Positions 1 through 64,000 of a stretch of DNA of 64,000 nt are shown piece by piece. A program made the position numbers and the translations under genes. The notes below the pieces were generated by a model that worked only from the letters and a program-made list of their open reading frames with translations, did no database searches and was not told the origin of the DNA. Source of the stretch: Macrophomina tecta (lineage: Eukaryota; Ascomycota; Dothideomycetes; Botryosphaeriales; Botryosphaeriaceae). The stretch covers positions 3,224,001-3,288,000 of the forward strand of contig JAKSGN010000003.1 of the NCBI GenBank assembly GCA_024180945.1, in the 5' to 3' direction. Numbering within the stretch: position 1 is the stretch's first letter; each line of letters begins with the position of its first letter.

Positions 1-1829
1 TTTACTCAAGTTTCTTTTTTGCCCCTGCCATCTTTCTCACTAGCTTACGGCATGGCCGAGTGGTGGCCGATTTCAGCTCAACTGGCATTCGTCGGTAGAA
101 CGCATTATTACATAGCTTGATGCGTACTACGACTTCTATCCCCTTCCAGACCTTGATAGAAACTGGGCTCAGTCATTTCCGTTATCTGTTAATCAGCTAA
201 CGTTTTCCACCAGTTATCTGGACACTCTACCAATACGAAGACGCGTTTGCATGTAAATCAACAATAGCGTCAACCCAGAACCTCGACTCAATCCGGAACG
301 AGGATGAACTACATCTCGCTAAGCAAATTCTTCAGAACAAGGCAAGCTCGAGCATTCGGAAGGATGCAGTATCGTACCCTGAGGCTACCTTTTACGATTA
401 GCTTACAAGAATGGATACTACAACTGTCTAAAGAGCCAGCTTTATTTAGCTGGACCCTTAGCCTCGATCAGCGACCCCAACAAATGATCAGTTGGTTCGT
501 CAACACTTGCCGAAAGGGTTCGATATCTTTTCAGCAGAGATAAAATTGGTCTCCAAGTCTACATCTCGGAAGCAATGCACGTCTGCCTCAGTGTCTTCAT
601 ACTACCTCGTGTTTCAGGTGGCTTTAGAAAGTCTCCAGATGATCCCGAAAATAGAGCGCAGCCGACGATGCTTACTCCAGCGACTGGCGATGCCACCAAG
701 TGGAGAAACTCTGGGTGTTTTTTTCAACCGGAGCTCGTTCGATCGTTCTCCTAAGTGATGGGGGACCTAGTTGGTGATGGTAATGGCTTGTGGCAAGTTC
801 CTGGTTTCATTTTTGTTGGGCCCCTAGCCTTAGCCAACTTCGGGGCCGAGTACGAGGGGGAAAACCTTAGATACGAGCTCGAGAACCACCGATGGGATGC
901 AGATGCGTGAGTCGCGAAGATGATGTCGCCTGTGGGGGGAATGACCTTTGGAGGCCTAGAAGCTGGGTCGTCGTCCGACCAAGTTGGAGCTACAAGCTAT
1001 GGCTTGAACTATGCTTGAGTGATTGGTCTTATGTGTCTTGGAATTAATAGGGCAAGTGCTTTCTTCTGCGAGCAGGCTAGAAATCGAGGAATGAGTAATT
1101 AATTAAAATGATATCCGTGTTGGAATGTTCGAAAAGCCAGAGCTTGTGATCCTGTCGCATGGACGGGGAGTCGAAAGAATGGAAGCGAAGCTAGCCAGAT
1201 AAGAGTAATAGTCCAAGCAATCCTCAGCTTGAGACTTCGGCCGTCGAACACTCAAGTCGGATGCGAAGTTAAAAGAAGCGACTTGTGTCCGACGAGGGAG
1301 TAGATCTGCGATGATACGAGCACCCCAGTAAAGCTTGTGGTGTTGTCTGTTTCAAAGGATCTTAGCGTATCCACTTTTGCAATCATCTTAAAAAACCCGA
1401 AGTTCGGCCTCGGCCGAGGAAATGTTTCGTACTGGGCAACAAATCGCTCACCACTATGCAGACACGAATCAGCCGAATCGCACGTAGCCATCCAATGCTC
1501 TCGGTTTCTGCCGGGAGACGGCGTGCAATGTGCGCGCGCCTTCGCTATGGCCGCTGCGGTTAAGAGCTCGTGACGCGTGCAGAAACTAGGGCAAACTGAC
1601 TCATGGAAGGGCGCTGACCAAACATGCGGCGCCTGTTTATGTCAGAAAGACATCTGATTGCTTGCAGCTTCAGTGGTTTTGAAAATTGTTCTGTAAAGCG
1701 CACTAATAGTCCTACACCTCAGCCGCTTTCTACCCCTCAGCTACTTAGAAAAATCACTCAAAACAATAACGTACCCTCTTCATCCCTTACCTCATTATAC
1801 CACCATGCAGCGCATCTTTGGACGCGAAA
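1..1829. other. Gene-free left flank
   Basis: No convincing gene. Short open frames exist on both strands, but none shows a recognisable domain or a consistent splice pattern. One frame at about 496-756 stays open for some 85 codons without resembling a family I know. Nothing here can be called a gene with confidence. Confidence 0.4.
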
Positions 1830-2223
1830 TTTTAGGTAATACTAGGCAAATGCATTAGCTTTTATATAATCAACGAGTTTCGGTTATTACACAATTATAA
1901 GATAATGTGAGGACTAGAAGCAAATAGGGAGTTTAGTAATAGCATAAGAGGTAGTCTCTATTAATTAACATACGAATCCTTAAAGAATGCGAGAAGTTAG
2001 CCGTAGGCTAGCTATCTAGGTATAGCTGCTAAGCGGGATTACGTAACCCGCACGTAATCCGTAGGCGAGCCGACTACTCTTTATAGGTAGCTCGCATAAG
2101 CCTTATACTATCTCCTTCTAATAACGAGGTCGTCCTTAACTCTAAAAAGTAAAAAAGACCTTAAGGCTCTACGTATCTACGTAAAGTAAAACGTCTATAA
2201 AGAAAAAAAAGCTCCCGCGATAA
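1830..2223. repeat. AT/TA-rich RIP-like block
   Basis: Composition changes sharply to AT-rich sequence dominated by TA dinucleotides (for example around 1960-2110, with many tat, cta and tag words). This is typical of repeats mutated by repeat-induced point mutation in Pezizomycotina. The block ends where homology to the aspartic-protease-like pseudogene begins, so it may be an old transposon that removed the 5' part of that gene. No element type can be recognised. Confidence 0.5.
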
Positions 2224-3304
2224 AAGAATAAATACAACTGGACTGCCGTAGACTGGAGCACCGTTTCAGAAAAGCTCTCCGTCTCCAATGTCTACAATCA
2301 AGGCATTATCCCGAGTACCAGCTACGGGCTACACATGGGTTCGGCGACGCAAAGCATATCGGGCAGTCTCTTCCTCGGCGGCTATAACCAGTCTCGCGTA
2401 ATCTCCACGCCCGTAACCGCCACAAACAACAGCTTCATCTCCCTGGCCGGCATCCCCCTAGCCGTGCGCGCCGACCCTGGTGTCCCCTACTTCTACCTCC
2501 CCGGCGCGGCCTGCGACAACAACGTCGCCGCCCACCTCCCAGTAACCTACCCGCCAAGCTACGGCCTCTGCCCGTGGGGCACGACCGACGCGTCCTACAC
2601 GCGTCCGCTCACAAGCCCACGCCCTAAGCTCCACCTTCAGCGGCACTTCCTCCTTCACGGCGCCAGTATCCATCACCCTCACTCTCTCCTTCCTCATAGC
2701 CTCTGGCGGCCCAACCTCCTTCTTCCCCTGCCGCCCCTACACGCCCGCCGCCGCCGCCTCCACCGCCCTGCAGGCCCCGATCCTCCTCGGCCGGGCTTTC
2801 CTGCAAGGGCGCCTTCCTCGCGCAGAACTCACAGAGTGGGGCAGCGTGGCTAGCGCAGGCGCCGGGCCCGGCGTTCGCAGCAGAGAACGTCAAGAGCACC
2901 GAGGTGTAGGATGATGGGCTGCTGGTGCAGACGAACGATGCGCCCGGGTGGGCGGAGACGTGGGGAGGGGTGTTGAGGCCGTTGGTGCAGGATTCTGCTG
3001 GGAGGATGCGCAGCAGCGAGCTGGGGGATGGTCGGCGGAGGCCCAGGCGAAGGTTGGGTTGGGTGCGGCGATTGGGGGACTGGCGTTGGTGGTGCTGGTC
3101 GTCGGCGCGCTGTGGTGGTGGCGGAGGAGGAAGAGGCAGGCGGGCGTTGTGGCGGCGCGGCCGGGAATCCGGCAGATGTGGGTGTTGGATGGCGATTTGA
3201 GAGGCAGGGAGGTCGCGGAGTTGAGGGCTGAGACGCAGAAGAAAGAGCCGCGGGAGCTAGAGAGCCATTATGTGATGGAGATGGACAGCGGTGGCGGGGG
3301 CTAG
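2224..3304 (+). pseudogene. Truncated, frameshifted aspartic-protease-like membrane protein
   Basis: Homology starts abruptly with YNWTAVDWSTVS just after a stop and the TA-rich block. It continues through LFLGGYNQSRV, which resembles the C-terminal lobe of fungal pepsin-like (A1) proteins. The frame changes near 2620 (then SSTFSGTSSFTAPVSITL), again near 2805 (then GAFLAQNSQSG), meets a TAG after AENVKSTEV at about 2906, and changes again. The last frame carries a membrane helix (AAIGGLALVVLVVGALWWW) with a basic cytoplasmic RRRKR stop-transfer, ending at 3304. The N-terminal lobe with the first catalytic Asp is missing. At least three frame breaks and one stop make this a dead gene. Introns could explain one break at most. 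Confidence 0.7.
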
Positions 3305-3492
3305 CGGGGAGGCCAGCGTGACGGTGGTGGCAGGCTGGGTGATAGATTTCGTTGGCCGGGTTTGGGTTGCGGCGGCCCTCTTCAATGTGGCTTTCTTCCA
3401 GTGTCACGGGTGTTGAGTAAGACACGGAGGACTTGAATGTGAATGACTGAATATCAATGCGTCCGAAAATAGTCTAGCGTGATTCCGATTAT
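3305..3492. other. Short spacer without recognised features
   Basis: Nothing recognisable between the pseudogene and the LTR-like block. Confidence 0.3.
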
Positions 3493-3960
3493 CTGTAGAA
3501 TGCCATCGATCAACTGCTCGCCGGCGTTGCGTGGCCATGCCGCCGCCCGTAGCAGCCTCCTGCCTGTGACGCAATGACGTCTCTTCTGCTTTTTCCGGAT
3601 ACTAGCCGAGCATTTTCAGCCAATCAGAAATGAGAATTGCTCAGTTGATCTGGGGCACTTTGGTGATTTGGAGCGCCTTGGTGATCTGGAGCACATGCCT
3701 CTCATATATAAACCCCCTCCCCCTCCGCTGAACGAGTTTCTTTCTTTCTTCTTCATCTACTTCTGAGGGTAACGAGGGACTCTTAACTGAGCGGACTCTT
3801 CAGAAGTAGATCAGGGTTTTTGGACCTTCCGAGTCCTTTTTCCCCTTCCTTTAGCTGAAGGTAACGAGGGCCCTTCACTGGGCGAACTCTTCAGCTGAAG
3901 GAAAAGCAAAAACGTAGATCATGGGTTTTTACTCTTCGGAGGTTTTCCCCATTGTAGGCT
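3493..3960. repeat. LTR-like sequence with two diverged hairpin units
   Basis: A TATA-like catatataaacc at about 3707 is followed by pyrimidine-rich sequence and then two related units. Unit 1 has ACTTCTGA (3759-3766) pairing with TCAGAAGT (3800-3807) around ggtaacgagggactctt. Unit 2 has AGCTGAAG (3853-3860) pairing with CTTCAGCT (3889-3896) around ggtaacgagggcccttc. Each is followed by gtagatca-ggg-ttttt. A TATA box followed by duplicated stem-loops resembles the R/U5 part of a fungal LTR, possibly a solo LTR. No internal retrotransposon genes, second LTR or target duplication was seen. Confidence 0.35.
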
Positions 3961-4267
3961 TTTCGTCGAACAGCTCGCCATGAGCGGGCATTCGAGGAAG
4001 AGCTGGCGTTGATGGTGTCCTGATTGCGTTTGGCCGTGCTTGGCTGTCCCTGCACGCCCTCAGTGGGCCTTCGTCCTCCAATAGCACCCGCTCACCAGCG
4101 CTTGTTTACCATCATCCCCGTGCAGCGGGCCAGCCATGAAGTCACGCATGGTGTTGGCATGCCACGCTCTTCAGGCTCCGTCACTCGCACACGCGCGCCC
4201 ATTCGCCGAACAATCTCAGATCGTCAGCGCAGCCGTCGCGTCACTGCGTCGAAGGACGAAACAGCCA
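3961..4267. other. Spacer 3' of the C6 regulator
   Basis: About 300 bp without a gene; it includes the 3' flank of the minus-strand regulator. Nothing else seen. Confidence 0.3.
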
Positions 4268-5899
4268 TCATGGCGGCCCTCTGAGCCTGCACTGGGCGAC
4301 CTTATACCAGGCCCGCATGCTGTTAAGGAATTTGCTAACGGCGTCACCAGTCTCACCTTGGCAGAGGACACTCATGATCAGCTCTCGATCTTCCCCGCCC
4401 TGTTTCGCTGCGTCGCAAAGGACACTCAACGCAATACCGATGGGAAAGGACGACGCATTCGCGTTCCAGATGCCCATTTCTTTCTGGAAGAAGTAAGAAG
4501 CAGAACGGGCAATCTTCCGAGCATACACGCGTTCGTCGAACCGCGGAGGTAGGAGCTGCGGTTCCACGCAATCCTCGTTCGCCAGGGCCAGGGTCCTCGA
4601 CACAAGCATGCACGTCACCCAGTACAAGTATATGATGTGGGCGATAGCGATGTCTCCAGTGTCTGCCACGTGGGCGAGGCTGTCGAGGTCCAGGTTTGCA
4701 ACGGCGTTGATGTTGAGAACCCATTCCGTGAGCTGCACGTCCAGCGCCCAGCAGCTTTGTAGGACTCGCTCGGCGAGGAGGTGCTTCTCTTGCTGGCTCC
4801 GGGCACTCTCGATACTGTCAAGGTTCTCCAGCACAGCCGGAATCTCTACCATGTCTAACAGAGCATCCTTTGGAGTCTTCGGCATGGCCAGCCATGGCAC
4901 CTCCTTCCATTCAGGGTTGCTCAGCACGGTCCGCCTCCTAGACCTTATGGCCGAGATTATCTATAATGGTCGTCAGTCCCTGCATACCAAGGCTGGCCCG
5001 AGCAACACTTACCGTACTGAGGCGTCCGTCGGCAAAGAGCCGGTGCGCAAGGCCAGACATGTGCGCGTGCGGACCTCGCGCCTTCAAGAGAATAAGCTCA
5101 CCCTCGACATGAATACTCCAGCTGCGCGCTTGAGCAAACTTGTCCTGATCATTCGCGCCAAAGAGCATCTGCAGGGAAGCCGGTCAGTGGGCAGCCGGGC
5201 AAAGACGTTGCGTACCATACCTCTAAAAGAGCAAGGAATCGTGTGGCGACGAGGACTTCCTCTCGCCGGGAGATGTCAGGCGACTGTACAGCAAGAGCCA
5301 TGGCCCTCAGGGCACGACCGTGGCAGGCGATGCCTTGCTGGATCATCCAAGGATCGCCAAGCCGCTGGCCAACTGTTCCCAGGCTCATCGCAAGCAGTGC
5401 ATGTTTGAGCGTGTCGTCGCGGTGGTAGAGACAATCCACGGCACCCAGCCAGCTTCCCGTAGTAAACTGGCCCTGGAAAGCGGTGAAGGCCCGGCCGAGA
5501 GGCAGATACGTTTCCCAGAACAAACCGAGCGACTTCAGCTCGTAAGCCGAGCGCGTAAGCGCGTCGGGCAGGACGATGCCGCGGGGCGGGAGATCGAAGG
5601 CCTGTGTTGGACGCGGGCAGGGAGTTTGTGACGGGCCAGCAGCCTGACTGGTCGTCACCAGCGCGTTCGGCGAGGCAGCGGCGGCGTGGTTGATGAAGAT
5701 GCACTGGCGCTCGTAGCCTGCACACTGCAGACCCGACTTGGTGCACTGCCCGCAGGCCGGTCGCTGGAGATCGCACTGCCGAATCGCGTTAGCTTTGCGC
5801 GAGCCGCCTCTGGTGCCGTGATGCTGGACGGAGCCTTACCCCCTTCTTGCGCTTCCTGCACGTTGCGCAGCCTTTGGACCTGCCAGGCACGCCTACCAT
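4268..5899 (-). CDS. Zn(II)2Cys6 transcription factor
   Basis: Nuclear fungal-specific regulator, about 487 aa. Four exons join in frame: 5899-5840, 5775-5221, 5168-5013, 4960-4268, with introns of 64, 52 and 52 bp (GTAAGG, GTATGG and GTAAGT donors; CAG, CAG and TAG acceptors). The first intron splits the zinc cluster. Spliced, the cluster reads CATCRKRKKGC then CDLQRPACGQCTKSGLQC sharing one Cys, a perfect C-X2-C-X6-C-X6-C-X2-C-X5-C motif. The C-terminal half matches the fungal_trans_2-like helical region (RRRTVLSNPEWKEVPW). The start at 5899 is the first ATG and sits 10 residues before the first Cys. It lies downstream of, and parallel to, the P450 and could regulate it; that is inference. 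Target unknown. Confidence 0.85.
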
Positions 5900-6561
5900 G
5901 GCGCGCAAATTGAAGCCTGTGCCGGAGTGCTGTGGGTTTGGGACGGGAGCGAGTCCAGCCACCGCGCTTCTTATCGTCTCCTTCTCAGAGGTCCAGGGCC
6001 AGGTTGTCTGCAGTGCGGAGTCTGGCACGGTATGTAAAGGCTTGCCGCTGCAGTCTTCGAGCTCTTGCCCAATGCCACGGGGGGTTTTCAATGCAGCATT
6101 AATCTTGCAGCCTGGTGCAGAAGCTTGCAAGGCTCTTGTGAGCTGCGCCCCGGAAGCCCAAAATCGATGACGATGAGTCGGATCCGCCGCCCGGCTCAGG
6201 CCTGGGCTTCCGCGCCACTGCCACGCTAGGCGGCAACGGGAAGCATTCTGCGCCAGACACTCTGCTCCACCGCACGAGCTCTGCACAGGCACAGCCCGAC
6301 AACGGATGGGGCGCGCTTGGCATCGTCAAGTCCCTCCGTCGTCGTTTTGCACGTCAACGATCGCCCTCGTTTTCTTCCGTCATGAGACGCTTCGCCCACG
6401 AAGTCTGCAAGCTGCGCGGGCAATGCTTCTCCAGAGACAGCTACCGGAGGTAAAGCCTCTGTAAAGCTGAGCTCTCCTCTCTCAGACGCTGTCAGCACCG
6501 CGGGGGTGCGGGATTGACGGCGGACAGGGTGCGGGGTGCGGAGGATTGGGCGCCGGCGGTA
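5900..6561. other. 5' region of the C6 regulator
   Basis: Promoter/5' UTR space of the minus-strand regulator. No gene was supported. Confidence 0.35.
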
Positions 6562-6660
6562 GAGAAGGAAGAGGAGGAAGAGGAGGAAGAGGAGGAAGAG
6601 GAGGAAGAGGAGGAAGAGGAGGAAGAGGAGGAAGAGGAGGAAGAGGAGGAAGAGGAGGAA
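6562..6660. repeat. GAGGAA hexanucleotide microsatellite
   Basis: About 16 near-perfect tandem copies of gaggaa (purine-rich on the plus strand) between the P450 stop and the regulator start. Open frames across it are artefacts of the repeat (Leu-Phe-rich). Confidence 0.9.
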
Positions 6661-6813
6661 GGGCAGGTGTGGGCGAGATGTAGGGGAAAGTGATGAATTG
6701 ACGAGGCGATTTATCATCTAGCTATGACTTAGAGCAGCGGCGAGCGGCAGACGAGCACGCCACCACGCGTAATGAATTCCTTGGTGCCGTAGACCTCCTC
6801 TGCTTACTGACAC

Positions 6814-8726
6814 TCAAGCCCGCCTCTGCCTGATCCGAACATTCAGCCCCGGCACCGTCAACGACACCGTATCCATCAGCCGCTCCTCATACCTCGCCGC
6901 CCTCTCATCCTCGACCAACTCGAACTCAAACTCCCAAAACAGCCTCGCTACCACCATCCTCAACTCCATCTTCGCGAAATTCTTCCCCGCGCAGTTTGCC
7001 GGACCGCGCGAAAACGGCATGAACCCGCCCTCCTCCGGCTTCGCGCGCCCTTCCGTCCATCGCTCCGGCAGAAACTCGTCGGGGCGCTCGAAGTTGCGTG
7101 GATCGCGCTGCACCGTGTACGGCGGGACGGCGACGGTGACATTTCCCGGGATCCAGACGTCGCCGATTTGAAGCCCTTCGGGCGGCGTCAGACGCGGCAT
7201 TGCGGCGGGTGCGGGTGGCCAGAGGCGCATGGTTTCGTTGATGACGGCGTCGAGGCAGGGGAGCGACTTGATTGCGTCGTAGGAGAACGAGGCGGCGCCG
7301 GCGGGGCACGCGGCGTCGAGGGAAGCTTGGAGGGATTTTTGGGCTGCAGGGTGGCGGCAGAGGTAGTAGGTGAGGTTGGTGAGGGCGGCGAGCGTGGTGT
7401 CGCTGGGGATGGTGGTTAGTGAGGGCTTCAATGAGGAAGGGAAGTGGCGGACGGGGACGTACCTTCCGGCGGCGATGATGAGACGAGAATCCTCGTGAAG
7501 AGCCTGAACGCCAGGCGGAGCAGACCGGTCGTTCTCGTACTTGGCCTTGAGGATCCAGGACATGATGTCGGCCGGCTCGGTGTCTTTGTTGAGCGTCTGG
7601 AATGGCGCGTCAGAGATGTGCACGCGTTGGCTGGCTGTTCTCCCTACCTTTTCCTTCTCCTCAACAGCACCAGCGCAGTATTTCTGGAAATCTTGGATAG
7701 CAGAAGCGGCGCCAGGGATGGCTGTAAGCAGGCTAATGAGCCACGGTACAGGGGTCATTAGTCCGACAGCGTACATGGAATCGTGGACGGCGGCAATTCC
7801 TGGGTGGTCTTCGCCACTGTCCAGGGTGCCGAAACCTTGGCCCAGACCAACATCTCCCATGACATCGAATGCGAAGAAAGAGGCCCACTTTTGGATGTCT
7901 ATGGCCTGGTCTTTGCGAGCCTGGAGCTGTTTGATGAGCTTGTCACAATGGATAGCCAGGCGAGGAACGTAGTTGTCGAGAGCTGCGACGTTGTTCAGCA
8001 CCGCGGCATGGAAAGGCTCATAACTACGACGTGCTCACCTCTCATGCTGAAAGCACGATCCCAAGCCTTGCGGCGAGCGCGGTGAAGGTCAAGGTCACGG
8101 GTCTGATTGAGGGAGCAGTACTCGGGGTTACCGCCGGTCTGAGCGTACCAAGCGGCCTTGACGCAGCGCATTGGCGGGCCTGTGCCTGTGAGCATCTTCA
8201 ATCCACTCTTCCAAAGTGGATGTCCTACCGTACACGAGCGGAATTGCCTCCGCTTTGTTGACTGAGAGGTAGCGAGGACCTGCAGACGTAAGCCGGGGGG
8301 TCATTGGCTGCTGGAGTTTAGCGGCCTACCGATACGGATTATATCACCATACTGCTGATGCAGCTTCTGGACTTCCTGGCAGAGCTTCATGTCCTTGGCT
8401 GCCAGGCTCATCGCATAGAACTGGGAGAGGGCGGCGAGTTTGGGACCGGGAAATTTGCGCAGACGGTGGAAGTAGAGGCGGTAGACGAGCAAGCTGACGA
8501 AAAAGCCGACATTGAAGAGCGTAGCGGAGAGAGCTGTCCGCCCCAATGCGTGGAGAGGGCGGAGCAGGGGATTCGAGAAGTTGTAGTAGAGCAGCGCAGC
8601 GACAGACCCGAGATAAGCGAAAACAAGCTGCCAGGGGTGCGCGTCAAACTCGACACCGTCATGCCTGCTCACAGCGAGATGAGAAAGGCTTCCAAGGATC
8701 AGCGGTGTTGCCACTGAGGACGCCAT
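6814..8726 (-). CDS. Cytochrome P450 monooxygenase
   Basis: Membrane-bound heme-thiolate monooxygenase of about 567 aa. Five exons: 8726-8330, 8279-8229, 8185-8039, 7982-7463, 7402-6814; all junctions keep frame (introns 50, 43, 56 and 60 bp). Several hydrophobic segments within residues 30-100 precede the KFPGPKLAALS hinge. Then come the C-helix-region DLDLHRARRKAWDRAFS, the I-helix AAGSDTT (completed only after splicing), the K-helix ETMRLWPPAP, the PERW motif, and the heme loop FMPFSRGPANCAGKNF with the axial Cys. All hallmark motifs are intact. Start at 8726 (MASSVATP) is chosen because upstream in-frame sequence lacks family character. The fold resembles fungal benzoate-hydroxylase/secondary-metabolism P450s; substrate not inferable. 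The next gene downstream is a C6 regulator. Confidence 0.9.
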
Positions 8727-9791
8727 GGCAGGCGAGAGTCTCTGCCCAGAGGGTGCGCAGACGGAGAGGTAGGAGGGAAGCAACGAGGCGGGCGGGGGAA
8801 AACGGAAGTCGCAGCCGCGATTTAAAGCGGGAGCACGAGTGGCATTTCGAACGGGGATGCAGGCCGGCCGCTTGGTGGTTTCCACTTACTGCCGCGCCGC
8901 AAAGTGATCCCATTGGCCAGAATCTTCCTTCTTCCCACGCGTTCTAGGGAGATGCTCGCTTGTGGCCCCGCTAGCAGCCCAGTCTGTACAAAGCCCCGCA
9001 CCGGCCGTGCAGCAGACAAGTAACTCCGCATGCCTTTTTAATGCCCAGGTCGGACCACCGTCCGTGGCATCGACGAGTAACTCTATGCCTGGTATTTCAT
9101 GACCAGCCGCAAATTCCCAAGCGCTCTTCAGACGCTTCACCACGTAGCCGGTGGGGGGCCTCGGCTTCAATAACTTGCGAGCCGCCTGTTGCCTCTGCAT
9201 TTTGCTTGCCTTTTCAGGATTCCTTCCCTTAGCACCTATGGCAGGTTTTGCTGCAGAGGTACAACACTGCAAGCAAGTTCATCAGCCTCATCATCCTCTT
9301 GCGCGAAATTGTTCAGCTTGTGAGCTCGGGGAATCGGAGCAGTGCTCCAAGTGCTGTTGTCATCGATTTCTTCGACCAGCTTCGCTCATTCGAATTTCCA
9401 CGGATAATTGGGCGTGGTACTGCTCCCCATTAATAGCGAGGAATGGCCGATACGCTGCAAACGTGGAGCAAGAGCAAGGACGCAAAGGAACACAGTGTGG
9501 TTGGGTTCACACAAGCCAATGAGCAGGCAGTGGAAGCAGCCGCCCGGACGTGAATGTAGGGCAGAAATGGTGAATGGCGGCTTCAACTACCATGGAGCGG
9601 GCCTGTTGCTGGCGTGACAGAGCTGCCCCTCGAAGCAGCGATTGCCGTTCTGGTAGGCCTGCCGTTCACGACGTGGAAGGCACCGCGGCCATGCCGCCGC
9701 CACCTCACCTTCTACCAGCTCTCACACTCGACACCCGCCGTTCCAACAGACACCTAACCCCACCCTTAAGAACTCTCTCCAGCTGGTTGAG
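8727..9791. other. Divergent intergenic region
   Basis: Promoter space between the minus-strand P450 and the plus-strand unknown gene. Open frames here overlap on both strands without domain or splice support. Confidence 0.4.
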
Positions 9792-10818
9792 ATGGCAGAC
9801 GAATTTTCACCGGAGCCGCTGGAGCCGGAGCCGCTTGAAACAGAGATCACAGCCCTGCCTCCCGAATACTGCTTCTACGAACCTCGCCGCGACAGTGACC
9901 TCCACGCTCAGCTGGGTACCTACTTCTGCAGTGATGGCAACCGCTCCGTCGTCATATCCGACAAATGCAAGCTCGCCTTCGTCATCAACGAGATATTTGC
10001 CGCCGGTCTCATTTATGGCAAGCTCTATATCGTCAAGCAAGCACGGCCTGCCGACCATTCCCTCGCACGCCATCCCATTCCCGACCTTCTCTTTGTCCCG
10101 GGCTACACGTGGACTCCGGTAAGCCCACCTTTTCCAGCAAAACTGCCTTACACTCACCTTCCTACCCCCCCTATCCGACCTGCCATCCTGCCTATCATCT
10201 GGCTCCAGACTGACGCCGGCCTAGAGATCGCGCAGCGAATACTTCTCTCTCGCTCCTCGTCAACGTGTGTTTCAGCAGATTGCCCGATGGGAGCACCACG
10301 AGCCGACCGAGCCTACTATCCCCATCTACGTATTCTCCAAGCCCGACACCCCTCCAAACATACGCATCGACTCCACTCTCAAGCTCAAGTATCCTCCTGA
10401 GCCGGAGAAAGGCCTTTGGCTATGGACTGGAAGGACGCCGGTGTGCGGCGGTACTGCCAATGACATAGTCCGCGGAGGCATTGTCAACCGGCCTGCAGAC
10501 ATGCCCTTCGTTGCGAGGCGGGTCGACGAGGCTTCCGATTATCACCGTGCCTATCTGGAACGATGCTGCATCATACAATCTGACCGCCAGGATCCGTGCA
10601 TGTCCATTAAGGACTGGCTACTCCATATTTCCTTGTTGAGGCTGCGCGACCAGAACCTAGTGAAGTGGGGAGAGGCGATGAGTGTCATCAATGATGTCTT
10701 CGGTGACATGGCCGATCCAGGGATGGAAGATGGAGTTGCGCCCATGGAAGTGGTTATGAATACGGTTGAGTCGCCAGATGACATGTCAGTGGTGACTACT
10801 ACCCCAGGCCGCGGTTGA
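9792..10818 (+). CDS. Hypothetical protein, 289 aa
   Basis: I do not recognise the family. Two exons (9792-10118 and 10276-10818) join in phase 0 across a 157-bp intron with a GTAAGC donor and a TTTCAG acceptor. The start is the ATG followed by an acidic Pro/Glu run (EPLEPEPLETEI). The protein is soluble-looking, with no signal peptide or membrane helix, a central aromatic-rich region (EKGLWLWTGRTPVCGG) and a C-terminal acidic tail ending TTPGRG. Splice consensus and balanced composition support a real gene; function unknown. Confidence 0.6.
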
Positions 10819-12848
10819 GTTGTATGAGGAGACAGGAGCTCCAAGTGGGCGCGTTGGTAGATGCGAGTGCGTCATAATTAACAGGTCACACTCATTCCCA
10901 ATGGAAGCAGTCGTACAAACCTACACAGACGCTTATACCATAATCAGATCCAATTCATCTAACGTAAGCCATGGGATGGTGGGTTTGGTTGAGAGTAACA
11001 TACTGCACACGATGAAATCGCTGAAAAGTTGAGTCTTGGCAATCGCTTCGGCAAGTAGACACTGTGATACTAACGAGACCTAGCTAGTAGTTCACTACAC
11101 GGAAAAGCAAGGCAAGACTCGATGCATCACATGTAGCCTTACAGAGCCGCTTACACCGCGAGTGTCGCTGAGCAGTAGCACATATGGGGACCCAAAAGCC
11201 GTCTCACCAGACCTTCTAGCTTCACATGCTGACCCCAAGGCTCAAATCCGTGGTCCCGACTCGACGATAAAAAGATAAGGTGATGGAGGCCTGGAAAATG
11301 ACAATCGAACCATTGGTCATATTCTGCTTATACTGTATGACGCATTTCGGTGTCCTCTGTGACCGAATCACCTCACTACGCTTACGGTAGATCTTTCTTG
11401 AGCCGCATCATGGGCAGCCTGCGGGGATGAGTTCCGAGTGGTTACGCTCAGTCAGCTCTTATCACGACCCTATTCGTGTAAGTCTTTGTCTCAAGCCCCG
11501 AAAAAGTGCCTGAAAAGGCCATGTTCCAGCCAGTTCCAGCCATTTCAGGCGCAATCGTGCGATAAGCACAGCTCGTTTTTATTCGCTCCATGCCGCTGTG
11601 GAGGTACACCTGTCAGGCACTTGCGAGACTGCATCTGCGCCCCGCCGGGAGTTGTCAGATCGGACCATCTGAGCACGCGCAGCCCGCCGCGAGGCCGAAG
11701 CAGTATTTGTGCCACCCCACAATGGTTAAGCCACAACTACGATGATTACGGCTCGATACTCATTCGCATTTGGAACCCTTATATTGGTTATGAACACGAG
11801 AGGTTCGAGTGGGTCACAATACAGCAGTGCGGTGGCAGCCTTAGCTTCTGCCCTCGCTTTCAGAGAACAGTCGTTCAAGCGGCGGTCGAAGCGCGTCGTC
11901 GATGAGAAATTGGAACGCAAAAAGGTTGAATATCGTCTATGGGAACTTTCGCATCTCACTATTCCCGCATGAGGGACTCTGCAACCGATGGCCTCTTCAG
12001 GAATTTGGAAAGGCTATCTGTGATTCGTATCTAGCCTTTTCGAGGCAAACGCATTGCTCGGGAGTATTATTGCTGTTGTTCGCCAAGGTTGCGATCGTGC
12101 ATCATCCAGAGATGAAACGGGCATTTCTCAGGTGTGAGAGCACAAGTACCCGTCGCTGGCTCCTTTATTTTATTGCGTTGTGTAGACAATTTTGGCCTGA
12201 AAGATGTCAGCTGCCATAGTTGAAGCATACGAGTTACAGGGGCATCGCACATTCTCGTGCCGCCGTCTTCGCACGTAGCCTCTGGCGGTAAATACAACTT
12301 AGCCATTCGGATTGAGAAAACGAGTATGCGATGAAATGTAGTTACATTTAGCGGATACGAGTACACATGCAGCTGGCTCTCTGCCCTGCTTGGAGGTGCA
12401 AATCCTACGCTGCAACCGAACCTTGGCAATATCCTATTCAACCAGGCCGCCCAATCCCATTTCTCTGAGGGCCACTGTTTGCCGATTGAGCAAGTTTCTG
12501 AACGATTTAGTACCGATGTTCAGTGGAGAGATAAGTGCGCACGGTGTATGAACGAAGTGATCTTTCCCCAGGTGACAACACGCGGTGCAGCCTTCGGCTA
12601 TCCCGTATGCACTCACGCTACCTTGCGCAATCAGCCTGGGCGCCTCAAAACCGGTCGAAGTTAAGCCGCATGCGCTTATGTATGCTGATAAGTCGTGCAG
12701 AGTCGCGTCTACTTTGCCCTTGGGCATTTCTCAATCCTCTCACACGATCTCAGTCGTTTTCCGACCTGACTGCGCCAAGCGTTGTGGTCAATAAGCTTCC
12801 CAGCACTGCTGGAACTACACCTCAGCATCGTGCAGGCAGAGCCCCAAA
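10819..12848. other. 2-kb gene-poor region
   Basis: No recognisable gene, RNA or repeat. Several 70-155-codon frames occur, for example at 11438-11905, but none has domain character or credible splicing. Confidence 0.4.
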
Positions 12849-13128
12849 ATGATCGCCACCGTCCCTGTTGCTGCAGTCGTTGCGTTAGCCGCTGCGCAAA
12901 CCACTCTATGTAAGTAATGGAGCGAGATGCCGGCTGAGAACGAGTTGTTGAATGCATACAGCATGCTCTCCTGCGCGAATCAGAACAACACAAGGTCCCT
13001 CAAATATCACAATCCCACCCCCATATGGGACTTGCACTAGTTGCATCACAATCGCAGACGTGTCTCCATCCGGCAGCCTCGCGCGCAATCGGCCTCAAGC
13101 CCGTTCATGGCTCCCTGATTGTAAGTAA
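12849..13128 (+). CDS. Candidate small secreted Cys-containing protein
   Basis: A tentative gene found by eye. ATG at 12849 in good context (ccaaaATG) starts MIATVPVAAVVALAAAQTT, a plausible signal peptide ending in AAAQ. A GTAAGT...ACAG intron (12910-12961, 52 bp) joins exon 1 (61 nt) to exon 2 in phase 1. The mature part, about 55-60 aa, has the Cys-containing segments CSPAR and GTCTSC and a late Cys. The frame ends at 13128. A second GTAAGT at 13121 with a downstream GCTAAC...CAG could splice further but meets a stop at once. It lies beyond the 3' end of the converging MFS gene. It could be an effector-like protein or a chance frame; the exact intron signals favour the former. Confidence 0.4.
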
Positions 13129-13204
13129 TACGTATTACTCTCGAGAAATAGGAAGGTCTATCTGCGTCAACCCAGCTGGCGCATTATGATACCTAGCTAA
13201 CCCC

Positions 13205-14846
13205 TCAGAGCTCCACCTTCCCAATCCCGCTCTTCCGTATTCTCTCTCCACAGACACTGAAGACTACGGGTACCGGCACCATCGCCGGCGCAATGAACGC
13301 GAGCAGCGAGTTGCCCCAGCCCAACCCGAGTGCATCGTACATATCTAACCCAGCCAGCGGCAAGAAAGCGCCAAACAGACTCTTCAACGACGCCAGGGCG
13401 GCCATGATCGAAGAGGCGTGCATCGTGAACGCGTCAACAAGATATGTCCGGTTGCAAGACTGACCGCATGATCAGTATTTCCGTATTAATTCCTCAAAGA
13501 GGAAGACACTCACCATGAGGCTGACCAATCCAAACCCGAAGAACGCCGTCCCAATCATGGGCACAATCCAATGCACCTGTTCGGCGTAGTGCCTCGTCCA
13601 GCCGTAGATCAGCGGGCCGACAGGCAGTATCAGGACGGGCGGCACGACCAGCCACAGGGGCAGGCGGTGCTCGGGCTTGATGTCCTCGCCGCGTGGGATG
13701 GCTTGCTTGATGACGCGGTCGGACATATGGCCCGTATAGACGACGCTGACGAACATGCCGATGCCGATGCTGAGATAGGTCAGGCCGACGGTGCCGCTGC
13801 TGCAGCCGTACGCGCCCTCGAAGACGAAAGTGAAGGTTGTGAAGAGGAGGTAGAGCAGTCCGTAGATGACGGAGGCGTACAGCGCCATGAGGAAGACGAC
13901 GAGGGATCGCGTGAGCATCTGGGTCGGGCGCATGATTGAGTGCATGAAGAGGGCGCGCGGCGGGAGATGGTTCTCGGGCTCGAGCGCAGAATGGAGTTTG
14001 GGGTTGCCGGTTTCTTTGCGCAGGCGCTGGACTTTGTGCGAGAGGATAACGGGCGCGTAGGTCTCGCGGGAGGAAGAGGAAGCAGACGATTGTGACGATG
14101 CTAGCGGCGATGGTGAGGAGCCAGAACACTCTACACGTCGTCAGCGCCTGTGTGATATGCATAGCCGTGAAGATCGAGTGTACCATCTCCATCCCGCTGC
14201 TTCAATAAGAAAACCTCCACCAACAGGCCCAATCACAGGTCCCATGAGAGGACCCATAGCCCAAATTGCCATAGCTCCGCTACGTCGCTCACGAGGCATC
14301 AGATCTACTAATGACCCTCCTCCTACCGTCAGCGCTGCGGAGCCGAAGACTCTAGCCAACAGTCTGAACGCCACCAGCATTCCAATGCTGTTGGACAGGG
14401 CATATGCGAGGGTGCAGAAGAAGAATCCGACGTTGCCGACGTGATAGAGGGGTAGGCGCACGTACATCTCTGAGAGGGGTGCAATAATCAGTGGGCCAAA
14501 TCCGAAGCCAAGCACGTAGATGGACAAGACGAAGCTAACCAGAATATTGCTGTCGGAGTTGAAGTCTGCAAGGATGTTGGGAATACCAGGTCCGAGCATG
14601 GATGAGGCCAGGTGCGTGACAAGGGCGATGAAAGACTTTTGGCCGATGTTCGTCCACTTCTTCTTATCGGTCCAGCTCAGGGGGTTTTCCGGGTCACCAG
14701 GTCCTATACAATCGATGACATCAGGATTGGCGATGGATGGGCTGCTTGAGGATGTCGCTACGTTTTATTTTATTTTTTCTCGTCTTTTGCAGGGGTTTGA
14801 AGGCTGTTAGTGCGGCTGCTGCGTTCGGACTGTTTACCTCCTCCAT
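13205..14846 (-). pseudogene. Damaged MFS transporter (DHA1-like drug/H+ antiporter)
   Basis: Clear major-facilitator sequence: VLSIYVLGFGFGPLIIAPLS, ARVFGSAALTVGGGSLVDL, MGPVIGPVGGGFLIEAAGWRW, then RETYAPVIL, IYGLLYLLFTTFTFVFEG and a normal C-terminus ending GERIRKSGIGKVEL. The 3' intron at 13445-13516 splices cleanly. Three places do not resolve. (1) The ATG at 14846 (MEE) reaches the body only through a weak GT donor. (2) At 14120-14180 the only GT-AG pair joining GWRW to VFWLLT creates TGA. (3) Near 14070 one base separates the frame of CFLFLP from that of RETYAP. It was probably an exporter and is now inactive, unless the breaks are sequence errors. Confidence 0.65.
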
Positions 14847-16087
14847 TTTGAAGTGAGATTGAGACTAAAAATGAGAGCTTTTTCGGCACCAATATTACTA
14901 TGATGGAAGGTTGGGGTTAAAAGAGGAAAGCGGCCATCACCAGCGTCGCCGGTGATGGCATGGCCTACTAGCTTCATGTGAAATTCACCTGCAAAAGTCG
15001 TACAAGACCCGGACAGAAACGTAAAGCAATCCAAGAAGCAATCAGCTGGTGGAACGGACTAAGGAGCAGAGTGCCGGCGCAGAGATAGTGCAAGTGCTGG
15101 TTTAGGGAGACAGCGAATAGGAAACCGAATACCTCGGGTCTCGTGGTATCTTTAGGCCGAGACGGGTGTTGTGAGCTGTCATTGGGCAGCATGGTACCTT
15201 GTGTCGGATTCGCGTTCGGGTACTCCATAAACACGCAGCTTCGGCTTTGAGGCTTCCAGAAAAGGGGAAGAACCTTTTACGAAAGCGCACCGGGTCCAAG
15301 CATTCCGCGAAGTGTTCAGAGGCGACTGTACGGGGCTTCGCGAGCCTGCGAATAAGAACATCAAGCTTGCTTCGGTTCCGCTTCTCTCACGCGCCGAAGA
15401 TAGCCTTGGCGAGATGACCGAGCAGTAAGGCGAAGCGGACGGCCCAGAGGTAAAGGTGATCATTGTCGCGGTAGACGTATACGCTCGTTAGCTGCTTTTT
15501 ATGTTACTCCTTCCTTGAGGAAGTCGAGAAAGCAAACATTATCTTGTCGGACCGCATGCGTGTTTTCTTGCGGCTACACGAATGACTTTCGAACAGAGAA
15601 TGGAACTGGTGTATCTCATGGCGCGTGGTTTTGTAGGGCCGTCATGCGGCGGCAGGATGAAAGGTGCGTATCGCTCTGCATGGCGGCATGGTGGCAGGGC
15701 GGGAGAAAGGACGCAACAATGTTGGTGTTGATGGCTGCCGTGGGGCGGCTTTTCCTCGGGCCGTCTGGATCTGGCTCCCATGGCGTCATCGTACGATTCG
15801 CGTCTCGCATCCACCCATGCCATCTCCGCAACACCATTCTCGTCCGTACCACCACTCTCTTTCGTGTGTGTTATGTGCATCCAATTATTGCATTTTTAGT
15901 TGTGCAGCAGAGATACCCTCCCGTTCCACAGGTCACCCGCTGCCGCGCGTTCCATCTCCACGCAACGCACACGGAAGACTCGGAATCCATTGATACCCCG
16001 CAAACCTTCTCCATCACCGTGCTCCAACGTGTTGCACGCTATTACGGACTGAATTGACTACGGGCCTTCTTCTCTCAGCCGTTCCTA
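14847..16087. other. Intergenic region upstream of the sterol-reductase-like gene
   Basis: About 1.2 kb between divergent genes. No gene supported; overlapping frames at 15515-16057 lack any family character. Confidence 0.4.
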
Positions 16088-17623
16088 ATGTCTAATATGG
16101 ACGAACACAACACCGCCGTCAAGGCCGTTGCTTCCCAGGTCGAGGCTTTCTACACCCGCAAGGAGCCCTTTCGCATCTTCCATGGCTCCACCAACAGCAC
16201 GAGGATTGTGCAGTTTGACAGGAACAAGATGCTGGACATGAGCAACTTCAACCACGTCCTCCACGTTGACACGGACCGCAAAGTTGCCTTGGTACAGCCG
16301 AACGTGCCCATGGACACTCTTGCCGAGGAAACACTTAAATACGGCCTGATACCTCCCGTCGTCATGGAGTTTCCAGGTATCACTACTGGTGGTGGCTTCT
16401 CCGGCGTCGCCGGCGAGAGCTCTTCTTGGAAATGGGGCTTCTTTGACCGCATCGTCAACTGGTGCGATGTCATCCTGCCCACCGGAGAAATTACCCGTGC
16501 TTCGCCGACTGAACATCCGGACCTGTTTTACGGTGCACCAGGAACCTATGGTACCCTCTGTGTGACCACTTTATTCGAGCTTCAGCTCATACCCGCCAAG
16601 AAATATGTCGAATTGGAATACGTTACCGTGGACAGCGTGTCGGCCGCTACCAGCGCCATCCAGCGTGCCATGGCCGAGGATGCGCACGAATACATCGACG
16701 GCATCATGTTTTCGCTCAATAGAGGCACCATCATGCTTGGGAAGCTGACCGACGCCCCCTCCTCTCCCTCAATCAAGACCCAGCGCTTTTCCCGCGCATG
16801 GGACAACTGGTTCTACCTGCACGCTGATTCTGTCACCAAGATTGGCAAGAAGAACCACGTCGAGGCCGTTCCGCTCACAGACTACCTCTTTCGATATGAC
16901 AGAGGCGCCTTCTGGACCGGCCGCTATGCTTTCAAGCGCTTCTACACTCCTTTCGACCGCTTCTCCCGCTTCTTGCTGGACCGCCTCATGCACACCCGAC
17001 GAATGTACGCAGCCCTCAACGCAAGCGGCTTCACCCAGCAGTACATTATCCAGGACCTCGCTCTCCCGTTTGATAGCGCAGAGGAATTCATCGTCTGGGT
17101 CGACAAGGAGGTCAAGAACTACCCGCTCTGGCTCTGCCCGCTGCGCCTCGAGAGTGAATCAGCCATCCCGCTCCACGCCAAGATCGGCAAGAACCCGAAG
17201 CAAACAGGTCGTTTGGAGGATGCGAACGGAACTGCCGCATCTCAGTCGCCTGCCGATTCCGGTGCCGAGTCGTCTTCTGCGCACAGTGGGCCGCAGTACC
17301 TTCTCAACATTGGTGTGTGGGGCCCCGGTCCCCGCAAGGCGGAGCCGTTCGTGGCATTGAATAGGGCACTGGAGGCGGAAGTCAAGAGGCTTGGTGGATT
17401 CAAGTGGCTCTACGCCAACGCGTACTACACAGAAGATGAGTTCTGGCAGATCTACGACAAGGAGTGGTATGAGGGTTTGAGGCAGAAGTATAAGGCTGAG
17501 ACACTGCCGAGCGTGTACGATAAAGTTAAGGCGAAGGAGGAGAGAGTGCCAATTAGTGGGCTGAGGGGTATCAAGACGGCCATGTTTGGGGGAACGAGCG
17601 GCAAGCACCTTTTCAAGAAATAG
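16088..17623 (+). CDS. FAD-linked delta(24)-sterol reductase-like oxidoreductase
   Basis: Single-exon protein of 511 aa, close to the DHCR24/DIMINUTO family length. An FAD_binding_4 (PCMH-type) domain fills about residues 20-190: FRIFHGSTNSTR, then VALVQPNVPMDTLAEE, and the flavin-binding MEFPGITTGGGFSGVAGESS, followed by WKWGFFDRIVNWC. The remainder matches the family's substrate half (KEWYEGLRQKYKAETLPSVYD near the C-terminus). Family members reduce the sterol side-chain delta24 double bond with NADPH and are usually ER-associated. In fungi the ergosterol route uses other reductases, so the substrate may differ. No membrane helix is obvious. Start: first ATG of the frame, with alternative Met4. 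Confidence 0.88.
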   Translation: MSNMDEHNTAVKAVASQVEAFYTRKEPFRIFHGSTNSTRIVQFDRNKMLDMSNFNHVLHVDTDRKVALVQPNVPMDTLAEETLKYGLIPPVVMEFPGITTGGGFSGVAGESSSWKWGFFDRIVNWCDVILPTGEITRASPTEHPDLFYGAPGTYGTLCVTTLFELQLIPAKKYVELEYVTVDSVSAATSAIQRAMAEDAHEYIDGIMFSLNRGTIMLGKLTDAPSSPSIKTQRFSRAWDNWFYLHADSVTKIGKKNHVEAVPLTDYLFRYDRGAFWTGRYAFKRFYTPFDRFSRFLLDRLMHTRRMYAALNASGFTQQYIIQDLALPFDSAEEFIVWVDKEVKNYPLWLCPLRLESESAIPLHAKIGKNPKQTGRLEDANGTAASQSPADSGAESSSAHSGPQYLLNIGVWGPGPRKAEPFVALNRALEAEVKRLGGFKWLYANAYYTEDEFWQIYDKEWYEGLRQKYKAETLPSVYDKVKAKEERVPISGLRGIKTAMFGGTSGKHLFKK

Positions 17624-18646
17624 ACATTAGTGCTCTGGTGTGGTCGTAGCCGTCAATACCCTGGACCTTCGCCCAAATCATTGGCTGCCTTTTCGACCAG
17701 AACTGAGGATTTTTTTTTTCCTTAGCGCGTGTAAACTCAACATATAATAGACGGGCTGACGACATCAGAAACATGTGAAGATAAGAGTTGCTACCACCAT
17801 CAAGCAAGTACCGTCTCTACACACGTTACATGAGTTACGCAATAATAGTCTTTGGGGGTGGCTTCAGTAAGAAAGAGATAAGAGCACCTATGTGCTGGAA
17901 GTTAGGTATGCCTAAAGTGCAGTTCGAATCAACCTGAACCAGATCCATCCTACTCCATTTAGGATAATTGTCTTGAAAGCTGTGTGTTTTGAAGGCTCAT
18001 TCTCATACGACACCAAGAAGTACTGCCACTTTTCAGGGTAACGTTAGCAGGCATTGTCCGAGACAAATGGCTTATCAGACGGCATATCAATATGCATTGT
18101 ACTATACAAGAAGTAGAGTGATGCAGCCACTTCTTATTGGCGTCATGTGTTGTGGTTTGTTGTTATGCTGCTTACGAAGCTGGCCACGTTGCTTGTGCAC
18201 CTGAGTTACGACGGGATACATGACCACAGGCATAGCACTTTCGGCTGGCATTGAAATATATAAAGCTTTTGAAAATTGCTTTAAATAATATTTCGATACC
18301 AAATTATATGGCTATTTTTTCCCACACAGTCTCTCCGTTTAGCACGGGTTTCGTGCGGAAGCAAGACCACATGGCCGCCTGATGGCTGCAGTTCAAGCAC
18401 CGTAAACCGGAATCAGTTCATCCCGCGCATGGTAAGCGCTTACAGCATGCTCCGCTGTGACGGATCTGCTCTCAGGCTTCAGGTTACTGCCCCGCACAGG
18501 TCCTTCTCTTATTTTCTTCTTTTGTTGTCATCTCAAAGCTCGTGCTCACTGCCAAATACTGTCGCTCATCCGACAGTCGATCTGGCACTTGCGCTTCAAC
18601 CCAATCCGTGTATTAGCTTCAGCTACAGAGTATCTCGGCCGCTGAA
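17624..18646. other. Intergenic region
   Basis: About 1 kb, partly AT-rich (17700-18300); 3' flank of the FAD enzyme and 5' flank of the DUF6594 remnant. No gene seen. Confidence 0.4.
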
Positions 18647-19792
18647 ATGTCAGCGATTGCTCTCCATGAGCTGCCCCCCGCGCGCTCATCACCGCCAGCT
18701 GCACCACCCTCACTCTCCTCACTCCCCGCCCACGGAAACAATCAGCGGCCAAGGAATGGCCCCGCGGATGGTAAGAGATCACAATGCGAGCCGAATGCCA
18801 ACCTGACGTTAAATTGTGAACGGTAAAAACGAGGGCCACTGATGCTCCCAAAGCTCCCGCGGGCCGTGGACCTGTCCCCCGTCTGTTTAGTCGCTTCCCC
18901 TCTGCTGTTAAAGCACCGAGGGAGGAGGAACCCATCGGGTACGGACCAGAACATGTTCAGTATCACCCACAGGGGTACCCACGGTTAGCAGCCTTCCTGA
19001 ACAGCGACGAGAACTTTTTCATCTGCCGGAGGTACGGCCTTTTGCATGCGCGTGTAATGCTTTACTTGCAAGACGAGCCGCGCGAACTGCAAGGAGAACT
19101 ACTTGAGCTGGACGCCGAAGACGCTGGGTCGGCAGACCCGTGTATTTTACACTCGCGGCAATACAACGACCAGCGGAACGGAGAGCGCAAGGAACTAATC
19201 CACAAGATCAACGAAAAGCTCAAAGAATACGGTGAGGGCACTTTGCTGCTTTTTGACGCCTCGGAGACATCTGACCTCGCGCCAAATGTTCAGACGACTG
19301 CGTGGTCCGCACGCGCACCATGGCTCAACTGCCGCCGGCGACGTACCGCAATTACCAGTCGGTTTTCAACTACCTGAACAACACCGCACCTCTTTGCGAA
19401 ACAGAGTCAGCGTCTTACCTGGAAAACTACCGAGACGTCATTGCCCTGGTGGACCCGCACGAACATGACTGGTTCAGGGCGCTCATCGAAGACATCCTGA
19501 CGGTCCTTCCGTTTCCCTCCATTCGCCGGCTCTTTGCCCACCCGGTACAGCGCTCCGGCGGGTACATACATTTTTTACTCCAAGCTGCGGACCGGCTGGC
19601 TCGCCAACTACATCATCGCCTTCTGCGCCGTTGGTCTATTTGCAGCGCCCGTCGTGGCGCTTTCCTACTGCGGGGATCGGACGGGCGTGAAGATCGCGAT
19701 TGTGGTATCGTTTATGGTCTTTCATTGGGGCCGTGTTGGCCACTTTCACCAGGCTGAAGAGCAACGAATGCCTCGTAGCCATCGCTGAGTAA
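18647..19792 (+). pseudogene. Broken DUF6594-family membrane protein
   Basis: The N-terminal exon begins MSAIALHELPPARSSPP at 18647 and can join to the body through a GTAAGA donor (18771) and an AAG acceptor. The body has the family hallmark GYPRLAAFLNSDENFFICRR, then LQDEPRELQGELLELDAEDA, and after a clean intron (19233-19290) DCVVRTRTMAQLP and SYLENYRDVIALV. The frame then breaks near 19548 (continuing as TYIFYSKLRTGWLANYIIAF in another frame) and again near 19725, where an extra T precedes the last helix (FIGAVLATFTRLKSNECLVA). It ends with TAA at 19792. Several C-terminal membrane helices are split between frames, so the product would be truncated. DUF6594 is fungal-specific and uncharacterised. 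Confidence 0.7.
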
Positions 19793-22592
19793 GTCGGGGC
19801 CCCATGCACAGCCTAGGCGAGAGCGGATGCGCCCGCAAAACCACACGGCGAGCAAATGTGAACCGAGCTCGCTATCCGGAAGAGGACTATATAGATACTC
19901 CAACAGCAATAGCAGACCACCCAGGAATAAGTCACCTTCCTTTTCCAATCTCTCAGACAGCGCATGTGTCGAAGTTAGCCTTGGCCCGACCCCTGATCGA
20001 TAATTCCCCCTTGCCTCCGCTCGACGCTCAGGTGGGATGGAAGCCCGGTGTCGTGGGGACATTCTCCCGCAGCCGTGAGGCGGATCGAAAGAAACGCCAG
20101 ACTGGAAGGCACTCGTTTCAACTTTTTCTCCGCTGACTCTGAAGGTGGTTCGGGGGGCCCTGTTGGTCTGCCTACTGCCTCAGTTGGCCAAGTTGAGCTG
20201 CACTGATGCTAACGCGACGTGCAGGAAATTCGCGCTGAAAGGAGTAGAAAAATGGTAGAATGCATGGCTATGCCCCTATCTCCTGAACGGCGTATTTGTT
20301 CCCTAGGATCACTTCCACGCCTTGGCTTCGTCTGATTTTTCTGTAATGTTGTAGAGAGCAAAGTGTCGCACAGCATCAGAGAGATAGGTAAAGGGTGCGA
20401 GGTCTCTCCTGTTGATTTCAATCTCAGAATTTATGCATTTGGTGGCCAAGGGAAAAAAAAAGAAAAAAAAAGAAACCAGCTGGCCATAATATGTCTCAAG
20501 CGTGCGAAATGAACGAAGCAACGAATACGGCCAGTGTGGTTTCAGACATCACACGCCGGGGGGGATCCCGACGGTCTGAAGTAGAGTTCGCCGGAACATA
20601 CTTTACTGGTGGCAGGAAGGCCCGAGGGTCGCGAGTGCAGGGGACAAGGCAAAGCAGAGGAAGAGCGCAAGCGCTGAAGCTTGGGTTTGCTAGTGGTGAT
20701 GCAAACCTCGGCATACGTCAAATTTCAAACTGGCCGTTCCTCGTTCTCTGGTAGCGAAACGGCCGATTCGTTCCGTGGGCAGGTGGCGCGGGCAACGTCT
20801 GTCTCCCGTCAGCGGCATTTCGGGATAGGCTGCAAAAGCGAAACGGCACGGGCGTTGCAGAGTTGACAGGCGCACCGAATCCTCTTGAGCCTCGCGGGAA
20901 TACTGGTACGAGCAACACGAGAGCCAGGCGTCAAAGGATGGGGCTCGGCGGCAGTCAGCCCTGCATGCGCTCGTTGCCGCAACGGGAAAGGCGTCAGCTG
21001 GGCAGAAAATTTGTGTCGGTTAGGCAGAGGGCTAAAAGGGCGAAGTGGGGAGGCGAATGGCAAGATGGCGATAGCGGTGCGGTAAAAGTCGATGGCCATC
21101 AGGTCATTTGCGGCGTGTACTGTTAAGAATAGGAGCGGCGGGCGCGGGGCGGACTGTGGGCGGGCTGTGTTGGGTGGAGCTGGGCAGGGTTCTGGAGATA
21201 GCCGACAGGGAGTGCATTCCTCTGTGCGGGTTTCCATCCGCCAAGTCAGGGCTGTCGGTGTCGAAGAAACAGCGCAACCTTGCAGCCGGCAACGCAGGGC
21301 CCCCGATGCAGGCAAGTGTCGCAGCATGAGCGAGGCCAAGGGATGCGGCGCGGGTGAGCGCAGCGATTCAGGGGCCGGCTCAATGCCGACGGCAGGCAGC
21401 AACCAACTGCTGGAAGCGAAGGAGCTCGCGCGGTGGGCAAAAGGGGTATTTGTAGAGGGCAGAGTGCGGCTCGGAGCGAGAGGGCGGGTTAGGATGCAGT
21501 GCCGCGGCCGATAGGGCAGCTGGGCCCGTGGCGGTGGTTGCGACGGGTGCGGGCCGGCCAACTGTCGTGCAACCGCCGTTTTCCTTGCCTTGCCTCGTCC
21601 CATCCTCGACACCAGCCTCCTCCTTCCGGACGCCCACTGCCTCCGCAGAACCATGCCCGGCCCTGCTCGCGGTGCGGTGCGGTGCGGTGCGGTGCGATGC
21701 GGTGCCGCCGCACAGCCACGCAACGGCACAGGGCGGAAAAGTTGCGGTCACTTCGTCGGCGCGGAGAAGAGGCAGGCGGCTATCGTATCGCACCGGCGGC
21801 CACCCACACGGAGCGCGAGCTGGTCTGGAGCCCTCGCGTTCACCGAGACAAGCTTTTCCAATTTCCCAAGGCTCTGCGCTGGCCCACAAAGCTTGGCACA
21901 GCTGTTCTCGGCTCCTGGGCGTGCGCCGCCGTCCACTCGCAGCGCAGGTTGCTGCATTCCTGCTCGCGCTGACACAGCGATACTGAACGCCGTCCTCGCA
22001 TCGCGCCATCCACAGGCACAGTTGGCTGCCTCGCGGGCCAAGTCAGGGCGCCCTCCCGCCCACAGACCCCTGCAGTCGGGCGCGCAACCTCGACGGAACT
22101 GGCCTGCCGCGCTGGATGCCCGAAGAAAGAGCGCGGCAGCTGGTGTCCGCGGGCGCCGCTCTGAGTCTGCGCCTCGCCCGCTCTGCGAAGCGCGACGAGG
22201 TGAGATGAGCACATCTGCATGCGGCGCGGCCGCGCTCGAACTGATAACGGCTGCTTGACCCGCGATTGGCCGCCGGTGTTGGAAAATGGGCTCAGCACAG
22301 CGAGTCAATCCTGCAGCTCCGCAGATCCGCAGCTGCATCCTTCAGCCCACCCCGTTGTTCCCGGCGTCTGCCCGTGCACCCATCGCCGCCGTGCGCCACA
22401 GCTTAAGCTCCATCGCGGACCTGCGTTGCGCTCTTGGTCTTCGTATTACAACATGGCTGCGTCCGTGCCGTGGTTCCCTATATGGCCCAAGCCTGCCCAG
22501 TTCTTTTCGCCCGCTGCGCTGTGCAACTCCCACACTCGTCCTGCCCGCACCGCCGCTCGCTCGCCCACACAGCACCCTTCCCGCCGCCCACC
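19793..22592. other. Long GC-rich gene-free region upstream of GT90
   Basis: About 2.8 kb. Large overlapping frames occur on both strands from 20.8 to 22.4 kb because GC-rich DNA lacks stops; none shows a domain, codon periodicity or splice structure. It contains an A-rich stretch at about 20450-20475 and a GGTGC pentanucleotide run at 21671-21706. It may be an extended promoter or non-coding RNA region; nothing specific is supported. Confidence 0.4.
21671..21706. repeat. GGTGC pentanucleotide tandem repeat
   Basis: About seven copies of ggtgc with one variant (ggtgcgatgc). It produces His-Arg-Thr-Ala-Pro artefact frames on the minus strand. Confidence 0.85.
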
Positions 22593-24395
22593 ATGAGCTG
22601 GAAGAGCCTCCTCTCGCCCTCGTCGCCGCGGTACACGCCGCTCGGCTTCCCGGACTCGCCCGCCTCGAGACTCCCTCCGCGCAGGATCCTGTATGCCGGC
22701 GCCGCCGCCGTCGCCACCATTTTCGTGCTCGCTACCGCCGGATGGCACGTTTCCAACCGCTCGCCCTTCCACGACCCCAGCTACTTCGAGACCGTCAAGC
22801 TGCCCGAAGGCTACAAGTGGAAATTCGACCCCAGCCGCGATTCTCTCAACTACGGTCTCACCGACGAGCAATGCAACGTGAGCCCATCTCGCCTCTTGCG
22901 CCCCCGTGATGTCATCCCCCACTAATCCAACCAACCAACCAGGCTGCTTTCCCGGACCTCTTCCTCGAACTGGACCGTGCCCAGAAATTCTTCTCCGACA
23001 AGAAGATCCAGCAGAAGGATGTCCACCTCTCCACCGAGGCCGAGCTGAACGACCACTGGAACGGCAAGACGCGTGCCGAATTCCACTTGATGATCTACAA
23101 TGGCGAGGTGGGTGCCATTGCGAACGAAGTCACCGTGTCCTGATGTGCTGACCAAGAACCCTACAGCTGATTGTAATCGATGAGGCCAAGGGCGAGCCGG
23201 ACCGCTCCCGCGGCCTTGCCGCCATGGCGTCCATGTACCGCGCCATCAACGCCCACCCCAACCCCCGCGAAATTCCCAACGTCGAGTTCATCCTAGACCT
23301 CCACGACAACAGCCAGCCTGGTCCCGACGGCAAGATCCGCTTCACCTGGGCCCGCCACAAGGACAACCCGTACATGTGGGTTGTTCCGGTAAGTCTCGCC
23401 TCCGTGTCCATGGCAATCTCGAGCCCTTCCGTCTGACTCGGCCTTTCCAGGATTTCGACGGCTGGACTTATCCCGACGATGCAGTTGGGTCTTACGTGCA
23501 GTTCCGCAACGATGTGGCTGAGATCGAGAAGCCGTTCGAGGACAAGATCCCCCAGCTCTCGTGGCGCGGAAGCCTGGGCGTCAACCACGGCCTCCGCCAG
23601 GCCCTCATGGACGCCTCCGAGGGCAAGGGATGGTCGGACGTCAAGGCCATCGACTGGCGGACCCGGAGCAACGTGCTCGCCATGAAGGACTTCTGCAACT
23701 ACCAGTACGTCGCCCACACCGAGGGCAACACGTGGAGCGGCCGCCTGCGCTACCTGCACAACTGCAACTCGGTGCCCGTCATCCACGAGCTCGACTGGGT
23801 CGCGCACTACTACCCGCTCCTCCAGGACTCGGGCAAGTACCAGAACTACGTCAAGGTCAAGCGCGACTTCTCCGACCTGGACGAGAAGATGCAGTATCTG
23901 GTCGACCACCCGCACGTCGCCAAGCGCATCGCCGCCCAATCCGCCCAGACCTTCCGCGACCGCTACCTCACGCCCGCTGCCGAGGCATGCTACTGGCGCC
24001 GCATGTTCGCGCACTACGCGAGCGTGCTGGACTTCGAGCCGCGCCTGTACGACGAGGAGGTCGTGGACGGCGAGGTGGTGCGCCGCCTGCGCCGCGGCCA
24101 GACGTTCGAGCGCTTCGCCTTCCGCGGCAAGGACGGCTACGAGCACGGCATCTTCGACGACTCCAAGGACAAGGCCGAGTGCAAGAACGACACCCCGCCC
24201 GCGCCCGCCACCCCTGTCATGACGCCCTTGACGCCCCTGACCCCCGTTGCCACTCCCGTCGCCCTGCCGCTCGACACGCCCGTCCCCATTCCTGAGGCTC
24301 CGAAGCCGGCGGTTGTTGACGCCGACGAGACGCCCGCTGAGAACGTCGAAACACCCGCGCCGACGGTGAATCAGAACGATTTCTACGGGCAATAG
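22593..24395 (+). CDS. Glycosyltransferase family 90 (CAP10-like), Golgi type II membrane protein
   Basis: About 538 aa from four exons: 22593-22877, 22943-23107, 23167-23388, 23451-24395, all joined in phase 0. A cytoplasmic tail of about 30 residues precedes one signal anchor (ILYAGAAAVATIFVLATAGW), as in Golgi glycosyltransferases. The lumenal domain has family features: VEFILDLHDNS, FTWARHKDNPYMWVVPDFDG, LSWRGSLGVNHGLRQAL, and the C-terminal block MKDFCNYQYVAHTEGNTWSG, RLRYLHNCNSVPVIHE. Cryptococcus CAP10 and relatives add xylose to polysaccharide or glycans; in this fungus the acceptor is unknown. The last 70 residues are a Pro/Thr-rich tail (TPLTPLTPVATPVALPL) unlikely to be structured. 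Start ATG at 22593 is in good context (caccATG). Confidence 0.9.
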
Positions 24396-25194
24396 AAGAC
24401 GACAACGGCGACGGCGGCGGGGTGGTGTTCCTTCGCATGAGCATATTGACATAATGTCTTTTTCACAAGGGGGAAACAGAAAATCTGGGAACGGTGCAAT
24501 GGGCGTTTTACCTTTGAGACTGGGGCATATCTGGAGCATTCGCTTTCTTCTGATCATGGAGGGCCATTTGCCTTCTTCCTGTCGATACCCTTTTTTTCCT
24601 TTTCTTATTTTTGTCTGGCGGAATGTTGCGAGGATGTCTTGCAGTATTCGACATGGTGGCACGAGCAGCATTAAAGTGTCGGAATGCGTGACCAAGGGAG
24701 GGGAAAACTCTTTCGAACCTTGTTTGCAAGGAGGCATGGTAGTTGGCCGAGTGGATTGAGGGATTTCTTTTTTATATTCTCCATTCCGATCCACTTGTTG
24801 CGACTACTCGACTGGTTTCGCCGATGAGAGTCAGGCGGTATTAATATAGAGATTAAGAGTTAACGATAAGCTTAAATTTAAGAGAGCTGAGATCCCAGGA
24901 TAACCGTGAACTTTTTTCATTAGGTGGCCCGAGCCAATATACGAGCGTCCATCTCTCCCCTTAGCAAATTCCTCTTTCTCCCTCCGAGCAGAGACGGAAA
25001 GCGGTATGAATGAAGAGACAAGAGGCCTCCAGCAGGGTCCCCCTTCAATCAACAACTGCATCTGGTTTCGTTCTTTCGCTCGTTTTTTTTTTTTTTTTTT
25101 CTTTCTCCCCCTCCTTCCCCCGCCGTTCCCTAGCATCATCCCCCCCGCCTCATGTCTCCGCCGCCTGTCTTCCGCTCCTCCCACAATCGACCCT
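24396..25194. other. Intergenic region, convergent 3' ends
   Basis: 3' flanks of GT90 and of the Gln/Gly-rich gene. Contains a T tract at about 25083-25100. No gene. Confidence 0.4.
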
Positions 25195-25653
25195 TCACCC
25201 GCCCCGCCCCAGCAGCGGCACCTTCATCCCCCTCACCCACTCTCTCCACCGCCCCTGCTGCTGCTGCTGCGCCTGCGCCTGCGCCTGCTGCTGCTGAGCT
25301 GCCCTCACACTCACACCAGCACCAGCACCAGCACCAGCACCAACACCAACACCAACACCAACACCGCCCTGTCCTTGCCCGTGCTGCACCTGCGATGACG
25401 GCGGCGCCGCAGCCCCGCCCCCGCCCCCGCCCAGCCCCGCCACCTTGTCTGCCTTGTCATCCTCCGGCCCTGGACTCGCCGCAGCGCTCGCGACGGGGCT
25501 GGAGCGGGCGCTGCGGCCCGGCGACGCGGATTGCGACTGCTGGCGGGGGTCGTCTGCGGGTCGAGGTGGTTGGAGCGACTGTGGCTGGTACTGCTGGCGG
25601 AGGAGGAGTTGCTCGTCGGGGTGGAGGGTGAAGGCGTCGGGCAGCGTTGTCAT
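25195..25653 (-). CDS. Gln/Gly/Ala-rich low-complexity protein, 152 aa
   Basis: Unrecognised family. ATG at 25653 follows an A-rich leader (aacaaaaATG) and a CAA/CAG-repeat 5' UTR, typical of fungal mRNAs. The start MTTLPDAFTLHPDEQLLLRQ looks structured; the rest is disordered: Pro/Ser/Gln-rich, then GGGGGGAAAP, then a Gly-Val to Gly-Ala dipeptide array encoded by GTTGGT/GCTGGT repeats, then Gln/Ala runs, ending WREWVRGMKVPLLGRGG. No signal peptide or membrane helix. The next minus-strand gene upstream (27158-27681) is similarly disordered with a short Trp/Arg-rich C-terminal stretch, so both may belong to one class of small conserved-tail proteins; that is speculative. Confidence 0.5.
   Translation of the reverse strand: MTTLPDAFTLHPDEQLLLRQQYQPQSLQPPRPADDPRQQSQSASPGRSARSSPVASAAASPGPEDDKADKVAGLGGGGGGAAAPPSSQVQHGQGQGGVGVGVGVGAGAGAGAGVSVRAAQQQQAQAQAQQQQQGRWREWVRGMKVPLLGRGG
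25313..25366. repeat. ACCAGC/ACCAAC hexanucleotide repeat inside the low-complexity gene
   Basis: About four ACCAGC followed by four or five ACCAAC units. On the minus strand it encodes the Gly-Val/Gly-Ala array of the 25195-25653 gene. Confidence 0.9.
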
Positions 25654-25656
25654 TTT

Positions 25657-25703
25657 TGTTGTTGTTGTTGTTGTTGTTGCTGCTGCTGCTGCTGCTGCTG
25701 TTG
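25657..25703. repeat. GTT/GCT trinucleotide repeat in a 5' UTR
   Basis: Eight or so GTT units followed by about eight TGC units immediately upstream of the minus-strand start at 25653; read as CAG/CAA in the transcript. Confidence 0.9.
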
Positions 25704-27157
25704 CGTGTTATCCGATTTGTTCCTTTTTTTTCTTTTTTTTCCCAGGTGCTAAAAGCGGGATGGGCTGCTTCGTTGGGTCGGTGGACCGGCGGATCGGTGT
25801 AAGAATTGGTTTGGGGAAGAGGCTCAAGTGATGATGTGTAGCTGTGATGTCCGCGGATTGAGCACGCGGTGCGGGTTGGTCCGAGGGGGTGTCTCTTTCG
25901 TCGCGCACATTCGGGTGGGTGGATGGTAGGGCGTGTGGTGTGCTTTTTTTTCCCCCCCCTTTCTTTTTATTTTCTTTTTTGGCTTTAAGATCTTGGGCAC
26001 TTTGGATGCGCCCGGGTGTTGCTGCTGTTGCTATGTGTGTTCTCTTTTCTTTTCCCTTTATGAGGTTTGCTTTGGAGTGGTGGCGGGTGGCAGAGGACCA
26101 GCCGTCGCACGCATGCAGTCAGACAAGCATGCGCGCAAAACAGGCCTTCAAGCAACAGCGGTATGAATATGACGTCCGACTTGACCCCACGGCTGATCCA
26201 GAGCGTGAGCGCGGTCGATCACAGCTATATATGGTTCCCCGCGTCTGGGGCCAATCCGTCTGTCCGGCAGCCCGGTTCCGCGCCGCCAAGATAAGCATGC
26301 TCACTCGCCTCCACTCTCGGCCGCTTCAACTACGGATAGATGCCGGGTGCGGATGGGAAGGGGGGCTGTGGGCTCGGCCGCCTCGGCATTCCGTCTTCAT
26401 CGTTCTTCGCACTGGGCGGTCCGTCCGGAAGGGCAAGGGTCCTGTGACGTCATGGTGCCGCGCGGGCTGGCTGGAGATAAAACTCCGGCAACTCCCGGCC
26501 AATCGAGTGGTGTTGAGCAATTGCGATTGTGTCTGCGGAGGGGCTCGCAGGCCGTGGCGTCTCTGCGGGCGCGCGTGGGCTATCGCTCGAACGTGAGTCG
26601 TTGCCCAGGGCGGAGGCGGAGACGGAGACGGAGTGGGAGTGGCGCCCAGCACATAGCCACAGAGGGGTTGAGATCAGTTGGCCTGCATTGCTGGAGTTAT
26701 TTCGCTACTCTAATCTCAACGTCTTGATATCCTCTTGTTTCGCTCTTGGTCGCTTTTTCGCGCACATACGGCTGTGTGGTTGGAGGAGGGAGGTTCCTCA
26801 GGAACAGCAAAGGGCTATTTAGTCTCGCAATGGCAAGGATGTTTGAATATACTGCACAATGCAGAACTCGGTCCAACTCATCTTTGGGAAAATCTCACAA
26901 ACAGTCGCTGCTCCTCATTCGAAATATTCGAGAACCACACAAGAAAATTCGAATTCGGTGTAGATTCCGCGGTCATAAATTCATATTATTCTCAGCACCG
27001 CCCGCAAAGGAGACCCGCTCCGCGATATTAATGAACCCGGCCTCAGATCCAATTTGCGGTGCAACAACACTACACACCCTTCAATGCATAAGGACATCCA
27101 TGATTCCACCAGTCAATCCAATCACCCACGCATCGTTCCCGCTCCCGTTCCACGCGC
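25704..27157. other. Intergenic region
   Basis: About 1.45 kb with several T-rich tracts (25727-25742, 25945-25980). No gene recognised on either strand. Confidence 0.4.
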
Positions 27158-27681
27158 TCACAGTCCCAACGCCCCCCTCGCAATCACACTGGCCGAAAAC
27201 GTCACAATGCCCCTACGACTCAGCAATACACAGACATGCGTCAGCCTGTCACTGCCTTACTCGCAAAGCAAAGACCAGTGTCGTTAAGTAGATATCAATT
27301 GAAAATAACTAGAGCAACGTACAGCGCGCCCTGGCCCACCGCATCTACCGCCGCGACGGCGCCATGGGGATGCTCGACTCGCTGGCGGCGCCACCATGCC
27401 TTGAGCGTGCCTCTGTCTGCTTCTTGGCCCTGCACTTCTTGTTGATCGCCTTCCCCCTCCTTTTGGGCTTCTTTGTCGGCGGGCGTGTCGTGCGACGAGG
27501 AGTGGAGCTTTTCCCGGGCTTCGTTCTCGGCTTTGGCTGCGGCGACGATGGCGTCTAGGTCGCGAGAAGGGCGTGGTGAGGGTGATGGCGAGGGCGAGGA
27601 CGTGCGGGGTTGCTGAGAGGAAGTGGGTGGACTGAGGTGTTGGTTGCTGTTGTTGCTCGGCGGAGGGGGCTGGCGGTCCAT
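27158..27681 (-). CDS. Small disordered protein with hydrophobic C-terminus, 137 aa
   Basis: Two exons (27681-27323 and 27212-27158) join in phase 2 across a 110-bp intron (GTACGT...CGTAG). The unspliced frame would end soon after the junction. The N-terminal half is Pro/Ser/Gln-rich. Next comes a charged helix (DLDAIVAAAKAENEAREKL), then GTLKAWWRRQRVEHPHGAVA. The new exon supplies GIVTFSASVIARGALGL, a short hydrophobic stretch possibly membrane-associated. Start at 27681 (MDRQPPPP) is preferred over upstream in-frame Met codons because composition changes there. Family not recognised. Confidence 0.5.
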
Positions 27682-29205
27682 GGTGAATCTTATGGTTGAT
27701 GCGCGGTCAACGACGGGGGTGGGTTTTTTGTTATTATGGGTCGTCGTCCGTCGATAGAGTTGATTGAAGTGTTGGGTTGCGGTGCAGGAATTGTGGCACT
27801 TGAGCAAGCCCAGCGCTTGACGGTGCTTGTTTGTAGAATTATTGCAGAAATAAAGTAGACATGCGTCTGGGGCGTTAATAGATGGCCAAACAATTATAGT
27901 TACGGCAGGGCGGTCTAAGCAGCAACAGCGTCGCAGTACCAACCACGCAGCGGAACACCGTGCCTCAGGTGCCTCTCGAGGCTGTGTTGATCCTTCGCTG
28001 CGAGCACTCTGTGGGGCCCGGACAGTAATACCACGCGACCTGTGAGCATTCGCCTCAATCCGACGCTCTTCACGGCCTCTACCAGAAGACGTTTCGCGGG
28101 TGCGCTATGGTCACATAAGATGCTGGTTTCCAGAAGCAATGGCCGATGCAAATCTAGAAAAACGGTAGAAGGGTGGGCATCTGGGGGCTAGGAAGGAGGA
28201 CGCAGAAGGCGTGACGAGGGAAGTAGGGCGGCTATAAGCGCGCCGCGCCTCGAAGGATCCGAACAAGGCGCAGGCAGCCGGAAATAGAAACCACACTCTC
28301 ATGATTGTTTTTGGACAGCGAAATGCAAGCAGAACACGCGCGGCCGAGAGCAGAGGCGGAAAAAGAGAGAGCATGGACAGAAGGGATACAAGCGGAGTCG
28401 AGTGAGCGAGTGCAGGGCGGAGATACCTAGCGCGGGGATGGGCCCGAGCGACAGCATGGGCGAAGGACGGTGTGAATGGGCGGCCAACTTGGCAGAGACT
28501 GGCAAAGCGCGATGCAGGGAGGGCGGACACTATGTAGTCATTCCAAGACAAAGGCCTCGCGGTATGTACATGAGGGCGTGATGAAGAGTCAGCAGGTGGT
28601 TGCTGATCCCTTGCCGCACTTCCAGCACGCATACGCAAGCAGCCGCCAGCTGACAGCCTCTCGGCACCGTCCATCCGCCCCCGCCAGCCAATTCGACAAC
28701 GCCGCCATGCCGGCTTTCCGGTGGCCTGCCTCGCGCACCCCGGATATCGGCCTGGCCCTGAGGCAAAAGTGTCAGGTCGACAGCGGCGAGTCGGTCCGAA
28801 TCCAGCGGTCGCGGGGACTTTCACCTCCAAAACACCACGGGACGCCGTCCAGCTGGCGCGTGAATGGCTGATTCCTGCGCGTGAACGCCGTCCGAGCGCG
28901 CCGGGCCGGCGACTGATGCTGCAGACGGCGATGCTGCTGCCCTTGTATATTTAGCTTGCCGAGTGCCGAGCTGCGTGACCCAGAGCCGCTTGATTGTCAG
29001 CCAACATATAAACTCCTGGGCCAAGCTTCGATGCTGGACGACCTCGAGCCTCATGTCCACGAGCCATTTGATCCTGCTGTTTTGACTGTCATCGCCGTTG
29101 CTGTGAGTGCCGCCTCCCGCCCTCGCCCTGCGCACAGAGCACGCCTATTAATAGAACACCAGCACCGAACCACTCCCCTCTCTCACGCCCGCACCAGCTC
29201 TCGCC
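27682..29205. other. Divergent intergenic region
   Basis: About 1.5 kb between the minus-strand small gene and the plus-strand membrane protein. Open frames are GC-driven on both strands; no gene supported. Confidence 0.4.
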
Positions 29206-29535
29206 ATGCCCTCCCTCACCCGCGACTCTTCGCCCTCGTCGCGCGCCAGCTCTCCGCCCAAGTACCCGCCGCCGTCGTACGGAGCGACCCACCATGACCT
29301 CGAGGCCGCCGTGGCCGATCCGGTGAAGACCAAGGGCAGCCGTGTGGTTGAGAGTGAGGTGCGCATGGAGCCGCAGTGGATGGCGTGGCGGCGCGAGCGC
29401 ATGCAGATTCTGGGGCCGGTGCAGCAGGACAAGCGCGTTCTGCTGTGGGCGTGGACGGTGCTATGTATCATCGCCATCACCCTCGGCGTCGGACTCGGCC
29501 TGGCCTACAAGAAGCCCGCCTCGCCCTCCGACTGA
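29206..29535 (+). CDS. Small single-pass membrane protein, 109 aa
   Basis: Single exon. ATG at 29206 (cgccATGCCC) opens a Ser/Pro-rich, PPxY-containing N-terminus (KYPPPSYGATHHDLE). A basic helix (WMAWRRERMQILGPVQQDKR) precedes one strong transmembrane segment (VLLWAWTVLCIIAITLGVGL) and a short tail ending KKPASPSD. The layout resembles a tail-anchored or type II protein. PPPSY is a possible WW-domain/Rsp5 ubiquitin-ligase binding site. Family not recognised; hydrophobicity pattern and codon use support a real gene. Confidence 0.65.
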   Translation: MPSLTRDSSPSSRASSPPKYPPPSYGATHHDLEAAVADPVKTKGSRVVESEVRMEPQWMAWRRERMQILGPVQQDKRVLLWAWTVLCIIAITLGVGLGLAYKKPASPSD

Positions 29536-30215
29536 CTTGCCTCCGGCGCTTCGACCGCCATGCATGAACGAACTACCGCTTCCGGGGCGCAGCAAATTGC
29601 GATAGCCCTCCCTGGCGATGCCGGAGCTGACGCCAGGCATGGAGTCGACAAACACGCGCTCGCGGAGGCGCTCCCAGAGCGGGCAAGCTGCGTTTGAGAG
29701 GCGACGAAGGTGCGACAAGGCCGGTGAAACAAGCAACTAAGCGAGCCTCGAGTGTGGGGTTCAGGAGAATTTCGGGCCCAATTCCACCAGCCATGCGCCT
29801 CTCTCCCGACACTCCGTCCACCACCGCCCGGGATGCCCGTCTACATCCTCGAAACGCCTCCCCTTCTGCAGGGAAAGCTTCTCTCTACTTGGCACACGCG
29901 CCCGGTAAACGCCTCCTCTTGGGTCTGCCTCTCCCGGCGTGCCGCCCTATTTCCCGCCGCACGGAGGAACGCCTGGCTCGCCCAACTTACGTCAACCCAC
30001 GCCCATGTTTTCATTTGCAGTCTGCTGTACCATGTTCTCGACGAGCATTGCCTCCCTGCTCCCTGTCCGTAGTTTAAATACAAGTCGCGCCTTGCCCCGG
30101 CAGTAGCTGTTTCCCTCACCACCCCAGCATCCCTCCTTCGCTGATCGCTCCGAGTCCTTCCTTGAGTTTAAAACCTTTACCTTCGTGCAAAACACTTCCT
30201 CAAAGCCTTTCCATC
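29536..30215. other. Promoter region of the GH12 gene
   Basis: No gene. An AT-rich gtttaaatacaag at about 30072 is a reasonable TATA-like element roughly 140 bp upstream of the GH12 start, followed by a pyrimidine-rich leader. Confidence 0.4.
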
Positions 30216-30959
30216 ATGAAGTTGTCCACCACCGTCCTCTGCGCTGGCGCAGCCGCCCTCGCCTCCGCCGCCCCCAGCAAGACCCTCAACCGCCGCGCCG
30301 ACTTCTGCGACCAGTGGGGCAGCGTTGAGACGGGCTCGTACACCGTATACAACAACCTCTGGGGCGAGGCCAACGCCGACAGCGGCAGCCAGTGCACCGG
30401 CGTCGATAGCCTGAGCGGCAGCAACCTCGCCTGGCACACCAGCTGGACCTGGACCGGCGGCGCCGGCCAGGTCAAGTCCTACGCCAACGTCGTCCTCTCC
30501 GACATCAAGCAAGTCCAGCTGTCCGCCATCTCGTCGCTGCCCACCACCTGGAAGTGGTCGTACACGGGCTCCGACATTGTTGCCGACGTCGCCTACGACC
30601 TGTTCACGTCGAGCACCGCCGGCGGCGACGAGGAGTACGAGATCATGGTCTGGCTGGCGGCCCTCGGCGGCGCCGGCCCCATCTCGTCGACCGGCAGCAA
30701 GATCGCCACCACCACCATCGGCGGCGTCTCCTTCGACCTGTACAAGGGCCCCAACGGCAGCATGACCGTCTTCTCCTTCGTCGCCAGCTCCGAGGCCCAG
30801 TCGTTCGAGGCCGACCTCAAGGAGTTCATCGACTACCTGTCTTCCAACCAGGGTCTGAGCACCAGCCAGTACATCAAGAGCATCGGCGCTGGCACCGAGC
30901 CCTTCAGCGGCACCGACGCCAAGTTCACCACCTCCGCTTTCTCCGTCTCGCAGTCCTAA
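30216..30959 (+). CDS. Secreted GH12 endoglucanase/xyloglucanase
   Basis: 247 aa, single exon, normal GH12 length. Signal peptide [20 protein letters not shown] is followed by a Kex2-like dibasic site in LNRRADFC. Family features: [14 protein letters not shown] near the mature N-terminus, [10 protein letters not shown], and the nucleophile region [16 protein letters not shown] (first Glu of EYEIMVWL). The acid/base Glu is in [17 protein letters not shown]12 enzymes retain configuration while hydrolysing beta-1,4-glucan or xyloglucan in plant walls; several plant-associated fungi deploy them as virulence-associated enzymes. The very strong C-ending codon bias suggests high expression. Substrate preference cannot be read from sequence by eye. 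The in-frame upstream ATG at 30162 would bury the signal peptide, so 30216 is chosen. Confidence 0.92.
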
Positions 30960-32431
30960 GCGGCGGGATCAGATGGACTGGTGTGGATCAGTGACGCGGG
31001 ATTTCCCGCGGTTTTCTTGTACAGAGTTTATTAACCCGAGTAAATAGTAAAATATCGAAGGCTCTCGTTTCTCGCAATTCAATGCATGTTTTGTGGTTGA
31101 CTCCGGGTGTGACGTGTCGTTTAGTTTAATTGTAGGCAGGGCGCACTTGATTTATTTATGCTTGTTTGCTTAGATTAAGCATCTGGTCGAACCGAGGCTT
31201 CGGGAACATGAGTGACGTGACCGCCGGACCGCAGAATGATTGCCGCCGAACTTCCAGACCCCGTACATTCACTGCATAGTTATTGTAATTCTTTTTTTTT
31301 TTTTTTTTCTCTTTAGTTTAAACGTGCGCCGATGAGAGTTGTTTCAGCGCGGCTGAGCATGGACATTAGATATACCTTCCTACGAACAACTTATAACATG
31401 CCCAGTTTCATCAGTGAAGTCGTGCACCTGTTCAATATGATCCGCAATGGGGAAACACAACTGTAGACCAACCTCACCGCAAAGAAACAAGACATCTAGG
31501 TGCCCTGCGAGAACTTTGTAGTTCTTTTAGCTCTTGGTGGTTCCCAGCATTTCACCTGAAGTCTAGTTAGTGTACCGGATTTTCTTGGAAGCATCTCGAG
31601 GCTCAGCAGAGACTCGCCATACGTGGACGCTCTCCGACGCGGCTCCGTAATTAGCGGGGGCCGAATGGTCAAGGGTCCCCAAAGACAAAATAGAAAGGAT
31701 ACATGACGCCAACCCCGACCGCGATGTGGCTAAGCTTGCGTTCGGTGACGCCGTGGGCACAGGCAGACTGCAGTGGGACAAGGCGTTTCCCGTCGTCATC
31801 ACCGCCACCCTCCAGACTCCTCCACAACCTGCGATGATAACCATCCCCCACCCCCCTTCACCCACGCCTTCGGTTCGTTAGTGTGCTGATCAAGTAACTT
31901 GAAGAAGCTGAGCACATGGCGGGACTTCTACTGAGCCTCTTCCTGATTTTGTGTGAAACGTACTCTAGAATATCTGCCCATGAGAAGTGAAAGCGGTGTG
32001 TTAGTAAACATGTCAACGGAGTAGATTCCTGGCCAGGGCCCTATAACCTCCTCGCTACTGTTTGCTGCTGCGCACTTCACACGCAGTCCTCGTACAGTGC
32101 CACTTGCAATTAAACTCATGGGCTTTCGTATCCATCTCAGAAATGGCTATTCTTGTGAGAACCATCCACTTCGAAAAAGCAAGAATCGGATGGAACTTAA
32201 GGCAACAGTAAATGGACTCACGACTTCACCGTCAAATGCCGAAATATTAAAAATTCATGGAAATTGGCGCTCATTTGATCCCAATGCGAATGTAGAATCC
32301 TAAGCTTCCATCAAGGACTCCGTGCATTCCATCCTCCCGAACACCAGAACGCCAATTGAATGCAAACGATTTGACCTCCCGTTTCGAACTCCGTGGTATC
32401 CTCGTTCGCCAAGGAATCTTCATGCATCCCA
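30960..32431. other. Intergenic region
   Basis: About 1.5 kb between the convergent GH12 and NUR1 genes. T tract at about 31292-31310. No gene recognised. Confidence 0.4.
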
Positions 32432-33839
32432 TTAATAGCGTCCCGTCTCACGTCTCGCATCATGACCGGCCTGATAAGGTTTTCGTTGCCTCTCCGACCC
32501 AGGCACTTTCCCCCAATCTCCTGGAGTACTCATGCGCTTCAAAGGACTGCCTGCCCTCTTCTCCGGACTAGCTGCTTTCCTCTCTGCTTCATCAGGCCTC
32601 ATGAAATTCACTGAGTGTGATTTCCGCAACGGAGACGCCGCATGCGAGTAAACACCCAGGCTACCACCATCACCCGTACCGGCATCCGATGTTGGGCGGA
32701 AAACAGGCTGCCTCATGGATGTAACCCTTCGCCCGCCAGGCGATCCACCCACTGAGCCAGTAGGGGGCTGTGCGTTCGCCAGCCGCGGCGTTAAGAAGGG
32801 ATTCGGCATCGCCGAGCGCGGAAGGCGCTGCTCAGATTGAAGTGCGTTATCCGGGTCGTACTGTGCGGAGTATGCAGGATTGGGATTTGTGCGGAAACCT
32901 CTGTTAATCACGGTTGTAGGTGTATAGGTATCTACCTCTCGCGTGCTTGTTCCCTTTGATTCTTCGTTCGGAGTTTGTGTGCCTACGTTGCGCATAGGCT
33001 TGTTGAGCGTTGGGTGCACAAACTTGGTGTCATACTCGTGCAGAACCTCCCGATGAATCAGAGCGGCGTCTTTGGTCTGCTGAGCATAAGACGTGTGCAG
33101 GAAGTAGAGCTGGACAGACATCAGAACACCGAGCACCATTGTGGTTACCACCGTCACACTGGGCCGCGGGTCAAGCGGGGCAAGGGGAAGAAACAGCCAG
33201 TATACGAGCACATGGCCAGGGCTGAATAGGCAGAAGAGCCGCAGACATGTCGGTGTCGGGTCCCAAACAGATATTTCCCAAACGTCGCGCTGGGCATCTG
33301 GATGCGCGCGTGATTGGGCGCTTGAGGATGCTACGAGGTTCTGGATGAAGCGCAGCGGCGATGAAGAGACGGGAGACGAGTCGACACGTACTCTGCGAGC
33401 TGACGGAGTTGTAGGGGTTGTCTCGACTGGGTTCTCGAAGAGACGGTAATGGCGCTTGCGGCGGAAGGTGTGGATGGCGTTGACGACGGAGAGGAGGGAG
33501 AGCAGATGGACGAAGAAGGAGCACTAGTTCTCATTAGCGAAGAGACTGGAGAGACTTGAGAATCAAACTTACCAGCCAGCGGAGCCAGCCAGTACCTACT
33601 CTGGCTGTATAGTCCCCGAAGACATCATCGCTACCCTCGTAAGTGTCTCCGCCGCTGTTCGCTCTTACAACCATGAAGAAAAGGTTGACCGCGATACCAA
33701 TAGGCCAGACCCAGTCCTTTAGCGCCTCGTCCAAGTCATTGCTGTTGATCTCCTCCGAAAGCCAGAGCAGCCAGTCGTAAGGGTCCAGGTACGCTTTTAT
33801 GCGCTCGGAGAGCGGGCGGCGGCGAATGAGAGGTGGCAT
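32432..33839 (-). CDS. Nuclear rim protein 1 homologue (DUF2418)
   Basis: 452 aa from two exons, 33839-33573 and 33523-32432, joined in phase 0 (GTAAGT, ACTAG acceptor, 49-bp intron). DUF2418/Nur1 family: N-terminal MPPLIRRRPLSERIKAYLDP, membrane helices (DWVWPIGIAVNLFFMVV; FFVHLLSLLSVVNAI), the diagnostic block WEISVWDPTPTCLRLFCLFS, then two more helices (HVLVYWLFLPLAPL; VTVVTTMVLGVLMSVQLYF). The C-terminal 180 residues are a disordered Ser/Pro/Arg-rich tail. In yeasts Nur1 sits in the inner nuclear membrane with Lem2/Heh1 and anchors silent chromatin and rDNA at the periphery. Starts 344 bp from the divergent VMA7 gene. Confidence 0.9.
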
Positions 33840-34183
33840 TGTAGGGAGATTGGGATGGCGCAGACGGTGAGAAATGGATTACGGAGCTGAAGCAACTCCG
33901 ACAGTACCCTGCGACGGTAGCTTTGGGCTGCTGAAGCGTTATCACGAGCCGTTGGCTGGGGTCATTGTGTCGGTCGTTGGTCTTGTCTTCACTCAAATGC
34001 ACGGCCATAAACAGAGAGGCCGGAGGAAGGAGGCGCCGACCGCCGAGGATCCCTGCGTCCGATGATCATCCCCGCGGCGTCACAGCCCGACGACCAAGCT
34101 CCAGCCGCTCGCGTCCCTCTACCACCATTACTGCAGCCTGCATCGCTGTCGACGAGAACGCTCGCAGGCGGTCGACCCCAATC
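33840..34183. promoter_or_regulatory. Shared NUR1/VMA7 divergent promoter
   Basis: 344 bp between two divergent start codons; must hold both 5' UTRs and promoters. No TATA box is obvious, consistent with housekeeping genes. Confidence 0.5.
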
Positions 34184-34769
34184 ATGGCTGCCCCCGCTTC
34201 CGCCTACAAAGACCGCCAGTTTCTTGCCGTCATCGGAGATGAGGTACGCTCCTCGTACCGCCTGAATCCAAGCTCTGCTAACCGCCGTTCCTAGGACTCG
34301 GTGACCGGTCTGCTCCTCGCTGGCGTTGGCGTAAGCTTCACTCCACTCTGCCATGCCAACTGCAAGCTGCATCCGCTTCTGGGCCATCAAGGACTGACTT
34401 TTCCCGCGATCAGCATGTCACACCGCCGCCGGACAACCAGAAGAACTTCCTTGTCGTTGACAGCAAGACCGAGACGTCCGCTATCGAGGCCGCGTTCGAC
34501 AAGTTCACCGAAGAGCGGAAGGACATTGCCATCCTGCTCATCAACCAGCATGTACAATTCCCAAATTCCCTTGCGATAAAGCAGATCGCCTTGCGCCGTC
34601 CATTCGCTAAGAGCAATTCGTTCCACAGATCGCCGAGCGTATACGTCACCGTGTTGACGCCTACACCGCTGCCTTCCCGTCTCTGTTGGAGATTCCCTCG
34701 AAAGACCACCCATACGATCCCGAGAAGGACAGTGTGCTTAAGCGTGTGCGGAGGCTCTTTGGCGAGTAA
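34184..34769 (+). CDS. V-type H+-ATPase subunit F (Vma7)
   Basis: 124 aa, typical length. Four exons: 34184-34243, 34295-34330, 34414-34551, 34629-34769, each joined in phase 0 with canonical GT-AG introns. Sequence reads [20 protein letters not shown], then [40 protein letters not shown] and a C-terminal [20 protein letters not shown]. Subunit F lies in the V1 central stalk and couples ATP hydrolysis to rotor movement in vacuolar acidification. A 36-nt exon (12 codons) encodes [12 protein letters not shown] and would be missed by simple frame searches. Confidence 0.95.
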
Positions 34770-35268
34770 ACGCAGAAGTGGCTGGTTCCTGTGTATACCA
34801 TCGAGAGCATTCTGTCGGAGGCGTTCTGCTTGTACAGCTACACATCAATTTATACCCGAAACGGATCTGTGCCCCGAGAGGCGTTTGTCTCTGTGCCTTG
34901 TGGAATGGCACCTTGTATCACAACTTGGGCCTACTCACAGGAAGTGCATCACTGAATGCAGTATGGAAAATATGTCGACAAGAATCTGATGGCCCAATCC
35001 GTATCATGATTGTCATTAATCCAGCTAAAAATGGTCTAAACGCCTCGTCGACCAAGGTATCTTCGACACTGTCGGCCATGCACTTGCGGCATTCGGTCCT
35101 ACGAACTCGCAAATTGATAAAGAAACCCAACCTCGACCTAAGACTCGTCTTCACTCTCTGCATACTGTACAACTTCAACATATCGCCGTCTATACCACCC
35201 CGAACTATGACATGTTTTGTTGAGGCCCCTGCAATAGCTACGCAGCCAAGGCGAGCACAGGCGGTTCT
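34770..35268. other. Convergent 3' region
   Basis: About 500 bp between the VMA7 and NPC2 stops. No gene supported. Confidence 0.4.
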
Positions 35269-35934
35269 CTACCTAGAAAACTGAACGGTAGCGGTGAGGC
35301 AAGTGATCTTGTCGTTGTCCTTGGTGAAGACATCGGCGAGAACGGTGTACTTGCCCTGCAACGATCACGCCATTAGCTCAACATATTCGATAAGCTTGCG
35401 ACAGGAGTAGAGAACGTACCGGAGGGATCTCCCTAGGCAGGTCGACGTCTTTGGTGAGCTTGAGATCGCCCTTCTTGAGCGGGCACTCGAGGTCGACCTC
35501 CTTGACGTAGTCGCAAAGCGAGGCCTCCTGCTTGATCAGGGTGATCAGGCCGTACTTGACTTGCAGGCGGACCTTGGCGCCTTCCTCGATGTCCTTCTCG
35601 AGAGTGCCCTTCGCCTCGATGGATAGCTTCTTGCCACTGTTTCGCGCATTCATGTCAGCGCGCTTGCAGGTGCTGGGGCGTCACGAAAGTGGGAGCGACG
35701 GTGCTGGCGAGCTGGTAGTACTCACGCCTCAGGCGGGTTGGGGGCAAGGTCGACGTCGTCGATGGTCAACAGGTTGTTGGCCGGGTCCTCGCAGAAGTAT
35801 AGAGGGTTGCTGCCGGGGACCTTGAGGTCCTGGCTGATAACCTCCTGCGACGACATGAGGCCGCCCAGCAAGTTAGACCGCGCCGAAACGGCCAACGGGC
35901 CGGCAATGGCGAGCAGCAGAGTAGAGACCTTCAT
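35269..35934 (-). CDS. Phosphatidylglycerol/phosphatidylinositol transfer protein (ML/NPC2 family)
   Basis: 170 aa from three exons: 35934-35726, 35636-35420 and 35355-35269 (introns 89 and 64 bp, frame kept). Signal peptide MKVSTLLLAIAGPLAVSAR. The ML domain shows the conserved Cys set: NPLYFCEDPANNLLTI, ASLCDYVKEVDLECPLKKGD, and DNDKITCLTATVQF at the C-terminus, consistent with the usual disulphides. Typical fungal motifs LAPNPPEAGKKLSIEAKG and DLPREIPPGKYTVLADVFT are present. Vacuolar or secreted NPC2 proteins bind sterols or phospholipids and hand them to membrane NPC1. Length and motifs are complete. Confidence 0.93.
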
Positions 35935-36321
35935 GGCGACGTGCGCAACGGGGCCGGAGGCTTGACGGTCGAAGGTGGGTTGGTATGGGTAATGGATGTT
36001 GTGGGGAGAGCTCTGTTGTTGGCGGCGACGATAACGGAGGCGATTTGTGGAGAGGGCAGCGAGCTCTGACCGCGGGTGTCCTTGTGATCGAGATGACGAT
36101 GATGCTTCCCTTATGTGGCTGGGGCCCGGCCTTGGCGCGCGCTGCTGCCCAGTCCCTGCGACCGCGAGTCTGCCTCGCCCCTCTCCAACCATTTCGCATC
36201 ACTGGCTGTCCAACACCGCTGAGACGCATGCCGTCAAGTAGGCGTCCCACAAGGTATTCACAATTCAAATGTTGTAGCCATTACTTTCCCACGGTGGATA
36301 ATTACGACTTTGAACTACACA
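35935..36321. other. Intergenic spacer
   Basis: 387 bp; 5' flank of NPC2 and 3' flank of the monooxygenase. Nothing else seen. Confidence 0.4.
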
Positions 36322-37882
36322 CTACAGCCTCGCCGCCTTCACCACCCCGCTCTCTTCCCGTAACACGCTATCTACTTCCTTCCAGGCGTCATACCCATAT
36401 AGCCAAGGCTGCACTTTGGGACATGTCCTATATCCGTTAGCAGCGTTCACTTTTTCAATGGCAATCTCAAGTTTCTCACCATCTGCTTGGGAATGCGCAG
36501 TCAATTTCTCTACCCAACTTGGACAGGAAGAGCTCATCGCGGGCTTGTTGCTCTGGCCCGTCCGGCATGTGGAACGATTCGCGCTATAAATGTTCAGCAG
36601 TTGCCAATACTCATCGCGTTTCGAGTCACCCACCTGCTTGAAAGTCTCACGAACGATTGCCTCCCCCCGTGCTTTTCTCAGACGCTCGTAGACTTTCAGT
36701 GCTCCGGTCAGCGATGGGCCGGGTCGAACACCTTCGAGGACGCGTCCAAGTACGGCTCCATCCTCAAGCGCCGAATTCGCTCCTTGAGCCAGGTAGGGCA
36801 GCATCGGGTGGCAGGCGTCGCCCCTACGAACGATTAGCATAACGCGTCCGCGGTGAGAGGGAGCTCTTACATCATGACCAGATTTCCCCTTTCGCTAATC
36901 CATGATTCCATTTCTTCGCCTACAAATTCTCAGTCTGCTACCTCGCACGTTTATGAACTCTTTTCGCTTACGGTGCATCAACTTCCACTTGTCGACACTG
37001 TCCACACATTCCAAGAATCTTGTCAACGTGGGGTCCCATCCCTCGAATAACTTCCTCATCTCTTCAACGGACCCTGATTGACGAGCGACAGATCCAGGTA
37101 GGTCATCCGGTACTAGCAGGACAATGTTGTACATGTTGCCTCCTTTAAGCGAGTATGCAACTACATGCGCGCCTGGACCGATCCAGAAATGCACCTGGGG
37201 ATTGGCAATCATCGCTCGCAGCTCAGGATCCTTCACTTGGTCCAATCTGAGCACTATGCGGTAAGCAAGATCACCTGTCGGGAGGGGTTGATCCTTGCGG
37301 CCAAGCAAAACTTCTCGACACTTTGACCACAGACCGTCGGCTCCGACGACTAGATCGCAGGTATACTCAGCACCCGTGCTGGTCTTGATTCGTGGCCGCG
37401 TGGAATCGAGGTCGAGGGCCTCGACACGCTGGCCCAGCCGCAAGGTAACGCCTAGCTCTTTTGCCTTTGCCACGAGCCCCTGCTGCAGGTCGACGCGGTG
37501 CATGTCGGTAAATGGGGATCCGTATTTTTCCTTCATGTGCTTGTCGAAGTCCTCTTCTTGCGCCAGGACATCACCGCTGTACCTGTGGACGACCAGCGAT
37601 TTGGGCTCGCATGCCTGGTGTTGTATCTTCTGGTAGACTCCCCATCTTTGCAAGAGCTTGGACGAGTTCGGCGTGACCTGCAAACCTGCACCGACCTGTA
37701 GCTGCGTCAGCTCTGTCCTTCAGCCGGAAAGTCTAGGTAATTCTGCACACCTCAGCAAGCTCAGACGCGGTTTCAAGAACAGTGACATTGTGGCCGGAGC
37801 GCGCGCACTCTATGGAAGCGGCTAAGCCACCTAGCCCCGCACCCACAATGACGATGTCCAAACCGTCCGGCCGCCTTTCCAT
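36322..37882 (-). CDS. FAD-dependent monooxygenase (salicylate hydroxylase-like)
   Basis: 468 aa from four exons: 37882-37751, 37695-36972, 36919-36871, 36823-36322; three introns of 47-55 bp, all in frame. Rossmann FAD motif DIVIVGAGLGGLAASIECAR at the N-terminus, the DG motif CDLVVGADGLWSKCRE in the middle, and after splicing the ERGNLVMMGDACHPMLPYLA motif that contacts the FAD ribitol. This defines group A aromatic hydroxylases, which use NAD(P)H and O2 to hydroxylate phenolic acids, often with decarboxylation. The 49-nt third exon is essential for the GD motif. Divergent from the C6 regulator at 38723 and part of the proposed aromatic catabolic cluster; exact substrate unknown. Confidence 0.9.
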
Positions 37883-38722
37883 GGTCGCTGGGTCCGGGGT
37901 GTTCGCAAGGAAAGGAAGAGAGAAGTGTTGACCCATGAGTGCGGTATTGGGAGTTGCGATTTACCAAGGTCTGCAGCCGGGCTATTCTCTTCAAGTAATG
38001 GCCTGTCGGCATGCCCACCCCCATGGGGGGCTCGGGAATGCCGATGGGTCTGGGGCCGGTTCCAGTTGAGAGTGGGCAGCAGGGAAGAGCAGACCACAGC
38101 GACGGGAAAGCGGCCAACCAGTGGACGGCGCGTTGTTTGCTGGGGTCCTGTCTTCGCCTTCGGGACCCGCGCGGATTTGCCGACGCCTTCGTTTGACCGC
38201 ATTACCCACCAGGCTCATCCGGCAAGTCAGCGGTGGGTTTTCCACCCACCGACCCCCCTTGGTGGGTAATTCAGTGCTCTGACCAGCCGGCTACCTATCA
38301 TTGGCCCCCCCAAGTCGCGTGGGTGGGCAGCGGGGTGGAACAGTCTTAACGCCGAGGGCGCGAACAGCGAGCGAAGGGGGTTATCTCGGCCGAGTGCGGC
38401 GGGACAGCAGCTGTCACCCACGGACATGCCATGAACACAAGCCGCGGCGATGCCCCGGATCCCCAGCGACGGGATTCCCGAGAAGGTGAGCGGCGGGTGT
38501 AATCGTGCAGCAGCAGCTCCTGGACGGCTCCCCCACATAGCCCCACAGGCAGGCGGCAATCCCTGCTGGCTGCGGGGGAAGACCAGGCCTACTGGCCCCT
38601 GCTGCGCGGTGCCGAGTGCTACCGGCGCGCGCGACAAGCACAAGCTTCACTTGCGCACCCAGAAACGACTTGCCGCAACTCTTCCCACAGCTGCCATTGC
38701 CCACCCGGCTCCCGCCCATGAC
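37883..38722. promoter_or_regulatory. Divergent promoter region between monooxygenase and C6 regulator
   Basis: 840 bp between divergent start codons. No gene inside is supported. Within it, ccacccac-type motifs and inverted cggccgagtgcggc-like GC elements occur near 38385-38400; C6 proteins bind CGG triplets, but no specific operator can be assigned. Confidence 0.35.
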
Positions 38723-41239
38723 ATGCTGCCCTCGCCGCAAGAGACCAGCGCTGCCAGCAGCAGCAGCCCCAAGCCTCCGCGGCGGCCCCGCGCGATCCAG
38801 GCCTGCAACCTCTGCCGCTCCAAGAAGTACAAGTGCGATGGCGTCTGCCCGTGCTCGCACTGTCGCAGTAAGTTTTCCGCTCGTCGACACCATGCCGCGG
38901 GCCGCCTCGCCGCTGACATGCCGCTCGCGCTCCAGGGCGCGGCCTGCACTGCGTGTACCGCGTCGCACCGGTCATGGGGGAAAGGGATGCGGGCTCGCAA
39001 AGGTGGTCCTACACCCCTCGCTTAAGCAAAACCAAAATCCATCTTTTTTTTACCATGTTGACTTTTGCGTCTTCTCGTTCGAGTTTTACAGCCTCGTGCG
39101 CGACCTGGAGAAACGCCTGGAGCTGGCCGAGGCCGAGAACGCGAAGCTTCGCGCGTCGTACAGCGCCTTTGCGTCCTCGTCGTCGCGCCAGTCCAACCCC
39201 GACAATAATGCCTCTACCCCAGCCCAAGCGCCCTCGACGTCGGGGGTGCTGCCCTCCGCAACCTCCAACTCGGAAGCCGCTGCTGCCATCTCGCCGGCGT
39301 CGGAGCAGCCACCCGCTCGCTCAGGGGCCGCCGGGCTGGGCAGGGTGAATGAAGAAGTGGGCAGTCCGGAGGAGGGCACCGAGATCGTTGAAATGAACCC
39401 ACACACGCGGGACATTGAGTTCCACGGCCACACGTCATCCGTCGCCTTCCTCGGCCGAGTGCGGCAGGAGTACGGGTACAGTGAGGGCGACTCGCACGGC
39501 GACCAGCAAACCGTCTCGCAAAAGCCGTCGCTGGTAAGCACCTTCTACAACCACGCCTTCGGGACCCAGCGGACCGGCGACGCCAGCGGCTGGAACGACG
39601 TGTTGGAAAACCAGTTCTTCTTCCCGCAGTCGTACGTCTTCCTTGAGACCTACTTCAACAATCTGCACTACATCCATCCCTTTCTGGACAAGGAAAACTT
39701 TTACTCGAGATGCGATGATTTGTGGCAAGGCCGCTTCCAGAACCAGTCGCGCAGTTTTATCGCACTGTACTTCAGCTTGGTGTCGCTGGGCGCGCTCATC
39801 CGGACGTGGACCGAGGAGAAGCTCAATGGCATGGGGAGGTTTGAATGGAGTCGCATGCTCTTCGAAAAGGCGCAGCTAGCCCTCGGCTTCCCCGGATCGG
39901 CCAACGACCTCGAGGCTGCCCAGGCTTATATCTTCATGGCGAAAGTTTGTCAGAACGAGCTTAATCCCAACTTGGCGTATACGTGTCTGGGTATGGCATC
40001 GCGCACGCTACTGTCAATCGGCGCAAACCGGAACGCCTCGATTGATAGCGGTGGTTCGGCGAGACAGCCGCAGGCACTGGAAGCGTCAAAGACTTGGTGG
40101 GGCTTCTACACGCTGGAGATTGAGCTGAGTTTCGCGCTTGGCAGGCCTGATAGCTTGGGTATGGATGACTACCATAACCGGCCCCTCCCTCCAATGGATG
40201 GGACGGACGTGGATATTATCCCCGGTATGATCGGACTGGCCCGTATCATGCGCGCTATTTCTGTCAAAGTATATCTCCACAGATTATCCTTGGCACAGAA
40301 GCTGCAAGGAGCATTGAACATCGAGATGGAGATGGATGCGTGGGTAGCCAGGTTACCAGAGGCGATAAGACCGCAATTTACCAGCGATGTTGGAAGACAT
40401 AGCCGGCTAGGCGATCCGCCCTGGGCTTACTACCAGCGTCTCGTTTTACAAATCAGTAAGTGGGGTGTGTTTGGAAAGGGCGCAGACGGCACTGACGTCC
40501 GCAGGATACTACAACGTGAAAATGCTTTTATTGCGACCATTCCTCGTCCACGCCTCGAAATACAACGAACGCGAGCCCAGTTTGGATGACGCAGTAAACA
40601 AGTGCACAGACGCCGCGGCGCGTACGATCGACCTGATGTACGAAACATACAGAGTTCATACGTTCTTCCACACATGGTACGTCCCGAGCAATGCATTTCA
40701 GAAATCTTGAAAAAAATTTTCTTCTTATTTTATTTTCATTTAAAGCGGGCGGCTTCGCTGATAAAAAATGGGGGGAACCCAGGTGGTACAACATCACGTA
40801 CCTCACCTTCGCCGCGTCGATCATCCTCTTCCGCGCCGTCCAGACCATCCAGCAGCCCAACCCGCACCACGACTACATCCGGCTCATCGAGCAGACGCTC
40901 AGCATGTTCGACATCATGCGCGAGTCCGTCGTCGCGTGCAAGACGGCGAAGGTCCTCCGCCAAATGCTCGCCATCCTGCGCCAGCGCTCCGGCCGCTCGC
41001 CGCCGACGTCGGCGTCGTCGTCGATGGGGGACGTGGGAATGGGTGATGGTGGTTCAGGGGGTCGCATGGCGGCCGCGGGAAAGCAGAGTGCGGCTGAGCA
41101 TGCGGGAATGATGGGCGCCGGGGATTTCGAGGTCGCGCATATGGGGTTGGAGTCGCTGGACGGGTGCTTGTGGGATTGGAGCTTTGATTTTAGGGATATT
41201 TGGGAGAGCCATGGGGGAGGGTTCCATGGCCTGAGCTAA
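38723..41239 (+). CDS. Zn(II)2Cys6 transcription factor with fungal_trans domain
   Basis: About 734 aa from five exons: 38723-38867, 38936-39002, 39092-40455, 40505-40676, 40783-41239. Exon 2 completes the zinc cluster, reading CNLCRSKKYKCDGVCPCSHC then RRRGLHCVYRV. An extra Cys lies in the fourth loop (DGVCP), not disturbing the C6 spacing. A coiled coil follows (LVRDLEKRLELAEAENAKLR), then a Ser/Pro-rich linker. The fungal_trans region is next (FYNHAFG..., LETYFNNLHYIHPFLDKENF, ARIMRAISVKVYLHRLS), then YYNVKMLLLRPFLVHASKY and FFHTWWYNITYLTFAASIIL. It lies between the divergent monooxygenase and the convergent esterase and may control the local catabolic genes (inference). The small exon 2 explains why a single long frame through this area is misleading. 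Confidence 0.85.
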
Positions 41240-41527
41240 TGATGTGGGCGGGGGTGGAGCTGAAGAGGAAGAGTGCAGAATGAGAGACGTGTTTTGTCGA
41301 TGGACTTCGAGGGCCGATATGCCCTTTTCTTTTCTTTTTTTTTTTTTTTTTGTGTGGGGAGGTTCTCCCTGCTTCATCTGTTCCCCCTCTTTCGACCTTC
41401 CCATGGTACCCGCACAGTGCCATCCGGATAAAGAACAAACGAAGAGAAAACCACCCTGCCCCTTTCGCACCCCCCTCTTCAGGCCCCCTTGTTTCCAGCA
41501 AAGAAAAAAGAAAAAGGACGGTCAAGC

Positions 41528-42963
41528 TCAAGACGAAGAAATGACACGCTCCAGCCAATCAAACCCCCTCCGCTGCCTCGCCCACACCTCCCCACCCTTG
41601 GCCATCTTCCCCACAAACGTGTGCTCCTCTCCGGGCACCTCAATCCACTCCCGCCTCACCCCGTTCTCTTCCAGCCTCTCGAACAGCGTCCTGCTCAGGT
41701 GCATCGGCACCATCGTATCCGCGGAGCCGTGCACGATGCACGTGGGCGGAAAGAAAGGCGTGATGTTCTGCACCGCGTCGATGGCGGCCAGCGGGCCGAA
41801 CGGGTAGCACACCCGCAGCAGCGTGCCGCGCGCGATGTGCGTGAAGGCGAACGAGGGGCGGGGCGCGAGCGAGTTGGGCGGTTGGCTGGGCTTGTCGGTG
41901 GGATGAGGGGGGCTGGCGTTCGTCGTCATGGTGGTGGTGGAGGAGGAGGAGAAGGAGGACGAGGACGAGGCAGATGCCTTGGGCGCAGCAGCGCTCGATT
42001 GGCCTTCCAGCGACACGCCGCCGCGGATCGGGACGGGGGACTCGTCGTACACTTGGTCGATGTAGTCGGGGGACGTGTTGGGGGGCAGCGGCGCGGTGGG
42101 CAGCGGCGATGACCAGAAGGCGTGCGTGAAGTTCGTGGCGCCGTAGAAGTCGAGGATGGCGGCGGGCGGGCGCGGCGTGGAGAAGCCCTGGGGCGGTTCG
42201 TTAAGAGGGGGAGGTTGGCAGGGTTGGCGCGTACGAGGATGGATCGTGCGTTTGGTCTTTCGGGGACGTGGTTTTTTGCTCTTCTGGTTGTTTGTGGTTC
42301 ACGGGGCATGTGATGGATTGACGGGTTGGGGGCGGAGGGTTCGTGGGAGAACGGGTTGGAACAGAACATTGCGGACTCACCAATGCCAGGGCGATGGCGC
42401 CGCCGGATGAGGTGCCGAAGGCCATGACGCGGTCTTTGTCTACTAAGAAGCCGGCGGAGGAGTCGTGCTTGGAGAGCTCTGCATCCAGGCCGTTCTTGTC
42501 GTCGTGGACCCAGGCGAGGGCGTCACGGCAGTCGGTGATAGGGCCCTCCAGGATGTTGACTTGCGGGCACAGGCGGTGCTCGAGCGAGATGACTATCCAG
42601 CCGCGGGAGAGGCAGTCGGCGATCTGGTCCTTGTTGACCATGTCCGAATGGCCGAGGATGAAGGCGCCGCCATGGATGGCAAGGACTGGCAGTGGTCAGC
42701 GGAAATGGCCATGTAACGGGGTCAATGGTGTTCGGAGGGGCAGTTTTGGGGCATGTGGCCGGGCTAATCTGATCGCAGCTCTACTCACTGGCTGGAACTC
42801 TCCGCTTCTCTTCACTTGGAGGTTGGTGCGGTACGTAGACGTCGGCGTAGATGATGCAGTCGTCGACCTGCTTGTAGGCGCATCGGAAGTCCGGTTTGAG
42901 AGCCATGTTGCCCGACTGGAAGTACCGCCGGCGGATCCCCTCCTTGAACTTGGTGAAGCGCAT
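41528..42963 (-). CDS. Alpha/beta-hydrolase esterase (HSL/carboxylesterase type)
   Basis: 379 aa from three exons: 42963-42789, 42685-42381, 42187-41528, introns 103 and 193 bp. Oxyanion-hole motif LAIHGGAFILGHSD, nucleophile elbow FGTSSGGAIALAL (Ser within GTSSG), acid Asp in CIVHGSADTMVPMHL and His in VPGEEHTFVGKMAKG: a complete catalytic triad. N-terminal KPDFRCAYKQVDDCIIYADV is typical of fungal small-ester hydrolases. A Ser/Ala/Pro low-complexity insert (PKASASSSSSFSSSS and following) precedes the acid residue. No signal peptide, so probably cytosolic. Divergent from the quercetinase-like gene 432 bp away; it might cleave the depside product of that enzyme (inference). Confidence 0.88.
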
Positions 42964-43395
42964 TCACGCGTGGATTTAAGCGACGGCAGACTGGGCAATG
43001 GTGATGGCGCGGCTAGGGCGAGGTAAGGAAAGGCTCGGAGCTCGGAGCGGTGGACGGTGGCCAGGCAGCTTTCCGTCCGCACAACCCCCCACGTGCACGT
43101 CACGTCAGCCGCCCGTCCGAGACCAGGCAAGCCGCTGCTGCGGTGCCTCGCGCCAGCGACTGCAACGACAAAAAACCACGCGATGCGGGCGGCGGGGGCG
43201 CCGCCTCCGCTGCGTCTCGGAATTGCCGGCGGCCCATCAGCGACGGTGGATCGGCTCCACATGGCTTTGACGTGCATTTTATAATCTGCGCCTTGCATGC
43301 CGGGCGAGCTGCGTGTTGCCCCGAGATCATTCCCACGTGGCCGCTGTCGCGTGTCTTTCATCTACTCAGCCCTACACCTGCATACCCGTACCACC
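42964..43395. promoter_or_regulatory. Shared esterase/quercetinase-like divergent promoter
   Basis: 432 bp between the divergent start codons of the esterase and the bicupin; likely co-regulation. Contains several CGG/CCG triplets, potential C6-factor half-sites; no defined palindrome was identified. Confidence 0.45.
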
Positions 43396-44639
43396 ATGGG
43401 CGGCGCTCAGAGCCCGAAAGAGGTCCCGCGCCTGGACCAGCCTCCGCCCGCCGGCGGCAGCTATGTAATCCCCCAGCTGGAGGGCGAGATGCTCTCTATC
43501 CCCGGCAGCAAAAGCGTCTTCCGCATCTTGACTTCAGCCCTGCAAACCGACGACGCAATCGCCGTCTTCACCAGCGGCGGTGCTCTTGCCGACGCCCCGG
43601 GCTTCCACCATCACAACGAGGCGCATGACGTCTTCATCGTCACCAAGGGGTTCGTGAAGCTATGGAACGGAGACAAGTGTAAGATCCTAGGGCCAGGAGA
43701 CTTCGCTTACGTGCCGCCGGTGAGATGCCCGACGCTCCGCTTTTGTGCCACCCTTCGGCTGGAGGAAATCCCACAACCTAGCCCTCTGGGACTTCCACCG
43801 CTCTCATCGCGCCTTCCCCAGAAAAACAGAAATCAACAAGAAAAAAAAAATAGAGACACCTTGAGATACGTCCAAACCCTTACTAACAATCCTTCCCCCA
43901 TCAGGGCGTCATTCACAACCCCCAATACCTCGGCCCCTCAACCGAGATCTTCGGCCTCATCACGCCCGCTCACTGGATTGACTTCTTCCGCTACGTCAGC
44001 GAGCCCTACGCCGGCATCCACTACCCAGAACACGACGACCGCAACCTCGCCTCCATGCTCATCCCCAAAGTCATGGCCGCTAAGGGTGCATACGACGTCC
44101 ACTTCCACCCCCACCACGTCGGTGCTCCCGTGACTGACTGGGACGCTGACGACGAGCGCCTGCCCGAGGCTTCGCAGCCGTACTACCTCAAGCAAAATAC
44201 CGGCCCCCGCTGGATTCTGGGAGGCGTCCTGGCCAGGCCGTTCGCCACCACGAGGCAGACGGAGGGGCGGTTTGCAATTGCGAGCCTGGAGGGGAGTAAG
44301 AGGCATGAGGCGAGTAATCCGTTTGCGAGAGGCGTCGTGTTTCCGAAGACGCATCATTGCTTGGCGGTCGTGGAAGGCGCATTGCTCGTCGAGGTCGAGG
44401 GCGCGGCGCCGGTCAGGGCGACGGAGGGGGAGACGGTATTTGTGGCGGCTGGGGAGAGGTTCAAGTTGAAGTTCGCGAGCAAGTTTGCGAGGGTGTGGAG
44501 TTTTACGAGCGGCGATGGGATCGAGGCGGTTGTCATTCGTGCGGGGAGAGAGCTCAAGGGCGTGGTGTTGCCAGATGAGGTTGTGGAGGTGGATGAGGCG
44601 GTGCTGAAGAAAGCATATGAGGAGCTGGGCGTATTATGA
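43396..44639 (+). CDS. Quercetin 2,3-dioxygenase-like bicupin
   Basis: 352 aa from exons 43396-43719 and 43905-44639 (185-bp intron, phase 0). Cupin 1 reads ADAPGFHHHNEAHDVFIVTKG followed by LGPGDFAYVPPGVIHNPQ: metal ligands are the clustered His and the final His, with Asp (AHDVF) at the position where the canonical cupin has Glu. Then come FGLITPAHWIDFFRYVSEPY and a second, degenerate cupin (VFPKTHHCLAVVEGALLVEV). Fungal quercetinases open the flavonol ring releasing CO and a depside. The no-signal-peptide N-terminus suggests an intracellular enzyme, unlike the secreted Aspergillus form. Start caccATGGGCG is in strong context. Flavonol is the best guess; other pirin/cupin substrates are possible. 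Confidence 0.8.
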
Positions 44640-44799
44640 ATGAATTTTCGAGTAAATCACGATTTGGCAAGACGAGCGGCCTTGGTTTCTTTACCCTCCG
44701 CGATCCTGTTCATTGTAGGATTTCTCCAGCGCAAAGAATTTGTGAGCTCTTGCTCAGCTCTCTCAAGAAACATTGCACTACACGAGAATTATTTGTCAA

Positions 44800-46545
44800 T
44801 CAACAGCTACATCTGCGCAAGATCTCTACGATAGATCGTTGAGTCTCCAACGACTCATCTGATTTCTCACCCCCCACCTCATCATTTGTAAGACACCGAG
44901 ACACCACGTCGGCGAAGTTCTGCCCAGCAGTATGTGACAGCCTGGCCATCTCAGCCGGATCATATCCGAATTCCTCAAGCGAGGGTAGAGATAGCATCTT
45001 CCCGTCCCGTACCGCGTCTTGGATCTGTTGGTCGAGATCCGGACAATCAGAGTGGAGATCCACAAGCCTCTTCCATAAGCCAAGCTCCAAGAGTACACAG
45101 CCGAGGGAATACAAGTCAAAGGATTTCCTGGTCGGTTTCCTGTCCGCTCCTCTTGCTGAAGGGTGCCTGTACAGATCAGCTTGCAGAGCTGTTTGCGGCT
45201 CCCGGGTCAGCATCTGGCCATCTTCAGTGTCCGGCCGGGCGTTCTCAAATCCGACCAGGTAGGCTGCTGTACCAAGGCAATGCTCCAGAGACGCGCCAGC
45301 GTTCGTGATGAAGAGTATGTTCTCCGACCGAATGCTTTTGTGTAGCCATCCGGCCGTGTGAAACTGAAGCATCGCCTCTGCCAAGCCCAAGGCAATGTCG
45401 AAACGACGGCTTAGTGAAGCTTGTGGTTGCTCTGAAATAATTTGGTAGAGTGACTTGATCTCCATGCGCGCGTTCCTTCTGGAAAGCGAGGATATGTCGT
45501 ACACCAGAGCGAAGGTGTCAAGCTCTTTCCAGGAGATCAGGCCCAAGCAAGGCAGGACAGGGAAGACGCCTCCATCCATTTTTCTCAGAAGAACGGCTAA
45601 AGCCCTCATTTGGGGCTCCACGAGGTCCCATGTGTCTTCGTCTGCAGTCCTCCATTCAATCAAGACTTCGGTATCGCGATATCTGCCCAACTCAATACCA
45701 CAACCCTCCAGCCGCATTGCCGGAGGCTGATGCTTGAGCTTTTTCGCGCTGAGAAGCTTGAGCTTCAAGCCCATTTGAACCAGTTTTGCTGCATCAACCA
45801 TGTGCTCTCGATTGCTTTTGCCAACAATCGACATGATTTGCTTTAGCTCTGCGGCTGCTGCGATTTGTCGGTCGTTGAACGAATGCTGTGGATAGAGCAG
45901 CTGCTGGATGGCCTCTATCTCTGCTGAAGTTGTTGACCTGGAGACTAGGTCCCTTAGCAACGCTTCAGTAGCCAGCTGTAGGCGCTTCTGGTCGGCAGTA
46001 TCCAAGAGGCTATAGAGGCGGTTGTTGATCTCCTCTATCTCGTTGATGATTCGAAGAGCCTGGGTCTTACCGACTGCAGCCCATTTGAGCCTTTTGAGTG
46101 TCCCATTCTGTGATTGAATAATCTTACTTCCGGCTTGAGTGATCTCCGGCTTGAGGCGATGGAGCAGCTTCCCTAACGTGCTATTGTCTGAAGCCTCGTC
46201 TTCCACGTCCTTGACATTGATGACCTCCTCAGGAATGCGCAGCTTGTACTTCTCTTCCAAAGCCTCGGCAGAAGTCATGAGTGCCTTTTGCTGATTGAGG
46301 AACTTCGCAGCAAGATTCCAATTGACCTTTTCCTGTGGTGAACTTGTTTGGATACCGGTCCGCTCTCCCCATTCCCACAACCGATGTCGCTCCCAGACCA
46401 GTTTCGAACGCACAGAATCGCCTTCGTTGCCCATATTTTGGGCGGTGTAAATAAACTTGTATGCTTCGAGGCATCCTTCAAAAGCTTCGAAGGCCAAGGA
46501 GATGAAGCCAACAACCGCGGCGGCTCCCTCAAGACCGGATGCCAT
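44800..46545 (-). CDS. HeLo-domain protein with C-terminal pseudokinase-like (DUF7580-type) domain
   Basis: 581 aa, single coding exon. Residues 1 to about 215 match the HeLo (prion-inhibition/propagation) helical domain: MASGLEGAAAVVGFISLAF, EAFEGCLEAYKFIYTAQNM and the diagnostic RSKLVWERHRLWEWGERTGI. HeLo domains such as HET-s oligomerise and perforate membranes. From about residue 295 a kinase-like fold follows: FALVYDISSL, LAEAMLQFHTAGWLHKSIRS, ENILF, AYLVGFENARPD, then DLYSLGCVLLELGLWKRL. The HRD motif is HKS (no catalytic Asp) and DFG is GFE, so it is a pseudokinase. The frame extends upstream, but that sequence contains GTAAGC...CCACCAG and is better read as a 5' UTR intron, so Met at 46545 is chosen. 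Head to head with the kinase-ankyrin gene. Confidence 0.85.
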   Translation of the reverse strand: MASGLEGAAAVVGFISLAFEAFEGCLEAYKFIYTAQNMGNEGDSVRSKLVWERHRLWEWGERTGIQTSSPQEKVNWNLAAKFLNQQKALMTSAEALEEKYKLRIPEEVINVKDVEDEASDNSTLGKLLHRLKPEITQAGSKIIQSQNGTLKRLKWAAVGKTQALRIINEIEEINNRLYSLLDTADQKRLQLATEALLRDLVSRSTTSAEIEAIQQLLYPQHSFNDRQIAAAAELKQIMSIVGKSNREHMVDAAKLVQMGLKLKLLSAKKLKHQPPAMRLEGCGIELGRYRDTEVLIEWRTADEDTWDLVEPQMRALAVLLRKMDGGVFPVLPCLGLISWKELDTFALVYDISSLSRRNARMEIKSLYQIISEQPQASLSRRFDIALGLAEAMLQFHTAGWLHKSIRSENILFITNAGASLEHCLGTAAYLVGFENARPDTEDGQMLTREPQTALQADLYRHPSARGADRKPTRKSFDLYSLGCVLLELGLWKRLVDLHSDCPDLDQQIQDAVRDGKMLSLPSLEEFGYDPAEMARLSHTAGQNFADVVSRCLTNDEVGGEKSDESLETQRSIVEILRRCSC

Positions 46546-46883
46546 ACTTGCTCTGCTCTGGTGGCTCAGTAAACAAAAAAGGGATGGAATCAAGATTAAC
46601 TTAAATGTAAGCAAGGCTGAGTTCGGGAAACCAGAGATGCGGGGCTTACGGGCGGACAAGAGCTGAAAATGGCGCCCCCCAATCGCAGGTGCGTCGCACG
46701 ACCCACTCGGCTTTCCTTCCTGGGCCACAGGCAGACGCCTCACAGCGTGATTTGCCGTGCTGCGCCTTCAATTCCGGACATTCATAAGCCTCAGCCTCGA
46801 GCATCGCGCCCAGATAACTCGCCTGGTCGCTGTCGCCGGCGCGGCCGATCCTCGTCTCTCTCTCATCCGAGTCATCGCTCATC
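46546..46883. promoter_or_regulatory. Head-to-head promoter of HeLo-pseudokinase and kinase-ankyrin genes
   Basis: Only 338 bp separate the two start codons; it must contain both promoters and a likely 5' UTR intron of the HeLo gene (minus strand, GTAAGC near 46650 to CCACCAG near 46556). No obvious TATA box. The arrangement favours joint expression. Confidence 0.6.
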
Positions 46884-49800
46884 ATGAGTTTCTTCTCTAA
46901 CCATTTCCGCCCCAAGAGGCCCAGCGGTCGGCAGCCAGCACCGGTACACATTCCAGCGGACCAGGCTGAAGCAGCATTGGGCAGGTTGTGTCAGCCTCCC
47001 TTTACCGCGGAAAAATTCCAGAGGATCGCAGATCTTCTTCTACAGCTGGACATATGTCAAGGCAGGCTTCATGATGATGTTAAAAATTGGCGGATGAGGC
47101 CGCGCATCTATACGGTGCTGCGTAACATTGCCCCTGAGCGCCATGGAGATTACATGGATCGCTTCGCGGACGGGAACTACATTGATTTCCACCTACCATT
47201 CGACAATCGCACTCTGCCAGGATTTCTCAGCAATGGCGTAATGAGAGACAATTTCTTCAATTTCCAGCACCATGTACTGAGCCCTGAAGCACGCTCGCTC
47301 GAAATCGAAGGGGGAGAACACCAACTCATTGCGGGGAGCGCCGACGCGCATTTCTGGCCCCTTGAAATGCTCGGACAAGGAGGATTTGGGTGAGGAAGCC
47401 AATATCTTCTGATGTTCGGAGCTGACCGGTACGAAATCATGTATAGGCAGGTCGACAAAGTCGTTAGCAGACTCAGCTGCAGCACTTATGCGCGAAAACG
47501 GATTCCACGACGTAAGGATTCAGCAGTCAATTTAAGACGACAGAACGACTTCGTCAAGGAACTCGAGATTTTGAAGAAGCTCTCACATCGCCATTTGGTA
47601 ACCTACGTTGGCTCATACACGGACAACCACTTCATGGCCTACTTGATGCGCCCCGTGGCGATGTGGAATCTACTTGAATTTTTGAACTGGCTTGGTGACC
47701 CTCTGAATCAAGCAAGGAGAAGTCAGGTTCAGCCTTTCTATGGTTGCCTTGCTAGTGCTGTTGGATACCTTCATGATCAGAGCATCAGACACACTGACAT
47801 CACGACACGCAACGTGCTTGTGGGGGAGCAGGGGAAGATCTGGCTGAGCGACTTCGGCACTGCAACGGACTTCTCGCAATCTGGTCGGAGCACAACAAAC
47901 GACCTGATTCCTATCAGCATCGAGTACAGTGCTCCGGAAGTTGCTCATCGTCAAAAGAGGAACAAGGCGAGTGACATGTGGTCTTTGGGCGTTGTTTTCT
48001 TGGAGATTACAACAGTCCTGCTCGGAAATAACCTTGGGAATTTCGGGACTTTCATGGCCAAAAACGCGAAAAACAGAGACTATCCACAAGCTATCTGGGC
48101 AAACCTCCCAACGGCCTTGGATTGGCTTGCAAGAATCATGTCTCCACACGTTGAGTCCGCCAACGAGGCCATAACATGGGTGAGGAGCCTCTTACAAGAC
48201 GATCCGAAGAACAGACCCACGGTGAAGAACCTGATGGTAGATATCCGGCAAACTCCATCGTTCCGGCAATTTTGCTGTCTGGACTGTTGGGACGAATTCG
48301 ATGCCGGCAAGTTTGAATTCGAAACTCCTTTGAACCCCGAAGGGTTCAATGAGACAATGAAGCATGCCACCGCGGCTGAGGTGTCAGCACGTGCTGCTGC
48401 CCTTTTTCAACCCCAGTATCCTCCGGCTCCCATAGACGCTGACCGCTCCAAATCCATCGAGCATTGGATTGCAGATTCCACAAGCGCCACTGTCGATACA
48501 AGCATCATTCCTTTTCCTCACTGGGTGGAAAACAGGGCAGTGGACCAATATCAACCTCTGGGACGGCTCTCTGAAAGCATAGATGAGACTGAGAATTCTC
48601 TCTCCTCAACCATCGCAACAAAAAAGAAACCCAGATACGCGAAAGAACCACCGCAGAGGCCAATGCCTGGGGCCTTTCCTGAAGAAGATGTGGAGATTGA
48701 TTCTGGTTTTGGGTATGTTGTTGAGGATGATCGTACTTCAGATGGCGAAGATCCCTCTCCCAAGGATGAACCTATCCTCGCTCAAGGGTTCGTCGTTGAG
48801 CAAGACTCTTCAGGTTCTGAGACCGGTGATTCTGAAGTGTCCATCAATCTACAAGCGTGTCATATCGTGCTCCAGCGCAAAGATGAACCACAGCCGCTTG
48901 TGCAGGTAGACAGCAGAAATCAGGGGGCCAGTCACCGCTTAGGAGAGCTTTGGGAACTAATGACGAACGACTCAGACCAGCAAGGCTATGAAGAGGACGA
49001 CTCTTCAATTGGTCGGGAGTTGGGACCACGTAACAGACCAGATTGCGAAGCTTTGGCTGCGGAAAGTGGCAATTCGTTGATGCTGCATCAATCAAGCTAT
49101 GATCAAGGAAGGCGAAAACCGCGAGCTATTTCAGAGAGGTCCCATGATCTTCCAGAGACATCATTCAGTGGAGATTTTGAGGGATTTCAGCAACGAGGTG
49201 ATGGTGCAAAAGGTCGACAACTTTATCTCACTTGGCCGTCTCAAGAGCTCGAGAGTAAGGTGCCCGCGAACCAAGCTCTGCCACCCCCTCCGAGGTCGAT
49301 TGATGAACCTGCTCACTACTCACCGCCCCTTCCTCAGCGTGGGCACGTCCTCCAAATTGAATATCGACACGAGGATCGGAGTCGATCTCCGTCAATCGCC
49401 AGTACCGTCTCCGGTGATGTTGTCTCCGAAAATGGCTCAGGTGAATCAGACACACTCCTGACTATTCCGTCACTCGAGATGCAGCCGTTCGGTGGAACGA
49501 CTGAACCACCAGTGCCAAAAATCATGCAAAAAGAAGATCAGTCGTCCTACACACCTGAAGAAAATCCTCCTGTGGAGGACTTCACACACGAAGCCGAACC
49601 AGATACCTTAGCTACCGAAATTCCACCTAAGAATTTGCAATCACAGCAACCTCATCGCACCAGAGAAAAAGTGCACTGGGGCCAAGTAACCATAGAAGAG
49701 ATCCCACGAGATTCTGATGATGAAGAAGAACCATCCGCCGGCCGAAATGAGCACCGTCATGCCAACAAGCAAGCTACAGTAGAAGATGCGAAAGACGCCT

Positions 49801-51122
49801 CTGAACTTGCGCCTGAGCAAAACCCAGAACGGCAAGACTGGGCGCAGACAAACTATGCAAGCGGTTTCGGTCCTAGTGATATCCTTCCGATGGAGCCTCT
49901 ATTTGTCGAAGGCCCTACGAGGACGGCTGCACCCGCACATCAATCTTTGCAGTCCAGAGCGCATTTGAAAGCACTGAAGAAAGATAGGAAGCGGCTACAT
50001 CAATCCTCAAAACCAAAAGACCCCTCGGAAGAAGCAGCTCAGCAGCTGAAAAGAGCGAAGAGAGTTCCGAAGCCTGCACCTTCGCCAACTCTCTTCATGG
50101 AAGACGCGCGCAAAGCTGGCCAGCACGTCAAGAGCATTGCAACGAGTCAGATGACATCGCGCACAAAGCAGGCCTTGGCGGGTTGTAACATCAACCGATG
50201 GGTGGACCAGACCAACAAGCTCCTCGAACGGTACTGCGCTCGCGGATCCGCCACCGCAGTCCGCACGCTGCTCGCGCAGAAGTGCAACCCCGGCACCAAG
50301 GCCAAACCGCGGCGGGACCCGCTCCTAAAAGCAATCCAGGGCGCCAGCGCGAGACACAGCAAAGTGGTGCGCGCTCTTCTCCAGTACGACGTCGACGTGC
50401 ACGTCGTCTGCCCCCGCAATTACAACAAGACGCCGCTGCACCTGGCAATCGAGAACGACGACAACGACGGCTACGTCAACATGGTGCACGACATGGTCTT
50501 CGCCGGCGTGGACCCGAACGCGAAAGACCGCAACGGCGAGTGCGCCCTGGAGAAGATCTTCAAGGGGCCGGAGTCGCGCGGGCTGGAGAAGTACCGCTTG
50601 GACGCGCTGGCCTTGCTGCTCCTGTCAGAGGCCAAGGGCGGCACCGAGGTGAACATCCGCGTGCCCGCCACGCGCGACACGCCGCTGCATCTGGCCGTCC
50701 GGCGCCGCAGTCCGATGGCGGCGGCGATGCTGCTGCACAAGGGTGCCGACGTCAACGCGGTGAACGCTTCCGGCATGACTCCGCTGCTATCGGCTGCGTT
50801 GATGTGGAGAGGCGGCAGTGGAGGCACGCTCGCGCAGATGGCGCCAGATGACGAACAGATGTTGGATTTGCTGACGAGCCAGCCGGGCATCAGGCTGAAC
50901 GAATGTGCTGGCATGCAGCGCCGTACTGCACTGCATCATGCTGTGGTCGCTGGTGTTCCGCTTGCGGTTGAAATTCTGCTCGAGAAGGGCGCAAGCTTGA
51001 GGCAACGAGATGCTGATGGGAAAACTGCTATGGGATTGGTTGCATCGGGTAGAGCAAGAGAAACGAGTGATGATAAAAGAATACGGGCACTTCTGAGTGG
51101 CGCGCTCCAGTTAAATGCCTAG
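46884..51122 (+). CDS. Protein kinase with C-terminal ankyrin repeats
   Basis: 1393 aa from exons 46884-47389 and 47447-51122. The 57-bp intron interrupts the glycine loop, restored as LEMLGQGGFGQVDKVV. The kinase domain (about 160-480) is complete: Lys186 (YARKRI), ELEILKKLSHRHLVTYVGSY, catalytic loop SIRHTDITTRNVLV with Asp286, DFG Asp304 (WLSDFGTATDF), APE in YSAPEVAHRQ, and SDMWSLGVVFLEI. HTD replaces HRD. The N-terminal 160 residues are a fungal region unknown to me. Residues 480-1080 are acidic and disordered. From about 1085 come ankyrin repeats (YNKTPLHLAIENDDNDGY, RDTPLHLAVRRRSPMAAAML, ADVNAVNASGMTPLLSAALM, RRTALHHAVVAGVPLAVEIL). Probably an active Ser/Thr kinase that senses or binds partners through the ankyrins; see the HeLo neighbour. 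Confidence 0.9.
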
Positions 51123-51622
51123 ATATTGCGTCCGGGGCCTTAGCATTACCCACCATTTCCATATCAAAGACGGAGTATCCGGCAACTTCAGCAACGGCGA
51201 CGGCGCAACCTCAGTGGATACTCTGTTCCAAGAGACGAGGTAGGGTCGGCTTCAGCGTCGATGAGCTAGATGCTGCAGTATTGAGTAAGGTCTGTATGGT
51301 GAGTGTTACAACGGTCCGACCGTGTTGGATTTCAGTCGGTGCTGTAAAGCTATTGAGCTAACCCTTTTTCCAGTTCACTGACAAAAGGCACAGCGATAAC
51401 CAGCCCAGTGGCTGGTTTGCCCCAACAACTCTATATACGGACGTGTGTTCCGTAACAGTGAGCAGCTAGTAGACTTTAGCTAGATAAGAACCGCCAGCTT
51501 GGACCAGCCAAAGAATATCTTGTTTGTGTAATATATCTGAATTCCTGCAATCTATATGTTGACTGTTTCCTATCAAGTCTCAAAGTCAGGAAGCCAATAA
51601 TACTGACAATAGTGCCCGATTT
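51123..51622. other. Intergenic region 3' of the kinase
   Basis: 500 bp with no gene; AT content rises towards the DUF6536 remnant. Confidence 0.4.
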
Positions 51623-52345
51623 TCAAGCGTACAATCGACCATCAACTGGAACGTCAATCGAGTCATTAGAAGATGCTCAATACGTAACGATCTGGTCATC
51701 CTCCGCCTCGTCATCGACGCCAGGGATAACTCCCCACACGACCTGCAGAAGCTCAGAAGTCTCTTCTGGAGCGTGGCACGCTGTCGAGATGGTCGCACTG
51801 CAACTGGCCGCTAGCTGTATTCCAGGCTTCATTTCGAGCCAGCACCAGCCCTGCCGCAAAATAAATAACAGCGAACCCTGCCAGTACTGTGGTTATCACT
51901 CCAAGAGGCGAATACCTTCCACTGACGGTGCCTTCTCCAAGAAGACCATCCAGCCTGGTGAGAGAATATCTACCCGCCGCATCGCTAGAATTCTTTTCGA
52001 TGGTGAAGATAATCTGCGGGATAATGTAGTAAGGAAGCCTGAGAATACCATCAGAGATATTTCGAGGCGGTAAGTGGCCTGAAAGAAGTACGTGGAGCGT
52101 TGACTGCCGTGAGACTCCAAGATGCGCAACGCTGCCCGGTGATGGGCGTATCGAGACCACTCCTGGACAAGCGACAATGCAGTGAAGAGGCCGTTGAGGA
52201 CAACATAGAGGACTGAGAGAAGAAATTGCAGCAGATTGGCTATAAGTATTGTAGCCATAACGGCGGAATCGCCTGATGATGCTTCTTTCCGGTCGTTGAA
52301 GGGGATGTATGAGCTTGTGTTGTCGAGACCGAGATCCCATAAAAT
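51623..52345 (-). pseudogene. C-terminal remnant of a DUF6536-family membrane protein
   Basis: Sequence near 52345-52200 reads GLDNTSSYIPFNDRKEASSG then VMATILIANLLQFLLSVLYV, LNGLFTALSLVQEWSRYAHH and QRSTYFFQATYRLEISLMVF, the hallmark of the fungal DUF6536 multi-pass family. The frame shifts near 52040 (HYIIPQIIF, then GRYSPLGVITTVLAGFAVIY) and again near 51825 (SATISTACHAPEETSELLQV). A TGA follows DDQIVTY, yet the frame goes on to the family's C-terminus PVDGRLYA and stop at 51623. The N-terminal two thirds are absent. Two frameshifts plus a nonsense codon make it a relic; proteins of this family are uncharacterised. Confidence 0.7.
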
Positions 52346-53150
52346 TCAAAGCAGCTGCGACCGTATTGTTTTTGTTGATGTGGATCTGGTAGACAAGCAG
52401 GGACAATAGCAATTATTTGGCGGCCAGGTCCTTCGAGGTTGGGCGGATACTTTGGATATGTCTAACTCGACGTGTGTGACAGTAGTACATACCAAGGCGA
52501 ACCACGAGAACTGCGGACTTCAAGCAAGTGCCGTTTACGGCCACATTAACCAGCCTCATCTCAGCTCCGCCAAGCTTATGCTTACATTCACAGCGTAGCT
52601 TTCGCAACCAGGTGAAGCTTTGCGAGGCTTTTAGCGACTGCTTTTTACAGCCATGCTGTTGCCTGATGCTTATATTGGTAAGGCTCTCCAGTACCACTGA
52701 CAAGACGTCAAATGACTACGCATTCCGTAATACAAATCGACTAAAATTTGAGGTGGCCTCGCTTCCACTCTATTCCAATGTGAACTCGTCTTCAGTGGTG
52801 GCAAGGTCCTGTTTATGCATGCAGCGACATGAAAAAAAGGGCGTCAAAGGGACACAATGCGAAATCTACGCCGGCCTGCATAAGCCGATGTAACCGCGGA
52901 CGACGACTAAAGATTATAATTTATCTTCCATGAAAGTCAAGCGGTGAGAGGGTCAATTGTATCTATTCGCTGTGCAATAGAACGTCAATGGTGTGCCGAG
53001 CACGGTCTGGATGCCCCTAGAGCCCACGGATGTGCAAGAACTTTTGGTGCAATTAGCACATCCACCCCATTGCTAAAGGCCAGAAGGGAACGAGAAATAA
53101 CTACACGTAGTTGAATTGAAACGTTTCCAGCGCAGCCGGCCCGCTTCCAC
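52346..53150. other. Spacer, possibly more eroded DUF6536 sequence
   Basis: About 800 bp upstream (minus strand) of the DUF6536 remnant. Possibly degraded parts of the same gene, but nothing I can align by eye. No gene. Confidence 0.35.
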
Positions 53151-54231
53151 CTAATACGTGACTTGAAAATCAAAATCTCCGAGAGGCTGCCCAAAATCGA
53201 AAGGGCTGTTGATAAGCTCATCTAGGAGAGAATCAAGGAGGGCTTCCTTGCGCAAAGGCTCTAGATGCGGAACTCTAGCCGGTGCATTTTCAACCTGGAA
53301 TGAAGTCCACTCTGAATGAAAATTGATGCTTTCTGTGGGCAGATCCGACCCGGAGTTCGCGATGCTGCACTCCACTGCTTCCCCCGAAAGCCCATTATAT
53401 GCATTTTCTGGTTTAGGGGCTTCTGCCAGGCTGCACGTGGGGCTGGTTCGGTTGGAGAGAGGTGAATTCCTAAGCGTAAAATCGACATCAGGACTAGTAG
53501 GGGTGTCGGGAAATTGGCTTATTAGGCGCCTGGATTGTTTTCTTGTCAAAATGTGGGCCCTCCGCCTGTCGCCTGTGATAATTATGTGTCTAAAAACTTA
53601 GCCTTGAAGCATCATGAGTCAGACCAATCAAGCACCGTACCTGTTCTTGATATCTGTCGTGGCTCTCCGGGGGAAGTACTCTTCAGAAATCACTCTCCAA
53701 GCCGGTCCATATTTAGACACCGCAAAGATGAGCGCGGCATCCTCTACTGGTTTCCAAACACTTCTGTCAATGGAGGGATCGACAGCGTAGTTCCAGCGTT
53801 TTGCGCATTGATCAGAGTTCCGTGTACCGACGTCGCGAGCCACTTCAACCCATCTTATCTACTGTCAGCTGACGCTACGTGGAGATTTGCATGTGACTGA
53901 CCTGAATCCGTGCTTGCCAACTGCATTCCTTAGTCGCGCATCTTCCGTTGGGTCCCAAGTCCCTTTGGTGGTGGACGTTTTGATTTTGATCCATCTTTTC
54001 CGGCAATCCTTGTTTGTCCGGCCGGGGATGTGCTCTGCTACTGCTTTCCAATTTGAGGATTGACCTGAACGTGCTGCTTCTAGAAGTATCAAAATATGAC
54101 TGTCCATCAGATACTTTCGAGCATGGCTTACACTGTAAGTCGACTGCTATCAACAACTTCTCGTCTTCTTGCTTGGTCCACTTTCGTCGGGCTGGCGGCG
54201 TCGAATCGTCTCTCTGCAGTGTGGCCTGCAT
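53151..54231 (-). CDS. Myb-like (R2R3-type) DNA-binding protein
   Basis: About 300 aa. Four exons: 54231-54132, 54076-53902, 53853-53641, 53565-53151. Repeat 1: RRKWTKQEDEKLLIAVDLQ, then NWKAVAEHIPGRTNKDCRKR. Repeat 2: KGTWDPTEDARLRNAVGKHG, then WVEVARDVGTRNSDQCAKRW. A third, partial repeat follows: SVWKPVEDAALIFAVSKYGP, then WRVISEEYFPRRATTDIKNR. The spaced Trp and recognition-helix patterns fit SANT/Myb repeats. The C-terminal 130 residues are disordered with a short acidic/hydrophobic end (LLDELINSPFDFGQPLGDFD), a possible activation region. Two of the three introns need AAG acceptors to keep the repeats in frame; the other is GACAG. Nuclear; targets unknown. If AAG sites are wrong, the gene would be frame-broken. 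Confidence 0.75.
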
Positions 54232-55927
54232 GTTGAAAACTCAGTTCGGCAACTCGCAGTGATCGAAAAGCAACTTTGCGCAGTATGCAACTCGTTTTTC
54301 TGGCGGTGAAAAATATGGTACCTGCCGTGCTACTCCTTCTATAAGAGAAAGAAAAAGAAAAAATCCGATCCTCGCATAACGAGAGCTGAGACTGCGATAG
54401 GTTTATATTATACAAGATTATTAACATCGGCATTGTTAAATTCAAGGCCGCTCGAGTATTCGGGCAGGCGGAACCGGACGGGCCCCGTGTCTGCAGCAAG
54501 GTTGCAGGCAAGTTCATTTGCCTTCAAAATGCAGCCCACCACTACCGGTGCCTTGTGGATCCTTTTTTCTCCGTTTTCACTTTGTAGCACCGAGGCTTGC
54601 AGCAGTGTTGACTTGGCAAGACATTTCTTGGTTCCCAGGCAATACTTGCCTAATAGGATTAGCCAATGACTGGAATGCATTGGTTACACATACGTACAAT
54701 ATCAGGCCATGGTTACTAATATTCATCATGTAGGCCCTAAAGACCTGCAGCCTAGAAATCTTCATACCGGCTTACACCGGTGGAGTATAGCACCTAATGC
54801 TTACTTATTGAGAAGTACTCATTGGAGATCACATGCTTAAGCCAGGATTTTTTTTTATCTTTGATAGTTTACTATTTCTTTCGTGCCTCACAATGTGCTC
54901 GTGAAGTCCTTTTTTTTTTTTTTTTTTAAAAAAAAAGACATTTTTATAGTAATTTTTGTGGCAGCGGACGGGCCGCTGTATCTTCTCGAGATGATTGAGG
55001 CGAGATCTGCCGTATCTTGAGCTAAGACGATTACGAGTTGAGGCTCTTACCGTGTGTCTGACGTGAGTCAACGCTTCACATGGTTCATGCTGATTATACG
55101 CGGAGACTTTTCACAACATAAGTGGCGCTAGGCAGTTCGATCTAGATAGCAGTTGACTGTTCTGGCCATATATTGGTTGGCGTGGCCGAGTTGGTACCCT
55201 ATGGGAATCTAGCAGATAGTGCTGACAGAGTCGCCGGACTGTTTGTACCTAGTGCGTTGCACAAACGCCACGCGGGGATCCCGCGTGGGATGCAACCCTC
55301 TCGCATCCACAAGAATGACGGTCTATACTCGGTGGAACCTTGCCAGTAAAGTCTACAAATCCTCCTTCATGCCTGAGCCTGAGGCTGAAATACGACAGGG
55401 ACTTTGCGTCGACATCCGTATTCTCAGTTAGCCTTGTCAGCACTAAGTGCACGGTGTACGTGGAAGACTGTCTTCATCGCGGACTGAGAAAAATTACTAC
55501 TTATTGCCCGATTGCGGCCATCTCTGACCATCATGACATGTACTCAACACCTGTTCGGATATACGACTTCAAAGTTCAGAATGGCTTGGCGTGTTTGAAA
55601 CCCTCATTGGGAATGTTCACTACTGCATATATCTTGCTTTAGCCCCGTATTGTTGCTACATGATCTAGGACTAGCACGTGAGGCATATGAGGGCGAAAGA
55701 GCTGCAGGAAGCATTCAATACGGTATGTTTCCCGACGCCACACCCGATCTTCAGCTACGTGTAAGAAATGCTTATGTGTAAGATATATCCCTGCCTTTTT
55801 CACTCGCTGTGTGGTGTAGGCCTCTGGTATCAGCCAGCCTCCGTCGAGTCTGTTTCACCCATACAGGAAGTCAGTATGCTGGAGACTTGGCAAATGTTTT
55901 GCACGGCTTTAATCATATATATTGTCT
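54232..55927. other. Gene-poor, AT-leaning region
   Basis: About 1.7 kb. Contains a T18-A9 homopolymer pair at 54910-54936. A tRNA-like ggcgtggccgagttggta at about 55178 does not fold into a complete tRNA. No gene supported. Confidence 0.4.
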
Positions 55928-56824
55928 CTAAAGCATGTCAAGCCAGCTCAAAATATTTGAAAGCATTGAGTGCTTGGCCTTCACCCCGGCCAACAAGTCT
56001 GCTACCGCGCCATCATGTGCTTCCCCGAGAGACTTCACCAACAAAACCCCGGCATCATCCTTCGGCCCATCATCAGCTCCTCCCCTCACGCGGCCCCCAC
56101 CGTCCTCGACGGCCCCAATCACCTGGGAAAAGCACAGAACATCATCCAAAAATATCTCCTCCTCCCCGACCGTCACCACCGTCCTCTCCACAACCCTGTT
56201 CCCCCCCTTGAAACACGTCCCTCCAGAATCCTGCTAGCCCCTCCTCAGCACCGCCATCCGCCGGCGGCCGCCCGCCCACCATATCCGCCCACACCTCTCC
56301 CGCCCTCGGCCGCCATTTGTCCCGTGCCTCGGCCATCCCCGCCATGCTGATCGAGTCCACCCCCGCGTTCTGCGCGTAGCTCCCGCCCGAGAACGCCATC
56401 CCCACCCACGGGCTCACCAGCACCGCGCCGCCCAGTCTCACGCCACTGCCGTCCGTGGCCGAGAACCCCTCCAACGCCCCCGCGTACGGGCTCACCCACC
56501 GCAGGTGCGCGAGCATTCCCGCGGCCAGGTTCCCGCCCGCCGAGTCCCCGACAACGACGACGTCCCGTGCCGCGTGCCCCGCGCCGCCGTCGGCGGTGCT
56601 GCGGAGGAGGTGGCGCAGCGCCTCGATGGCCTGGATGAGTTGGCCCGGGTAGGGCAGCGCAGGTGCCAGGCCGTACTCGACGATCGCGATGGTAGGGGCG
56701 TGCGCGGCGGTTCCTGAATCATTTTATATCGAACTTCGCCGAGGTGTTGTGCTAGCTCGGTAAAATACAAGCCTGGAAATTCTGCAGAAGTTATCAAACC
56801 CGGACGACCAATAGTAGGGTACAT
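55928..56824 (-). pseudogene. Broken alpha/beta hydrolase (steryl acetyl hydrolase-like)
   Basis: The catalytic core is clear: TIAIVEYGLAPALPYPGQLI, then DVVVVGDSAGGNLAAGMLAH with the GDSAGG nucleophile elbow, and GGAVLVSPWVGMAFSGGSYA. The expected HGGG oxyanion-hole segment upstream is missing; only MYPTIGRPGLITSAEFPGLY in another frame precedes it. After LAGFWRDVFQGG the frame breaks at a run of seven G (plus-strand C7 at about 56206-56212). The family's C-terminal strand resumes in a shifted frame (VVERTVVTVGEEEIFLDDVL). The C-terminal sequence beyond that is not family-like. One-base slippage in the homopolymer plus 5' loss indicates an inactive gene. Confidence 0.65.
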
Positions 56825-58251
56825 TTTGATGTTATGGTGGTAATATTGGGTTACGCTCGGTGGCTGTGCTATATCAGCACTGCATCATTGTTCAGTTCCT
56901 CGTTAGCGAACAATTGCACTATATAACCGAATTCTCGCTCGCTTCATGAAAGGACTTCACAGAGATTGAATGGAAACAACAGACTACTTGATGAGGCACC
57001 AAGGTCAATTATTTCTATCAAGCAGTTCTTTTTTCCCCAAGTTGAGCTCTTTCATCGTGCAGGCCAATGGTGTTGTCTTCCTGCGTTCCACAACATTACT
57101 CAGTGGATACAGCGTGCTAAATAGCTAGGGGTGCCCAAGCAAAAACCCGACACTGAGGGGCTCATCCAATTCGTTACTATACACATAGAGGCTTATTCGG
57201 GACGCTGCTTATCTGAACATGCTTGCCAGGCCGCCGACTCTGCAGCCCTCATTGCCGGAACATGCCTTCCGCTATGTAATCGTGAGGTTAGCCAAGATAT
57301 CGAGCGTGCTTGATTATGTGGATATTCATGGTACTTACGAAGTGGGGAAGGCTGCTCACGATGCTGCTTGCTGTGTCAAAAGAACATCATTTAGGCAACA
57401 TGTGGTTTGATGTAAAGCAAGACAATGGAAACGCGATACGAGCCTTGTTTTCTACCAGACGCGGAGGCTGGAGTAGGATGAGTGGATCAGGGCTAACGGT
57501 GAAATCCAATTAGTGGTTAGCATTTAAAAGCCTCAGGTTACGCGACAACGGCCAAAGCATCTATACGATCTTGAGTCGAGCACATGCTTGGAGCTCACCG
57601 ACTGCGAATAATAGAATCTGGGGTGATTGGGAAGCCATTCTCGCAGATGTAGTAACATCTACAACCAAAAAAGGAATAATAAAAGCCCTTATAAAATAGC
57701 TTCGACCACCCTGTAAAGAGCTTCGTGCGGTTCGAATTACAATACTGAGTAGCATCAGGTGCCAACTGTTGCGATCACGGCAGCCCAGTATGCGGAATGC
57801 GAATCAATCGCTGTTTCAAATGAGTCCTGCAAGAATGGCGCGTCCGTAGACAGGAAGTGCCTGAAAAAACTGCAAAAAAAAAAACCTGTCCATCTCAGGG
57901 CCATGGGAGTCTTCTCATATTGATATAGCGACGATCACGTGGGGAACGCAATGACGTGTTCAGACTGACTCAAGCAGCCAAGGGCCAGAACTCGTCCAGA
58001 CGCGTCTCCGCCCGCACGCGTCTTCCCATCCTCGAATCCATCGCTTCATCATCTCGTTCTGTCAGTGCTGCATTTCCGGGCCGGCTTTCCCACGCGCGTT
58101 AGCATTGCCCGCGTTTCATTGGGTCAATTGGCCCGCGTCTTCGTTTCGCTTGCCTCATTCCGTATTTTCCGGCCCCCGTACGTCATCTCCGCAGCTGTTG
58201 TGTTACGTTAGAATCGGGCATAGAATACAGGACTCCATTGCATAGACCACC
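56825..58251. other. Intergenic region
   Basis: About 1.4 kb; no gene or RNA recognised. The last 300 bp are GC-richer and form the promoter of the ATPase gene. Confidence 0.4.
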
Positions 58252-60103
58252 ATGAGGGCTCAAGCGCTGCGCCGCTCCGCCAGATACGGTAAACCACCAC
58301 AGCTCGCCTCAGCGGACGAACATCAGCGCTGAACACACCAAGGCTTTCTCCGCTACCCCCGCCACATCCCGCGGTACCGTCTCTTCCCCGGCCATCCCTT
58401 CTACCGGGAAGAGCTCGAAGAGCTGAACGGCCACCGCGGAAAGAGCAAGGGCTCCTCATCGGACGATGGCGGCGGCGGCGGCGGCAGCGAGGACTGGAAA
58501 TCAAAACTGGTCGAATCCTCAATCACCACGCTCGCCTCCGTCGTCATCCTCGGCGGCGTCGGCTTCGCCTACCAGCGCTACTACAAGGCGCAGGTGCTGT
58601 CCAAGATCGAAAACGCCTTCCACGAGGGCTTTTCCTCGCTCGAGCGGGCGGCGTTGGCGCGCCACTCGGAGGGCAGCGTCATCGATCCAACCAAGGAGAT
58701 CCCCGAGGCCGCTTGGTGGATCCAGCGCGACGAGCAGCGTATGATCGATGACATTCTCGCCGGCCGGACTCAGGGCCATTATTACTTGATCACCGGCGAG
58801 AAGGGCACCGGCAAGACGAGCATGCTACTGGAGGGCATGCGCAAGGCCAACGGCGAGGGCGTCGCGTTGCTCGAGGCCCATGGCGATCCGGAGATCTTCC
58901 GCGTGAGGCTCGGCAAGGCGCTGGATTTCGAGTTCCATGAGGACTACATTGGGAGCTTGTTCAGTTTCAAAGGGCCGAGAGATACAACCGCTCTGCTGGA
59001 TATTGAACGGGCTTTCAACAAGCTGGAGAAGGTTGCATTGAAGAGGAAAGAGAAGGCGAAGAAGTCGTTGGTGCTGGTCATCAACGGCATCCACTTGCTC
59101 AAGGATGACGAGGATGGAAGGAATATGCTGGAGCTGATCCAGCAGAGAGCGGAGATGTGGAGTGCGAGCAATTTGATTACACTGGTGTTGAGTAGCGATG
59201 ACTATTGGATCTCGGAGAGGCTGATCCAGCAGGCTACTAGAATGCAGGTCCTCAACATTCCGGACGTGCCGAGGGATGTAGCAGTCAACGCGCTAAAGAA
59301 CTTCAGGTTCAGGTTCAAGGACGAAGACGTTCCGGTGTCTGTTTTACACCAGGTGTACAGCAAGGTACTCCCGAACGTGCATCCGAGGATGACGTAAAGA
59401 TCGCTGACAGGTGAGACAAGGTCGGCGGGCGCTTGAGATTTCTGAACCAGGTCGCACGAGCTCCAGACATGATGGATGCATGCGAAAACATCTGCAAAAA
59501 AGAGAAGATCTGGCTTCTCAACCAATGCTGGATCCTGGGGTAAGCTTATGTCAGGCTTCCAAAAAGCATCTCTTGCTGACGTGTTGCAGAGAGGATATGG
59601 ACGACGATGTTATGGACCAACAGAAATTCTGCGTATGTGGAGCCGGCAGATACACCTCCCAATTTCCACTAACACCTGGGTAGGCTGCTGCTATGGTTCT
59701 CGCATCAGCGTTGGTGGATCAGGAAGAAGAGACGGGTGTTACTGATCCGACCAAACTTCCATCGGTTGAGGTGCATCAAGCCCGCCAAATCATGACGCGA
59801 GCCGACTTCCTTCAGCAAATGGACCATATCAATATCGTTGCAATTGATTCAAATGCTATGGTCCGGGCCGACTCGGTTCCCATGCAGAACGCCTTCCGAG
59901 AAGTTTGCAAGCAACCCGGATTCAAGGAACACCTCGAAGCTACCATCAACCGGATCAGCGCGATCGAAAGCCTAGGCCGAACGAGGGAATTAGTTCTAAA
60001 AGATCTTGTGGAGAACGGGGAATACCAACTGTCAGTTAAGAATGGGAAGGGATACGAGACGGAAACCATCTCGATGAGAGTGAAATCCACAGAGGAGGCA
60101 TAG
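58252..60103 (+). CDS. AAA+ P-loop ATPase, probably mitochondrial inner membrane
   Basis: 546 aa from five exons: 58252-58288, 58343-59364, 59421-59539, 59590-59632, 59684-60103, all frame-consistent. The N-terminus is Arg-rich without acids (MRAQALRRSARY, then FLRYPRHIPRYRLFPGHPFY), a good mitochondrial presequence. One membrane helix follows (SSITTLASVVILGGVGFAYQ). Walker A is YYLITGEKGTGKTSMLLEGM. The Walker B-like strand SLVLVINGIHLLKDDED lacks a clear catalytic DE pair. A sensor-like strand LITLVLSSDDYWISERL follows, then a helical C-terminal part (VGGRLRFLNQVARAPDMMDA; GEDMDDDVMDQQKF). Exon 1 (37 nt) and exon 4 (43 nt) are tiny. Two introns end in AAG. The family is widespread in fungi; function not established to my knowledge. 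Confidence 0.8.
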
Positions 60104-60520
60104 GTCAAGAGTACCGCAACAAAAATCAACATCTGTTTTTGATGCTAGTACGAACATTCGAGCACTCTCGCCCATTGAATTCCGGGCCATCACAGTAATC
60201 GGCTCGTCCTTCACCGGCACACCGCATGCAGCCTAGTGACTTGGGCAGAACCCCTGAAAAGGTGCTGACGATACTCATTGGATGTTGACTTCAGTCCCAC
60301 TATAATACTGTGACGCTATTGGATGCTGGGTTACCGAAATAGGAGAGTCCGATCCAGCTCCGCCTTGCAGATCAACTACGGGTGCGGCTGAGTCCTCTAG
60401 CCCACTCCTTGGGTATTCCAATCGTGACGGTAGAGTTCGTACTTGTAATTTATTAAGAGGTTACCCTTGCGACGGCCATAGACGTCGCACCAACTTCCTC
60501 CGGGACAACTGTCGCATCAA
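60104..60520. other. Intergenic spacer
   Basis: 417 bp between two same-strand genes; no gene seen. Confidence 0.4.
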
Positions 60521-62219
60521 ATGGTCAACACTGGAAAGCCGTCGGGGGCCTGCCGCACATGCCTCAAGAAACGAATCAAGGTAAGTTGAGGCCACTTCAC
60601 TTTATCTATACCCTTCTTTCCAATATTGCCGTACCCTTTTCTACTCGTCAACCTCCTGACACGAGCGCCATCACCAGTGCGACGAAACGAAACCCGAATG
60701 CAGAAAATGCGTGAAAAATATCGGCTTCTGCCAGGGCTACCGCTCATCAGCCGAACTCACTTTCAAAGACCAGAACGCCTACGCCGCAGCCAAAGTCGAA
60801 GCACGCCAAGCCCAGAAATTCCTACAATCACAACAGCAGGCCCATGCGTCGCAACCGCACCTCGACATTTCCCTCCCCTCCTCCATACTCAGAGCTCCAT
60901 CGCCCGCGCACCTCATAACCTCCACCGCCATCGAGCACTTCTCCCACGGTGACCCTTCCTCCCCTCCCCCTGTCCACCAAAAAGAAAACAAAAAAAAAAA
61001 AAAAAGAAAAGAAAAAGCACCTAACGAAAGCGCCAGACTACGCCCTCGGCACGCAGCCCAGCCCGCTCTTCTCCACCCTCCCGACCCAATGGTCCCGTTC
61101 CGCGCTACAGCCCGCCCTCCTCGAAGCCCTGCCCGCCGTCTCCCTCGCCAACGCCCATACGCGCGCGCGCGCGCCCGACTCCGCCTCCTTCTCCTCCCCC
61201 TCTTCGCCCATCCTCGCCGCCGCCCGCCATCGCTACGGCGCCGCCCTCGCCCGTCTCGCGACCGCCCTCCGCCGCCCCGCCGCCCTGCCGCCCTCCGCGA
61301 CAAACAGCTCCTCCTCGCGCTCGTCCTGCTCAACCTCTTCGAGATGATGTCGGGCGACATGCCATCGGCGGCGGGCGACAGGGCGGAAGATTTGCACTAC
61401 GCCGGGAAAGTGGCGCTGCTGCGGATGCGCGGGGAAGAGGGGTTGAAGGACGACGACGGACGGGTGCTGTTTCGCATGGTCTTCGCGCAAGTGTGCGTCG
61501 CGGATCTAGTGGCGGGGCGGAGGCCGCCGTGCGAAGGGAGGAGATGGTTGGAGGTGTTGTGGAGGGAGGGCGGCGGGTATCTGGCGGACGGGGTGCTGGC
61601 ATTGGAGTGGGAGATGGCAGAGTTTTGTGCGAGGGCGGGGGAGGTGGTAAAGGAAAGGGCATTTGATGGGGGCAGGCGGCTGCAAGAATTGTTGGTGGAG
61701 GGGGAGGAGCTGTTCGCGAGACTCGAGCGGTGGGCGGAGGGAGGGCGGGATGAGTGGCAGTTTGAGAAGAAAAGGAGCGTGGGGCCGAGGAGAGAGGGTG
61801 AGGTGGTTGAGGGGTGCGAGACGGTGCATGTCTATCACAGCCTTATCACTGCGACGGAGTGGAATTTCAGCCGCACGCTGCGCATTCATTTGGCCAACAC
61901 GCTGTTGGACCTTGCGGCGCGGATGCGGGCTGTTAACCCGGTGCTCAAGCTGCTCACAGGCGTGCGGCAGGCTCGGTGGCAGCGGGCTGCGCTGGACCTT
62001 GTCGATGAAATTTGCGGCGGCATGGCATTCATCCTGGGGGACTGTCGACAGGGCACCAAATCTCGCTCTTTCGGAGCTGCAGTCGTGGGATACCAATCGC
62101 TCTGGCCGCTTCGGGTGGCATTGATGGTGGAGGGCATCAGAGACAAGCAGAGAGCGGCATTGATGGGCTGGATGCGATACATCGGACACGAGCTCGGGTT
62201 ACAGCAAGCAGTGCTGTGA
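60521..62219 (+). CDS. Zn(II)2Cys6 transcription factor with a probable frameshift
   Basis: Exon 1 (60521-60580) and exon 2 (from 60678) form the zinc cluster: ACRTCLKKRIK then CDETKPECRKCVKNIGFCQG, a perfect C6 motif split by an intron. A second intron, 60949-61036 (GTGACC donor, CTAAC branch, GCCAG acceptor), removes a poly-A tract and joins HFSH to DYALGTQPSPLFSTLPTQWS, the helical region. Near 61270-61305 the frame must shift by one base to pass from ALARLATALRRPAAL to LRDKQLLLALVLLNLFEMMS. After that the frame is open to 62219 (SFGAAVVGYQSLWPLRVALM near the end). Either a real one-base deletion in GC-rich DNA or a sequence error; the reading that ignores it gives a Pro/Arg-rich stretch unlike the family. 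About 520-530 aa if intact. Confidence 0.65.
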
Positions 62220-62360
62220 GGCGTAATGAGGCGTTGCGGCAGAAGCGGGGACCATCCTTCCCGATGCCAGGATTTGATCCTGCATGCCATGGTGGTTTTA
62301 TTCTGCAAGAACCATCTTTATTACCTAACAAACCGTTGAGACTCGGACGGCAGTCAGTCT
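62220..62360. other. Short spacer
   Basis: 141 bp between convergent sequences; nothing seen. Confidence 0.3.
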
Positions 62361-62655
62361 TCATGGCAGCATATCATGACCAAACAGCAGTCCAATCTCC
62401 TCGAGCGTAAGTGCAGTGGTCTGGGATCCCAATTAGGGTATGTCCTGTGGGCGGGAAACTGCGGATGGCTCACCTCCGGCAGCAAGAAAGAAACGGCGAT
62501 GCAACACGGCACCGTTAACGCCACAAACACGACCTAATACGTCCACCAAATCGTCGCAAACGCCATCGCGGCAGGATACGTGTACTCCAGCGCGGACCCG
62601 AAAGAAGCCGATGTAGTTCAGCTTACACGTACCTGAGAGTTGGACCATGAGCGAG
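62361..62655 (-). pseudogene. C-terminal remnant of an MFS sugar transporter
   Basis: Reading the minus strand gives LNYIGFF, then in another frame SALEYTYPAAMAFATIWWTY, a TAG, and VVFVALTVPCCIAVSFLLPE. A GTGAGC...CCCAG intron (about 62426-62480) follows, then TTALTLEEIGLLFGHDMLP and a stop at 62361. The PE...LTLEEIGLLFG ending is the signature C-terminus of fungal sugar/H+ symporters (PETKGLTLEEI-type). Only the last helix or two survive, with one frameshift and one nonsense codon. Nothing upstream within the window resembles the remaining ten helices. Confidence 0.6.
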
Positions 62656-64000
62656 TCTGCAATGCACACCCCAAAACAAAGTGCCTTTTCGAGACAGCCG
62701 TTAGATTTATTACCACGGACCGCCGATCTTGCTCAAGTCTCAAGTGATCGGCCCCGCCGGCCAGGAACGTTTCTTGGCTAGCTGCTTAGCACCTTCGTTG
62801 TGCCTATTTCTCTGCCAATCCCACATTACGCGCATGCCCATCAGGAGACGGGCTTATCCGTAGAGTAAGATGGAGCCCGTGGAGCCTCTGATTACTGCAG
62901 TGACACCGCCCAACTCCTACGGGCTGATTCATGTTACCGTAGCCCTTTCTACCGGAGGAACATCCCGTACCCCGGGGTTCTCTATTGTTCCTCCAAGTGC
63001 ACAAATACGAGCACGACCCTTCATCCACCTACGCTCCCTGTATGTACGGGCGCGGCGCGGCAATGACTCTCCTCTCAACCTTCGCCCACATCACTGACCA
63101 ATAAGGTATGTAGGATTTTCCCACCTGGCAGGAGATCTGCAGAGGCGTTGCACTTGCTGACAATAGCCTTACGAGCTCAGCCTCACGCCGCCACCATCTT
63201 GCGCCAACTCAACATTCCGCGGGGGAGACCAGGACGTGAGTCGGTGGCGTGGTCGGCGAGACCGAACATCCCCTTGCACTCAAGGAATAAATGCGACACG
63301 GCGCCCTGGGTCGCACAACAGTCATTCCTGGAAATTCAACCCCCCTGGTCAAACGACAACACCGGTAGCCTACTGATTGATCTCGCGCCTTTTACAGCAA
63401 TCATGTCGCGCGCGCGAACTGTGGTCGAAGGCTGAGAGCGGAGCGAGACTGACCGATACATTCCCTGTCGTTCTGGCGCAGATTGCGTTTTGGGTCGTCG
63501 ATGCATCCCCGTCGCGCTAAAGTGGGGATTTTGTCCACTTGGTAGGTCTCCACCATCGAGGCTCGATTACTTGATCTCTTGCGTCCTGCGGGTGCTCAGG
63601 AGCCGGAACAGAGCATATGCGGCTTCTGGGCCGCCGTGTGGGAAAAAGAAAACACGTGAAGCTGTGATGACACCGCATTCCCGGAAGCTCGGAGCACTCG
63701 CTGCTATTATCTTGATTGGCAATGTCGGCTCGCAGGTGTAGATTTATAGCAGCTGAACCATTATGCCGCCCTGAATCTCTTCTTACGCAAGCCCGTATGC
63801 TCAGGCGTTGCAGTCGCTCGAAAAGGTATATGCGCGAAGCACTTGCGGGGCTGAGGATCCATGCACCACGCCATAACTCATTTCTGTGAAGTAGGTCGAC
63901 GGCTTGAAGAGTGCTCGCACGTAGGATTCTCTGTTTTCTGTGGGACCATAACATCCATAAGTACGCGCATGTGATCCTGAGTCGCGTCACTCAACAAGTG
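62656..64000. other. Gene-free right flank
   Basis: About 1.35 kb. Short frames only, without domains; no RNA gene or repeat recognised. Confidence 0.4.

Follow-up and report, generated by a model that had tools for sequence, protein, structure and literature searches.

A head-to-head pair of HeLo-pseudokinase and kinase-ankyrin genes, conserved as neighbours, as a candidate necroptosis-like module in filamentous fungi

In fungi, the known HeLo killers (HET-S, for example) are under the control of NLRs, which switch them by amyloid templating. The locus described here raises the question of whether a HeLo effector could be switched by a protein kinase, as in the RIPK3-MLKL pathway of necroptosis. 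In the window, that is, the whole stretch of 64,000 nucleotides analysed, a gene encoding a HeLo domain fused to a pseudokinase lies head to head with a gene encoding an intact kinase fused to ankyrin repeats. HeLo-like-pseudokinase fusions have already been mentioned in a 2025 review; no description of the paired kinase was found in the open-access literature searched. A 2017 paper places the fungal and mammalian amyloid motifs at non-equivalent positions of their pathways, and a 2025 review (PMC12881547) calls for clarifying the extent of conservation with necroptosis. A conserved cassette of kinase and HeLo-pseudokinase is a candidate to fill in the kinase step that is missing, and two genes with a small number of inactivating mutations would suffice to put the question of conservation to the test.

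Organisation of the locus and its two products

The features of the pair, with the evidence for each, are as follows:

44800..46545, minus strand: HeLo-pseudokinase gene, 581 aa, a single open reading frame without intron (stop codon 44800-44802)
44803..45708, minus strand: pseudokinase domain, approximately residues 280-581, a degenerate kinase
45205..45207, minus strand: T447, candidate phospho-acceptor in the pseudo-activation loop (conservation)
45244..45252, minus strand: GFE at the DFG position, residues 432-434 (codons checked)
45334..45342, minus strand: HKS at the HRD position, residues 402-404 (codons checked)
45961..46515, minus strand: HeLo domain, residues 11-195 (PF14479 3.9e-27; HET-s 5.4e-19)
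46546..46883, no strand: divergent intergenic region, 338 bp between the two ATG codons
46884..51122, plus strand: kinase-ankyrin gene, 1393 aa, exons 46884-47389 and 47447-51122 (orthologues found)
46884..47389, plus strand: exon 1, encoding an unnamed N-terminal domain and ending within the glycine loop (domain searches)
47390..47446, plus strand: intron of the kinase-ankyrin gene, 57 bp, GT-AG
47448..48236, plus strand: exon-2 part of the intact kinase domain, with K186, D286 and D304 (PF00069 1e-33)
50235..51002, plus strand: ankyrin repeats (PF12796 7.2e-24 and other ankyrin models)

Three structural claims of an earlier note on this DNA are borne out: divergent genes 338 bp apart (open reading frames and ATG-to-ATG spacing), a HeLo domain joined to a kinase-like domain devoid of the catalytic Asp residues (Pfam, and the HKS and GFE codons), and a complete kinase with K186, D286 and D304 fused to ankyrin repeats (translation and Pfam). 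The HeLo assignment, also made there, survives profile-HMM tests, both with PF14479 and with HET-s in the PDB profile search. PF14479 scores 95.8 bits on the 581-aa protein against a cut-off of 23.2, and all 80 members of alignment A2 match it at E 0.001 or better.

The C-terminal half of the HeLo protein matches DUF7580 (1.1e-7, above the cut-off) and Pkinase (2.4e-5, below the cut-off). Across 209 aligned HeLo-pseudokinases, an alignment that leaves out four HeLo-ankyrin rows (P0324, P0326-P0328), the catalytic Asp of HRD is missing in 197 and present in 12. The metal-binding Asp of DFG is missing in 208/208, with Gly in its column in 207/208; family-wide, the three-residue motif reads Gly, then Tyr/Phe, then mostly Glu/Asp. 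The column of T447 holds Ser or Thr in 207/208. With the four HeLo-ankyrin rows added back, Ser/Thr at 447 becomes 211/212 and Gly at the DFG-Asp column 207/212. Among the proteins linked to a kinase gene (n=25, with the window), the HRD Asp occurs in none, whereas Gly at the DFG-Asp position and Thr/Ser at 447 occur in all 25. Residues 447-450 have pLDDT values below 50 in the AF2 model. Judged by sequence, a dead pseudokinase beside an intact partner kinase is supported.

The ATG proposed for the kinase-ankyrin gene is backed by the orthologues from Lasiodiplodia and Diplodia, whose N-termini are similar, whereas the MS6 record of the gene starts further inside. The N-terminal domain of the kinase matched nothing in Pfam up to E 1 or among PDB sequences up to E 10; it is helical in the AF2 model of the homologue P0185. 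Pfam lists neither NB-ARC nor NACHT in the partner protein. JAK kinases are the best structural match of the kinase model, which shows no more than kinase identity.

Conservation of the pair across fungi

Homologues of both proteins were found on one contig in at least 24 cases, a shared contig being one whose size is identical to the base in both listings. Eighteen exact matches came from the comparison of 120 listed HeLo-pseudokinase matches with 120 listed kinase matches, and six further pairs were found among 92 new matches of a second partner search, in which profile A1, built from seven divergent members, was used and HeLo partners of many lichen kinases were sought. The near misses, with sizes 1-10 bases apart (5 and 4 pairs), put the chance expectation at about 0.2 exact matches for each comparison. 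In every one of the 18 pairs with a species name for both homologues, the two names agree. Linked pairs occur in Dothideomycetes, Eurotiomycetes, Sordariomycetes and Lecanoromycetes.

Of the 9 species with positional numbering on both sides, 8 have consecutive gene numbers for the pair (ABOM_006045/006044, CcaCcLH18_08464/08465, SLS62_011292/011293, MMC11_004684/004683, M1830_007499/007500, Q9186_002145/002146, LQ348_006051/006052 and Q9221_001990/001989). A look-up of three of these species placed them in three different classes, to which the window adds a fourth. On four short shared contigs the gap between the genes is at most 4.7 to 6.3 kb (contig size minus coding sequence). Moreover, one gene model, P0226, combines HeLo, pseudokinase and TPRs with a kinase whose N-terminal domain is similar. 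The listed members of the pair lie on separate contigs in Xylaria multiplex, and also in X. arbuscula, perhaps because of two assemblies. A second HeLo-pseudokinase (C5, L035) and a second kinase-ankyrin gene (C20, L034) of the genome under study have no partner of this kind in the 17 and 10 kb covered around them, nor does a fitting match lie close by. A search of genome contigs for relatives returned just ten bacterial kinase loci, and one of viral contigs returned none.

Retention of the neighbourhood in relatives had been set beforehand as one point on which the idea could fail; by contig identity and gene numbers, it is kept across four classes. Since the linkage is conserved, the pairing at this locus is more than chance, and it is well supported that the two genes form one inherited functional unit. 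A mirror-tree correlation of 0.93 over 25 pairs was not reached in any of 2000 within-class shuffles (mean 0.72, maximum 0.88), which used mostly presumed class labels and pooled six pairs as one group; this correlation mostly reflects shared descent and carries little weight. Conserved adjacency speaks for co-function, but not for the direction of signalling.

A candidate kinase relay and the competing explanations

The maintenance of these neighbours across distant fungi suggests a kinase-switched death circuit resembling animal necroptosis. A cue would be sensed through the ankyrin repeats, the N-terminal domain or both, and would activate the intact kinase. The target of this kinase would be the pseudokinase domain of the neighbouring gene's product, and the most probable mode of action is phosphorylation of the conserved Thr/Ser (T447) of the flexible pseudo-activation loop. 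The earlier note had proposed that the kinase switches the HeLo effector through its pseudokinase. Architecture, residues and linkage speak for this proposal, and the conserved phosphorylatable loop residue, together with the MLKL-like GFE, strengthens the mechanistic idea beyond what had been put forward there; the action of the kinase on the HeLo protein is the part that we infer, and the same holds for release, for killing and for what the cue might be. We give a probability of about 0.5 to the unit being a kinase-relayed module of regulated cell death that works like RIPK3-MLKL. More tentatively, and with somewhat less confidence than even odds, filamentous fungi may own a full necroptotic axis, in which a kinase acts on the pseudo-activation loop of a bundle-pseudokinase executioner, encoded as a conserved two-gene cassette. 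If so, such a circuit would no longer be confined to animals (and plants), and a death circuit of kinase, pseudokinase and bundle would be part of a history shared by fungi, plants and animals.

A functional unit could also operate in reverse, with the kinase-ankyrin protein restraining the HeLo protein as a guard or antidote, or scaffolding it without catalysis; killing would then set in once the kinase is lost or displaced. A toxin-guard pair would show equal linkage; however, both catalytic Asp residues are retained in 121/121 aligned kinase homologues and the loop Ser/Thr is retained in the partner, a pattern more in keeping with catalysis than with a scaffold, and we regard this arrangement as rather unlikely.

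Similarly improbable, if only a shade more so, is a conserved signalling pair with a role in fusion, development or the response to stress, whose HeLo domain would tether the protein to the membrane and would not kill. A long N-terminal helix (residues 3-38) that spans the putative membrane segment is predicted by AF2, and the best 19-residue hydropathy at the N-terminus of the window protein is 1.67. Values of at least 1.6 near the N-terminus are found in just 44/121 members, although some gene models lack part of this region; the predicted helix is thus moderately hydrophobic in many members, which speaks for a tether. Against this stand the strong HeLo profile match, including that to HET-s, and the report that exposure of the N-terminal segment of HET-S leads to membrane damage.

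The earlier note had also suggested a two-gene incompatibility or defence system. An incompatibility locus would carry alleles that kill upon fusion of unlike strains. Known het determinants include HeLo proteins and closely linked gene pairs (het-S), but the single further Macrophomina phaseolina allele compared for each gene is nearly identical to that of the window, differing at 8/581 aligned residues in the HeLo protein and at 25/1323 in the kinase. Incompatibility is therefore unsupported here, conservation across classes argues for a general function, and a role as heterokaryon-incompatibility determinant appears very unlikely. Inherited synteny without common function is the least credible explanation, for in the cross-species comparison of the pair itself the consecutive numbering in eight species, the spread of those looked up over three classes besides that of the window, and the joining of both protein types in P0226 all argue against it.

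Comparison with necroptotic and other death systems

In MLKL, according to published descriptions, GFE replaces DFG, HGK replaces HRD, and T357/S358 of the loop are the site of RIPK3. The kinase-relayed reading proposed above shares with MLKL/RIPK3 a helical killer bundle joined to a pseudokinase, GFE in place of DFG, the absence of the catalytic Asp, a disordered pseudo-activation loop with a candidate phospho-acceptor, and an intact kinase in a second protein that would presumably be the activator. It differs in that the fungal bundle is a HeLo domain of the HET-S type, the motif is HKS and not the HGK of MLKL, the fungal genes are adjacent, and the fungal kinase has ankyrin repeats as well as an unnamed N-terminal domain.

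Orthology of the HeLo-pseudokinase to MLKL is unproven. With the pseudokinase protein, the MLKL structure 4btf ranked fifth in Foldseek (532 columns, rmsd 14.5). The top-ranking structures for the pseudokinase in VIA are RAF kinases, not MLKL, which is absent from the best 50 VIA rows, a list so filled with kinases that MLKL may rank below it. In the PDB profile search, 6lk5 and 6vbz were matched among other kinases at similar E-values; 6lk5, listed as an MLKL protein and presumably that of a plant, gave an alignment covering profile positions 115-492 with an E-value of 2.5e-5, not better than that of the ordinary kinases GCN2, DYRK1 and IRAK4 in the same list. Plant MLKL likewise combines a helical bundle with a pseudokinase.

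RIPK4 and ANKK1 carry kinase and ankyrin repeats within one protein, a fusion shared by the fungal kinase, which differs in its long, mostly disordered linker and its distinct N-terminal domain, both predicted.

The HET-S/NWD2 pair of Podospora is a described precedent of a HeLo effector gene adjacent to and divergent from a sensor gene, and the HET-S/NWD2 and HELLP/PNT1 clusters are reported to be kept in other fungi. Here too, a HeLo effector gene adjoins a repeat-bearing partner gene across species, the partner being a putative sensor. Nevertheless, this partner is a protein kinase and not a STAND/NLR protein, and at the end of the effector a pseudokinase takes the place of the amyloid motif, so that the relay would be enzymatic rather than based on amyloid templating. 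An amyloid relay was considered and set aside, as a simple pattern search found no RHIM/PP pattern in either window protein; the RHIM core [IV]Q[IVLC]G, scanned in the same simple way, is absent from both and occurs in 1 of the 24 other linked kinases. Finally, the fungal gasdermin/protease clusters, as described, also place the gene of a sensor enzyme beside that of a pore-former, with a protease and a gasdermin where the present pair has a kinase and a HeLo protein.

Architecture of the divergent pair

The arrangement described in the earlier note, a HeLo-pseudokinase gene and an intact kinase-ankyrin gene with 338 bp between their ATGs, was confirmed by Pfam and gene models, and the HeLo assignment was upheld by its profile match. 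The source genome comprises 54.1 Mb in 37 contigs, with the window at positions 3224001-3288000 of contig C3, and the pair is composed as follows:

46545..44800, minus strand: gene 1, HeLo-pseudokinase, 581 aa
Gene 1 product, residues 11-195: HeLo domain (PF14479, 3.9e-27)
Gene 1 product, C-terminal to HeLo: degenerate kinase (DUF7580, 1.1e-7; Pkinase, 2.4e-5, under the Pkinase cut-off)
46884..47389 + 47447..51122, plus strand: gene 2, kinase-ankyrin, 1393 aa

The top protein match of the gene 1 product (99% identity) comes from Macrophomina phaseolina, a dothideomycete by taxonomy look-up. The gene 2 product begins with an unnamed N-terminal domain; an intact kinase with K186, D286 and D304 follows, and then a long linker and ankyrin repeats. 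In the AF2 model of its homologue P0185, the N-terminal domain is helical, the kinase and ankyrin parts are confident, and the linker is mostly below pLDDT 50. Within the gene 2 linker, the acidic stretches GFGYVVEDDRTSDGEDP and GFVVEQDSSGSETGDSE (window 48690-48860) resemble each other and can be recognised by eye in P0122, the Lasiodiplodia orthologue. The window also holds an AAA_16-type ATPase frame at 58333-59397 (PF13191, 4.7e-12).

Conservation and extent of the linkage

The two genes very probably form a functional unit (probability about 0.9). Homologue tables gave one contig size per protein cluster, that of the longest contig, and pairs were matched on identical size. Between the best 120 of 126 HeLo-pseudokinase homologues and the best 120 of 143 kinase homologues, at least 18 pairs matched exactly; five near misses, 1-10 bases apart, set the chance expectation at about 0.25 exact matches. 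Since many lichen fungi among the listed kinases had no listed HeLo partner, a second search was run on the informal expectation that such partners exist; its query was alignment A1, built from seven divergent HeLo-pseudokinases, and it yielded 105 matches (92 new), at least six of the new ones on the contig of a listed kinase. Pairs on a common contig thus total at least 24, a lower bound given the restriction to the best 120 matches and the longest contig per cluster, with partners possibly unlisted; in the 18 of these 24 with species named on both sides, the species was always the same.

Where contigs are chromosome-sized, co-occurrence on one of them is in itself weak evidence. Adjacency rests on four contigs of 10.5-12.0 kb and on consecutive gene numbers, found in eight of the nine species with positional numbers on both proteins, the exception being Xylaria multiplex. 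The linkage seen in the window is conserved in other genomes.

Consecutive gene numbers of the two proteins
Aspergillus bombycis: 006045/006044
Colletotrichum camelliae: 08464/08465
Diatrype stigma: 011292/011293
Xylographa trunciseda: 004684/004683
Pleopsidium flavum: 007499/007500
Xanthomendoza: 002145/002146
Seirophora lacunosa: 006051/006052
Calogaya: 001990/001989

In A. campestris both proteins share a contig, yet their numbers (314689 and 301286) lie far apart; we take these to be protein identifiers unrelated to gene order, and the species was left out of the nine. By look-up, the window species belongs to Dothideomycetes and three of the eight to Lecanoromycetes, Sordariomycetes and Eurotiomycetes; the class labels of the remaining linked species are assumed. 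In Elasticomyces elasticus, P0226 (1339 aa) carries, in this order, a HeLo domain lacking the first helix, a DUF7580 pseudokinase, TPRs and a kinase preceded by an N-terminal domain resembling, by eye, that of the gene 2 type. Either a genuine fusion or the joining of two adjacent genes by the gene predictor could account for it; in both cases the two types are neighbours in this species.

Some results count against the linkage. Listed members lie on separate contigs in Xylaria multiplex (g5846 vs g4861) and in X. arbuscula, the latter possibly from two assemblies. In the source genome, a second HeLo-pseudokinase (contig C5, locus L035, read with L036) had no kinase-ankyrin neighbour in the 17 kb read, and a second kinase-ankyrin (contig C20, locus L034) had no HeLo-pseudokinase neighbour in the 10 kb read; genome searches also gave no partner match near either. 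The lowest-ranking linked kinase stood at 82 among the best 120 of 143, and in the first HeLo-pseudokinase search the linked proteins ended at rank 58 among the best 120 of 126. Linked members are concentrated among closer relatives, and linkage therefore seems to mark a single orthologous clade rather than all HeLo-pseudokinases.

Other architectures were observed. Locus L033 (G000:C2:2468001-2478000), which may be related to the module in diverged form, carries a kinase (3092-4447, minus strand) with DFS in place of DFG and, by eye, an N-terminal domain like that of the gene 2 product. About 2.7 kb away, beyond an unannotated gene, is a DUF7580 gene (7181-9118, plus strand), for the N-terminal part of which Pfam gave no match. 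Locus L038, a candidate all-in-one HeLo receptor, has a HeLo match (4844-5344) directly upstream of a long frame (5442-8609) with a P-loop and ankyrin repeats by eye. The 983-aa frame at L037 (5939-8887) has a partial HeLo match and DUF7580, and its long C-terminal tail includes a stretch that looks IQ-like by eye. According to precomputed Pfam assignments, P0324, P0326, P0327 and P0328 combine HeLo and ankyrin repeats with no kinase-like part.

Catalytic residues and a candidate switch

Across 120 kinase homologues plus the window's, linked and unlinked alike, the Asp of HRD and that of DFG are both kept in 121 of 121 sequences, and the K186 column holds Lys in all 106 rows with a residue there. 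Among 209 HeLo-pseudokinases (213 rows minus four HeLo-ankyrin rows), by contrast, the HRD Asp is kept in only 12, and Gly replaces the DFG Asp in 207 of 208. The window pseudokinase reads HKS and GFE at these positions, the family motif at the latter being Gly-Tyr/Phe-mostly Glu/Asp.

Thirteen residues past GFE, T447 lies in a loop whose residues 447-450 fall below pLDDT 50 in AF2. Its column (172 Thr and 35 Ser in 208 rows) has the top Ser/Thr share among columns with at least 70% occupancy and shows real Thr/Ser exchange; the second-best, T397 (197/209), is almost all Thr. The 25 linked proteins, the window's included, have Thr in 24 and Ser in one. T447 may be a target for phosphorylation by the neighbouring kinase.

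Proposed relay and known systems

The earlier note suggested that the kinase-ankyrin protein may switch the HeLo effector. That the unit is a death relay, with the signal passing through the loop of the pseudokinase, has, in our judgement, an even chance of being correct; an incompatibility role finds no support here. In the mechanism judged most likely, a cue would be sensed through the ankyrin repeats or N-terminal domain of the gene 2 product, turning on its kinase, which would modify the pseudo-activation loop of the neighbour-encoded protein; the HeLo bundle would then open and its N-terminal helix insert into the membrane. HeLo-like-pseudokinase fusions are noted in a passage of a 2025 review (PMC12881547), and in the portions of open-access literature searched nothing was found that describes the linked kinase-ankyrin gene. 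As far as we have seen, three things are new: the conserved kinase partner, the family-wide split between dead and live catalytic residues, and the Ser/Thr conserved in the loop.

MLKL carries HGK and GFE, according to sections of PMC5104457 and PMC6013482; it thus shares GFE with the window pseudokinase but has HGK where the latter has HKS. The shared motif is suggestive, and is not proof of orthology because it varies in the fungal family. In MLKL, the loop residues T357/S358 are described as RIPK3 phosphorylation sites. The proposed membrane entry is modelled on HET-S, whose exposed N-terminal segment of about 34 residues enters the membrane (PMC3531502, in part). In het-S/nwd2 the established arrangement places a HeLo gene beside a sensor gene, sometimes in divergent orientation (PMC3321046); an enzymatic relay is proposed for the window pair in place of amyloid templating.
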